Below, piece after piece: positions 1-42,733 of a stretch of 42,733 nt of DNA. Under the pieces are notes generated by a model that saw only the letters and a program-made list of their open reading frames with translations, had not been told where the DNA came from and did no database searches. This DNA comes from a virus, in the IMG/VR virus record IMGVR_UViG_3300042884_000436, positions 1 to 42,733 of that record. One strand, 5' to 3'. The position numbers and the translations under genes are program-made. Positions within the stretch are counted from its first letter, which is position 1. Each line of letters starts with the position of its first letter.

Positions 1-43
1 CGCGAGGCTCCCACCGTCTCCGTTCTTTGACATCGTGAAACGC

Positions 44-81
44 ATGAGACCTACGGGGGCTTCTGTCCCCGCTAGGATCAT
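44..81 (+). ncRNA. possible divergent copy of the second intercistronic RNA element
   Basis: A 7-bp hairpin (54-60 with 65-71, loop TTCT) is flanked by CCTA (50-53) and TAGG (73-76), which can pair with one bulged C, and by an outer ATGA (44-47) / TCAT (78-81) helix. The order of parts (outer 4-bp helix, CC, hairpin, GG, outer strand) is that of the better copies at 435, 778 and 2534, but the conserved CCAGA and CGAGGATG are only partly kept, so membership is uncertain. A second hairpin with outer arms ATCAC / GTGAT follows at about 79-110, just before the ribosome binding site of the first gene. The rest of 1-129 shows no gene that can be supported. Confidence 0.3.
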
Positions 82-129
82 CACACCGCAGTCCGCTGCC
101 GTCTGGTGATTTTAGCAAGGAGAAAGAGC

Positions 130-438
130 ATGAAGAGTTTAGTTATCGGCGTTGGGGTCTCCGAAGGCCCGTACTTCGAAGAACGCTGCGAAGACGGCAT
201 CAACACCCGCTTCAATTACTTCGTGACCACATCAACGTGGGCCGGCGAGTTCGTTCACCCCAAAGCCTTCCGCCACCGCTTCGACGCTCAGCAATTAGCC
301 GCCAAGGTAATGGTCGCTGGTTATGTCGATCTTGATCACTGGGTCGAAGCAGAGCTTCCCGAAAGCTTGGAAGAGCGACTGGGTGAATGCGGCACAGAGT
401 GGCAGCGCGAACAGGATGAGCGCTTGGGTCATTACTGA
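130..438 (+). CDS. small hypothetical phage protein (102 aa)
   Basis: No family is recognised. The ATG at 130 is preceded by AAGGAG at good spacing; an in-frame start at 106 lies inside a hairpin and has no ribosome binding site, so 130 is chosen. The protein is acidic, soluble and has no membrane segment; its C-terminal half is rich in Glu and Arg and looks helical. It is the first of a series of small + strand genes of early type. Its stop codon lies inside the outer helix of the RNA element at 435-485, an arrangement repeated along this operon. The role is unknown; small early phage proteins of this kind often act on host functions, but nothing in the sequence shows which. Confidence 0.75.
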   Translation: MKSLVIGVGVSEGPYFEERCEDGINTRFNYFVTTSTWAGEFVHPKAFRHRFDAQQLAAKVMVAGYVDLDHWVEAELPESLEERLGECGTEWQREQDERLGHY

Positions 439-485
439 TTTCCCCAGACTGTGGGCCTACGGGTCCACAGCGAGGATGAATTCAG
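435..485 (+). ncRNA. intercistronic structured RNA element, family 2, copy 1
   Basis: The outer helix is CTGA (435-438, containing the upstream stop) with TCAG (482-485). CCAGA (444-448) and CGAGGATG (471-478) face each other in an internal loop. They close on a 9-bp hairpin (449-457 / 462-470, one G-U pair) capped by the stable UNCG-type loop TACG. The copy at 2534 has the same layout with a different hairpin sequence, and the copy at 778 changes both hairpin and outer helix, in each case keeping the base pairing. The ribosome binding site of the next gene (AAGGAG, 488-493) follows at once. It is not a hammerhead: the CUGAUGA and stem III parts are absent. The function is unknown; by position it replaces the hammerheads, so transcript processing or translation control is likely. 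Confidence 0.7.
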
Positions 486-500
486 CAAAGGAGAAAGTAC

Positions 501-782
501 ATGAATACCAAATGGACCAAATTTCAACACGAAGCCGCTCAGCACATCACGCTGCAAAACGCCCTGCTTTGGGACGCCAGCGACGAAAAGTTCCTCTGGG
601 TCTCTGACAACATCCTCGATCAGATCGAATGGGACGCCCCCAACAACGGTTTGCGCGACATGTTCATAGACACAGCGGTCAACTGGATCGAGCTTCGCTT
701 CCAGAAACTGATCGAGGACAACATCGAGATCTGGGCCGACCACCATCTGGCTGAGGCGCACGCCGCTGGTTTCAACTACTAA
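501..782 (+). CDS. small hypothetical phage protein (93 aa)
   Basis: No family is recognised. The start at 501 is set by AGGAG 7-12 bases upstream. The protein is acidic, helical in appearance and rich in Trp and aromatic residues (about six Trp in 93 residues), and has no membrane segment or signal peptide. The gene sits between two copies of the family 2 RNA element (435-485 and 778-830), and its stop codon TAA is part of the ACTA strand of the second one. Nothing points to a biochemical function. Confidence 0.75.
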   Translation: MNTKWTKFQHEAAQHITLQNALLWDASDEKFLWVSDNILDQIEWDAPNNGLRDMFIDTAVNWIELRFQKLIEDNIEIWADHHLAEAHAAGFNY

Positions 783-830
783 CACCACCAGACGGCGGGG
801 TTCCTACTCCGCCGCGAGGATGGCGCTAGT
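778..830 (+). ncRNA. intercistronic structured RNA element, family 2, copy 2
   Basis: The most informative copy, because its helices differ in sequence from the others. The outer helix is ACTA (778-781) / TAGT (827-830), in place of CTGA / TCAG. CCAGA (788-792) and CGAGGATG (815-822) are invariant. The 9-bp hairpin (793-801 / 806-814, loop TCCT) shares length but not sequence with the other copies. The upstream stop codon (TAA, 780-782) overlaps the outer helix. The ATG inside CGAGGATG (820) is a false start for the next gene, whose ribosome binding site is at 841-846. Confidence 0.7.
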
Positions 831-852
831 GCCAAATACGAAAGGAATGTTT

Positions 853-1239
853 ATGTCTTTGAATTGGAACGTATCGAACATCAAGAACAGCGAAGCAGTC
901 TGCTTCTTTCACTACAAAGAGGATGGTGAGCCTCAGCGCCGACTGACGCAGTCCACCGAAAACTTGATCTTCCTCACGATGGTCGTTGGCTTGGGCCGGA
1001 TCACCGAAAGCAACTACAAAGAGTTCTACAAGCGGATCGCGCTGTTCGAACGCCTTCGGGGTTGTGTGCGGGTCAAGAAGAGCGACAGCGGCGGGTTCGT
1101 TGATGATCCCTACACGCTCGAGGATATCCGCCAGCACATTGGTCTCATCGTTAACGTGTCAGACGAAAAGCCGGACGCATGGCGTAAACGGATTCTGAAG
1201 AGCTGGGAGCATGATCTGGTGATCGAGCGCCACCACTAA
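853..1239 (+). CDS. small hypothetical phage protein (128 aa)
   Basis: No family is recognised. Three in-frame ATGs are possible (820, 847, 853). AAAGGA at 841-846 is 6 bases from 853 and directly abuts 847, while 820 lies inside the RNA element, so 853 is chosen. The recombination gene at 14480 has the same arrangement of AAAGGA, a false ATG and then the real ATG. The protein is mixed alpha/beta in appearance and basic near the C-terminus, with no membrane segment. The stop codon is immediately followed by a hammerhead ribozyme (1240), so the mature message would end in the ribozyme's stem III hairpin. Confidence 0.75.
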   Translation: MSLNWNVSNIKNSEAVCFFHYKEDGEPQRRLTQSTENLIFLTMVVGLGRITESNYKEFYKRIALFERLRGCVRVKKSDSGGFVDDPYTLEDIRQHIGLIVNVSDEKPDAWRKRILKSWEHDLVIERHH

Positions 1240-1299
1240 GTCGAAACCCCTTCGGGGGTCCGTTCCAGACTGACCGCTGGACGCTGATGAGACAGGTCA
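1240..1299 (+). ncRNA. type II hammerhead ribozyme, copy 1
   Basis: All core parts are present in type II order (stem II open). Stem II is GTC (1240-1242) / GAC (1291-1293). GAAA is at 1243-1246. Stem III is CCCC-TTCG-GGGG (1247-1258). The cleavage triplet is GTC, with the cut expected after C1260. Stem I is 1261-1268 / 1277-1283 with one bulged T and loop ACTGACCG, and CTGATGA is at 1284-1290. The loop segment TGACC (1271-1275) is complementary to GGTCA (1295-1299), giving a pseudoknot that lies just before the next ribosome binding site. Cleavage would leave the upstream message ending on the stem III hairpin with a 2',3'-cyclic phosphate, and the downstream message starting 5'-OH with stem I. 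Confidence 0.92.
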
Positions 1300-1314
1300 T
1301 TTAAGGAGACTGAC

Positions 1315-1716
1315 ATGAGAGAAAATCACCACACGTTCGAACCGCACACTGAGAGCGCAGCCGATCACTTCTGCGACCGCTGCTTCAGCTATCACAGTTG
1401 CTTCGAAGGCTGCGAAGAAGAGGAAGAAGAAGAGATGATCAGCTTTGAGCAGGTCTCTGCCTCTCTCCCCCTTCGCGTCGAGATCGACGGGGAAACCGTC
1501 CACAGGGTCACAGCTTGGAAAGTGCCACGCGATGCCACTGAGGCACAGGTGAAGGAGGCGATGGACTACTGGATCGAAGCTGAATACTGCCAGCATGAGC
1601 ATGATTGCTGTGGCAACTACTACGCTGGAAGGCCGCAGCTTTTGGGTGGCCGCACCTACTGGGACAACGACACAGAGGTCGTTTTCGTTCTCCAGACCGA
1701 CACACTAAACATCTGA
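1315..1716 (+). CDS. Cys/His-rich small phage protein (133 aa)
   Basis: No family is recognised. The start at 1315 is fixed by AAGGAG (1303-1308), just downstream of the hammerhead. The first 35 residues hold a Cys/His cluster (CDRC at about 20-23, HSC at about 27-29, and a further Cys) followed by a run of seven Glu. A second cluster, C-x-H-x-H-x-CC, lies near residues 92-99. The spacing could support zinc binding, but no standard finger is seen. It is followed after 11 bases by the next gene, without an RNA element between them, so the two probably share one message after ribozyme cleavage on both sides. Confidence 0.7.
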   Translation: MRENHHTFEPHTESAADHFCDRCFSYHSCFEGCEEEEEEEMISFEQVSASLPLRVEIDGETVHRVTAWKVPRDATEAQVKEAMDYWIEAEYCQHEHDCCGNYYAGRPQLLGGRTYWDNDTEVVFVLQTDTLNI

Positions 1717-1727
1717 AAGGGTACGAC

Positions 1728-1949
1728 ATGAAGACCATCGAACTCACAGTCACTCGCGTCAGGGAAGACAGCGGCCATGACAGCTTCATCGTCAAGGGAA
1801 AGCTTGGCAGCGCTCACGTCGAGCGACAGGATAATGGCTACTGGATTATCCAACAGCGCACAGGCGGCAACAGCTTCGAATCCCGCTTAAACAGGGATGA
1901 TGCCATCGCGTGGGCGATGAAGCTTTGCTCCACCGTTTTTATCAAATAG
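1728..1949 (+). CDS. small hypothetical phage protein (73 aa)
   Basis: No family is recognised. The ATG at 1728 is preceded by GAAAGGG. The protein appears beta-rich, with alternating hydrophobic and polar residues (motif GYWIIQQRTGGNSF) and a C-terminal helix. Its TAG stop (1947-1949) is itself part of stem II of the hammerhead at 1948, so translation termination and folding of that ribozyme compete for the same bases. Confidence 0.65.
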   Translation: MKTIELTVTRVREDSGHDSFIVKGKLGSAHVERQDNGYWIIQQRTGGNSFESRLNRDDAIAWAMKLCSTVFIK

Positions 1950-2008
1950 TCGAAACCCCTTCGGGGGTCTGGTTGGGACTGACCGCCCACCACTGATGAG
2001 ACTGGTCA
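1948..2008 (+). ncRNA. type II hammerhead ribozyme, copy 2
   Basis: Stem II is AGTC (1948-1951) / GACT (2000-2003). GAAA is at 1952-1955. Stem III is CCCC-TTCG-GGGG (1956-1967). The cleavage triplet is GTC with the cut after C1969. Stem I is 1970-1977 / 1986-1992 (TGGT, bulged T, GGG with CCC, ACCA) around loop ACTGACCG, and CTGATGA is at 1993-1999. The loop TGACC (1980-1984) pairs with GGTCA (2004-2008). Compared with copy 1, stem I is entirely different in sequence but still paired, while loop, bulge and core are identical. This is strong evidence for a selected RNA fold. Confidence 0.92.
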
Positions 2009-2021
2009 AATGGAGATCGAA

Positions 2022-2195
2022 ATGATTGACGCAATAAAAACATTCTTTGCTGGCTTGGCCGTTCTGGTCGTTGCCAGCCTAATCATCGTCCAGCCCCGCT
2101 ACATTGGCTATGGCTGCAAGAACGCAGATGTTCCGCTGTTCGCTAAGTACGAAAGCGACTTCCCCGCATGTGAGCGGATCGAACCAATTTTCTAA
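2022..2195 (+). CDS. small membrane protein (57 aa)
   Basis: There is a single hydrophobic helix near residues 8-27 (IKTFFAGLAVLVVASLIIV), followed by a short polar tail with two Cys. It is probably an inner-membrane protein with the tail on one face. Two ATGs are possible, 2010 and 2022. The purine-rich stretch TGGAGA (2011-2016) can only serve the second, so 2022 is taken. The gene directly follows the second hammerhead, and its function is unknown. Confidence 0.6.
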   Translation: MIDAIKTFFAGLAVLVVASLIIVQPRYIGYGCKNADVPLFAKYESDFPACERIEPIF

Positions 2196-2207
2196 GGGAG
2201 AGTACCA

Positions 2208-2537
2208 ATGACACAAGCATATGATATTGATCTCTTCGCCACCAAGGGCGAGGCAGTAGTAGCAAAACGTCTGGTCCGCATCGCGCTGGATCGCGGGTTC
2301 GTGATCAGCGTCCATGACGGCGAAGAGTGGACAGTCGAGCAAAGCAAAGACCGCAACGAAATCCTCCCCGCCCTCGCAACCACTGGTGAGGACATCATCC
2401 GTCTTTACAAGGACGGCGAACGGGCTGGTTTCTTCCTTCTGGTCTACGGCAACGCTGAGGACGGCAGTGAACTGATCGCGGATCACGCCGACAACGCAGC
2501 ATGTCTCAGCATCTGGTCGGAGGTGTACCCCGACTGA
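2208..2537 (+). CDS. small hypothetical phage protein (109 aa)
   Basis: No family is recognised. The start is preceded by AAGGGAGA. The protein is acidic and looks alpha/beta: a helix at 15-30, then beta strands around VISVHDGEEWTV, then a helix and a strand GFFLLVYG. The alternation resembles small phage proteins with a single compact domain, but no catalytic motif is seen. It follows the membrane protein after 12 bases with no RNA element between, and its stop (TGA) is the 3' part of the CTGA strand of the element at 2534. Confidence 0.7.
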   Translation: MTQAYDIDLFATKGEAVVAKRLVRIALDRGFVISVHDGEEWTVEQSKDRNEILPALATTGEDIIRLYKDGERAGFFLLVYGNAEDGSELIADHADNAACLSIWSEVYPD

Positions 2538-2584
2538 CTTCCCCAGACTGCGGTTCTTCGGAGCCGCAGCGAGGATGAATTCAG
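2534..2584 (+). ncRNA. intercistronic structured RNA element, family 2, copy 3
   Basis: The outer helix is CTGA (2534-2537) / TCAG (2581-2584), with CCAGA at 2543-2547, a 9-bp hairpin 2548-2556 / 2561-2569 with a UUCG loop, and CGAGGATG at 2570-2577. Outside the hairpin it is almost identical to copy 1 (through to the ribosome binding site GCAAAGGAGAAAG), but several hairpin base pairs are exchanged in a compensatory way. The near-identity to a copy 2.1 kb away suggests recent duplication or gene-conversion-like exchange. Confidence 0.7.
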
Positions 2585-2599
2585 CAAAGGAGAAAGTAA

Positions 2600-2782
2600 A
2601 TGACCGAAGAGAAACTAGATGACTACACCGCCGTCATGATCGCTGAGGGCGTCGAAGAGGCGGACTACCACCGCACCGTCGAAGCTTGGCAGTACCTGCA
2701 TGACACTGGCCTTGCCTACCGCCTCCAAGGCTGGTTTGGCCGCACCGCTCAGTCGCTGATCGATCAAGGGATCATTGGCTAG
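2600..2782 (+). CDS. small conserved-type phage protein (60 aa)
   Basis: The C-terminal half (AWQYLHDTGLAYRLQGWFGR, then TAQSLIDQG) matches a pattern I know from small proteins of many unrelated phages: a helix, then a W/Y-x-L-x-G-x-x-GR-x-A-x-x-LI-x-x-G segment. The function of that family is unknown to me. The start at 2600 is preceded by AAAGGAGAAAG. The gene lies between a family 2 element and the third hammerhead, so it would be released as a one-gene message. Confidence 0.7.
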   Translation: MTEEKLDDYTAVMIAEGVEEADYHRTVEAWQYLHDTGLAYRLQGWFGRTAQSLIDQGIIG

Positions 2783-2784
2783 TA

Positions 2785-2842
2785 GTCGAAACGCCTTCGG
2801 GCGTCTGGCGGGGTTGCCTCCCGTCACTGATGAGACAGGCAA
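2785..2842 (+). ncRNA. type II hammerhead ribozyme, copy 3
   Basis: Stem II is GTC (2785-2787) / GAC (2834-2836). GAAA is at 2788-2791. Stem III is CGCC-TTCG-GGCG (2792-2803), a compensatory change from the CCCC/GGGG of the other copies. The cleavage triplet is GTC with the cut after C2805. Stem I is 2806-2812 / 2820-2826 with no bulge and loop GTTGCCT, and CTGATGA is at 2827-2833. The loop segment TTGCCT (2814-2819) is complementary to AGGCAA (2837-2842), so the pseudoknot is kept with wholly different bases from copies 1 and 2. Confidence 0.92.
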
Positions 2843-2854
2843 AGGAGACTGAAA

Positions 2855-2935
2855 ATGACTGAAGGACAACTACACCTAGCAATCCGCTGCAGCATCTACG
2901 CGATCATCGTGATCGCCGCCAACCTTTACGCATAA
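2855..2935 (+). CDS. very small membrane peptide (26 aa)
   Basis: A 26-codon frame begins 4 bases after AAAGGAGACTGA, the normal ribosome binding site that follows each hammerhead. The product begins MTEGQLHLAI and then has a hydrophobic stretch (IYAIIVIAANLYA), enough for one short membrane helix. Size and position make it a plausible membrane micropeptide. Support comes from the ribosome binding site and from tight linkage to the next gene (2 bases after the stop). Confidence 0.5.
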   Translation: MTEGQLHLAIRCSIYAIIVIAANLYA

Positions 2936-2937
2936 CC

Positions 2938-3096
2938 ATGCAGTGGCGCGTGATCCTCATGGCAGATGGCAAGAGCGCTGTCCGCCACGTTAAAGCCAAC
3001 AGTGCTGCACTCGCGAGATGGACAGCGATCAGCGACTACAAACTGGAAACAGGCCTCGACGCAACCGTAGGGCAGATCCTGCGCATCCGTCGATGA
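2938..3096 (+). CDS. small hypothetical protein (52 aa)
   Basis: The frame starts at an ATG two bases after the previous stop, suggesting translational coupling. The product is basic (MQWRVILMADGKSAVRHVKA... ending LRIRR) and could be a small nucleic-acid-binding protein; no family is recognised. It is the last gene before a 63-base gap with an operator-like inverted repeat. Confidence 0.5.
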   Translation: MQWRVILMADGKSAVRHVKANSAALARWTAISDYKLETGLDATVGQILRIRR

Positions 3097-3109
3097 TGTA
3101 TTTATATTA

Positions 3110-3131
3110 TTGACGCATAACACCAGCGTCA
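3110..3131 (+). promoter_or_regulatory. TTGACG box overlapping an inverted repeat
   Basis: TTGACG (3110-3115) is a near-consensus -35 element and overlaps TGACGC (3111-3116) / GCGTCA (3126-3131), a perfect 6-bp inverted repeat with a 9-base spacer. No good -10 box stands at 16-18 bases, so promoter status is weak, but the site could be an operator controlling the ArdC-like gene. A TTGACGCA sequence also occurs in the candidate promoter at 14410. Confidence 0.35.
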
Positions 3132-3159
3132 CTAGGAGCATTTATAGAAAGGATTCGAT

Positions 3160-4029
3160 ATGAAACAGGACGTTTACGAAACTGTCACCGCCAAGGTTCT
3201 CGAGATGATGGAGACGCATGGCGCTAACTGGATCAACCCATTCGCTCGCAAGGGCAAGGCGCTTCAGCCGCACAACATCATCAGCAACAAGACCTATCGC
3301 GGCATCAATCACCTCATGCTGCTCTGGTCGCCTTACGAAACATCTGCTTGGGGAACCTTCAAGCAGTGGAACGAGAAGGGCTGCAAAGTCATTAAGGGTG
3401 AGAAGTCCACACCCATCGTCTTCTGGCAGTTTCTCGAGAAGGAAAACGAGAAGGGCGATAAGGTCACCATCCCGTTCCTTCGCCAGTATCACGTATTCAA
3501 TGTGTCGCAGGTCGAGGGTGATTACGCTGACCGTCTGTTGACCTGTACAGATATTGGTACAGGTGCAGAAGAGATCGCGGTGGCTGAGGATTTTTTCCGC
3601 CAAATCCCTGCGGAGGTACACCACACGTCAACTGGTCGTGCGTACTACAACCCCATGAAAGACTTTATCAGCATGCCAGCCAAGGATGTGTTCGAAGACA
3701 CGCCGACAAGCAGCGCAACTGAGTGCTACTACAGCACCCTGTCGCATGAGCTGACGCACTGGACAGGACACCAATCACGTCTAGATCGTCTCGAGAAATC
3801 ACGCTTCGGCGATGAGAGCTATGCGCGTGAAGAGCTGGTCGCTGAGATCGGTGCTGCACTGTTGTGCGCTCACCTCGAGATCAGCGCGACCCCTCGCCCA
3901 GATCATGCCCAGTACCTCAATGGCTGGATGAAGGCGCTGTCCGACCACAAGAAAGAATTCGTATCAGCAGCGGCGGCTGCATCTAAGGCCGTCGATTTCG
4001 TTATTGAAGCAGCAGGAAAGGAAGCTTAA
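3160..4029 (+). CDS. ArdC-like antirestriction / zincin-like protein (289 aa)
   Basis: This belongs to the ArdC (DUF1738) type: an N-terminal ssDNA-binding-like domain (about 1-125, with the typical NxxTYRGIN segment at 43-50 and WGTFKQW at 64-70) and a C-terminal zincin-like metallopeptidase-like domain. The zinc motif HELTH is at 196-200, and EELVAEIGAALLC (from about 224) would give the third ligand and the helix behind it. Known relatives protect incoming DNA from host restriction, and some enter the cell with the DNA. The length and domain order are normal. The start is preceded by GAAAGGA. It is probably an early anti-defence gene of the left operon. Confidence 0.88.
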   Translation: MKQDVYETVTAKVLEMMETHGANWINPFARKGKALQPHNIISNKTYRGINHLMLLWSPYETSAWGTFKQWNEKGCKVIKGEKSTPIVFWQFLEKENEKGDKVTIPFLRQYHVFNVSQVEGDYADRLLTCTDIGTGAEEIAVAEDFFRQIPAEVHHTSTGRAYYNPMKDFISMPAKDVFEDTPTSSATECYYSTLSHELTHWTGHQSRLDRLEKSRFGDESYAREELVAEIGAALLCAHLEISATPRPDHAQYLNGWMKALSDHKKEFVSAAAAASKAVDFVIEAAGKEA

Positions 4030-4082
4030 TGATTACCAGAATAACACCGCACAAAAGCAAGTTGCGCATCTCATCAGACAGT

Positions 4083-4114
4083 GTCTGGCCCCTACGCAGT
4101 GCAACGGGGCAGAC
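4083..4114 (+). other. hairpin in the gap after the ArdC-like gene
   Basis: GTCT (4083-4086) / AGAC (4111-4114) stacks on GCCCC (4088-4092) / GGGGC (4106-4110) with one bulged G and a 13-base loop. It lies between the ArdC-like stop (4029) and a GTG start at 4155. An open frame from 4029 runs through it, but the base pairing suggests that the segment is a structured spacer rather than coding. It does not match either RNA family further left. Confidence 0.4.
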
Positions 4115-4154
4115 ATTCGCTGAGCGACAGAAGGGCTCGTTGAAAGGAAAGACT

Positions 4155-4424
4155 GTGACACTGAATGACCACGTCATCGCCGCCATAAGATCAATTGAGG
4201 CTGCAAACGACATCAGATCCGCGCATGCACACCTGCCCTACCGCGAGCAGCCACAGGTTCACGATGAACTACTGATCCAATTGCTGGAGGCAATGATTGC
4301 CTTTGACGAAGAGCCAGTCGGCACTCTTGAGGAATTGCAGCGCGAGGATGACACGTTCTTCGGTCGATCCCCTCGAATGACGGACGAAGAGTGGGATTAC
4401 GCAGTCGCCATAGGTGCAGCATGA
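4155..4424 (+). CDS. small hypothetical phage protein (89 aa, GTG start)
   Basis: No family is recognised. Two starts are possible: an ATG at 4029 overlapping the stop of the ArdC-like gene, giving 131 aa, and the GTG at 4155 with GAAAGGAAAG just upstream. I prefer 4155 because the intervening 125 bases form a strong hairpin and translate to an unconvincing basic peptide. The product is acidic and helical, with a C-terminal TDEEWDYAVAIG segment. It overlaps the next gene by ATGA. Confidence 0.6.
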   Translation: MTLNDHVIAAIRSIEAANDIRSAHAHLPYREQPQVHDELLIQLLEAMIAFDEEPVGTLEELQREDDTFFGRSPRMTDEEWDYAVAIGAA

Positions 4425-4555
4425 GCAACTACCTAGAGCTACTCGCCAAGAATGTGCCGCCAATGCCCAAAGAGCATTTACTCAAGCTGAATTCAGAACA
4501 GTTACGGGCTTACGAAAAGTCACGCAACGAGCGATCAAAGGAACAGAGCAAATGA
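4421..4555 (+). CDS. small hypothetical protein (44 aa)
   Basis: The frame starts with ATGA overlapping the previous stop and ends with ATGA overlapping the next start, so it is held in a chain of coupled genes. The product is helical, charged and Leu-rich at first (SNYLELLAKNVPPMPKEHLL) and ends in a basic/acidic tail. The tight overlaps on both sides are the main evidence that it is translated. Confidence 0.55.
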   Translation: MSNYLELLAKNVPPMPKEHLLKLNSEQLRAYEKSRNERSKEQSK

Positions 4556-4806
4556 CCGATAAAGAAATAACACACGCCGCACGTCAAATCTGCGCGGCTC
4601 AATGCGAAAATCAGGATAACAGCGATGGGCAGTTATATCGCTCCGGCGGTTGGGATCACACGATCTGGATGCGCCTCGTTGAGCAAGGCATCCGGCGTGG
4701 GATTGAAACTGAACGCACTGCAACGGCAGATTGGTTTTTGAAACATAACCAGCGCCAGTTGGCAGACAGCGTCCGTCGTGGCGACCACATGAAGGAAAGC
4801 AAATGA
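4552..4806 (+). CDS. small hypothetical protein (84 aa)
   Basis: No family is recognised. The start at 4552 overlaps the preceding stop (ATGA), with AAAGGA about 15 bases upstream; longer in-frame versions would run through the previous gene. The product looks helical, with two Cys and several Trp, and has a basic C-terminal third. The stop overlaps the next start again (ATGA at 4803). Confidence 0.6.
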   Translation: MTDKEITHAARQICAAQCENQDNSDGQLYRSGGWDHTIWMRLVEQGIRRGIETERTATADWFLKHNQRQLADSVRRGDHMKESK

Positions 4807-4982
4807 CTGAAAGCTACCGACTACTACAAGACGGACAACCAGTTGCTTGGGCTGAAGGACGCAACGCCGCTGCAGAGATCATGCATTATGTTGATGTCTA
4901 TGGGCAGGACGGTCCTGTAGAAGCCCAGCAAAAGGTTAATGGGCGCTGGGTGTCGCTGTTTAAACTTGGCGACCTACAGTGA
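4803..4982 (+). CDS. small hypothetical protein (59 aa)
   Basis: It starts at the ATGA overlap with AGGAAAG upstream. The product has the look of a compact beta-beta-alpha domain, reading as strand, turn, strand, helix and strand (YRLLQDGQPVAWAEGR, helix AAAEIMHYVDVYG, then VNGRWVSLFKL). No family is assigned. The last codons overlap the small GTG frame that follows. Confidence 0.6.
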   Translation: MTESYRLLQDGQPVAWAEGRNAAAEIMHYVDVYGQDGPVEAQQKVNGRWVSLFKLGDLQ

Positions 4983-5056
4983 CCCTGCGCCAGTTCCTCT
5001 TTGACAACTTTGGCTGGGACATTTACGAGTGGTCACCAGACGAAATTAGATTTTAG
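4979..5056 (+). CDS. possible micropeptide (25 aa, GTG start)
   Basis: GTG at 4979 overlaps the previous TGA stop and opens a 25-codon frame rich in aromatic residues (TLRQFLFDNFGWDIYEWSP). The overlap continues the ATGA/GTGA chain of the three genes before it, which is the only support. It could equally be a chance frame. Confidence 0.35.
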   Translation: MTLRQFLFDNFGWDIYEWSPDEIRF

Positions 5057-5108
5057 AACTACCCCACCCCAGCTCCTTTCAATCTCGACAACTACGGCGG
5101 GATAGACG

Positions 5109-5178
5109 GCTAGACAGCGGCAGTATCAAACACCTTTGGGTGATGGGGGTCATAGACAGTAGGGTGTGAATGTCTAGC
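5109..5178 (+). promoter_or_regulatory. structured leader of the ribonucleotide reductase gene
   Basis: The 280-base gap before the reductase has no convincing gene. GCTAGACA (5109-5116) pairs with TGTCTAGC (5171-5178), enclosing a small CACC-TTTG-GGTG hairpin. A second TAGACA (5153-5158) can pair with the same TGTCTA, so two mutually exclusive folds are possible. Nearer the gene, ACTGATGC-TTAC-GCATTAGT forms an 8-bp hairpin around 5257-5276. I see no B12 box or other cobalamin-riboswitch hallmark, so the ligand, if any, is unknown. Confidence 0.35.
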
Positions 5179-5336
5179 AACGTAGCAATTTTCGATCAGC
5201 GGCAAACATAAAAAGAACAGCCGCAACTCTCTCTAAACACACAACTATTTTTTTCGACTGATGCTTACGCATTAGTTGAAGCAACACTGCTTTGGCCGTA
5301 TGGCTGGAGGTTCCACCTATGTAATGGAGAATTACA

Positions 5337-7274
5337 ATGCAACTACCGACTGACTACCAATCCTATATTCACAAGTCCCGTTACGCACGCTTCATCGACG
5401 AGAAGGGCCGTCGTGAACACTGGGACGAAACCGTCTCGAGATACTTTGATTTCTTCGAGGAAGAGCTCGAGACCCACAACGGACACAAGGTGTCTGCTGG
5501 TCTGCGCAGTGAGCTCGAGGACGCTGTCCTAAGCCTCGCCGTCATGCCATCCATGCGTGCGCTGATGACCGCAGGAGAGGCTCTGAAGCGCGAGAGCGTT
5601 GCTGGCTACAACTGTAGCTACCTACCCATAGATCGGCCCAAGGCGTTCGCTGAGGCTCTGTACATTCTTATGTGCGGCACAGGCGTTGGCTTCTCTGTCG
5701 AGCGTCAAGAGATCAGCAAGCTGCCTGTTGTGCCTGAGCACTTTGACCGCACTGCATTCGACATTATTGTGGGCGACAGTAAACTTGGTTGGGCAGAGGC
5801 GTACCACACACTACTGACCTGCTTATTCGCTGGCACTATTCCTAATGTGGACTACAGTCAGATCCGTCCTGCAGGTGAGCGTCTTCGCGTCTTCGGTGGC
5901 CGTGCGTCTGGCCCAGATCCTTTGCGCGACTTGTTCGAATTCACGATCCGCACCATGCGTAATGCTGCTGGCCGTAAGCTGAACAGTCTCGAGGTACACG
6001 AGATCGTCTGCAAGATCGGTGAGATTGTGGTGGTTGGTGGTGTCCGCCGCTCCGCTGAGATCAGCCTTTCGAATCTGTCCGACCAGCGCATGCGTGACGC
6101 CAAGTCTGGCAACTGGTGGATCGAGAAGCCATACCTCGCCTTGGCAAACAACTCAGCCTCTTACACTGAGAAGCCAGAGGTCGGTCAGTTCATGGACGAG
6201 TGGTCTGCACTGTACCGCTCGCGGTCTGGTGAGCGTGGCATTTTTAATCGTGAGGGAGCCATCAATAAGATCTTGCGCCTTGGTCGTCGTGACCACCGCT
6301 ACGACTTCGGCACTAACCCATGCGGTGAGATCGTGCTTCGCCCTCGCGGATTCTGCAACTTGACTGAGGCAGTGGTGCGTGAGAATGATAGCCTTGGAGA
6401 TCTGAAAGAAAAGGTGCGCCTTGCGTCGATCCTTGGCACATGGCAGTCCACCCTCACCCGCTTCAACTTCATCGAGCCAGAGTGGCGGCGCAACGCAGAG
6501 GAAGAGCGCCTGCTTGGCGTGTCCCTCACCGGCATCTATGACAATGCACTGATGCGTGGTGACAACGGTCTTGATCGTCTTGGCACGGCGCTTGAGAAGC
6601 TGAAGGCGTCCGCCATCAAGGCAAACCGTCTCGAGGCGCACGACATTGGCATCAACCCATCTGTTGCCGTCACTACGGTTAAACCGTCCGGCACTGTGTC
6701 TCAGTTGGTGAACAGCCCAAGCGGAATCCACCAAGGGCATGCCCAGTACTACATCCGGCGCGTCACTGGTGACAACAAAGATCCAATCACCGCCTTCATG
6801 GGTGATGCTGGCATTCCTAACGAGCCACACGCATCCAAGCCACAAGGCATGACGGTCTTTGCGTTTCCTGTGAAGCTTGGTGATGGTACTACCACTCGCG
6901 ATGACGTGACTGCATTGCAGCATCTCGAGCTAGTCCGCACCTACAACACGCATTGGTCAGAGCATGCAGTGTCCTGCACCATCAGCGTGAAGGAACCAGA
7001 GTGGCCTAGCGTTGGTGGCTGGGTGTTCGATCACTTCGATGACATCTGTGGCCTGTCGTTCCTGCCTCACTTCGAGGGCGACAGCTCATACACGCAGATG
7101 CCTTACGAGACGATCACCAAGGCTGAGTACGAGCAACGGCTCGCTGCTATGCCAAAGGAGATTGATTGGTCTGGCCTCGCCTTCTATGAGAAGGGGATCG
7201 ACACAGTGACTGGCACACGCGAACTTGCATGCGTTGGTAACACCTGCGAGATCGTTGACGCACAGTCTTTATAA
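5337..7274 (+). CDS. nrdJ: class II (adenosylcobalamin-dependent) ribonucleotide reductase
   Basis: It reduces ribonucleotides to deoxyribonucleotides with a B12-generated thiyl radical, supplying DNA precursors. The radical Cys and its partner Glu are in NPCGEI (C329, E331). The redox pair is C93 (YNCSY) and C340 (FCNL), and the C-terminal shuttle pair is C632 and C637 (CVGNTC). The length of 645 aa and the ending fit the monomeric Lactobacillus-type triphosphate reductase, as carried by several marine phages. The start is preceded by ATGGAG. It needs no dedicated activase or small subunit, which suits a phage with an aerobic or variable-oxygen host that can supply cobalamin. Confidence 0.93.
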   Translation: MQLPTDYQSYIHKSRYARFIDEKGRREHWDETVSRYFDFFEEELETHNGHKVSAGLRSELEDAVLSLAVMPSMRALMTAGEALKRESVAGYNCSYLPIDRPKAFAEALYILMCGTGVGFSVERQEISKLPVVPEHFDRTAFDIIVGDSKLGWAEAYHTLLTCLFAGTIPNVDYSQIRPAGERLRVFGGRASGPDPLRDLFEFTIRTMRNAAGRKLNSLEVHEIVCKIGEIVVVGGVRRSAEISLSNLSDQRMRDAKSGNWWIEKPYLALANNSASYTEKPEVGQFMDEWSALYRSRSGERGIFNREGAINKILRLGRRDHRYDFGTNPCGEIVLRPRGFCNLTEAVVRENDSLGDLKEKVRLASILGTWQSTLTRFNFIEPEWRRNAEEERLLGVSLTGIYDNALMRGDNGLDRLGTALEKLKASAIKANRLEAHDIGINPSVAVTTVKPSGTVSQLVNSPSGIHQGHAQYYIRRVTGDNKDPITAFMGDAGIPNEPHASKPQGMTVFAFPVKLGDGTTTRDDVTALQHLELVRTYNTHWSEHAVSCTISVKEPEWPSVGGWVFDHFDDICGLSFLPHFEGDSSYTQMPYETITKAEYEQRLAAMPKEIDWSGLAFYEKGIDTVTGTRELACVGNTCEIVDAQSL

Positions 7275-7281
7275 CAACAGT

Positions 7282-7299
7282 GAGGGGCTTCGGCCCCTC
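7282..7299 (+). other. UUCG-capped hairpin after the reductase gene
   Basis: A perfect 7-bp stem GAGGGGC / GCCCCTC with TTCG loop lies 8 bases after the nrdJ stop. No U-run follows, so it is more likely an RNA-stability or processing hairpin than an intrinsic terminator. It resembles stem III of the hammerheads in using a C/G stem with UUCG, but no ribozyme core is present. Confidence 0.5.
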
Positions 7300-7317
7300 C
7301 AATACAAGGATGTAAGT

Positions 7318-7608
7318 ATGTTTTTAGGTGAAATTAAAGCTGAAGCCCTTCGGATATGGGATATCCGCGACAGGGATCTGATTGGCGACAATCGTTTTGT
7401 TGAGATGACGCGCCCCCGCATGGCGCTGTACAAGGTCTATCGAGATCGGGGTATGTCACTGACGCAGATCGGTCGCTACTTAAAGCGTGATCACTCTACT
7501 GTTCTGAGTGGCCTGCGCAGGATCGAAGTCGTGATGGCAGAAGACCCGACCTACAGGGAGCAGGTCGAGTCTCTCGCTTCATTTTCTATGAATGATCTTA
7601 AACTCTGA
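7318..7608 (+). CDS. DnaA domain IV-like DNA-binding protein (96 aa)
   Basis: The segment from about 47 to 70 (SLTQIGRYLKRDHSTVLSGL, then RRIE) is the DnaA signature of domain IV, the helix-turn-helix that binds DnaA boxes: S-L-x-x-I-G-x-x-x-x-R-D-H-S-T-V-x-x-x-x-x-x-I. The preceding residues can form the other domain IV helices. There is no AAA+ ATPase domain, so it cannot initiate replication alone. It may occupy host DnaA boxes or phage sites, or act as a repressor. The ATG at 7318 is preceded by AAGGATG, and a longer in-frame version would run through the hairpin and the reductase gene. Its 3' end overlaps the convergent gene by 30 bases. Confidence 0.85.
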   Translation: MFLGEIKAEALRIWDIRDRDLIGDNRFVEMTRPRMALYKVYRDRGMSLTQIGRYLKRDHSTVLSGLRRIEVVMAEDPTYREQVESLASFSMNDLKL

Positions 7609-8040
7609 TATCGGAACCTCAATCATAGGTTCCTTATCCTCCCAGTCCCCGCGCTTGGTTGTTCCACCGAACACGATATTGATGGGGGCTGGGACATTGA
7701 TATAACCAACGCAGTCCTGCCACTCCACGATCAGCATCGATCTGATGCCCGTGTCTCGAGATAGCGACAACAGGTTCATGTATTTGTGCAGCGAGACTTG
7801 ATAGGTGGGGTACGTGTGTATCGGATTCCCCCGCGACTTGAGCTCTGCCCAAGACATGATCTCCTTCCCCCGCAGCAGCGCAAAGTCTGCTGAGTAGCGG
7901 CGAGGAAGCTTTGCAACCTCCACCCCCCACTTATCCGCCAGCACAGTGATGACGGCTCGCTCATTAGCTAGTGTTGTTTCGTTCTCATATATCAACTGAC
8001 CATCTTTCTCTGCTGTTTCCAAAGGGATAACACTAAGCAC
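7579..8040 (-). CDS. PD-(D/E)XK nuclease-like protein (153 aa)
   Basis: The core pattern of the PD-(D/E)XK fold is visible: SADFALL (D52) followed by a strand with E66-L-K68 (WAELKSR), then a helix with YQVSLHKYMNL, as in many phage recombination endonucleases. It probably cleaves DNA during replication or recombination. It is the last gene of the - strand replication operon. The start is uncertain: GTG at 8040 overlaps the preceding gene by 49 bases, while a TTG at 7995 overlaps its stop. The nuclease call is inferred from spacing of acidic residues and Lys, not from clear family identity. Confidence 0.6.
   Translation of the reverse strand: MLSVIPLETAEKDGQLIYENETTLANERAVITVLADKWGVEVAKLPRRYSADFALLRGKEIMSWAELKSRGNPIHTYPTYQVSLHKYMNLLSLSRDTGIRSMLIVEWQDCVGYINVPAPINIVFGGTTKRGDWEDKEPMIEVPISEFKIIHRK
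7613..7633 (+). terminator. hairpin terminator candidate for the left operon
   Basis: GGAACCT (7613-7619) / AGGTTCC (7627-7633) forms a 7-bp stem with a 7-base loop, 5 bases after the stop of the DnaA-like gene, followed by TTATCC. The U-run is poor, so termination may be partial or Rho-assisted. It lies inside the 3' coding end of the opposing gene, so it is constrained in both strands. Confidence 0.4.
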
Positions 8041-8300
8041 TCGACTAGTGAACGCGACCAGTAAGGATCAGCATCAAGCGGTATGTCGTCGATAGCCGCT
8101 CTCCGACCTTCCTTAGTTGGTATCGCAAATATTCTCTCCGCAAGACAACCCACCATGTGATCTCTGACCAGAGCGCGGAAGTTTTCCGGCACATTGCGCT
8201 CGATCCACTGCATTCTTTCTTCATGTGTATCTCCCCTTGCTGCTTGCTCTGCCCAGACCATCGACTTCAGGCGCTGCGCCTTCGGTCCGATCTTCTTCAC
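7992..8300 (-). CDS. hypothetical phage protein (102 aa)
   Basis: No family is recognised. The protein is helical and basic, with a Trp-rich N-terminal half. The GTG start overlaps the stop of the preceding Hjc-like gene (GTGA), so the two are translationally coupled and may work together. It lies between two nuclease-like genes. There are no membrane or metal-binding motifs. Confidence 0.65.
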   Translation of the reverse strand: MKKIGPKAQRLKSMVWAEQAARGDTHEERMQWIERNVPENFRALVRDHMVGCLAERIFAIPTKEGRRAAIDDIPLDADPYWSRSLVECLVLSLWKQQRKMVS

Positions 8301-8602
8301 TGCATAAGGCCTAGCAATGTAGTAAGCGGAATGACGGCGACTGACTTCTCGTTGTCTGCACGAAGGATCAGGCCAGCGTTCTCACCCAACGCCTCCAACA
8401 TCCAAGCCGGAAGCTCCTTCCTGCGCTTAGCCTCAAACACCCAAGGCTTGTCACTGAATGATGGTGTGATCTCCACGTCACCCTTGGCATAGCTGGTTGC
8501 GCCAGACAGGGGAACGCGCTGAGCGGACAAGCCATACTTCTTGGCCTCATTGACCAGCTCGCGCTCGTACACCGCGCCCTTGGTTCTCGACATCTTTCCC
8601 AT
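8297..8602 (-). CDS. Holliday-junction-resolvase-like PD-(D/E)XK protein (101 aa)
   Basis: It is about as long as archaeal-type Hjc and small phage resolvases, and shows the expected order: basic N-terminus with GAVYERELV (E13), then RVPLSGA, GDVEI (D42) and VFEAKRRKE (E57, K59). The likely role is cutting branched replication or recombination intermediates before packaging. GGGGGT upstream supports the start at 8602. Another PD-(D/E)XK frame follows two genes later, so the phage has two small nucleases of this fold in one operon. Confidence 0.75.
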   Translation of the reverse strand: MGKMSRTKGAVYERELVNEAKKYGLSAQRVPLSGATSYAKGDVEITPSFSDKPWVFEAKRRKELPAWMLEALGENAGLILRADNEKSVAVIPLTTLLGLMQ

Positions 8603-8604
8603 AG

Positions 8605-8850
8605 TTACCCCCGTTCAAACGTGTATTTGATTTCTTGCCAGATCGTCCGGCCATCGAAGATCCTGCGCAGAATGTAGCCCCTAGCTACAGAGACCACCGT
8701 AAAGATGCCGGTGATGATCAGGTTCTGTGTCCATGTGACAGGGATATCCATTGCCGTCGCGACGAAGTACCAAGTGACCAGCGAGATAAAGAACCCCACC
8801 GTCGTGTTGGTCACCGCCTCCATGAGGCTATCCATCTTGTGCTGTTTCAT
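8605..8850 (-). CDS. DUF7220-like small membrane protein (81 aa)
   Basis: It has two hydrophobic helices (about 17-35 and 44-57) joined by a short loop. The N-terminal SLMEAVTNTTVGFFIS and the central TVVSVARGYILRR segments match a membrane protein family found in many phages and prophages (as I recall, DUF7220). The function is unknown. It starts by ATGA overlap with the preceding gene. Confidence 0.75.
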   Translation of the reverse strand: MKQHKMDSLMEAVTNTTVGFFISLVTWYFVATAMDIPVTWTQNLIITGIFTVVSVARGYILRRIFDGRTIWQEIKYTFERG

Positions 8851-9191
8851 GACCCCGACTCCAACAGATCACAGACCTTTCGAAGCGCGTCCTTATGACG
8901 CACCTTGAGATCGTCTTCCCAAGCCCAGTCGCCATTTGCCGACTCGACTATGCGTCGCACAACCTCTGGCGACGATTCCTCCGGATCCCACTGCTCCTCT
9001 AAGCCATAGCAAGAGCAGTGACTGCCATCTACTAGCCAAAGCTTGTTGTCTCGCTTGAATATAACGAGGCTCTCTCCGCTGTAGTTCTCGTATTCATACG
9101 CAGCGAATAGAACCTCTGGCTCAGGCTCGCTCATGTCAAAATTGTTCTGCACGTCCCCCCAATTAGAGAAGATGTCAAAGTAAACGCTCAT
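8847..9191 (-). CDS. conserved-type phage protein with HCSCYG motif (114 aa)
   Basis: The central segment (LWLVDGSHCSCYGLEEQW, followed by DPEE) is a pattern I recognise from uncharacterised proteins of many phages: acidic residues, then a strand, then S-H-C-S-C-Y-G-x-E-x-Q-W. The two Cys and His might bind a metal. The start is at 9191, chosen because AAGGG lies just upstream and the previous gene stops at 9193; longer in-frame versions would run through that gene. Confidence 0.75.
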   Translation of the reverse strand: MSVYFDIFSNWGDVQNNFDMSEPEPEVLFAAYEYENYSGESLVIFKRDNKLWLVDGSHCSCYGLEEQWDPEESSPEVVRRIVESANGDWAWEDDLKVRHKDALRKVCDLLESGS

Positions 9192-9192
9192 C

Positions 9193-10110
9193 TCAATTCC
9201 CTTCATCCTTGATTGTGTAGTGGTGTGGGTTCTTGTCGCCGTGGATCTCGACGTTCTTCCCCGCCAGCTCGTTGAGCTGCTCATAGAAGTTGACGCTGCG
9301 CGGAGGACGATCATCCTCACACTTGCCTTGGATCATCGCGTCACGCAGCACGACCAGCGAGCAGATCGCTTTAGTCACATGGCTGAGCTGAGAGTCCGGA
9401 TCGATGTCTTCACCCTCCCACCAACTGAACAGGTGACGGATGGTGGCGTCGTAATAGACAGATGCCCTTACGCCTACACCGCGATAGTTGTGGCGACCGT
9501 ACTTCAGTGCGCCTTCGAGCATCCCTACTCCTACCTCAGCTAGTACTGCTGCTGATACGGTGGACATGGGAGCTTTCTTTATTCCGACAGCGTCTTTCGG
9601 GTTCGTTGGCTTCTGGGTTTTGTTTGGTTTTATTACCGGCTGGGTGTTGTACGCAGATCTTTCGGGGATAATTATCGGGACCGTGTCGTCATCAATCTCT
9701 TGGGCATGCCGCCAGAAAACGATGTCGCCATCTTTACCGGAGTGCTTCCAGAAAAGCTTAGCCGCATCCCTCTCCATCAGCGCTTGACCACCACGCACAA
9801 CAACATCGACCATACCTGACGGTCGCGGCTCATGCTTCTTCGCGCCCTTCCAAGCTGTCCAGTAAACGGTTGGCTTCTCTTGAACGTAACGCCAAGTAAG
9901 AATGTCGGTTGGGAGTCCGTTGTGTCGCCAGTCTAGATTGTCGGCCTCGTTCTCTAACGTATCGCCACCACGAGTCCACACTTCGACCCGTCCATGCGGC
10001 ATCAACGCGAGACTGTTGGCTTCCCACCAAGTCCAGCCTTCATTCAGATCTCCGTACATATATAAGCGCTCGTTTTCCTGCATCTTGCGCATGTATTCCT
10101 GCTCATCCAT
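9193..10110 (-). CDS. dATP/dGTP diphosphohydrolase-like protein with N-terminal repeats (305 aa)
   Basis: The C-terminal domain (about 168-270) has the pattern of the phage dATP/dGTP diphosphohydrolase N-terminal family (DUF5664): NPKDAVG, then GALKYGRHNYR, then YYDATIRHLFSWWEGE and a helix with D and K residues. It would hydrolyse deoxynucleoside triphosphates and shape the dNTP pool. The N-terminal 160 residues hold two similar units (about 41-76 and 100-138), each with G-x-V-x-V-x-x-RGG and a D-I-x-x-W-R/H pattern, which I know from other phage proteins without a function. The ATG overlaps the end of the Ref-like gene. Confidence 0.7.
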   Translation of the reverse strand: MDEQEYMRKMQENERLYMYGDLNEGWTWWEANSLALMPHGRVEVWTRGGDTLENEADNLDWRHNGLPTDILTWRYVQEKPTVYWTAWKGAKKHEPRPSGMVDVVVRGGQALMERDAAKLFWKHSGKDGDIVFWRHAQEIDDDTVPIIIPERSAYNTQPVIKPNKTQKPTNPKDAVGIKKAPMSTVSAAVLAEVGVGMLEGALKYGRHNYRGVGVRASVYYDATIRHLFSWWEGEDIDPDSQLSHVTKAICSLVVLRDAMIQGKCEDDRPPRSVNFYEQLNELAGKNVEIHGDKNPHHYTIKDEGN

Positions 10111-10414
10111 TGTCGTTCTCCCTAACTAGGAGCTGGCACTCAGCCAGTAACTCCTCTTGTGTTCCAAACATCTCTTCGAACCTGCGCTTCCAAGGGTGGA
10201 CCGACACGAAATCACCCTTGCCGTCACCACCTTGGTGATGCAGGTAGCAAAGCGGAATCGTCTTGAAGTGAGCGCCGGTTTTCGTGCGCCCATCTATGTG
10301 ATGGATTGAGATCTCTGGCTGATGAAAGCCGATCTTCTTGCACGCAACACAGCCAAGCTGGCCGACCGCATCCATCCATCTCCGCTCTGCAGGTGTCGGC
10401 GTCCGTCCCTTCAT
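10103..10414 (-). CDS. Ref-like (RecA-dependent nuclease family) protein (103 aa)
   Basis: It matches the core of phage P1 Ref: CVACKK (C22, C25), SIHHIDGRTKTG (H38, H39), TIPLCYLHHQG (C56, H59, H60) and HPWKRRFEEMFGTQEELL at the end. In P1 this HNH-related enzyme makes RecA-directed double-strand breaks. Here it would take part in recombination in the replication operon. P1 Ref has an extra N-terminal DNA-binding region that is absent here, as in most short phage versions. Confidence 0.82.
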   Translation of the reverse strand: MKGRTPTPAERRWMDAVGQLGCVACKKIGFHQPEISIHHIDGRTKTGAHFKTIPLCYLHHQGGDGKGDFVSVHPWKRRFEEMFGTQEELLAECQLLVRENDNG

Positions 10415-10416
10415 CC

Positions 10417-10836
10417 TCAGTACTTCTTGCCACCATCCCGCATGCGGTTCTCGATCTTGTGATCCTCGCGGCTCATGTTGTAGAGAATCTTCTCCATGAT
10501 GGCCTCACCAATGTCGAAGCCCTTGGCTGCTGACAGGTCAAAGATCCGGATCACCGCATCAGCGAGCTCAACCTCGAGCCCTGAGCGATGAGGAAGCTTG
10601 TCGTCCATCAATCCCTTGCGGTCAGCCTCCATCGCCTCTGCGACTTCGCTGACGATGAGCATCAGCACCTCGCCTACATTGCGCGTTTCATGGGTCGACT
10701 GACCCGTCTTGAGATCCGTCCACCAGCCAGCGGCTTTATTGATGTCGAAGATTGTGCGGGACAGGGCCGTCACTACAGAGGCGTAAATAAGCAGCCCCTC
10801 TTCCGACTTGTTCCTGCCAGTGAATGGATTATTCAT
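10417..10836 (-). CDS. MazG-like nucleotide pyrophosphohydrolase (139 aa)
   Basis: This is an all-alpha NTP pyrophosphatase: the signature E-x-x-E (E64, E67), then about 22 residues, then E-x-x-D (E90, D93), binds Mg ions for hydrolysis of nucleoside triphosphates to monophosphates. Phage versions probably remove unwanted dNTPs or alter (p)ppGpp-type signals. It sits beside the dATP/dGTP-diphosphohydrolase-like gene, so the phage has two enzymes acting on nucleotide pools plus its own reductase. Confidence 0.82.
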   Translation of the reverse strand: MNNPFTGRNKSEEGLLIYASVVTALSRTIFDINKAAGWWTDLKTGQSTHETRNVGEVLMLIVSEVAEAMEADRKGLMDDKLPHRSGLEVELADAVIRIFDLSAAKGFDIGEAIMEKILYNMSREDHKIENRMRDGGKKY

Positions 10837-11165
10837 GTGTTGTATGCCTTTCGTTCTAAGCGCAGCGTTGCCGCCTTTGTTCTCCAGTATTCAAAGGCGA
10901 TCTCTCTCGCCTTCAGCTCTGCCTTGGCATAGGCAAGGTCGCCCTTAGCTACACCGTGGTCGAGTCGCGCCGTATAGACCGCATCACTTTCGTCTGCGTA
11001 CCGTGCTTGCGCTGCCGCACTCTTGTTGCCGTTCATTTCACCCTCGAGCATTGCCTTAGCAATGACCCGCTTGACGTCGGCCTCTGTCTTTAGGACGCGA
11101 TACTCTGCGTCGCGCAACATGACGGCCACCTCGCGGATGGCCTGAGCGAAGTTCTCTTCAGTCAT
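10833..11165 (-). CDS. helical hypothetical phage protein (110 aa)
   Basis: It is almost entirely helical and charged, likely a coiled coil (about 40-105), ending in AFEYWRTKAATLRLERKA, a pattern I recall from uncharacterised proteins near replication genes of other phages. No catalytic motif is seen. It overlaps both neighbours by 4-8 bases. Confidence 0.7.
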   Translation of the reverse strand: MTEENFAQAIREVAVMLRDAEYRVLKTEADVKRVIAKAMLEGEMNGNKSAAAQARYADESDAVYTARLDHGVAKGDLAYAKAELKAREIAFEYWRTKAATLRLERKAYNT

Positions 11166-11412
11166 CTTCGCCGACCATCATGCGGATGTGTTCCATCTTT
11201 GCGATCTCTAGTGTCGATACGATGTCTGGGATGTAGGCCTCAGTCGATGCCATGAACAGGCCACCATTCTTTTTCCAGCCGACAAGCATCAGCGTGTCGA
11301 ACGACTCCGCTTGCTCAAGCGCTGCGGTTAAAATTACTGCAGGCGGTATCGTTTCGTAGGTAACATCCGGCCCACCTTTGGGAAAACGGATCACATTGTC
11401 TTGGTCGCTCAT
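11158..11412 (-). CDS. small hypothetical phage protein (84 aa)
   Basis: The N-terminus MSDQDNVIRFPKGG is a motif seen at the start of many small phage proteins. The rest looks alpha/beta with a strand-turn TLMLVGWKKNGGLFMASTE and a final helix. No known function. It overlaps the stop of the primase-helicase by ATGA, so its translation is likely coupled to it. Confidence 0.7.
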   Translation of the reverse strand: MSDQDNVIRFPKGGPDVTYETIPPAVILTAALEQAESFDTLMLVGWKKNGGLFMASTEAYIPDIVSTLEIAKMEHIRMMVGEDD

Positions 11413-13241
11413 ATAAATTCCTCTTCCATTTCAACTGGCACTGGTGGCTGTGAAAATTGCACATACTTTCGCGGCTGCTCCCCGCGCTTTCCAATGAACT
11501 GCATTGCCTTTCCGCCCCAGTAGGTTCCGACATAGCCTTCCCACTCACCATTGCGCTGCTTGCTGCAGGTAAGGCGTGAGTCTGGTACTGCCAAAAGTTC
11601 AGGAGGGACTGGCTCATATTCTGAGAGCTCCGATATCTCGCGCTCTTTCTTCTTGTTGCGCCAGATCGTGAGGACGGTGTCCGCCAAGTCGGTAATAGAG
11701 CCCGAGCCCTTCACATCCATTTTGCCTGTCGGGGTTTCCTCGTTCTCGCCCTTGCGCGAGTGCGTGACTAAGAACACTGTGGTTCCAGTCGTGTTTTTGA
11801 AGTCGCATAGTTCCTCCATGAACCTCTTCTGAGCACTGTAGTCGTCGTCGTCGATACCACATTTGGACATGTTGTCTATGAAGAAAACATCAATGCCGTA
11901 TTTTTTCCGTGCATAACGGAAGACCTCAAGCATCTTCGTTGTCTTCGCTGTACCGACAAGATCGAACAGCCAAAGCTTCTGCGCATACCAGTCGATGCAT
12001 GCGTTGGCATACGCCAGCGTAGGATCTCCCGTCGCTATACCAGCCGCTTGTCTGGTCAGACGTGTAAGCAAACGACGTGCTGGCATTTCCATCGAGGCGA
12101 TGCACACGCGCTTGCTCTGAAGCATTGCGTCCAGCGCGAACTGACCAGCGAGCTGTGACTTGCCGTGTCCGTTCACACCATTGAGGATCACGAGCTCCGC
12201 ATCGCGGAACCGAAGGTTGCCTTCAAGATCTTCGATCAACGGCTGGAAGCCACGGCTGTCTTGGTCGTTGTTGTACAGCTCACGAAGGATGTCCTCGCGA
12301 TACTCCGTTGCGCAGCGAAGCTCTTGCGGGTCGTAGCCAGCAGCTAGATCGCGGATGGCTTTGATGTCCACGCCAGCTAACAAGCACTCGTTCAGATCCT
12401 TATGCGGCAGTGATGCGCGGATGCAGCGGTGAATGCCAAGCCTGTCGGCAATCTCTCGAGCAGCGAGCTCGCCCTCTTCGTCCATGTCCAGAGCCAGCAC
12501 GATGGTTTCGAATCGCTCGAGGTTGTCGTATTCGTTCTCGATCCATTGCTGCTTCGCGCCCTTGCCTCCGCCGAATGGAACAGACAGCGCCGACACACCC
12601 ATCTGGTACGCAGCCATCGCGTCGAACTCACCTTCAGTGATCCATATCTCACGAGCATTTGGATCAACCGCTTGCCAGCCGAAGAGGCATGGCATCTGAC
12701 CTGCGGATGTCGGCCCCTGCTTTTTCTTGTCGTTCATGTCGCGGAACTTAATCATCCGCGCTTCGCCAAGTGGATCGATGAAGGGAAACAGGATGCGGTC
12801 ACCGTCAACAGCGATCCGAAACGCCTTCAGCGTATTAGAAGTTAGGCCACGTTTTTCTAACAGGGCGGTCTCTATTGGAGTCGCCTCGACCTTGCGTGTC
12901 CGCTCTGGTCTGACCGGCGATTGGTACTCCTTCTGCGTCGTGACGAACGACGGTCGCTCCACACCCAGCCACGAGCGAACCTCATCCATCGCCTCTATCA
13001 AGCTTAGGCTATGCACCGCACGCCAGAGGTCTACTAAGTCGCCGCCACTCTCACCTGTTGAGAAGTCGCTCCACACGCCAGCCTTCGGGCCAGTCATGTG
13101 GATGCGCAGTGACTGCCCCTTCTCACCACCAAGACCACCGACGCAGTACTCCGATCCATTAACGATTCCCGCTGGCAGCAAGTGCCGTAGCGCTGGAAGC
13201 ATGTTGCCGTTGAGGCGCTCCGATAATTCCCGTAAATCCAT
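11409..13241 (-). CDS. primase-helicase (TOPRIM plus DnaB-type helicase, T7 gp4-like)
   Basis: It unwinds the replication fork and probably primes DNA synthesis. The TOPRIM domain is at about 197-290: TEGEFD (E203, E205) and LDMDEEG (D252, D254). The RecA-type helicase is at about 320-580: Walker A GVNGHGKS (355-362), Walker B VFFID (452-456) and VFLVTHSRK. The N-terminal 100 residues look like a degenerate zinc-binding region: I see only one Cys (C33), so primer synthesis may be weak or absent, as in Twinkle-like helicases. It is directly downstream of the replication protein, with overlapping ends on both sides. Confidence 0.92.
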   Translation of the reverse strand: MDLRELSERLNGNMLPALRHLLPAGIVNGSEYCVGGLGGEKGQSLRIHMTGPKAGVWSDFSTGESGGDLVDLWRAVHSLSLIEAMDEVRSWLGVERPSFVTTQKEYQSPVRPERTRKVEATPIETALLEKRGLTSNTLKAFRIAVDGDRILFPFIDPLGEARMIKFRDMNDKKKQGPTSAGQMPCLFGWQAVDPNAREIWITEGEFDAMAAYQMGVSALSVPFGGGKGAKQQWIENEYDNLERFETIVLALDMDEEGELAAREIADRLGIHRCIRASLPHKDLNECLLAGVDIKAIRDLAAGYDPQELRCATEYREDILRELYNNDQDSRGFQPLIEDLEGNLRFRDAELVILNGVNGHGKSQLAGQFALDAMLQSKRVCIASMEMPARRLLTRLTRQAAGIATGDPTLAYANACIDWYAQKLWLFDLVGTAKTTKMLEVFRYARKKYGIDVFFIDNMSKCGIDDDDYSAQKRFMEELCDFKNTTGTTVFLVTHSRKGENEETPTGKMDVKGSGSITDLADTVLTIWRNKKKEREISELSEYEPVPPELLAVPDSRLTCSKQRNGEWEGYVGTYWGGKAMQFIGKRGEQPRKYVQFSQPPVPVEMEEEFI

Positions 13242-13242
13242 T

Positions 13243-14118
13243 TCAGTAGCTCCGTTCGCTCTTACCGTTTACTGCTTCCTCTAGCGCAGCAATCTCTGCC
13301 TTCATAACTTTGAGCGAATCCCACAGCTCTTGATTGTCTTTCTCCTGCTTGCACCTATCGAGCAACATTTCCTTCTTGTAGCGAAGGTCGTTTAGTTTCT
13401 CCCGCGCTTGCTTGAAGGACAGTCCAGCCATTGGACTGGCTGCAGCATTAGCCTTACCCTTCGGCACAAACATGCCGGTCCAACCGCCATTGATGTTGTG
13501 GTCAATGATCTGACGAACGGACCACCCTGCATCCACGCCTCCACGTAGAACATTGATAGCCAGCTTCCTTGCCTGATCAGTCAGCGGTTTCTTGATTTGC
13601 TTGCGCTGCTCTTCCCACTCTGCCCATGCATCTGCATCAATCCAATCTGGAACAGAAAAGGCGTCAGCCTTATTACTCTTCCCTTTATTCTCTTCCTTAT
13701 CTTTATTCCCTTTATTGTTCTGTGTCGCGGTGGTGTCGCGGTCCTGTCGCGCTGCTGTCGCGGTCCTGTCGCTCTGTCCCTTAGGATCGAGCTGGAAGGC
13801 GTTGTAATTGTTGATAGAAATGATGGTGACACCTGTCGCGCTATCGACCGACACCATGTCGCGGTCAACGAGACGTGTGAGAAAGCGATTTGCCCAATCT
13901 TTGCTGCGTTCTAGGTGCGTCGCCATGTCCCGTACCGACATCGCTAGTTGCCCACGTTGCAGTTTTATGGGGCGTTCTTTGTAGCGCACATCTACTTCTC
14001 TCCACGATGCTCGCAGCACCATCCACGCAAAGGCCATAGCCTCTGCATCAGTGCGAAAGATCGAGTGATCTAATAAACGGCGGTAAATAAGGACGTACCC
14101 GCCCAACTCATGTGACAT
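13243..14118 (-). CDS. replication initiation/organiser protein with N-terminal winged helix (291 aa)
   Basis: The N-terminal domain (about 1-115) resembles the winged helix of phage replication organisers and DnaD-like proteins: GYVLIYRRLLDH, RGQLAMSVRDMATHL, and a recognition helix near SKDWANRFLTRL. A low-complexity linker (about 116-150, rich in T, A, D, R, N and K) is encoded by the iteron/AT-rich region. The C-terminal part is helical (DWIDADAWAEWEEQRKQIKK onward) with a final coiled coil. It probably binds the origin inside its own gene and recruits the helicase encoded next, as lambda O does. TTGGAGG upstream of the ATG is complementary to a loop in the leader. Confidence 0.75.
   Translation of the reverse strand: MSHELGGYVLIYRRLLDHSIFRTDAEAMAFAWMVLRASWREVDVRYKERPIKLQRGQLAMSVRDMATHLERSKDWANRFLTRLVDRDMVSVDSATGVTIISINNYNAFQLDPKGQSDRTATAARQDRDTTATQNNKGNKDKEENKGKSNKADAFSVPDWIDADAWAEWEEQRKQIKKPLTDQARKLAINVLRGGVDAGWSVRQIIDHNINGGWTGMFVPKGKANAAASPMAGLSFKQAREKLNDLRYKKEMLLDRCKQEKDNQELWDSLKVMKAEIAALEEAVNGKSERSY
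13665..13722. other. AT-rich tract, candidate DNA unwinding element
   Basis: This pyrimidine-skewed, AT-rich stretch contains TTTATT three times (within TTTATTC, TTTATTC and TTTATTG) and abuts the 11-bp iterons. It lies in the linker-coding part of the replication gene, where the protein (Asn/Lys/Glu/Gly-rich) tolerates such composition. Iterons beside an AT-rich unwinding tract inside an initiator gene is the layout of lambdoid origins. That this one works as an origin is inference. Confidence 0.5.
13723..13777. repeat. five 11-bp iterons inside the replication-protein gene
   Basis: TGTCGC recurs at 13723, 13734, 13745, 13756 and 13767, each exactly 11 bp apart. The units are TGTCGCGGTGG, TGTCGCGGTCC, TGTCGCGCTGC, TGTCGCGGTCC and TGTCGCTCTGT. 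Two more copies of TGTCGCG stand at 13834 and 13857. Eleven is not a multiple of three, so the repeat is not explained by a repeated peptide, and it places each site on one face of the helix. The likely role is as binding sites for the protein encoded here. Confidence 0.75.
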
Positions 14119-14121
14119 TCA

Positions 14122-14257
14122 AAACCTCCAATCTCTGCGGTCCTTCACCGCTCTTGTTCGTTCGCTTTAAAAATGTGACGGCAGGGCCAATGCGAAATTT
14201 GGAGGTTTCGCACAAGCGAACATTGGCCGGTTCCCGTCGCGATACGGTAGCCGTCAC
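14122..14257 (-). promoter_or_regulatory. leader RNA of the replication operon with anti-Shine-Dalgarno loop
   Basis: This takes up part of the 361-base divergent gap (14119-14479). On the - strand, GTGACGG (14257-14251) pairs with CCGTCAC (14181-14175), enclosing CCGT-CGCGAT-ACGG type hairpin 14234-14247 and an arm GGCCAATG (14228-14221) / CATTGGCC (14192-14185). That arm's tip is GCGAAA / TTTCGC with loop CCTCCAAA. AAACCTCCAA (14208-14199) is a perfect 10-base complement of TTGGAGGTTT (14131-14122), the ribosome binding site of the replication gene. TTCGC-TTGT-GCGAA (14219-14206) is a competing hairpin. It could equally be a cruciform or operator at DNA level. Confidence 0.55.
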
Positions 14258-14409
14258 GAGCTGCACATATTTCCGCTTTTCTTTTTGCGCAAGTGGAAAT
14301 GTGTTGGCGTTCTACATCTGCTGTGGAGATTTTTTCTACGCAGCTTTATATGCACCGCGCACAGATGACACATGGCTAATCTTTTTCCACATGTTTCGAA
14401 ACACAGGAA

Positions 14410-14437
14410 TTGACGCAGCGAAATTAGTCTCTATGTT
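14410..14437 (+). promoter_or_regulatory. candidate promoter of the recombination operon
   Basis: TTGACG (14410-14415), a 16-base spacer and TATGTT (14432-14437) give a reasonable sigma-70-type promoter reading toward the annealing-protein gene. Immediately after it, GCATCG (14440-14445) / CGATGC (14452-14457) is an inverted repeat that could be an operator or a 5' hairpin. The remainder of the gap (about 14258-14409) is AT-rich in places and shows no gene I can support. Confidence 0.45.
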
Positions 14438-14479
14438 GTGCATCGACACGACGATGCGTGTTCACAGAAAGGAATGTAT

Positions 14480-15121
14480 ATGGAGACTGTTTCAAATCCC
14501 AAGACAAAGAGCGTCTGGGAAACCCTATCAGCCATAAACGTCAACGAAAACATCGAGAAGAAGAATGGCTTCTCATATCTGTCGTGGTCGTGGGCGTGGG
14601 CTACGCTGATGAATCACTACCCAGAATCGGAGTTCTGGTTTGAGAACCAGCAGGGAGAGCACGGCGATCTAAACAATGATGGGGTCATCCGCTATCCGGA
14701 TGGAACCGCAGAAGTTCGTTGCGTGCTGACTGTAGACGCCACCACACACACGATGTGGTTGCCGGTGATGGACTACAAGAACCAAGCCATCAAGAATCCA
14801 AACGCACGCGACATCAACGACGCAAAGATGCGCTGCCTCGTGAAGGCAATGTCTCTGTTTGGTCTTGGCCTCTACATCTACGCTGGTGAAGATCTGCCAG
14901 ACGCCAGCAAGCAGAAGCCTGCTCCTGCAGCAGACCATGTAGTTGGCCTCGTTGATGAAAAAGTTCAGTTACTCAAGGCTGTGACTGATGCAGCGACGCT
15001 CGATGATCTGAAGGTGGCGTTCACTAAGGCCAGTAAGTACGCACGCAATCGGAATGATGACGTGCTCTTTGCCGAAGTGACGAAGACCAAGGACGCACGC
15101 AAAGCCGCGCTCTCTAAGTAA
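14480..15121 (+). CDS. Sak-type single-strand annealing protein (DUF1071 family, 213 aa)
   Basis: It anneals complementary single strands in phage recombination. Family hallmarks are YLSWSWAWATL (33-43), the central MWLPVMDYKNQAI with NPNARDINDAKMRCLVKAMS (92-125), and FGLGLYIYAGEDLP (127-140), followed by a variable tail. The start is at 14480, because AAAGGA (14468-14473) is 6 bases upstream; an ATG at 14474 is too close. It is the first gene of a + strand cassette with its exonuclease partner next. Confidence 0.88.
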   Translation: METVSNPKTKSVWETLSAINVNENIEKKNGFSYLSWSWAWATLMNHYPESEFWFENQQGEHGDLNNDGVIRYPDGTAEVRCVLTVDATTHTMWLPVMDYKNQAIKNPNARDINDAKMRCLVKAMSLFGLGLYIYAGEDLPDASKQKPAPAADHVVGLVDEKVQLLKAVTDAATLDDLKVAFTKASKYARNRNDDVLFAEVTKTKDARKAALSK

Positions 15122-15131
15122 GGATCTATTG

Positions 15132-16034
15132 ATGGAACAGAGAAGTGACGAGTGGTTTAAGGCGCGTGTAGGCGTCATCACCGGAAGCCGTGTTGGCGGA
15201 ATTCTTGGTGTTAACCCATTCCAAAAGACTGACGATGTGATGCGCGACATGGTTCGTGAACACTTCGGGGCTGCTCGTGAATTCACTGGCAACGCCGCCA
15301 CCAATCACGGTGAGCGTATGGAGCCTGTGGCATTAGCGTTCTACGAGTCTGTGGCTGGCGTCACAGTTACGCAGACCGGCATCGTTAAGCACGATGACTA
15401 CAACTGGCTTGGTGCGTCGCCTGATGGACTGATCGGTTTCGATGGCGGCTTGGAGATCAAGTGTCCCTACTGGGCAAAGCAACCATATTCGGTTCATGAA
15501 AAACCAAGCTACTACGCACAGTGTCAGCACGTCATGGAGGTGTGCGATCTCCAGTGGATGGACTTCTTCTGCTACATCAGTGAGGACTTATATCTTCTCG
15601 AGCGGCTTGAGCGGAACCCAACTTGGTTCGCCGACAACCTGCCAAAGCTTGAAGCGTTTCGCAAAAAGTACCTCGAGATAATAGGGGACGAAACCAAAGC
15701 CAAGGCATATCTCGATACGGAGATCGCTGTCGTATCGAACGTGCGCACTGAGCTGATGTCGGATCTCTTCATTGAGATCAAGGCGAAAGAGGCAGAGATT
15801 GCTCCGTTAAAGGATGCATACGAAGCTCTCAAAAAAGAACTGGGCTCTGAGTTCGGTTCTTTCCAGACGGGTCGTATTACGGTTCAGAAGGTAGAGAAGA
15901 AAGGGGCGGTAGATCATGCCGCTGTTTATAAAACCGTAGACGTTGACAGTCTCTTAGCCGCCAAAGGCAAGTCCGTTGAGGACTTCAGAAAAGAGAACGT
16001 CACCAGCTACACAGTGAAAATCATAGAGGACTGA
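15132..16034 (+). CDS. YqaJ-type (lambda exonuclease family) recombination nuclease (300 aa)
   Basis: This 5'-3' exonuclease degrades one strand so the annealing protein can act. Its YqaJ core is EQRSDEWFKARVGVITGS at the start, NHGERMEP (E64), ASPDGLIG (D98), LEIKCP (E108, K110) and YYAQCQHVM (Q130, Q132). The C-terminal third is a helical, charged extension. The ATG at 15132 follows AAGGA, and the gap to the annealing gene is 10 bases. Exonuclease plus annealing protein is a classical two-component recombinase. Confidence 0.92.
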   Translation: MEQRSDEWFKARVGVITGSRVGGILGVNPFQKTDDVMRDMVREHFGAAREFTGNAATNHGERMEPVALAFYESVAGVTVTQTGIVKHDDYNWLGASPDGLIGFDGGLEIKCPYWAKQPYSVHEKPSYYAQCQHVMEVCDLQWMDFFCYISEDLYLLERLERNPTWFADNLPKLEAFRKKYLEIIGDETKAKAYLDTEIAVVSNVRTELMSDLFIEIKAKEAEIAPLKDAYEALKKELGSEFGSFQTGRITVQKVEKKGAVDHAAVYKTVDVDSLLAAKGKSVEDFRKENVTSYTVKIIED

Positions 16035-16035
16035 T

Positions 16036-16218
16036 ATGGGACGGCCTAGAAAAGATAACCAGAACCGTCTGGTTCAAACAACGATTGACGACGTGATGTA
16101 TCGCGCACTGTGCGAGATGTCGATTAAGGAAGACAGGCCTATCGCTGGCGTCGTGCGACAGGCAATCAATCTCTACCTTGCGCACATTGATCGTATGCGC
16201 AAAGTTGAACTCTCATAA
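16036..16218 (+). CDS. ribbon-helix-helix-type small DNA-binding protein (60 aa)
   Basis: The size and pattern fit Arc/MetJ-type repressors: a basic N-terminal arm (GRPRKDNQNR), a strand (LVQTTID), a helix (VMYRALCEMSIKED), a turn with R-P-I, and a second helix (GVVRQAINLYLAHID). It would act as a dimer or tetramer on operator DNA. It starts one base after the YqaJ stop. The target may be a local promoter such as the inverted repeats at 14440 or 3111, but this is a guess. Confidence 0.75.
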   Translation: MGRPRKDNQNRLVQTTIDDVMYRALCEMSIKEDRPIAGVVRQAINLYLAHIDRMRKVELS

Positions 16219-16230
16219 GAAAGGCACAGG

Positions 16231-16524
16231 ATGGCTTACGAACAAAAACCAAATACGTTTTCTCTTTTCCGCGACAGTGAGGAGCGGATCGAGGAGCGCA
16301 AGAAGTTCTATCGCGAAAAGGATTGGGACCCTGAGGGCGTTCCTATCTACAGCGGAAGGATGCTTCTCGATACCGGCGAAGAGCTGAACATCGAGGCTCG
16401 CGTTATCGAAGGTGCGAAGGGCAAGTTCTTTGCTGGTCGCGTGTGGAAGAAGAAGCTTGTTGACGCACCAGTACAGCGTCAGGCACCGCCACCACAAGAC
16501 GATCTGGACGACGCACCGTTCTAA
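16231..16524 (+). CDS. small protein with SSB-like acidic C-terminal tip (97 aa)
   Basis: It ends in DDLDDAPF, the acidic-hydrophobic tip by which single-strand binding proteins (typically DDDIPF) recruit repair and replication proteins, preceded by a Pro/Gln linker. The middle (about 37-75, GVPIYSGRMLLDTGEELNIE onward) could form a small beta-barrel. With the annealing protein and exonuclease just upstream, a role as a phage ssDNA-binding protein is likely. It is shorter than normal SSB, and no OB-fold is proven by eye. Confidence 0.55.
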   Translation: MAYEQKPNTFSLFRDSEERIEERKKFYREKDWDPEGVPIYSGRMLLDTGEELNIEARVIEGAKGKFFAGRVWKKKLVDAPVQRQAPPPQDDLDDAPF

Positions 16525-16541
16525 TGAATAACAAATTGGGA

Positions 16542-16561
16542 GGGGTGGCTTTGGTCACCCC
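16542..16561 (+). terminator. weak hairpin terminator after the recombination cassette
   Basis: GGGGTG (16542-16547) / CACCCC (16556-16561) forms a 6-bp GC-rich stem with an 8-base loop, followed by TTCTT. It resembles an intrinsic terminator with a short U-tract and may give partial termination before the regulatory/integrase genes. Confidence 0.45.
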
Positions 16562-16577
16562 TTCTTAGGTAAATGGA

Positions 16578-16715
16578 ATGACACTGCTAATCGCTTGTTT
16601 GTTGATCCACGTCGGCGGCTTGCACTATCTATGGTACGTGCTGGCAACTTACCTCTGGGCTATGAAGTGGTTCCTTAAATATTGGGGTTCTTTAACTGAT
16701 GTTGGTGATTGTTAG
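16578..16715 (+). CDS. small membrane protein (45 aa)
   Basis: A 45-codon frame: MTLLIACLLIHVGGLHYLWY, then VLATYLWAMKWFLKYW. It is strongly hydrophobic and aromatic, probably one or two membrane helices. The ribosome binding site is weak (AGGTAAATGGA). Its last codons overlap the next gene by 17 bases, and the hydrophobic pattern without stops is the main support. Confidence 0.45.
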   Translation: MTLLIACLLIHVGGLHYLWYVLATYLWAMKWFLKYWGSLTDVGDC

Positions 16716-17046
16716 AAACGAAGGATCTCTTGTTTATGGAGGCACGAGTCTGAATGAAGATCTTGAGCACACCTTTGATCACGCTATCTGTGTTCAGAAG
16801 GTTGGTCAGGATACGGGCGGCGAGTTTGCTGAGATAACTGTTAAGCGCAGTGATGGCTCAGAGGAGCTGTTCAAACTTGATCATGTGAATAAGGAGCACA
16901 CCATCGACGGCATTGTCTTGGTTGCCCTCATTAGCTTTATCAAGTGGAAGACAGATGACCATCGCCTGCCAGCGGTAAGGCTGGGGTTCGATGCTCCTCG
17001 AAGCTACAGGCTTGTTCGGGATAACGCGATTAAACGTACAGAATAA
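16699..17046 (+). CDS. CsrA-like RNA-binding protein with a large internal insertion (115 aa)
   Basis: The N-terminus MLVIVRNEGSLVYGG resembles CsrA strands 1-2 (ML-x-L-x-R-x-x-GE-x-x-x-IG). The C-terminus VRLGFDAPRSYRLVRDNAIKR (93-113) resembles CsrA strands 4-5 and the start of its helix (VRxGxxAPxxVxVxRxEI), with R107 at the place of the RNA-binding Arg44. About 75 residues (16-91) are inserted between, where ordinary CsrA has about 15. CsrA dimers bind GGA motifs in messenger leaders and control translation and stability. A phage version next to the integrase could regulate host or phage messages. The family call is by eye from the two ends only. Confidence 0.5.
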   Translation: MLVIVRNEGSLVYGGTSLNEDLEHTFDHAICVQKVGQDTGGEFAEITVKRSDGSEELFKLDHVNKEHTIDGIVLVALISFIKWKTDDHRLPAVRLGFDAPRSYRLVRDNAIKRTE

Positions 17047-17088
17047 GTTAAATTGAAAGGTTGTGGTCGATATGGATATGATGACGAC

Positions 17089-17105
17089 TGTGGGTGCCTC
17101 CAACC
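17089..17105. repeat. 17-bp inverted repeat, left copy (upstream of integrase start)
   Basis: TGTGGGTGCCTCCAACC occurs here and, in reverse complement, at 18080-18096 across the edge of the attP core. An exact 17-bp match by chance within 1 kb is very unlikely. It sits 20 bases upstream of the preferred integrase start, which suggests an integrase-binding site that could also control the gene. Confidence 0.8.
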
Positions 17106-17125
17106 GTTCACCGATTGGAGGGTTT

Positions 17126-17953
17126 ATGGAAGGTAAGACTTGGGACGAAGCCGCAAAGCGGTGGCTGGACGGACGGACCACTAAGTGGACCAAGCAGGAG
17201 CAGCACTATATAGAGGTGCTCTCGCATTACTTAGGTGGCCTGCCTCTTGGCCGTATCACAAAGGGGGTGTTGGCGGATCTTCGCGATGACATGCTGAAGA
17301 CCCGCGCTGTGTCTACCGTCAACCGTTACCTGACCGTGCTGCGGTCAGTGCTGAACATGGCGAGGGACGAGTGGGAATGGATCGACACCGTACCCAAGAT
17401 CAAGAGGATGGAAGAAACCTCGAGGGTCAGGTACATCGACAAGGACGAAGCTCGCCGCTTGATCAGAGAGCTACCGTCACATCTGAAGGACAAGGTTATC
17501 TTCGCCCTCACCACTGGACTTCGGGACGCCAATGTCCGCGAGCTCCGCTGGGAAGAGGTCGACCTTCAGAACAGGATGGTGACAATCGAAGGGGTCCGGA
17601 TGAAGAACGGGAAGCCGCTCTCGATCCCTCTGAACGACACCGCCTATGACGTTCTCTGGAAACGGTTCAGAGCTAAGGACAGGAACGCTGAGTGGGTGTT
17701 TGCGTATGGCGGCAGGCCAGTACAGCGCAGCAACACGAAGGCTTTCAGGAAGGCTCTGAAGAGGGCTGGGATTGAGAACTTCAGATGGCACGACCTGCGG
17801 CATACGTGGGCCTCGTGGCACATCCAGAAGGGTACTCACACCGCAGCCGTTCGCGAGATGGGTGGTTGGTCTGATGACCGGATGGTTCAACGCTACGCGC
17901 ATCTGTCGACAAAGCACCTGCGCAAAGCTGCGGACAACGTCGGATCGCTGTAA
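17126..17953 (+). CDS. int: tyrosine-recombinase integrase (275 aa)
   Basis: It inserts and excises the phage genome. Catalytic residues (numbering from 17126) are R133 (TTGLRDANVREL), H222-x-x-R225 (WHDLRHTW), W248 in the second His/Trp position (GGWS) and the nucleophile Y257 (VQRYAHLS). The N-terminal part is a SAM-like core-binding domain (KTWDEAAKRWLDG onward). The start at 17126 is chosen because GGAGGG is just upstream and relatives begin in this region. In-frame starts at 17063 and 17072 would add up to 21 residues that cover the 17-bp repeat. The attachment site lies about 80 bases downstream. Confidence 0.93.
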   Translation: MEGKTWDEAAKRWLDGRTTKWTKQEQHYIEVLSHYLGGLPLGRITKGVLADLRDDMLKTRAVSTVNRYLTVLRSVLNMARDEWEWIDTVPKIKRMEETSRVRYIDKDEARRLIRELPSHLKDKVIFALTTGLRDANVRELRWEEVDLQNRMVTIEGVRMKNGKPLSIPLNDTAYDVLWKRFRAKDRNAEWVFAYGGRPVQRSNTKAFRKALKRAGIENFRWHDLRHTWASWHIQKGTHTAAVREMGGWSDDRMVQRYAHLSTKHLRKAADNVGSL

Positions 17954-17998
17954 GAAAAAGGGGGCTAAATATCTGTGGATAAACAACCCCCGTATTCC

Positions 17999-18030
17999 AT
18001 AACTTCCGTGAAGAAAACCACGTAAGTTAT
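17999..18030. repeat. imperfect palindrome between integrase and attP
   Basis: ATAACTTCCGTG (17999-18010) and CACGTAAGTTAT (18019-18030) are complementary at 11 of 12 positions around an 8-base loop. It may be an integrase or accessory-factor arm site, or a hairpin ending the integrase message. Confidence 0.55.
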
Positions 18031-18034
18031 TGAT

Positions 18035-18084
18035 TGGAGCGGGTAACGAGGCTCGAACTCGTGACCTCGACCTTGGCAAGGTTG
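18035..18084 (-). other. attP: attP core: 3' half of a tRNA-Gly(GCC) gene
   Basis: On the - strand this reads as the anticodon arm (loop TTGCCAA, anticodon GCC), variable loop, T arm (ACGAG-TTCGAGC-CTCGT) and 3' acceptor strand TACCCGC-TCCA, closely like alphaproteobacterial tRNA-Gly. The 5' half is missing: upstream bases do not form a D arm and do not supply the GCGGGTA needed for the acceptor. The anticodon stem has a mismatch that the host 5' half would repair. A tRNA 3' half beside an integrase is the standard attP form, so integration would restore an intact tRNA gene. Confidence 0.85.
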
Positions 18085-18096
18085 GAGGCACCCACA
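18080..18096. repeat. 17-bp inverted repeat, right copy (edge of attP core)
   Basis: GGTTGGAGGCACCCACA is the exact reverse complement of 17089-17105. It begins within the tRNA-like core (anticodon stem) and extends into the phage-specific arm. See the finding on integrase autoregulation. Confidence 0.8.
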
Positions 18097-18144
18097 ACGA
18101 GGAAACCCCTTGCCGCTCCAGTACTTACGCGATAAACCTAACGG

Positions 18145-18181
18145 GACTGTGATACTCTTTGGAAGTCAGGGTATCACAGTC
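18145..18181. terminator. bidirectional terminator between integrase/attP and the virion operon
   Basis: GACTGTGATAC (18145-18155) and GTATCACAGTC (18171-18181) form an 11-bp perfect stem with a 15-base loop in the 235-base gap between convergent genes. CGCCTTTATT follows on the + strand. It ends 7 bases from the stop of the giant virion protein gene, so it probably ends the long - strand late transcript as well. Confidence 0.65.
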
Positions 18182-18188
18182 GCCTTTA

Positions 18189-21100
18189 TTATTCCTCAGC
18201 CTCTTCCTCTATAGAGGGAACGATGCGAGCTCCACGAGCGTAGTCATATCCCCTCCGCGCTAGGTCTTTGCGCTTGCGCAGCAGAGGCTTTAACTTGAGC
18301 TGCTTCTCGGCAGGAGTTAGCTTCGGGTCGACCTCGACCTTGTCGATATCCTTGTTAACCTTAGAGATATCTTTACTAATCTGTCCAAGCTGTTTGCGAG
18401 CTTGTAGAGGGAACTTATTTTCCTCAGCATACTCGATAGCCTCTTCCCTGCGACCCTCCTCGATTAGTTTTTTGTGCGCTCTGTTAGCTTGATCAGCCTC
18501 CCTCTTCAGCTCATAGAAGTCGCTGACAAACCGACTTGTGGTACGGTCGCTGTCTTTAACAAAGCGTGTGAGGCCGCTGGCCGAAGCAATGGTATCCCCA
18601 ATGTGGTACGGGTCACCGAATAGGCCACCAACTTTCTTTGGTATGACTCCTACGCCTGAAAGGACTGAGTCAACGCCACTGATAAAGCCAGCACCCATAG
18701 TGCCTAAGTAGCCGTTCAGAACGTAATCAACCTTTTTGGGAGATACTCCTGCTGCACCGCCAATTGCTTTAGCTGTCTCGGTTGTCCTCTCGTCGTAGCG
18801 CATGCCAGCCGGTAGGTTCTGGTCTGACATTGTATCGATTGGTCCGCCTCTGAAGAAGCTGTAGTTTACGAATGCTTCCAATGTTGGCTTAACACCCTGC
18901 GGGATTGGGTTCATCGCGAACGTATTCGTGAAGGCAAAGACCAACTTATCCGAAGCTTCTCTCCCGTCTTGATCGCGAGCGTAATCATAGAGAGCTATCG
19001 GCATGGATCCAAAGATCGTTCCAACTTCGAACGGACGTGGCAGATAGATTGTCTTGTCGCCTACATACATGATGTCGTAGAGCATTTTGTTCTCTACGGT
19101 TTCTTCCTCCCAGCGGTCGTCATCGCTAAACATTGCGTAGATGGCGGACGAAGCTAGTGTGTAAAGCATGCCACGCAGCAGTACCTTTTTGCGCAGACCC
19201 ATAATGGTCGGTTCGTTCTGCTGGTTTTCAGCAATGCGGTACAAGCCCTGAATACGAGCATTGAGGAATGGGATCATTGGGATCAGCACGTTCATCGTGG
19301 CCCCTATGTACCCTTGACCAGCGCCCTTGCGACCAAAGTTAGTCAGGTTCATGGCTTCATACGCCGCCGACTTCGGGTTTCCGCCGCTTGCAATGATGTC
19401 GTTGTACAACTTCACGCGCTCAGCAAGTTCCGTTGCCTCACCAATTCTTTCCGCTGCGACCAAACCACTCTTGAGACGGTCTAACCAGTCGCGGGTAAAG
19501 CCATAGCCACCACCCTCTTGTCTACGGTAACGCCTGCGGACTTCATTGGCGAAGTCCCTTTCACCCATACCGTAGGCATAGCCACCAATGCCTGTGTTGG
19601 CTTTGATGATCTTGGTGGTTTCTCCGTTCTGGTATGCATCCTTCATACCCTTGAAGGTGTCGATGCCAAGAGTCAGCTTCGCGTCGGTTGTGACGTAGGT
19701 ACTGATCTTTCCTCGCCACAAGTTGGCTATCATGAATGATGGGGCAAGCGTCACGCTCGTCCGAAGAACATTCGCAAATTTGGAGAAAGCCTCCACGACG
19801 ACATTCATTTGCTGCGGACCAAGGGAAGCGATAGATGCCCATACGGCAGGGTCTTCGATCTGGTAGTAGACCGGCTTGCCATTTACGCGCAGGCGCATAA
19901 TACCCTCGCCTTCGGGAGTATTAACACGACGGCCAATGTCGTCGACGCCAAGATCATTCAAAGCATCAACGGCGTCAGCAGCCTCTTGTAGGGCGAGGTT
20001 CTTGCGAGCCGCGCTAATGATCGACTGCGTATTGCGGATCATGTTTTCATAGAGATTACCAAGTCCCGTGCTGCCACCCTTCAGCTTCAAGTCTAGGGCT
20101 GACTTTGGATTATTCATTGCGGCCTGCATCTTGGGACCAAGCACGTCTAGCTCGCCATCATCCTGCTCATACGCACGGTAGTAAGGCACGTAATCCATAC
20201 TCTTCAGAGTATCGCCAAGCTCTTCTGTAAGAAGGCCTGTGTCTACAGCGTAGTCAATGATTGCGCCGTTGAATACCTGATAAGCATCAAAGACCTCTGC
20301 GAAATCTGCATCGGCATTTCGCAATGTCTCCGCAATTTCGGTGTCAGTAACTTGAGTAAAACCAACCCTGCCCATTGTGCGAAGATCTTTTTCGCGACGA
20401 GCAACTGCATATGTTTGGAATGCACCAGCTCGCTCTTCGCCAATTGGAGCAAAGATATCGAACAAGCCGCTAATATCATCACTGAATGTGGTGATCTCAC
20501 CATCGAATACCGGCGGTCCAAGTTCCAACGCCCCCTGCATTACGCCAGTGGACTGAGATGCCATTTCCATCATCCGGCCAACGCTCGAACCGTCTACAGG
20601 GATACGTCCATCAGCGGGGTCTATGCCACGAATTGCAGCGTCGAGCCTTCTGTCGAGAACAAATGCGCTATCCTTGTCGTTTACGACGTTGCGAACGAAT
20701 GCTCTTCGGCGGCTTTCGTTTCCGATACGACCAACCATCTTATCAAAGAACTTTCCGAATACGCCTACACTTGGCTCCTCAGAAACAACCTTGTCCATCA
20801 TGGACTGAGACACGCCGCCAGTGTTTTGCGCACGACGGCCAGAGAAGCGGACGCCTTCACCAGTCATCATGTCTCTGATGCGATCAGCATTCTCGTTGTT
20901 GATTGGCGTAGCTTCGCCGACATCTATGCTGGTGTCGCCGCTGTTGTACTGGTCGCTACGACCACCGCGCTGTGGCGCAAGAGATATGTTGGCAATGTCT
21001 TCGAGCTGAGCCGCTCCGTTCTGCCGCATAAGAACGACAGGGATTTGTTCGATGCCAGCATCTTTGAATGCCGCCATGCGGTGACGGCCTTCATGCCCCA

Positions 21101-24100
21101 TCACTTGCCAAGGAAGAGACGTGACGCCTAGCTGCCGCTGAACCTCACTGATTTCACCAGCCTCCCTAACGGTAAGGAACAGCGGCTCGCTTACCTGCCT
21201 AAGCTCTTCAATGTTAAGCGGACGAGCGCGAGTCTTGGTGGGGTCCATTGTTGCGAGAAGGTCGCGCCCACTCTTGGACAAAGTCAGCCCAAGGAATTCG
21301 TCGGGGGACATGAACGTCATCCAACCCTTGGACTTATTGCCGTCCTCTGCCATAGCACTGATGATTTTTTCGGTGCGCTCTGGTGTGTAGACAGCACGAT
21401 TGGTTCGGCCAGAGTACTGGACGTCACCGCCTTGAGCAGCCACAGCTTGGTCGTAACTGTCTGTGTATTCACCCTCGTCTGGGCTATACAAGCCCTCGCG
21501 GTTCTGGTCGTAGGCCATAAAGACCACGTCAGGTTCGCCGCCATTGAATGATTTGAAGGTTTCTTTGTTCCAGTCGTCTGGCTTGAACTCGTCATTCCAG
21601 CGCATGCGAGCAACGGCCTTGAATCCGCTGACGGAGTAGATCGACGGCAGTACTGTGTCGAATGCATCCAGCTTACGACCACCAAGAGCTACAGCCATAC
21701 GGATCATGGAGAATGCCACGCCGCGATCAGCGCTCTTCGGAGACTTGAAGGCGCTTACGATATCGTCGCCCTTCAGTGCAAAGCCAGACATGCCATCCTT
21801 AGTAACGAACAGGCGCATGTCCTGATATTCGTTTTCCGGATAGACATAGACTGAAGCACCGAAGCGGTTGTCCTGCTTCGAGTCGTTGATCAAACGGGTG
21901 TAGAGCTTGCCTGCGGCTTTACCGCGTGTCAGCTCATGGAAGTCTGGAGCATCAAATCCGTTCTCGCTGAACAGATCTTTGACGGAAGTCGAGTGCGAGT
22001 AAGTAGCTGCAACAGGTACGCGACCAGTTACAGAGTTCGCAAGTACTCCTCCGCTTCGGCGTCCGACATTCCCTTCTGTTGAAGATCCTTCTTCAACTCG
22101 AGGAGTCCCTTCGAACCGGCTGCGAAGCTTGGTTGCGAGGTCTTGGTCGGTGCGTCCGGTGCGTCCGGAGTATTGCTCAGAAACGCCAGCACCGCCTCGT
22201 CCTGCTCCTGCTGAGCTGACATTGGAACGTAGTCTTGCGTCGACTGCTTCGTTGGCTTGTCTGATTTGTTCATCACTGACTCCTGCGTTTTTCGCGACAA
22301 GGATTGCTGCATTTGCATAATCCGGCGCGTTGTCGTCGTCGTAGCCTTCATTGACTTCGTCGGTTTTCGCAGCCTCATATAACCTTTTTTCAGGGTACCA
22401 CAATAGGGCTTGCAGATCAGCAGTGGTTAGCTTTGGATACTTCTTTTTAAGAGTGGTGAGCGTGTTCTGGAATACGCTGCGAATGTACTTACGCTCGTTC
22501 GCTCCAGCAGGTGCTTCCTTCTGACCGTCAAGATATCCTGCAAGTCCGTTCCCTTTCTTGCGGATCTCATCGCCAAGGCCAACCTGCTCGAAGCGGCCCT
22601 TTTGTTTGCCAACAATATCCTCGAGTCCGGCTGTGTTGCCACGACCAATATCGCTTATCTTGGTTCGGTTCGCTGGCTTGATGGAGGCTTTCTGGATAGC
22701 TACAGCAATCGTGTCGGCGTCTGCGTTATCGACGTTCAGGCCAATGATAGAGCCAAGCTCTGAGCGCTGTTCATTGCTAAGCGCAGCAACAAGGCGCGAG
22801 AGTACGTCCCTGCCCTTCTCTACGTTCTGCTCTTTGACAGATACCAGCGTGCCAGTCCAACGACCCCATGTCCGCATCAACCAGCGGTCCATCGTGAGCT
22901 GGTCAAAGTGACCATACAGGTTCGCGAAGAAACCATTACCAATTTTCGGACCAAGGATTGCAGCACCGAATACAGTCTCTGCCTTACCTTCGCCACTTAC
23001 CGAAATGCCGGTCTCGCTTTCGATTTCCTTAACCGTAGCCTTCGTGGTCATGAGGCGCTCGAGCTCATCGAACCCAAGCTTTTTCATCATCACGTTGAAC
23101 AGCTTCATGTGGCCGTCAATCGCATCAGCAGCAGTGCCGATACCAATATCAGTCGGCATCGCCCCCGTTTCTTTGTAGATACGGTACGCCTTTTCAGCGA
23201 TCTCAAAGTTCGGGTTAACCTTCAAGCCATTCGACGAAACGGCGAGAGCCCAAATGAAGGCGAACTTAGACTGCCTATCTGTAGCGATCTCTGGATGAAC
23301 AAGACTGAGGACGGCAAGAGCCTTGGACACCTTCTCGTCGTACCAGCCAATAGCGTTGGCATTCTCTTGAAGAGCGTACTCAGCATCCTTCACCGCCATC
23401 TTGGTAAGGTACTTGAACGTCTCGTTCGCTTCGTAGTCTTCGGCGTTTATGCCCGACTCATTCAAGGATGACTTGACGCGCTCTTGGATGAACACCTTCA
23501 GGTCACGTCCTTTGCGGAAGGACTTGTTCTGAAGGATATTAAAGTTGTGCTCTAAGGATGACGTTACCGCTGGGTTCTTTGGTACCCGACCAGAATATCT
23601 TTCCGAAGCTTCTGCGGCGGCAATTACTTTGGTCAGTTTTGTTGGCGCTTCTAAATCACTTAGATACTCTTGTGCTTCACCACTGCGATAGCCTTCGAAG
23701 TAGTCCGCTAATGAGATAACATTTTCGTTGCGAAGAAGCTTGCCAAACTCACGACGGAAAGATTGGATCATGTCGACAACGCGAGCGATAGTGGCTTTCA
23801 GACCACGCATCGGAGAGCCGCTCTCTTTAGCATTGACCAGAGCGCCAAACGCCACAGCCTGCGCTTCGTAGAAGGCAAGTGGATTGTCGCCAAAGTTTGC
23901 AACTAGGTCATCATAGAAGCTGACGCCGTTGCCCATGTCCGTCGCCTTCAAAACGCGCAAGATACTCACATCAAACTGCTTAACAGTCATTCCGTCTTCG
24001 AAGACGTTGTTGAGCATTTCAAATGCCTGCGGGTCGTAAACCTCCAACATGTCTTGAATAACGTGGAACGCTTCATGAGCTGCGCTTTCGCGAGCGTAAA

Positions 24101-27100
24101 TTCCTAGATCTTCGCTTAGTGAAAGCGTGATAAGACCGCTCATTCCATTACGGCTGATATCGTAGATCTTATACGCACCAGTGTTTTCGTCACCAACCCT
24201 AAGTCCACTCGCCGCCGCCGCATTTGCATCGGTAACCTTGAGTGATGGCACGAAAAGAATATCTACGTTAGCGCTCTTCGGAAGGACACGCGACATGACA
24301 TCGCCTGCTGCAAAAGCGTAATGGAACTGCTTTGGGGTGTAACCACCCTGCTTCATAATTGATCGCAGGCGATTCGCAATAATGCGACCCTGACGCCCAC
24401 GAGAAGCGATCTTATTTAACCGGTCCTCAATGACGGCCTCGTAATCAATCTTCTTCGTGTCGCGCTTGTTAGCTTCGTCCTTACGAGGAGTTGGGTTCCG
24501 CGCTACGCTATCGCTTGCCTTGGTTACGCCGCGACCAACATCGTCAATGTTGTTGTCCGTGTTTTCAGGACGAACGGTCCGCTCTTCGGTCGTCGGTTCA
24601 GCCTGCGCCTCAGCTTGCGTTGCAGCTTTGGTTTCGGTCTGCGTTGCGGTGGTAGCTACGCCAGTAGCGTATGTGCGCTTCTTACGCTTAGAGGTTCGGC
24701 CAGAGTAACGTGAATCACCATCACCCCGCTTGGTGTTGAGCTGGCTGATGAGCTCTGGGCCAATATCCTCCGCACCCATGTCCTTGTCCTTGGACATGCG
24801 CTTGATCTCAGCAAGGTCTGCGTCGTCGATCAGACCTTCTTTATGAACCTTGTCGGCGTAGCGAACGACGCCATTGCGGTCGTCGTTAAGGATCTTGTCT
24901 TCGATATTTTCGACGTGCTTTTCAACCTTGCCGCCATCATCTTCATCAGGCTTCTTCGGCGCAGGTTCTTTCTCAGCTTCGGTAGGTGCGGTCTGGACTT
25001 CCGGTGCCTGCAGTTGAGGCGTGGCAGGAGGACCACTGATTTCGTTCGGACCTTCTACATTGCCTTGTACGTTTGGCGCACGCTCTTGCTGTGGATTAAC
25101 CTGCGCGTTCTGCGCCTGTTGTTCCACCGGCAACTGGTCGGTGTTTGCCTCAAAGCCCGTCATGCGGGTAGGCGAGATCGTGGCAGGCAGTCCTACGTCC
25201 TGTGTAGGCACTAAAGCTCGCGTGCTGGTGCGATCTACTGACTGACGTGGGTTGAGGTCTGTGCCTGTACCCTTGCGTGGCTTGCGCAGATCTCCAGCAA
25301 GCTCTTGCGACATGCGCGGCGTGCCACGAACGACGCGATCAAACATATCGGTGGGTGATACGTCTTCGGAGATAATTACGGGCGTGCCATCAGAATTAGT
25401 TTCAGTCGGGGAGTCGTACTGAATGCGGACGCGACCGTCTTCAAGACCAACAACTGTTGCAACAGTTCCGCCAAGATCTTCACCGTACTTTGCAGGGTTA
25501 AGAAAGAACTGGACTTCAGGATCTGGAGCACCGGCACGCAGATCTTCACGCTGAGTGCCTTGACCTGTCGCAGTGTCAAACCGACGTTGACGCACATCCG
25601 CCAAACGGAAAGCCTGCTGAGCCTCGCGTTCACGCTGAGCTTCATTAGTCACATCTTCTTGTGACATGATTACACTGCCTTGACCGCCGCGCTCTGGGCG
25701 TGCGAAGAGAGTGCCGGTTGGGGCAGTTGGCTGGTAGTTGCTGACGGCGTTACGCAGGCTATTTACGAATTTCTTGCCATCACCTTTAACTTGAACTGCC
25801 TCAGCAATTGCCGAAAGAGATGGGCTCTCAGCAATCACGCTTGGGTCTATCTTTGCCAGCTCGTCGCTGATCATCTGGCGAGAGTTGGTGACAGAGTTGG
25901 TGCCACCAAACATTCCAGAGATCCGCCGAATAGCTTCAGGCTCAATGCGGCTGGCCTCCTCCTGATTAAGGATGCGAGCTACCTGCTGAACTTTAGTCTC
26001 ATCACCAACTGGCTGCGACATGATGTCGGCGATGCGCGGGTTGGATTCGTTATTACGAGCGATATCAAGGATCTGGTCTGGCGTGTAGCTCATGCCGCCA
26101 GCGGAGATGTTGCCAAGGCCGCGAAGCGCTGTGCCGCTTTGATCTTCAAGAAGTGGGGTGCTAGACGGTTGGCCTTGAGCCGCCCTTTCCTCTAAAGCAT
26201 CAAGAAGCTCTTGGTCTGTGTTTGTTTGCGGAGGCGTTGCAGGAGCGCCGTTCATGTCCTCACCGCGAATGCGACCAACAACTTCTCTGCCGCCACGAAG
26301 CGTACCGCCAGCAAAGCCACCAAGGGCAAAGTCCTGCAGTGCTGACTGACCAACTTCTACATTTGGGTTGTAGACGCCAAGCTCAATAAGGTCTTGAGCA
26401 ACACCTGCCGCAGCCTCCTGAACGCCTTCTTCAATTGCGCTACCAGCAACTCTACCAACAGCATTCTTGCCACCCTGAGCCATTGCCCTGCCCACTGCTG
26501 TGGAGGCAAATCGTTGACCAACCATCTCAACGACTTTTTGGCCGTAACCATTTGGAACTCGAGAAAGCAGGCCTTTGACTGGAATAAGTTCGGATAAACC
26601 GACCAAGCCGCCAAATGTTTCGGCGAGCATTTCTTGACCAGAGGAAACTACACCACCCTGCTCGCGAAGCTGCTTGACGCGCTCATCTTGCTGATCAACA
26701 CCGCCGCCAAAAGACATAGCACCGACAGCGGCGCGTACAGGAACAGAGGCTACACCACCTGCAAGATAAGGAACTGTTGAGCCAAGGGCCTCGCCACCCA
26801 TGCCACCATAGCGCAGCATCGTGTTCTGTGAAGCAGACTCTGGGGCCGCATACTTTTTATTGAAGTCGTCGCGATAATCGCGGACTGACTCTGCAGATTC
26901 GTCAAAGCCAAGATAGTCAGCAACACCAGCAACACCGCCAAGAACGGTGCCTACCGCCCCACGTACCGGAGCGTTAATGACCTCGCGGCCAACATCGCCA
27001 GCGGTGGTTTTTATTTCGCGTCCAGAATTAATTTTGGCGAGAGTGTCGTCCCGCCGCATCTTCATGAACTTCAGAGTTTCGCTGAGGTAGCCAGCCTCAC

Positions 27101-27302
27101 GACCACCAATTCCGCCAGCCCTAAGCTTATTAGAAAGTGCTTGTATTTCAGCGTCTTGCTTCTGCAGCTCTGCCTGCCATTGTGGATTGCTTGCAGGACG
27201 TTGCGTGCCTTGCTGACCAGACGATGATCTTCGAGTGGTGGTTTTACCTAAATCCTCCCAGCGCGTGGGTGCAAATCGTAGTCTATTATTATCTTCAGAC
27301 AT
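18189..27302 (-). CDS. giant polyvalent internal virion protein (3037 aa)
   Basis: It is probably packaged in the virion and ejected with the DNA. Regions seen, N to C: coiled/charged start (1-90); Gly/Ala-rich amphipathic and hydrophobic stretches (about 90-340), as in ejection proteins; zincin-like motif HEAFH at 1076-1080; a conserved-looking phage domain of unknown function (about 1240-1530); a domain ending PDVVFMAYD (about 1750-1930); a ParB-like motif GHEGRHRMAAF (about 2069-2079) followed by IPVVL; and a large polyvalent-protein-associated domain (LPD38-like, about 2500-2900) with membrane-prone helices. The linkers carry YSGR/FSGR at 866, 1236, 1711, 1963 and 2153. It is the last gene of the late operon. 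Confidence 0.8.
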   Translation of the reverse strand: MSEDNNRLRFAPTRWEDLGKTTTRRSSSGQQGTQRPASNPQWQAELQKQDAEIQALSNKLRAGGIGGREAGYLSETLKFMKMRRDDTLAKINSGREIKTTAGDVGREVINAPVRGAVGTVLGGVAGVADYLGFDESAESVRDYRDDFNKKYAAPESASQNTMLRYGGMGGEALGSTVPYLAGGVASVPVRAAVGAMSFGGGVDQQDERVKQLREQGGVVSSGQEMLAETFGGLVGLSELIPVKGLLSRVPNGYGQKVVEMVGQRFASTAVGRAMAQGGKNAVGRVAGSAIEEGVQEAAAGVAQDLIELGVYNPNVEVGQSALQDFALGGFAGGTLRGGREVVGRIRGEDMNGAPATPPQTNTDQELLDALEERAAQGQPSSTPLLEDQSGTALRGLGNISAGGMSYTPDQILDIARNNESNPRIADIMSQPVGDETKVQQVARILNQEEASRIEPEAIRRISGMFGGTNSVTNSRQMISDELAKIDPSVIAESPSLSAIAEAVQVKGDGKKFVNSLRNAVSNYQPTAPTGTLFARPERGGQGSVIMSQEDVTNEAQREREAQQAFRLADVRQRRFDTATGQGTQREDLRAGAPDPEVQFFLNPAKYGEDLGGTVATVVGLEDGRVRIQYDSPTETNSDGTPVIISEDVSPTDMFDRVVRGTPRMSQELAGDLRKPRKGTGTDLNPRQSVDRTSTRALVPTQDVGLPATISPTRMTGFEANTDQLPVEQQAQNAQVNPQQERAPNVQGNVEGPNEISGPPATPQLQAPEVQTAPTEAEKEPAPKKPDEDDGGKVEKHVENIEDKILNDDRNGVVRYADKVHKEGLIDDADLAEIKRMSKDKDMGAEDIGPELISQLNTKRGDGDSRYSGRTSKRKKRTYATGVATTATQTETKAATQAEAQAEPTTEERTVRPENTDNNIDDVGRGVTKASDSVARNPTPRKDEANKRDTKKIDYEAVIEDRLNKIASRGRQGRIIANRLRSIMKQGGYTPKQFHYAFAAGDVMSRVLPKSANVDILFVPSLKVTDANAAAASGLRVGDENTGAYKIYDISRNGMSGLITLSLSEDLGIYARESAAHEAFHVIQDMLEVYDPQAFEMLNNVFEDGMTVKQFDVSILRVLKATDMGNGVSFYDDLVANFGDNPLAFYEAQAVAFGALVNAKESGSPMRGLKATIARVVDMIQSFRREFGKLLRNENVISLADYFEGYRSGEAQEYLSDLEAPTKLTKVIAAAEASERYSGRVPKNPAVTSSLEHNFNILQNKSFRKGRDLKVFIQERVKSSLNESGINAEDYEANETFKYLTKMAVKDAEYALQENANAIGWYDEKVSKALAVLSLVHPEIATDRQSKFAFIWALAVSSNGLKVNPNFEIAEKAYRIYKETGAMPTDIGIGTAADAIDGHMKLFNVMMKKLGFDELERLMTTKATVKEIESETGISVSGEGKAETVFGAAILGPKIGNGFFANLYGHFDQLTMDRWLMRTWGRWTGTLVSVKEQNVEKGRDVLSRLVAALSNEQRSELGSIIGLNVDNADADTIAVAIQKASIKPANRTKISDIGRGNTAGLEDIVGKQKGRFEQVGLGDEIRKKGNGLAGYLDGQKEAPAGANERKYIRSVFQNTLTTLKKKYPKLTTADLQALLWYPEKRLYEAAKTDEVNEGYDDDNAPDYANAAILVAKNAGVSDEQIRQANEAVDARLRSNVSSAGAGRGGAGVSEQYSGRTGRTDQDLATKLRSRFEGTPRVEEGSSTEGNVGRRSGGVLANSVTGRVPVAATYSHSTSVKDLFSENGFDAPDFHELTRGKAAGKLYTRLINDSKQDNRFGASVYVYPENEYQDMRLFVTKDGMSGFALKGDDIVSAFKSPKSADRGVAFSMIRMAVALGGRKLDAFDTVLPSIYSVSGFKAVARMRWNDEFKPDDWNKETFKSFNGGEPDVVFMAYDQNREGLYSPDEGEYTDSYDQAVAAQGGDVQYSGRTNRAVYTPERTEKIISAMAEDGNKSKGWMTFMSPDEFLGLTLSKSGRDLLATMDPTKTRARPLNIEELRQVSEPLFLTVREAGEISEVQRQLGVTSLPWQVMGHEGRHRMAAFKDAGIEQIPVVLMRQNGAAQLEDIANISLAPQRGGRSDQYNSGDTSIDVGEATPINNENADRIRDMMTGEGVRFSGRRAQNTGGVSQSMMDKVVSEEPSVGVFGKFFDKMVGRIGNESRRRAFVRNVVNDKDSAFVLDRRLDAAIRGIDPADGRIPVDGSSVGRMMEMASQSTGVMQGALELGPPVFDGEITTFSDDISGLFDIFAPIGEERAGAFQTYAVARREKDLRTMGRVGFTQVTDTEIAETLRNADADFAEVFDAYQVFNGAIIDYAVDTGLLTEELGDTLKSMDYVPYYRAYEQDDGELDVLGPKMQAAMNNPKSALDLKLKGGSTGLGNLYENMIRNTQSIISAARKNLALQEAADAVDALNDLGVDDIGRRVNTPEGEGIMRLRVNGKPVYYQIEDPAVWASIASLGPQQMNVVVEAFSKFANVLRTSVTLAPSFMIANLWRGKISTYVTTDAKLTLGIDTFKGMKDAYQNGETTKIIKANTGIGGYAYGMGERDFANEVRRRYRRQEGGGYGFTRDWLDRLKSGLVAAERIGEATELAERVKLYNDIIASGGNPKSAAYEAMNLTNFGRKGAGQGYIGATMNVLIPMIPFLNARIQGLYRIAENQQNEPTIMGLRKKVLLRGMLYTLASSAIYAMFSDDDRWEEETVENKMLYDIMYVGDKTIYLPRPFEVGTIFGSMPIALYDYARDQDGREASDKLVFAFTNTFAMNPIPQGVKPTLEAFVNYSFFRGGPIDTMSDQNLPAGMRYDERTTETAKAIGGAAGVSPKKVDYVLNGYLGTMGAGFISGVDSVLSGVGVIPKKVGGLFGDPYHIGDTIASASGLTRFVKDSDRTTSRFVSDFYELKREADQANRAHKKLIEEGRREEAIEYAEENKFPLQARKQLGQISKDISKVNKDIDKVEVDPKLTPAEKQLKLKPLLRKRKDLARRGYDYARGARIVPSIEEEAEE

Positions 27303-27338
27303 CTTTAGCTTTCTGCAACTTACGCAAAGGAAATTATT

Positions 27339-28526
27339 TTATGAGCCCATGCGGCCCATGTATTTAAAAACTGTGTTTGCTGTTACTTCTGGATCGCCAT
27401 TTTCCAGAGCAGTTAAACGCCGTTGGTATGCTGCACTTATATCTTCCTCAGTCAGATCTTTTGTCACCAAATTCTTCGGAGGGTTTTTAATCAGTTTCTC
27501 AAGTCGAGTCGCTTCATAATTTAGGATTTTGTAGAAATCGGCTTCATTTGTAGCTTGATACATCTGAGCAAGTCGACCCCTTAGCTTAGGGTCGCTGTTA
27601 ATTCCTTTGAACACATTAGCTGCAACGGCACCAGACTCAAAAAGAGTTTCTGGTTTGACGAAGCCGGTAAAGGTTTTATTTTTTCCAGTCCTCAGATCCT
27701 TGCCACTCAAGGTCACTTCAACCATCTGTACAGGTCTTCCATTAGCGTCCTTTTGTGTGGCCCCTCGAAATCGAGTGGCTCTTGTTGTTTTAGGATCAAA
27801 GCCTTGAGCCTTAACTGTCGCATTAACAACCTCTGTATCCCTTGCAAACCTCAACGCGACGCCAAGTTTCTTGCCGTTGTTGATCCAATCCCCGAATGGG
27901 TTTTGCATAATCTCTTCAAGAACGGGTGCGTCATATGCTCTAGAAGCAAGTTTGACTATTGCTGATCCAGCAATTTTATTCCCCATAAGAGAGCGCATGT
28001 TTTCTGGAGATGGATTGCTGGCAGTAGCGCCAACAAATTTCCATACATTTTTAAGCGCGTTATTTGCTATTTTTTCTTCTCGCTCGTCTCTATAAATTTG
28101 CGTTCTTAGGCCAAGCTCACCAGCGCTTGTGTTGGCGTTCATACGGCTTGTTCGGGCGTTGAATTGGTTAACTCCCAAGTTACCCTCAGCTACCTTAATG
28201 TCTGTATCAATCATTCTCTTGCGGTTGTCAGCAAGAACTCCTGCGTCCCTAGCTTCTGCTTCAGTCTTGTTTACAGTACCTAATAGCTGGCGACCACGAA
28301 GTGCCACGCGGTCTGGCGACATATCTTCGTCATATACACCCTGCTTGCGCACATCGTCTTTAATCAGGAGCTTGAGCTGCTCTTGTGCCTGACGCTGCGT
28401 TTCCAGCTTCATGGACTTTTCGAACGAACGATCCTCATCCAGACGCGCCTCATCGCGATAGGACTTCATGATCCCAAGGCCTTGACCAAGAGCGTTTGAG
28501 AATGACTGTGCTGGATCGATTGCCAT
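27339..28526 (-). CDS. internal virion protein-like (395 aa)
   Basis: No named family is recognised. It begins MAIDPAQSFSNALGQGLGIMKSY, then has a long charged helical region (about 25-160), then a mixed domain. Helical proteins of this type preceding a giant ejection protein occupy the place of T7 gp15. It has no signal peptide or membrane helix. The start is at 28526, 11 bases after the preceding stop, and the following giant gene begins 36 bases after its end. Confidence 0.65.
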   Translation of the reverse strand: MAIDPAQSFSNALGQGLGIMKSYRDEARLDEDRSFEKSMKLETQRQAQEQLKLLIKDDVRKQGVYDEDMSPDRVALRGRQLLGTVNKTEAEARDAGVLADNRKRMIDTDIKVAEGNLGVNQFNARTSRMNANTSAGELGLRTQIYRDEREEKIANNALKNVWKFVGATASNPSPENMRSLMGNKIAGSAIVKLASRAYDAPVLEEIMQNPFGDWINNGKKLGVALRFARDTEVVNATVKAQGFDPKTTRATRFRGATQKDANGRPVQMVEVTLSGKDLRTGKNKTFTGFVKPETLFESGAVAANVFKGINSDPKLRGRLAQMYQATNEADFYKILNYEATRLEKLIKNPPKNLVTKDLTEEDISAAYQRRLTALENGDPEVTANTVFKYMGRMGS

Positions 28527-28537
28527 AACTAAAAGCC

Positions 28538-29104
28538 TTAAAAGATGTCGAACATGGAGTCGAGAAGTAACGCTGCGCCTGCGCCAATAAGAAGAGGCGT
28601 TGCGATTGCGCCAATACCAGCCAATGCGCCGGTAGATGCACCCGTGCCAGCAACCACGCCAGTACCTGCGGTTGTTGCAGCCGTAGTACCTGCAGCCGTT
28701 GTTCCTGCCGCACCAAGCGTCGTCATTCCTGCCGTTGTTCCTGCTCCGGCTCCTAATGCAGTGCTTGTGCCAACAGCTCCACCTGTAGATACAAGCGCTC
28801 CTGATGGTAAGGCGGCTGGTATTACTGTTGGAACAATCGCCGGAGCTGCGGCTGAAGCTGGTGCAGCAATTGTCGCTGCCGTAGTGCCTGCCTTAGCCGC
28901 AGCGTTTGCTGCCATAAGATTGTTCACACCAATGGAACCACCAAGACCTGCTCCAGTGGATACCATGCTCGAGCGCTGTGCGGCGCGTGCTGCATTAAGC
29001 TGCTGTTGCGCAGCATTACGGTTTGCTTCGAGGCCTGCGCTCTGCTGAAAACCAACAGACGCCTGCCCAAGAGTGTTACGGCCTACGCCAATAAGACCAG
29101 CCAT
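28538..29104 (-). CDS. Ala/Gly/Thr-rich internal virion protein (188 aa)
   Basis: The N-terminal 60 residues are helical (GFQQSAGLEANRNAAQQQLN onward) and resemble T7 gp14-like internal proteins of podoviruses. The middle (about 70-160) is low-complexity Ala, Gly, Thr and Val. The C-terminus (LAGIGAIATPLLIGAGAALL) is a good membrane-inserting helix. Together these fit a protein that forms or lines the ejection channel in the host envelope. The start overlaps the previous stop. Confidence 0.6.
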   Translation of the reverse strand: MAGLIGVGRNTLGQASVGFQQSAGLEANRNAAQQQLNAARAAQRSSMVSTGAGLGGSIGVNNLMAANAAAKAGTTAATIAAPASAAAPAIVPTVIPAALPSGALVSTGGAVGTSTALGAGAGTTAGMTTLGAAGTTAAGTTAATTAGTGVVAGTGASTGALAGIGAIATPLLIGAGAALLLDSMFDIF

Positions 29105-29838
29105 TATTGACCTCCTCCTGCAGGTTGCCCTGATCCGGACATAAGTGAAAGAGCACGCTCTTCATCTGCCATACGGGCTTGGTTCATTGCGGCTACTCGA
29201 CCGCCAGTAATATCGTTCGAGCTTCCGATTGACGGCCCGTTGTACTGAAGACCAAAGCGGCCCATTGCTCGCTCCTGCTGGCCCTGCATGTTGGTGCCTG
29301 CATTCATGACGGACTGGTTTGCTCGAGCGACGTCGAATCCAAGATCCTTGGTATTACGACCGTCGACTTGACCAACGAGAAAGTTTTCTACGGGAGCGAA
29401 TCGGTTCAAGTAATCCTGATACTGAGCTCGCGTAACGGCAGCACTTAGGTTTGAAGCACCCTCTTTTTTATCCATTAAATAGTTGGATGGGTTTATGTTC
29501 CCGTATGCGCTATCTGTTGGGTTGTAGCTTACGTTTCCGCCATACAAGCCACCGCCAGCACCGGTAGTGATTGTGTTCGGATCAGCTTCGGTAAAGTTAG
29601 ACGTAGGGAAATAGTCACCGCCGCCAAAAAGTCCGCCACGAAAGTTCTGCGGCACGATTGGCTGACCCGAAGGTACAGTGTCCATGATGGCTGGAGCATC
29701 AAAAGCCGACTGTGGTGTTGCGCCCATAGGAGCTACCGACTTTGACATAGTGTCGTATTCGGTGAATGCGTTTCTAAACTCTGGCGTAATGTCGGCGTCA
29801 CCGCCCAACACGAATGCGAGGTTGTCAAAAAAGCTCAT
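29104..29838 (-). CDS. virion-associated protein (244 aa)
   Basis: The N-terminal half is Gly/Asn/Pro-rich and probably disordered. The C-terminal half (YQDYLNRFAPVENFLVGQVD onward) resembles the start of the next-upstream gene product (RYKEVFAPLEDQYIQQV), suggesting the two are related or form the same kind of helical bundle. This is a typical feature of internal or portal-proximal proteins of tailed phages. There is no catalytic motif. Confidence 0.6.
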   Translation of the reverse strand: MSFFDNLAFVLGGDADITPEFRNAFTEYDTMSKSVAPMGATPQSAFDAPAIMDTVPSGQPIVPQNFRGGLFGGGDYFPTSNFTEADPNTITTGAGGGLYGGNVSYNPTDSAYGNINPSNYLMDKKEGASNLSAAVTRAQYQDYLNRFAPVENFLVGQVDGRNTKDLGFDVARANQSVMNAGTNMQGQQERAMGRFGLQYNGPSIGSSNDITGGRVAAMNQARMADEERALSLMSGSGQPAGGGQ

Positions 29839-29841
29839 CTG

Positions 29842-30462
29842 TTATCCGCCTGTTGAATTTGTGACGCCGCTGAATGTCGGCTGCGGCGTTTGTGGTTTCT
29901 TCAGCTTGCTGTCGACAAATGGTGTGGCAGCGTAACCAAGACCAGCCGACACGCCAGATCGGATTGCACTGCTCTTATCGAAGGCGTTTGCTGCCGCAGC
30001 ATTAGCTTTTTCCTGCGACTGACGAGCAATACCGGCCATGCCTTCAATTGCATCCGAAGCCTGACCCTGACCAATTGCCATCACGCCACGCAGGCCTTGA
30101 TAGAAGCGATCTGTGTTGGCGACCTTTGCGCCAGATACGCCAATACCCTGCCCAACCGCTTGAGCGCGACGCAGAGCTGCACTGTTTTCTTGGAATGCGC
30201 CAGAGGATGGATCGACGCCCTGCTGGAACATCTGATCGGAGAGCTTGTCTTGACCAGTCTGGAACTCTCTCTGGAACTGCGCAGCAGCAATGCCGCCAGC
30301 GTTCTCATAGTTAGACTGATCGCGAACATCGAAGACCTGTTGAATGTACTGGTCCTCGAGCGGAGCAAAGACTTCCTTATACCGATTGAACCGCTGCGCA
30401 GCGATTTCAGCAAGAGCTCTCTCTTGTTCGGTTTCGTCTAGTTTCTTAGCACCCTTACCCAT
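29842..30462 (-). CDS. internal virion protein-like helical protein (206 aa)
   Basis: It is largely helical and Gln/Ala-rich: RFNRYKEVFAPLEDQYIQQV, then a long helix rich in Gln, then a Gly/Ser-rich segment and a basic Pro/Thr tail. This type is common next to the ejection proteins of podovirus-like phages. The start overlaps the stop of the GNAT-like gene by one base. The exact role is unknown; assignment is from composition and position. Confidence 0.6.
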   Translation of the reverse strand: MGKGAKKLDETEQERALAEIAAQRFNRYKEVFAPLEDQYIQQVFDVRDQSNYENAGGIAAAQFQREFQTGQDKLSDQMFQQGVDPSSGAFQENSAALRRAQAVGQGIGVSGAKVANTDRFYQGLRGVMAIGQGQASDAIEGMAGIARQSQEKANAAAANAFDKSSAIRSGVSAGLGYAATPFVDSKLKKPQTPQPTFSGVTNSTGG

Positions 30463-30860
30463 TACAGTTTCTTCCTATACGTCGTGCAGACATTTTGGTA
30501 ACCATGTTTTTCGGCTACTCTCTTGAATCCCGCACGCGGGGAAGAGAATTCGATATAGCCTGATTCCGCAGCTTTTGCTAGCTCTTCTAGCTCATGCTGG
30601 TGCAGGTCTATCGCGTTACCCGTTTTACTGTACGCAACGTCAACAACAAGTACGGTACGGTCCAGATACGGATGTTTGTATTGGCTCAATACAACAAAAC
30701 TCTCACTATCAAAAGGATGCATAAACAAAAATGCTTTTCCTGCCAAGAGCGCGTTATAAATATCGTCCGGCGTCCACTCAGCATCCGTCTTTTCCGCCAC
30801 CTCGAGCAGCGCTGTGAGAATGAATTCTCTGCATTCTCGGACATCTATGCTGTTCATCAT
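30462..30860 (-). CDS. GNAT-like (T7 gp13-type) protein (132 aa)
   Basis: It looks like an acetyltransferase-fold protein: strand FVVLSQYK, strand TVLVVDVAYS, a long helix (HELEELAKAAESG) and a C-terminal GFKRVAEKHGYQNVCTTYRK typical of GNAT endings. Small GNAT-like genes sit at the head of internal-virion-protein clusters in T7-like phages (gp13), where they aid virion assembly. The acetyl-CoA loop is not clearly visible, so catalysis is uncertain. Confidence 0.6.
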   Translation of the reverse strand: MMNSIDVRECREFILTALLEVAEKTDAEWTPDDIYNALLAGKAFLFMHPFDSESFVVLSQYKHPYLDRTVLVVDVAYSKTGNAIDLHQHELEELAKAAESGYIEFSSPRAGFKRVAEKHGYQNVCTTYRKKL

Positions 30861-31549
30861 AAGTACGTCACATCCACGATTAAGGCTTGGCCGTTGTTGT
30901 CTATTGCAGATGATGGACTTCTAGAAATTAGTGACCTTTGATCAACTGTCAGCGTGACAGATCCGGTATTGTTTTTTACAAACACAGAAAAAGTGGGAAC
31001 GAAGTAAAGTGGCTCTCCACGATTGTTAAATCCTTGAAATATTGCGGCATCTTCCCAACCTAACTGAGCAGAAGGAATTACTGCATAGTTTCTGTTGGCG
31101 CTGAGGCTAATCGTTCCGCCGCCATATCCACGGGTGACGTTGATCAGCTCTCTGATTGCCATTGGCTTGGTACTGAGGCTAAAGGCGATTGACCCGCTTG
31201 GTGTGTAGATGTCGAAGCCAGCGCCGTTGCTTTGACCTTGAACGGCAGGCTCGAACCGATACCAGTTAACAACCGTACCAATAGGGCCAAGTACCCACAG
31301 GCGGTAGTTGCGTGTGGTTCCATTTAGCCATTGTCGGCGGATATGTACACCTGCTGTGTCGCAGCGGAATGCATAGAGAGAGTAGGCGTCAACGGTAAAC
31401 GATGCCACTACGGTGCTACCGTAGATTGCTCCAGCGACAAGGTTTGATACGGTTGTTACAGATCCGGAACCGGTGCAGTTGTAGTGAATTCCTTCGCCGT
31501 CAATTTGGATTGCGCCGGAATCGTTATAGATCGTCATGCCTGCTGGCAT
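30857..31549 (-). CDS. tail/fibre-associated beta-rich protein (230 aa)
   Basis: The N-terminus MPAGMTIYNDSGAIQIDG resembles that of the preceding small gene (MPQGLQVWDDQGRVLVDLG), a short beta motif found in proteins encoded after gpJ-like fibres. The rest is beta-rich, Gly/Ser/Tyr-rich and without motifs. It probably forms a minor tail or fibre component. It is coupled to both neighbours by overlapping stop and start codons. Confidence 0.65.
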   Translation of the reverse strand: MPAGMTIYNDSGAIQIDGEGIHYNCTGSGSVTTVSNLVAGAIYGSTVVASFTVDAYSLYAFRCDTAGVHIRRQWLNGTTRNYRLWVLGPIGTVVNWYRFEPAVQGQSNGAGFDIYTPSGSIAFSLSTKPMAIRELINVTRGYGGGTISLSANRNYAVIPSAQLGWEDAAIFQGFNNRGEPLYFVPTFSVFVKNNTGSVTLTVDQRSLISRSPSSAIDNNGQALIVDVTYL

Positions 31550-31830
31550 CAGCGCACTCCGTAAATAAGAGTTCCGGACACAGGAACCGACGACCAGCTC
31601 ATGGTCGATCCACTAAATGTCACAGATGGCATCGTGGTCGCGCCGGTAACCGCCTCTTCTGTCGACGGCACCCACACAAAAAACGGTGTACCGCTTTGCA
31701 GCAAGACATTAGTTATGGAGCCAGCGGTATTTAGGGTAACTGGGGTGGAGCCAGCCAAGCGTCCAAGCCAGTCGCCAAGATCAACAAGGACACGACCTTG
31801 GTCGTCCCAGACCTGCAGCCCCTGCGGCAT
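31549..31830 (-). CDS. small tail-associated protein (93 aa)
   Basis: It begins MPQGLQVWDDQGRVLVDLGD, a pattern I recognise from small proteins downstream of gpJ-type host-specificity proteins. The remainder is Thr/Ser-rich and beta-like. TAATG and TGATG overlaps join it to the genes on both sides. It may be a paralogue, in its first 20 residues, of the next gene. Confidence 0.65.
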   Translation of the reverse strand: MPQGLQVWDDQGRVLVDLGDWLGRLAGSTPVTLNTAGSITNVLLQSGTPFFVWVPSTEEAVTGATTMPSVTFSGSTMSWSSVPVSGTLIYGVR

Positions 31831-34514
31831 TACCAGACACCCATACGCACACGCATAGTGCCGCTTGCGTCATAGACCCTGATCTGATTGCTTTCGATCT
31901 CGAGCCTTGCTCCAGACGCCGCTGTGCGCAGAAGGCCAATGTTTGCGGTGATGGCGGACAGGCTGTTTGCTACGATCTTATCCGCGTTGAGGCTAACAAT
32001 CTTTGCGGATTCGATGGTGGCGTCGCCGATCTTGGCGTTGACGATAGATCCGTTTTGGATCGTTGCTGAATCTATATAGACACCAGCCGGAACATTGACG
32101 CCGTTTATTACCGATGCCGTTGTTGTGACGATGAATGGTGTCTTTGGCGCTACGCTTGGACCTGATGGACTTGAGATCGCAAACCTGTCCGCCCTCACGA
32201 TAAAGTCGGAAACCGGTGTCCCATTGATTGCGGTAGATGCCAAGCCGAAACCAGACACATAACCGTTATTATCAATCTTGATGGTGTACTGAGCAGACAA
32301 GCCGTTGACTGTGCTAGCCGTTGCAGTGGCGTTCTGCTCTACCGATATCCCACTTCCGCCAAAGTTGTTTAGGCGTGCGTTGATGACGGAGTAGTCTTGA
32401 GCTGAAGCTGTCGCAAAGCCAGCCGCATCCGTCGCCGACTGAGCCGCTTGGTTTCTGGACGCAAGAGCACCAGATGCGCTAGTCGAAGCGCTCGAGGCAG
32501 ATCCACTCGCTGCAGATGCTGACTGAGAAGCTTCTGTCGCTTTGGTCGAAGCAGTAGACGCTGAGGTCGATGCCGCATTAGCAGAGGTCTGAGCGGTAGT
32601 CGCGGAGTTGGCCGCGTTTGTTGCTGCCGTCTGCGCGTCGGTCTTTGCCGAAGTAGCCACAACTGCAGAGCTAGCCGAAGCCGATGCACTATCGCCTGCC
32701 TCATCTGCATGCGTTGCTGCTTGTGATGCCGATGTTGCCGCTGCAGTTGCAGATGTGTTCGAAGCATCTCGAGCACTTTCCGCCGCCACCCGCGATACGT
32801 TAGCCGAAGAGGCTGAGTTGCTGGCCTCAGTTGCCTTGGTTGTTGCTGTGGTCGCAGATCCCGCCGCTGCGCTGGCAGAGTTGCCTGCCGATGTTGCGCT
32901 ATTTGTGGCGGTGGTTGCTGATGTTACGGCAGTCGCACTAGCCGACTCAGCGGTATTCTTTGCCGACACAGCCGCAGTGCTTGCTACCTCAGCGCTATTC
33001 TTCGCAGTTACCGCAGCGTCCTTAGCAGCTACGGCAGCGTCCTTGGACGTCGTCGCAGTTACAGCAGCCGTTTCCGCAGTGAGCTTAGAGGACTCTGCAG
33101 CCGATGCAGAGTTGGTGGCGCTGGTTGCAGAAGCTGTGGCCGAAGACGCGCTAGTAGCTGCAGCGGTGGCAGACGCAGCCGCATTCCCGCTAGCTGTTTC
33201 CGCTGCATTCTTGGCAGCAACGGCAGTCAATGAATTTGAAGTAGATACTGACGCTGCAGCTTCTGCGTCGTCGGCATATCCTTGGGCTAGGGTCGCATTC
33301 GTCGCTGAGGAACTGGCTGCGGTCTGTGCGGTAGCGTTAGCTGCCTCTGCCCCCACCTTAGCTGTATTGGCCGCTGTGGCTGCGCTGGAGGCATTTGTAG
33401 CTGCAGTGGTGGCTGTGCTGGCGCTGGTAGACGCTGCTGTTGCAGATGTCTGTGCGTCTGCCTTAGCGGACTCTGCGGCTACCTTCGATGTGTTCGCTGC
33501 GGTGGCTGCGGTTTCTGCGTTGGTGGCAAAGGTTGATGCATTGGTAGCTGACGTTGCTGCCGCACTCGACGCTGTTTGTGCAGCGGTGTTCGCACTTTCT
33601 GCTGCGGTCTTTGCTGTGTTTGATGCAGTTGCTGAGGTGGCTGCGTTAGCTGCGCTGGTTGCAGCTTGTGAGGCGGATGTGGTTGCGGTAGTAGCTGCGC
33701 TGCCTGCCGTGCCTGCGGATGTACTCGCGTTAGTAGCAGCAGTCTGAGCAGTATCCTTTGCAACAACAGCGTCGTCCTTTGCAGAGATGGCGTCGACTTT
33801 TGCCTGAACGGCAATGTCTTTTGCACCGATAGATTCAACCTTGGCCGCGATAGAAGCTTCTGCCGCTGCCTGTGCTGCAGCGAGGTTATCAGCGGAAGAA
33901 CTTGAGTTACCAAACGCCGTTTCAAGATCGTCGATCTGCGTTTGAATAGTGGTCTGCGTCGACTCAATCGTGTTGATTCGCGTGCCAAGCTGCGTGTTAA
34001 GCTGAGAGTTGCCTATAGAGTTTGTGAGAGTGTCGAGCAGGTACTGAGTATTGGGCAGGGTTGCGCCCATTACGCCAGCCGTCTGACTGGTGGCTGACTC
34101 AATCCCATTGTCGTTTACGTTAGAGACCCAGTAATAGTAGGTCTTGTTCGATCCTACTAAGTCTGCAAAGAAGCGGCCCTCCATGTTTGCCAGCACTTCG
34201 GCATTGGCAAATACGTTGGTGGTTGAGCGGTAGATACGGGTGTTACTGTGACCTACATAGTCTACGTAATCCCACGTTAGAACGATGTTCTCGAATGCTC
34301 CATCAGCCTCGAGGTTGGTAGGAATAGTCGGAGCCTGTACTTCACCAGTGGCGGAGCTACCGACATCAATACCATTCTTATCAAAAAAGCCAGCACCGCG
34401 CATGTCAGCAACGGTGACGGCTTTGTTCTCTACGTTCTCAATCTTCTGGCGGACAGCCTCGAGAAAGCGCCTAGTCTCTGGATCACCCTTAATAGGTGTC
34501 TTAGGTAAGCTCAC
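31830..34514 (-). CDS. gpJ-like tail fibre / host-specificity protein with Ala-rich shaft (894 aa)
   Basis: The order of parts is an N-terminal helix; a fibronectin type III-like domain (about 62-150, with VLTWDYVDY and YYYWVSNVNDNG); a coiled coil; a long Ala/Ser/Thr shaft of about 500 residues built from units like SATNAS-x-A-x-x-A; and a C-terminal region (FIVRADRFAISS, YIDSATIQNGSI, then AKIGDATIESAKI) matching the end of lambda gpJ-type proteins (DUF1983). It probably contacts the host surface. The GTG start overlaps the previous TGA. The Ala-rich shaft yields a long false frame on the + strand. Confidence 0.75.
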   Translation of the reverse strand: MSLPKTPIKGDPETRRFLEAVRQKIENVENKAVTVADMRGAGFFDKNGIDVGSSATGEVQAPTIPTNLEADGAFENIVLTWDYVDYVGHSNTRIYRSTTNVFANAEVLANMEGRFFADLVGSNKTYYYWVSNVNDNGIESATSQTAGVMGATLPNTQYLLDTLTNSIGNSQLNTQLGTRINTIESTQTTIQTQIDDLETAFGNSSSSADNLAAAQAAAEASIAAKVESIGAKDIAVQAKVDAISAKDDAVVAKDTAQTAATNASTSAGTAGSAATTATTSASQAATSAANAATSATASNTAKTAAESANTAAQTASSAAATSATNASTFATNAETAATAANTSKVAAESAKADAQTSATAASTSASTATTAATNASSAATAANTAKVGAEAANATAQTAASSSATNATLAQGYADDAEAAASVSTSNSLTAVAAKNAAETASGNAAASATAAATSASSATASATSATNSASAAESSKLTAETAAVTATTSKDAAVAAKDAAVTAKNSAEVASTAAVSAKNTAESASATAVTSATTATNSATSAGNSASAAAGSATTATTKATEASNSASSANVSRVAAESARDASNTSATAAATSASQAATHADEAGDSASASASSAVVATSAKTDAQTAATNAANSATTAQTSANAASTSASTASTKATEASQSASAASGSASSASTSASGALASRNQAAQSATDAAGFATASAQDYSVINARLNNFGGSGISVEQNATATASTVNGLSAQYTIKIDNNGYVSGFGLASTAINGTPVSDFIVRADRFAISSPSGPSVAPKTPFIVTTTASVINGVNVPAGVYIDSATIQNGSIVNAKIGDATIESAKIVSLNADKIVANSLSAITANIGLLRTAASGARLEIESNQIRVYDASGTMRVRMGVW

Positions 34515-36190
34515 TGGAACTCCTCCGGCGACTCCGCAATCAGCACTTGGTTCACATCATTCGAACCAGTGAGGCGGAACTGGAATTCCTTTGAAAGATA
34601 ACCAGACGGAAGGCGGAACATCGATCCGCTTGTCACAGACTGCGTGTGCTTCAATACGCCATCTGCGTATAAATCAAACGTGACTGGATAAGCCTCTGCG
34701 TCAACAATGGCGCATGAAGGATTGATAGGCTTCTCGAGCCGGACCTCTTTGGACCGCCATGTATACGGCGATGCCGTACCTGCATCAAACTTGCGGACAG
34801 TGCTCACGCCAGCCGTTTCGATCACCAGATACAGAGCATCGTCTGTAGGATCGTTATAGCCAGCCTTGGCGTAGTAATTGAGGGTGGAGATCTGTGGGTA
34901 CTCACCGCGACCGTCAAAGACGTAGCCGCCGCTCTGGCCTCCGTTCTGCCAGAAGAAGATGTACCGACCTTCGTAGTGGTGGCCGTGAATGCTCGAGGGG
35001 TTCAGAGCCTGCCACTGGTCGCGTGTGAAGATGCCTTCGGTGATTAGGCTAACGCCACTCTCTCCCGCCGCCACAAGCCCGTCAGGAGAGGCATACAGGG
35101 CAACCTCACCCATGTCGGCTATAGACCTACCAGAGACGCAAGCTTGGTTGTTGTCGATCTCCGTAGCCGTCATCGCAGACGGTGAGGATCCAGTCATCAA
35201 GACAGGCTTGCCGGTCGTCATAACCATCAAGCCAATGCTGATGCTGGCGAGACCAACTACTCGAGACTTGGCCGTTAATGAGTAGGCTTTGGGAAATGCG
35301 TGCGGAAGGTATGCTTCAGAGAAGAATACGGACCGGCCAGAGAAACCTGCGAGCATACCGTTGGGCATCGATGTCAGCCCAATCATAGGGCCGTCGGGGT
35401 GGTTACCAGTGTTCTCGTCAGGCGGAGGATTCCAGTTAGTCGATGGAATGATTTCCCCAAGATCCTCGTCTAGGATTGCGTCGGTCGTTGACGTGGCGCT
35501 GTACGCCATATCCTTAACGAACTGGAACTCACCGTTGATGTTGGTCCGGTAGATGCGGCGAACGGCTGGCTTGGAGACTGTGTTGTAGATGTGGGCTGGG
35601 GCGGCTCCCGTCATCGTGATCGTTACAGTCTCACCTGTCTTCACATCGAGGATAGGAGACGCAGGGGAAGGAGCTGACTCTTCTCCGATGCCAGACACCC
35701 ACGTATAAACGTAAGAGCGAGATAGCGCAGTGATCGTGGTATCCGCTATCGCCGTTGTTACTGAAACGGTGGGCTGATCCGTAGGCGCTGGAACACCAAG
35801 CTTTCGAGTTACCGAAGGCTCATATGTCGGCGCAACAGATCCAGTGATCTCCGTACCAATCGCCATGCGCGGGAACTGCTGACCCGTCCAGTACAGACGG
35901 TCATATGGATCTTCAGCAATTGGTGATGGAACGGCGTGGACGTCTGTGGTCCACACAAGCCAGTAGGGATTTCCCTGCCGGTCACGATGCCTGTAGATCG
36001 TGCGAGTGTTGTTTGGAACAACGAAAGAGGCGTTGTTGTGATCAACGCCAGCAACAGGAGCACGCCAAGCAGAGAGGCGGCCAGAATCAAAGCGTGCATT
36101 CTCAGCGATGGTTGCCGCTGTGTCCGGCAAAAGTCGCGGGGAAACTTGGGGCAACACGCCACCAAATGTCTGCAGTTTGATACTAGCCAT
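34511..36190 (-). CDS. beta-rich tail structural protein (559 aa)
   Basis: It starts IKLQTFGGVLPQVSPRLLPD and is made of beta strands throughout (WLVWTTDVHAV, SRSYVYTWVSG, GRYIFFWQNGG, YVFDGRGEYPQ), suggesting a propeller or hub-like fold. Proteins of this type lie between tail-tube and fibre genes in podovirus-like phages and form part of the tail, comparable in place to T7 gp12 or P22 gp10. No sequence identity to those can be shown by eye. Confidence 0.65.
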   Translation of the reverse strand: MASIKLQTFGGVLPQVSPRLLPDTAATIAENARFDSGRLSAWRAPVAGVDHNNASFVVPNNTRTIYRHRDRQGNPYWLVWTTDVHAVPSPIAEDPYDRLYWTGQQFPRMAIGTEITGSVAPTYEPSVTRKLGVPAPTDQPTVSVTTAIADTTITALSRSYVYTWVSGIGEESAPSPASPILDVKTGETVTITMTGAAPAHIYNTVSKPAVRRIYRTNINGEFQFVKDMAYSATSTTDAILDEDLGEIIPSTNWNPPPDENTGNHPDGPMIGLTSMPNGMLAGFSGRSVFFSEAYLPHAFPKAYSLTAKSRVVGLASISIGLMVMTTGKPVLMTGSSPSAMTATEIDNNQACVSGRSIADMGEVALYASPDGLVAAGESGVSLITEGIFTRDQWQALNPSSIHGHHYEGRYIFFWQNGGQSGGYVFDGRGEYPQISTLNYYAKAGYNDPTDDALYLVIETAGVSTVRKFDAGTASPYTWRSKEVRLEKPINPSCAIVDAEAYPVTFDLYADGVLKHTQSVTSGSMFRLPSGYLSKEFQFRLTGSNDVNQVLIAESPEEFQ

Positions 36191-36215
36191 CTATCAGCCT
36201 ATCTACTTACCTCCT

Positions 36216-36237
36216 CACCTCCATACATGGAGAGGTG
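36216..36237. other. hairpin upstream of the tail protein gene
   Basis: CACCTC (36216-36221) / GAGGTG (36232-36237) with a 10-base loop lies in the 57-base gap between the 59-aa gene and the tail protein gene. On the - strand it is followed by AGGAGG, about 20 bases from the ATG. It may be an RNA-processing or translation-control hairpin in the late message. Confidence 0.35.
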
Positions 36238-36247
36238 TGTTATTTAC

Positions 36248-36427
36248 TTACTGCCCTTGTGGAGCCTGCCCTTGGGCCTGCGTGAACACCTTACGGATAA
36301 GTCCGTCCGACACGCGATGCGGCAACTCAGCAAGAGCCCCAAGAACGATGTTAACTTCTTGAACAGTCAGATTGATGGCAATGCCTTCCTGCTTGTTCTC
36401 TTCGTTAAACTTTTCCATTTCACTCAT
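36248..36427 (-). CDS. small conserved-type phage protein (59 aa)
   Basis: The product MSEMEKFNEENKQEGIAINL, then TVQEVNIVLGALAELPHR, resembles small proteins in marine podoviruses that share the I-x-L-x-V-x-E-V-N-x-V-L-x-A-L-x-E-L-P pattern and a Gln/Pro-rich end. The function is unknown. It lies in the tail gene region, 21 bases after the preceding stop, with AGAGGAAAC upstream. Confidence 0.65.
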   Translation of the reverse strand: MSEMEKFNEENKQEGIAINLTVQEVNIVLGALAELPHRVSDGLIRKVFTQAQGQAPQGQ

Positions 36428-36448
36428 GTATGTTTCCTCTGTGACTAA

Positions 36449-36820
36449 TTACGTGACTGGCTGTTCAGGCTCTTCAACAGGCGGCGACCAAGGGAACGCG
36501 CCTTCGTTAACTTCTTCAACCGGAGTCTTCTTGGCAGCAATCTGCTTTGCGATCTGTCCGTCGACGTGCTCTTTGTAAGAGCCGACAACGACGCTTTGAA
36601 TCCAACCAAGAACCTGAGCTTCGGTGAGATCTTCGTATGCAGTGAAGTTTTCTGCGTCGACTTCCTCTGGATTGAATGGTGTTGCGCCATTGAATACGCC
36701 TTCATTGCCATCTTCGTCGGTACCTGTGCAGGTCCAAGTTGTCTGGACAATAACGCCTTCAAGGTCAAGCGCGTCGGCCTTCTTGATTGATTTAAGAGCC
36801 CATGTGTAAGTTGTAGCCAC
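36449..36820 (-). CDS. conserved-type phage protein of the DUF7936 kind (123 aa)
   Basis: The N-terminal TYTWALKSIKKADALDLEGV, the following VVQTTWTCTG-like strand, and EDLTEAQVLGWIQSVVVGSY match a small protein found in many marine and cyanobacterial phages near tail-fibre genes (as I recall, DUF7936). The C-terminus is Pro/Glu-rich. The GTG start follows AGAGGAA. It is probably virion-associated or a fibre accessory; the function is unknown. Confidence 0.7.
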   Translation of the reverse strand: MATTYTWALKSIKKADALDLEGVIVQTTWTCTGTDEDGNEGVFNGATPFNPEEVDAENFTAYEDLTEAQVLGWIQSVVVGSYKEHVDGQIAKQIAAKKTPVEEVNEGAFPWSPPVEEPEQPVT

Positions 36821-36940
36821 GATAATTCCTCTTACTATAAATTTCCAAGTGATGCTTCATTGCTCATGATTGAGAAAAAAGCAAGTTAGTTCACTGTGCC
36901 ACTGTCCGTAATGGCGGTACTTATGCAACGCCTTCGTTAT

Positions 36941-37417
36941 CTAGTTGTTGCCAGAGCCTTCAGATTCTAGTTGTACCGTCCAATAACGGGTGACGCCATT
37001 AGCGGTTGCGCTAACAGTCCATGTAGTGGATCTGTATGTCGCTCCGGTAATAAGATTGAATGAGCGTTCCGTCCCTGTGTATGTTCCTGTTGCCGGAACA
37101 CCAAACGTCCCACTTCTTGTGACAGTCCACGTTGCGGAAACACTGCATGAGATAATTATGGTGACTGATGAAGGCGATGGCTCGTAGGTGATATCAGACA
37201 AAAACACTGCAGTTCCAGCAGAAGTTCCGCCGTCAGGGCTAAAAGTGGCAGCAGGTGCGTTCGACTTGCCACGAAGGTTGTCCATCGAAATCGTGCCAGA
37301 TGCCACACCGGCCAACGTCCGCACCGCCGATTCATTGAGCGAGATCGAAGCCGTTGCTGACCGGCCAAGCTCAGTGTTGACCTGCGACATGGATATGGTG
37401 GTGGTAGGAAGCGCCAT
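36941..37417 (-). CDS. minor tail/fibre protein (158 aa)
   Basis: The first 55 residues (SMSQVNTELGRSATASISLN onward, ending MDNLRGKS) are a known-looking module of phage tail proteins: a helix with V-N-x-E-L-G followed by I-S-L-N and a turn before R-G-K-S. The rest is an Ig-like beta domain (SATWTVTRSGTFGV onward). It follows the S74 fibre gene after one base and may attach to or decorate the fibre. Confidence 0.65.
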   Translation of the reverse strand: MALPTTTISMSQVNTELGRSATASISLNESAVRTLAGVASGTISMDNLRGKSNAPAATFSPDGGTSAGTAVFLSDITYEPSPSSVTIIISCSVSATWTVTRSGTFGVPATGTYTGTERSFNLITGATYRSTTWTVSATANGVTRYWTVQLESEGSGNN

Positions 37418-37418
37418 G

Positions 37419-40400
37419 CTACTTCTTCAGCATCTCGACTTCGTGGCGTAGTTCTTTGATGGCTTCGATCAGCAGCGGAATCATGCGCGAGTAATCTACA
37501 GTTAAATAATTTTCACCAGTCTTTGACCCTTGGTCGGGTTTATCATGGTCAACATCAAATGCCGCTGGGCGGACAATCTCTGGCAAGTGCTTCTGCACTT
37601 CCTGCGCTGACACGCCGAGTTGAGTGCCATTGTTTGCGTAACCAAATGTCTTGGCAAGGTCGTTATCGACGTAACGGAAGCCGTTAAGCGATGAAACAAT
37701 GTCCAAAGCGTTTTCTATATTGCCTTTGCGCGTCTTCAGCCTGTCATCCGAATAATATGCAGTGACGTTGCCCGTTGCGTAAAGTTCATTACAGAAGATA
37801 GAGCGGCGATTGTTGGTGATGTCGCCTTGACCACCAAAAACAAAATTGCCGCCAGAGTTCATAAAAATGGTAGCGGCAGCTACTGCGCCCCAATGAAAGT
37901 TTACCCTTGGAGAATATGTTGCTGCCGTGTTCGTGTTGGCAACCAAGCTAACTTCACGCAGTTCAAGACCACCAAAGCAATCGTTGTCACCGCCAGTTGC
38001 AACCCGCGAAATATTGATATCGCCTTTAATCCAGCTAACACCATTCGGATTTACATAGGTCGATGTGTCACCGCTGTCGTAATAAGCGTTTCCATAATAG
38101 TTATTGACGGAACTAATGTCCCCGCCACCCGCGCTGATGCCACCATAAAGCCAGTTATATCCAGCCGAATAGATGCCGCTTGGATGCCATGATGCAGATC
38201 CAGTTCCGCCTACGTTGCCGTTTCCTTGAAGGGAGTAGGACACCATAGCACTGACGTTTGATGTGCTGTTGGGATTGATATAGAAGGCGGTGTTGTTGCT
38301 ATCGTAGAATATGGGTGCTTGAACATCTGACAGCGATTGAACCGTGCCATCCACAAGCAGACGCACATTAAAGTCACCGCCGCTAGGGCCGCCAACGCCG
38401 TGAATACGAAAATCGCCAACTGGCCCTTGGTCGGTATTATTGAAAACCGTTATTGATGGGTAATTATCCCATGCACGGTCATAAGCGCACCGCTGGTTGA
38501 TATTCTCAAACTTGTAAAGAATGGAATTGCCATTGGGGTTTACGTAATAAAACGTGTCGTTGCTGTCGTAGAATATCGGTGCGCGAGCATCTTGCTGCGC
38601 GACAAGAATTCTTCGTGCCGTTAAATCTCCGTTACGGCAATCAATCCAAACAGCGTTTTCGCCGTTGGGGACAAGCTGCCCCGAAATGGTTGGGCCAAAC
38701 CCGATACCAAACCACGATTGGATTTTTAGGTTAGCTGTGGTGCTGTTTGCTCCGTCCCCGCTAGTGCCTATAATATATGTGCTTCCCGCACCGTTAAAAT
38801 TGACGCCGTTGTTTTGCGCTACACTTACGGTGTTAAGGATAGATGTGCCGTCAGGATTAACAAAATAAGCGGTATTTGTGCCTTTATAGAAAAGCGATGC
38901 CCTGATTGCCTTGTTGCCACCACTAGTGCCGATACGGACTTCACTGCCGCGAACGTAGCAAAGTTCCAAAGCGTCAGCGTCAACACCAGAGTTTACGGTG
39001 TCGAAGAACCCATTATTGCCGACGATGCCGTAGTCCGTGCTGGACGCGCTATATAGGGCCGTGTAGTTGATTTGGTTTATGCGTGAGGTGCTGGCAGCAT
39101 CAAGGTAATAGCCAGTATCGTCGCTGTCATAGAAGACAGGTGCGCGGAATGATCCAGCGACCCAGTTATTCCCAGACATATCCAAAACCCAGCGGTTTGC
39201 TGCTGCTGACCATCCTCCAATGCGGAGGTAGTTATCAGGATCAAGTCCCATGTTGACGGCGTAATAACCAGCGCGGTGGAACGTCATCATTGCCGTGCCA
39301 GCATCAGTGGAAAGAACTTGCAATACTGGGCTACTTTGAGCGCCACTATAAGCACTGCCACCAAAATTGCTTTTGAAATAGGCTAAACCAGTAAAGTAGG
39401 TATTTACGTTAGACGTTCCGCCCTCAGCAAAATTCAGATAATAGCCAGTGTTGTTGCTGTCATAGAAGATAGGCGCACGGACATCGACGCTGTTTGTTGC
39501 CGATGACCCGATAGGCATTGCGTAGCTGGTGTAATTCCCATCGTGAATAAATTCACGCCACGACTGCCATGTAGTGCTGGAACTCCTGCGGAACCACATA
39601 CGGTCATCGTAGAAGTTCATGACAATCTGTCCGCCCCAATTGCCTAATGAAGAGCCTTCAGAGAGGTCTCCAAACTGAAGCACTTTGTAGTCACCAGCGC
39701 CATTTGGTGGCTGGTTGTATGAGCCACCAGAAGGAATGTAGTTCGTGTAAGCCCTAAATCCATTGGGAGCGGCTCCACCCAACGTATTGAAATCATTATT
39801 GGTGTATCTTGGGTATGCAAGGTCGGTTGCTTTTGCGGCTGTTCCAGTTACGTTAATGCCCCAGCTACCAGATGCCGCTCCTTGAATTGCGGCAGCAACG
39901 GCAGCGGGAGTGGTGCGAACCATCTGGTTCGTAGTTGGAAACATCGAAACCAAAACTGTGGGCGTAGCGGTCGAAAGACCAGAACTAAGAACAATTTCCC
40001 GTGCCGCGATGTCACCCGCTGCATCGCGGTAAGCAATCGTGTTTGCGGTCGGTGCTGTCGTTGGGTTGTTGAACCCGCTAATTGAGCCAGCAGCATCGCC
40101 AGTTTTTAGCGACTTTATAAGGTTAATCTGCTGCTTCTTGGTTCCGGTCGGCTCTGTCGAGTTGCCGATAGCTGTCACGCGATTGCGCGTGATTGTGTTG
40201 TTCGTTGGCCCATCCATTGCCATGACATTGACGTTGAACGAGTTCCAATAGCTGATGCGCGGCCACCAGAATTTAAGAACGCCGCCTTCTTCAAATACCT
40301 TTATGTAGGTCGCAAAATCGCCACCATATGAAATGCCCGTGTAGTTGATGATGGTGTCGTTATAGAGGTAGCCCTGCGCCACAACCTTAAATGGTAGGTT

Positions 40401-42733
40401 AGTGGCGCTGTAACTTTTGCCAGTAATCTCAATGACAAAGCTTTCACCAGCAAAGCCCGTTGCTGGAATGTCGGTTGTTACCAAAGTGCCACTGGTAAAA
40501 TCGCTGCCTGATTGAAAGCGCGTTGTCCAATCGCTGCGATATACAGGGCCAGTGTTAAGCGTAAGGTTGTTGAGGTTAGATGTGGAGGCAGGGTCGGTGT
40601 AATAAGCAGTGTTGTCTTCATCATAGAAGATTGGTGCTCGCATACTGGATGCGGCAGTTATCGTAGCACTGTGATACCACTCTGATGCCGAACGGGCGTA
40701 CATCTGAGCGCCGCCACCTAAATCGGCCCTGTACAACCTCAATGCCCACGGTGAGCTGGATGCTGCCCTGATGTCTAGTAATGGTGATGCGCCACCACTA
40801 TCGTGCAGTACAATGCTGCCCCTTAGATTGGTGCCAGAATACGGGTCAACATAGTACGCAGTGTCATTGCTGTCGTAGAAGATGGGTGCGCGGAAAGATC
40901 CGTCGGAACCCGCCCAATTTGCGCCACGGCTAATGTAGATTGCGCGTGTGTCTGTGGTTGAGTTATTTCGAGTACCAAGTTCAAGAGAGTCACCAGCGGT
41001 GTATTTTATGAAACCGCCGTAAGTGTCACTTGCGCCTTCACGGAAACGCAAAGCCTTGTCAGCGCCCCATGTGGTGTCGTTGATATGAATGTCACCAGCG
41101 AACACTGCTGAAGTGCCGGATGAATTTGGATTAATGTAATAAGCAGTGTCGTTGCTGTCGTAGAAGATAGGAGCGCGGACATCGACGAACGCGGTTACGC
41201 TACCAGTGCCATCGATACGCAGACGCTCTGTAGTGCTTTCAAAAAGGCGGCAACCACCTGTAGCACCCCATCTAATTAATGCACCGTAGCTGTTGTCATC
41301 TGGTGTCATGATGCGCGATTGGTCGCCACGCCATGCTATGCCATATCCAGCTTGGACTGTGACGTTTGCTGAAGTTACATCAACTCCGCCCTCTACATTC
41401 AGCTTTCCAATACCAGATGCGCTAGTGCGGTTTATCAGGACGCTGCCGGATGTGTCGATACGCATGAATTCTGCACGCGAACCACCAGACGGGGTATAAT
41501 AAACACCGAAGCCGCTTGATGGTGTGCTGCCACTGCGAATGTTGCCAAGCGAGAACACGTTGCCATACCAATCAAAGTTCAGCAGCTTAGTTGGTTGGTC
41601 GGCGGTATACGAGGGAGCTGTTGCGTATATCGAGTTGCTCTCTGTGGCAGAGGCAAGCGTTACCGTTCCAGTGTTAGAAATGTTTGTCGCAGTAGCTGCG
41701 TTGCCACTGATTGAACCAGCCGAAGTGATGTAGCCAGCAGGGTTAGTGGCGTTGTAAGGCGTGTAGCCAAGGGCAGTAGTCACTTGACCAGACGTAATGC
41801 CAGTAAGAACCCCCGCACCGTTAAGGGTTAAACCACCAGCGGCTGAAATGTTTAATTGGCTTCCCGACGCCTGTAGGCGCACATCAAAATCTTCAGCCGT
41901 GCTGTCTTTGAAGTCGATGTAAGCGCCGCCAGCGCCGCGAGTTAGCTCTATCGCACCGTCACTTCCCAAGATAGCTTGGTTGGCCCCGCTGTTTACCGTA
42001 ATTGGCCCTGTAAACGTGTCACCCGCACGGTTGGCTGGCGTGTAACCAAGTGCCGTGGTGACGTTGCCGCTGGTGATACCAGTGATGTATCCGGCTGGGT
42101 TCGTTGCGTTGTATGGGGTGAAGCCAAGCGCCGTAGCAATCGACTTCTTTTCCCACAGGCTTGTCGATGTGTTGTAAAACAGGCCATCGTTGTTGGCTGG
42201 ATTTTGCGCCGATACATCGTGCAACTCATCCATCTCATAGCCGTTTTGCACTTTGACAAACAGCTTGCCCTGTGACGGGTGAGCATGTTCAACGACAGCA
42301 ACATAGACTAGATGTTGCGGGGCATAAGGCTTTGTTGCTGTCAGTGTTCCAGCAGTTGTGGGGCTTAGATAAAGTTGCTGACCATCTGTGTATGCAGAAG
42401 TGTCAATGTTAGTGATTGTGCCAATCAGCGTTACGTTGCCATTGGAATTGTTGGCAATGTTGGCCGTGACCAAGCCTAGTGTCTGCGCTGATGTTGCATC
42501 GCCGGTAGCAATTGCTTTGCTGACAGTGGAGATCTGACCAGTCGCACCGCTGATATAGACGGCAGTGCCTTTTGCAAGCGTTGCGCCAGTGGTATTGCGG
42601 ATAGGCAAAACAACATTGGATGTTGATCCAGCGACGGCAACAGATAGGTCGATGTTTGTCGTTCCAGTTACGACAACAGAGCCATCAGCCGATGCTATGG
42701 TCGGCTTACCGGTAAGATCGGCATACGCGCCAG
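37419..42733 (-). CDS. tail fibre with APIFYDSN repeats and C-terminal S74 chaperone (partial, 5' end outside window)
   Basis: The frame stays open to the right edge (the first visible residues are GAYADLTGKPTIAS), so the N-terminus is missing. The body has nine repeats of the type R-APIFYDSNDTAYY-x-x-P, typical of marine phage fibres, set among beta-rich segments. The C-terminal 110 residues are an intramolecular chaperone of the endosialidase/S74 family: YSDDRLK, with self-cleavage expected just before the Ser encoded at 37751-37749, then GVSAQEVQKHLPEIV and VDYSRMIPLLIEAIKEL. The chaperone trimerises the fibre and is then released. It probably determines host recognition. Confidence 0.88.
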   Translation of the reverse strand, partial: GAYADLTGKPTIASADGSVVVTGTTNIDLSVAVAGSTSNVVLPIRNTTGATLAKGTAVYISGATGQISTVSKAIATGDATSAQTLGLVTANIANNSNGNVTLIGTITNIDTSAYTDGQQLYLSPTTAGTLTATKPYAPQHLVYVAVVEHAHPSQGKLFVKVQNGYEMDELHDVSAQNPANNDGLFYNTSTSLWEKKSIATALGFTPYNATNPAGYITGITSGNVTTALGYTPANRAGDTFTGPITVNSGANQAILGSDGAIELTRGAGGAYIDFKDSTAEDFDVRLQASGSQLNISAAGGLTLNGAGVLTGITSGQVTTALGYTPYNATNPAGYITSAGSISGNAATATNISNTGTVTLASATESNSIYATAPSYTADQPTKLLNFDWYGNVFSLGNIRSGSTPSSGFGVYYTPSGGSRAEFMRIDTSGSVLINRTSASGIGKLNVEGGVDVTSANVTVQAGYGIAWRGDQSRIMTPDDNSYGALIRWGATGGCRLFESTTERLRIDGTGSVTAFVDVRAPIFYDSNDTAYYINPNSSGTSAVFAGDIHINDTTWGADKALRFREGASDTYGGFIKYTAGDSLELGTRNNSTTDTRAIYISRGANWAGSDGSFRAPIFYDSNDTAYYVDPYSGTNLRGSIVLHDSGGASPLLDIRAASSSPWALRLYRADLGGGAQMYARSASEWYHSATITAASSMRAPIFYDEDNTAYYTDPASTSNLNNLTLNTGPVYRSDWTTRFQSGSDFTSGTLVTTDIPATGFAGESFVIEITGKSYSATNLPFKVVAQGYLYNDTIINYTGISYGGDFATYIKVFEEGGVLKFWWPRISYWNSFNVNVMAMDGPTNNTITRNRVTAIGNSTEPTGTKKQQINLIKSLKTGDAAGSISGFNNPTTAPTANTIAYRDAAGDIAAREIVLSSGLSTATPTVLVSMFPTTNQMVRTTPAAVAAAIQGAASGSWGINVTGTAAKATDLAYPRYTNNDFNTLGGAAPNGFRAYTNYIPSGGSYNQPPNGAGDYKVLQFGDLSEGSSLGNWGGQIVMNFYDDRMWFRRSSSTTWQSWREFIHDGNYTSYAMPIGSSATNSVDVRAPIFYDSNNTGYYLNFAEGGTSNVNTYFTGLAYFKSNFGGSAYSGAQSSPVLQVLSTDAGTAMMTFHRAGYYAVNMGLDPDNYLRIGGWSAAANRWVLDMSGNNWVAGSFRAPVFYDSDDTGYYLDAASTSRINQINYTALYSASSTDYGIVGNNGFFDTVNSGVDADALELCYVRGSEVRIGTSGGNKAIRASLFYKGTNTAYFVNPDGTSILNTVSVAQNNGVNFNGAGSTYIIGTSGDGANSTTANLKIQSWFGIGFGPTISGQLVPNGENAVWIDCRNGDLTARRILVAQQDARAPIFYDSNDTFYYVNPNGNSILYKFENINQRCAYDRAWDNYPSITVFNNTDQGPVGDFRIHGVGGPSGGDFNVRLLVDGTVQSLSDVQAPIFYDSNNTAFYINPNSTSNVSAMVSYSLQGNGNVGGTGSASWHPSGIYSAGYNWLYGGISAGGGDISSVNNYYGNAYYDSGDTSTYVNPNGVSWIKGDINISRVATGGDNDCFGGLELREVSLVANTNTAATYSPRVNFHWGAVAAATIFMNSGGNFVFGGQGDITNNRRSIFCNELYATGNVTAYYSDDRLKTRKGNIENALDIVSSLNGFRYVDNDLAKTFGYANNGTQLGVSAQEVQKHLPEIVRPAAFDVDHDKPDQGSKTGENYLTVDYSRMIPLLIEAIKELRHEVEMLKK

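Follow-up and report, generated by a model that had tools for sequence, protein, structure and literature searches.

Type II hammerhead ribozymes and a second structured RNA between small early genes of a phage operon

The window, that is, the whole stretch of DNA that was analyzed, is an entire virus record of 42.7 kb. Near its start lies an operon of small early genes, and between these genes are found three complete type II hammerhead ribozymes (HHRs) and three copies of a two-helix RNA that we call M2. The features, with RBS standing for ribosome-binding site, are as follows.

130-438, + strand: gene, 5' of M2 copy 1
435-485, + strand: M2 copy 1, with the stop codon of gene 130-438 on its 5' side and the RBS of gene 501-782 on its 3' side; the stop codon UGA lies inside helix P1
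501-782, + strand: gene between M2 copies 1 and 2
779-829, + strand: M2 copy 2, with the stop codon of gene 501-782 on its 5' side and the RBS of gene 853-1239 on its 3' side; P1 variant CUAA/CUAG
853-1239, + strand: gene of 128 aa (MSLNW...), 5' of HHR 1; no Pfam or PHROG match
1240-1299, + strand: HHR 1; stem II 1240-1242/1291-1293, GAAA 1243-1246, stem III 1246-1250/1255-1259, predicted cut 1260/1261, stem I 1261-1268/1277-1283, CUGAUGA 1284-1290, possible pseudoknot of UGACC 1271-1275 with GGUCA 1295-1299
1315-1716, + strand: gene of 133 aa, 3' of HHR 1; weak match to phrog_20892
1728-1949, + strand: gene of 73 aa; its UAG shares a base with stem II of HHR 2
1949-2008, + strand: HHR 2; stem II 1949-1951/2000-2002, predicted cut 1969/1970, stem I 1970-1977/1986-1992, CUGAUGA 1993-1999, possible pseudoknot of UGACC 1980-1984 with GGUCA 2004-2008
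2022-2195, + strand: gene of 57 aa, 3' of HHR 2
2208-2537, + strand: gene, 5' of M2 copy 3
2534-2584, + strand: M2 copy 3, with the stop codon of gene 2208-2537 on its 5' side and the RBS of gene 2600-2782 on its 3' side
2600-2782, + strand: gene of 60 aa (DUF7417), 5' of HHR 3
2785-2842, + strand: HHR 3; stem II 2785-2787/2834-2836, predicted cut 2805/2806, stem I 2806-2813/2819-2826, CUGAUGA 2827-2833, possible pseudoknot of UUGCC 2814-2818 with GGCAA 2838-2842, the GGCAA end running into the RBS AAAGGAG
2855-2935, + strand: 26-codon ORF (MTEGQLHLAI...), directly 3' of HHR 3; related text also occurs in L247 and L248, and the ORF may be a true microprotein gene
3160-4029, + strand: ArdC-type antirestriction protein, a little 3' of the ribozyme array

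Every core base (GAAA, GUC and CUGAUGA) is exact in all three HHRs; each has the strands that define RF02276, the Rfam type II family (CUGANGA, GAAA, and H17 after U16.1), and its topology, in which stems I and III are closed by loops and stem II is open. Stem III, 5-6 bp long with a UUCG cap, reads ACCCC/GGGGU or ACGCC/GGCGU, stem I has 7-8 bp, and the open stem II has 3 bp (GUC/GAC). A preliminary description of this DNA had recognized three type II hammerheads in the operon, with these cores and stems, and had placed the 5' sides of the downstream pieces at 1261, 1970 and 2806; the full cores and the Rfam matches bear out the former, and the cut positions predicted here are the same. Overlooked in all three elements was a possible 5-bp pseudoknot between loop I and the 3' tail just 3' of stem II, and overlooked too was the second structured RNA in the other gaps, one copy of which (2534-2584) lies even inside the interval that was described. 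The claim that each HHR overlaps a stop codon is exact for HHR 2, in which G1949 is both the last base of UAG and the first base of stem II, whereas HHR 1 adjoins its UAA (1237-1239) without overlap and HHR 3 begins 2 nt past UAG (2780-2782), a second in-frame UAG (2783-2785) overlapping it.

The core pattern is matched exactly three times in the window, always on the + strand, where 0.02 matches are expected; three were reached in none of 100 shuffles. When the type II model was searched, as the preliminary description had proposed, all three elements were matched: HHR 3, at 44.1 bits, exceeds the curated gathering score of 37 bits (Rfam 15), and HHR 1 (30.1 bits, E 0.004 over 5.4 kb) and HHR 2 (29.2 bits, E 0.007) fall below it. 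In the related phages L250 and L255 every HHR exceeds the threshold, at 37.6-58.1 bits, so that the low scores of HHRs 1 and 2 probably reflect peripheral preferences of the model and not a broken core. In pseudoknot-free minimum-energy folds computed with flanks, HHR 2 gives stems I and III, and HHRs 1 and 3 appear without the hammerhead fold.

Relatives were collected via the ribonucleotide reductase of the window (14 loci, 78-99% identity), and those whose loci extend to the small-gene region carry 2-5 HHRs per operon. Among 18 distinct HHR copies of this phage group, stems II and III are paired in 18 of 18 at every sampled position, stem III showing 2-3 pair types at three positions; the pseudoknot also varies compatibly (UGACC/GGUCA, UGGCC/GGCCA and UUGCC/GGCAA), in a best-segment search that may favor a stem I segment, as for window HHR 2. 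A wider scan with the core pattern matched at least 120 viral stretches. Half of 159 unique HHRs have at least four contiguous Watson-Crick pairs between loop I and the tail, against 14% in controls in which loops and tails were mispaired between contigs; by this simple pairing test, a clear 4-bp pseudoknot is absent from about half of phage type II HHRs. The type II identity of the window elements between small genes is thus supported by the core, the Rfam matches, the covariation of stems and pseudoknot in the 18 copies, and the placement between stop codon and RBS. A variant hammerhead with a CUGACGA core, and with stem II GCC/GGC in place of GUC/GAC, lies at L255:5760-5830 (+).

The order of elements in M2 is P1 (7 bp), the core CCCCRGA/CGAGGAUG (7 + 8 nt; short form CCRGA/CGAGGAUG) with the P2 hairpin (about 7-11 bp), and then the RBS. 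Across 20 distinct sequences, all 14 pairs covary, with changes on both sides, and 91.4% of cells are paired, compared with 63.4% in shuffled and 34-49% in slid alignments. CC-GA/CGAGGAUG is invariant in the 20 aligned copies; one further copy, L247:4110, departs from it. Copies 1, 2 and 3 of the window score 70.1, 62.8 and 68 bits with the M2 model, for which they served as training sequences. The stop codon usually falls within the 5' strand of P1, and in several copies (L309, L330, L367 and L270:10179) the Shine-Dalgarno (SD) sequence stands directly behind P1. Independent validation came from core-only scans outside this phage group, the matches of which split into two classes: the 12 with a P2 of at least 6 bp have P1 in 12 of 12 and a stop codon at P1 in 12 of 12, whereas those without P2 have P1 in 16 of 52 and a stop codon at P1 in 5 of 52 (Fisher 9e-6 and 2e-9, respectively).

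M2 is a well-supported structured RNA family that is absent from Rfam 15: a search of window positions 1-5400 at E<=1 gave no match except the HHRs, and L288 gave chance-level matches only. It is not a hammerhead, having two helices and a different core in place of a three-helix junction with CUGANGA and GAAA strands. Twister-sister-like minimal ribozymes, with loops of 5 and 6 nt and a CA cleavage site (PMC11620745), share with M2 the layout of two helices around a conserved internal loop; identity with these or with any other Rfam family is set aside by the different core and the lack of a model match. A kink-turn was set aside by inspection. A search of the open-access literature, with subscription papers outside its reach, found no report of M2, which is weak evidence of novelty. 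The leader was also considered as the site of an M2 relative (72-115), which was rejected: the only match there, at 18.7 bits, is on the opposite strand, and the hairpin is a different one. The leader itself (1-129, +; also in L244, L247 and L250) is conserved ahead of the first small gene and has a long stem adjoining the RBS; its hairpins, judged by eye, change compatibly between relatives (CCUA/UAGG to CCCA/UGGG).

Beyond this phage group, M2 occurs in about ten unrelated phage contigs, namely L270 (three copies), L281, L288 (two), L301, L330, L335, L363, L364, L367 and L368, and in a Sphingomonas laterariae contig (L276/L309). L309 and all ten of these phage contigs have M2 without hammerheads in the DNA examined. 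Conversely, the HHR contigs gathered by the first scan, most of them unrelated and 955 kb in total, yielded no M2, which speaks against M2 as a general companion of HHRs. A blastn search of 50,697 phage records with two copies gave no match among named phages, and in the bacterial family of S. laterariae M2 is rare, with two matches in 301 genomes, the second of which is weak and unconvincing by eye. Outside the window, a first, looser pattern had yielded nothing but chance matches. An apparent M2 remnant is seen at L250:5129-5151, where the 5' strand CUGAUUUCCCC leads straight into the RBS as if the remainder had been deleted.

Of eight related phages, five have M2 and the other three (L250, L255 and L261) an HHR ahead of the MSLNW gene. 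That the same downstream gene takes either element would fit M2 being a processing signal for a host enzyme of the RNase III type and not a ribozyme, with HHR and M2 as two routes to the same cut; so would the intergenic position, the presence of several copies per operon, and the 7-bp P1 and 7-11 bp P2, which flank an internal loop and are of compatible length. RNase III, however, usually imposes a weaker sequence constraint than a near-invariant core such as that of the 20 aligned M2 copies, and we regard this reading as possible, if on balance doubtful. The highly conserved core, together with a P1 of which one strand holds the stop codon and the other adjoins the SD sequence, would also suit a protein-bound translational operator or a coupling device, through which a terminating ribosome or a bound protein would control the next gene; the replacement of M2 by an HHR before the same gene in three phages speaks against it, and we entertain this reading only tentatively. 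Placement and exchange with an HHR before the same gene are also the context that suggests a new class of small self-cleaving ribozyme, sharing the cutting of intercistronic mRNA with the hammerheads of the operon, an idea that we consider rather unlikely. M2 occupies the same type of site as the HHRs and can replace one before the same gene, which strongly recommends it for assays of ribozyme, RNase or regulatory activity.

The placement of the HHRs was quantified in 141 copies from 94 other viral contigs. Counting stop codons that end ORFs of at least 50 codons, we found that 71% of the copies have one at -6 to +3 nt relative to where stem II starts, against 5% at shifted positions and 0% on the opposite strand; the scan pattern fixes stem II as GUC/GAC, and these statistics describe that large subset. 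The commonest offset is -2 (40 of 141), where stem II opens with the G of UAG, and an SD sequence with a start codon follows within 40 nt in 70% of HHRs, compared with 12% at shifted positions. The stop-HHR-RBS geometry is therefore general among the sampled type II HHRs. No report of this geometry was found in the open-access literature, a search outside of which subscription papers fall and which is weak evidence of novelty.

We consider it likely that the window HHRs are real type II ribozymes, most likely self-cleaving, that cut the early message into gene-length pieces, and that M2 performs a comparable intercistronic job. Hammerhead cleavage leaves a 2',3'-cyclic phosphate on the upstream piece and a 5'-OH on the downstream piece. 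During or soon after synthesis of the early polycistronic phage message, each HHR would cleave itself in the gap from one small gene's stop codon to the RBS of its neighbor. This would give an upstream piece whose 3' end is the stem III hairpin, placed right behind the stop codon and bearing a 2',3'-cyclic phosphate, and a downstream piece that starts with a 5'-OH and has the stem I hairpin as the 5' end of the next message. Each gene would then probably have an mRNA of its own length, with folded ends and independent of its neighbors in stability and translation, as suits a region in which the small genes have been reshuffled from one relative to another. M2, in the same stop-to-RBS site, would probably have a comparable processing or insulating role in the other gaps. 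In infected cells the ribozymes may cleave only partly or only under some conditions, since a ribosome that terminates at the adjoining stop codon would sit on the 5' part of the element.

The covering of stem II by the terminating ribosome, which would keep the ribozyme from folding, could itself be the purpose of the arrangement, with untranslated messages being cut and translated ones staying polycistronic. In favor of such translation-linked control, the overlap or abutment of the stop codon, with its mode at -2, is far more precise than simple intergenic placement needs, and in M2, too, the stop codon usually lies in the 5' strand of P1; selection for small gaps in compact phage genomes could, however, yield the same geometry, and we judge this explanation to be unlikely. 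For the preferred reading, in which the HHRs cut between genes, the proximity of the stop codon in 71% of sampled phage type II copies and the RBS that follows allow a direct test within a small genetic unit.

Across the eight related phages compared, the element 3' of a gene tracks the family of that gene, and no family has both types: an HHR follows the MSLNW family in 8 of 8 cases and DUF7417 in 7 of 7, and M2 follows the 109-aa family in 7 of 7 and F02, a single-linkage cluster that may merge more than one family, in 5 of 5. The gene 3' of the element varies. Free site-by-site swapping of M2 and HHR is accordingly only partly right, the type being tied to the upstream gene and the downstream gene seeing either. 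Such linkage is what would be expected if the elements were mainly repeats for recombination or cassette joining, each ORF traveling with the element behind it and cleavage being incidental. Among unrelated HHR contigs, however, nine pairs share the downstream gene only and six the upstream gene only, so that there is no upstream bias and a general cassette of an ORF plus a 3' ribozyme is not upheld; moreover, conservation falls on core bases and pairing, not just on DNA identity. We find it improbable that joining of cassettes is the main role, and, because the broad HHR set lacks upstream bias, the linkage looks like recent inheritance within this phage group and not a law. That the HHRs are degenerate, inactive fossils or chance look-alikes, as the two scores below the gathering threshold might suggest, is barely credible in view of their intact cores, the covariation in relatives and the low number expected by chance.

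The early transcript of phage T7 carries intercistronic RNase III sites at which the polycistronic RNA is cut into smaller mRNAs. The elements described here likewise are structured intercistronic sites in an early polycistronic phage RNA, with cutting predicted; they differ in that HHRs need no protein and that M2, for which no enzyme is known, has a conserved core of its own. In synthetic insulators of the RiboJ type, a ribozyme before the RBS trims the upstream sequence and leaves a 5' hairpin. The position ahead of the RBS is the same here, as are the upstream trimming and 5' hairpin that cleavage is predicted to produce, but the window ribozymes are natural, have the type II topology and are placed behind the stop codons of an operon.

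The window hammerheads are new additions to an established class, and their arrangement, too, has been seen before. Type II HHRs with the pseudoknot, and their clustering around single prophage genes, were published in 2011 (Perreault et al. 2011, PMC3088659), including arrays in phages and prophages; the preliminary description had stated that hammerheads as a class are known in phages and bacteria. In the 2011 work, in vitro cleavage was seen for RNAs that share this architecture and pseudoknot, and the processing of messages into gene-length mRNAs was already proposed. The further claim that three HHRs in one operon are unusual is not supported, given that the same paper reports clustered type II HHRs and an active triple array and that our viral scan contains, among the matches listed, arrays of up to 6-7 within one stretch. 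A 2017 review restated the clustering of HHRs around small ORFs and called the role of prokaryotic HHRs open (PMC6155905). With the bacterial and prophage type II HHRs (RF02276, PMC3088659), those of the window share the core, the open stem II, the closed stems I and III, the pseudoknot and the clustering at small phage genes; relative to the published arrays, what is added here is the quantified, exact stop-HHR-RBS spacing, the interleaved, uncatalogued M2 RNA and the short UUCG-capped stem III.

The closest published counterpart is the triple HHR array flanking ardA in Agrobacterium tumefaciens, which is active in vitro and in vivo (PMC3088659). It, too, has three HHRs in one short phage-related operon with an antirestriction gene, which in the window is ArdC-like and comes after the array; the other genes differ, ArdC is not directly flanked, and the text consulted describes no M2 at the Agrobacterium array. 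An antirestriction gene thus accompanies both triple arrays, as ArdC 3' of the window array and as the flanked ardA in Agrobacterium. DNA 88-89% identical to HHR 3 over 55-59 nt is also found in the Streptomyces phages phiELB20 (JX262376, 48055-48113) and R4 (JX182370, 48219-48273), in both of which a hypothetical protein is annotated across it.
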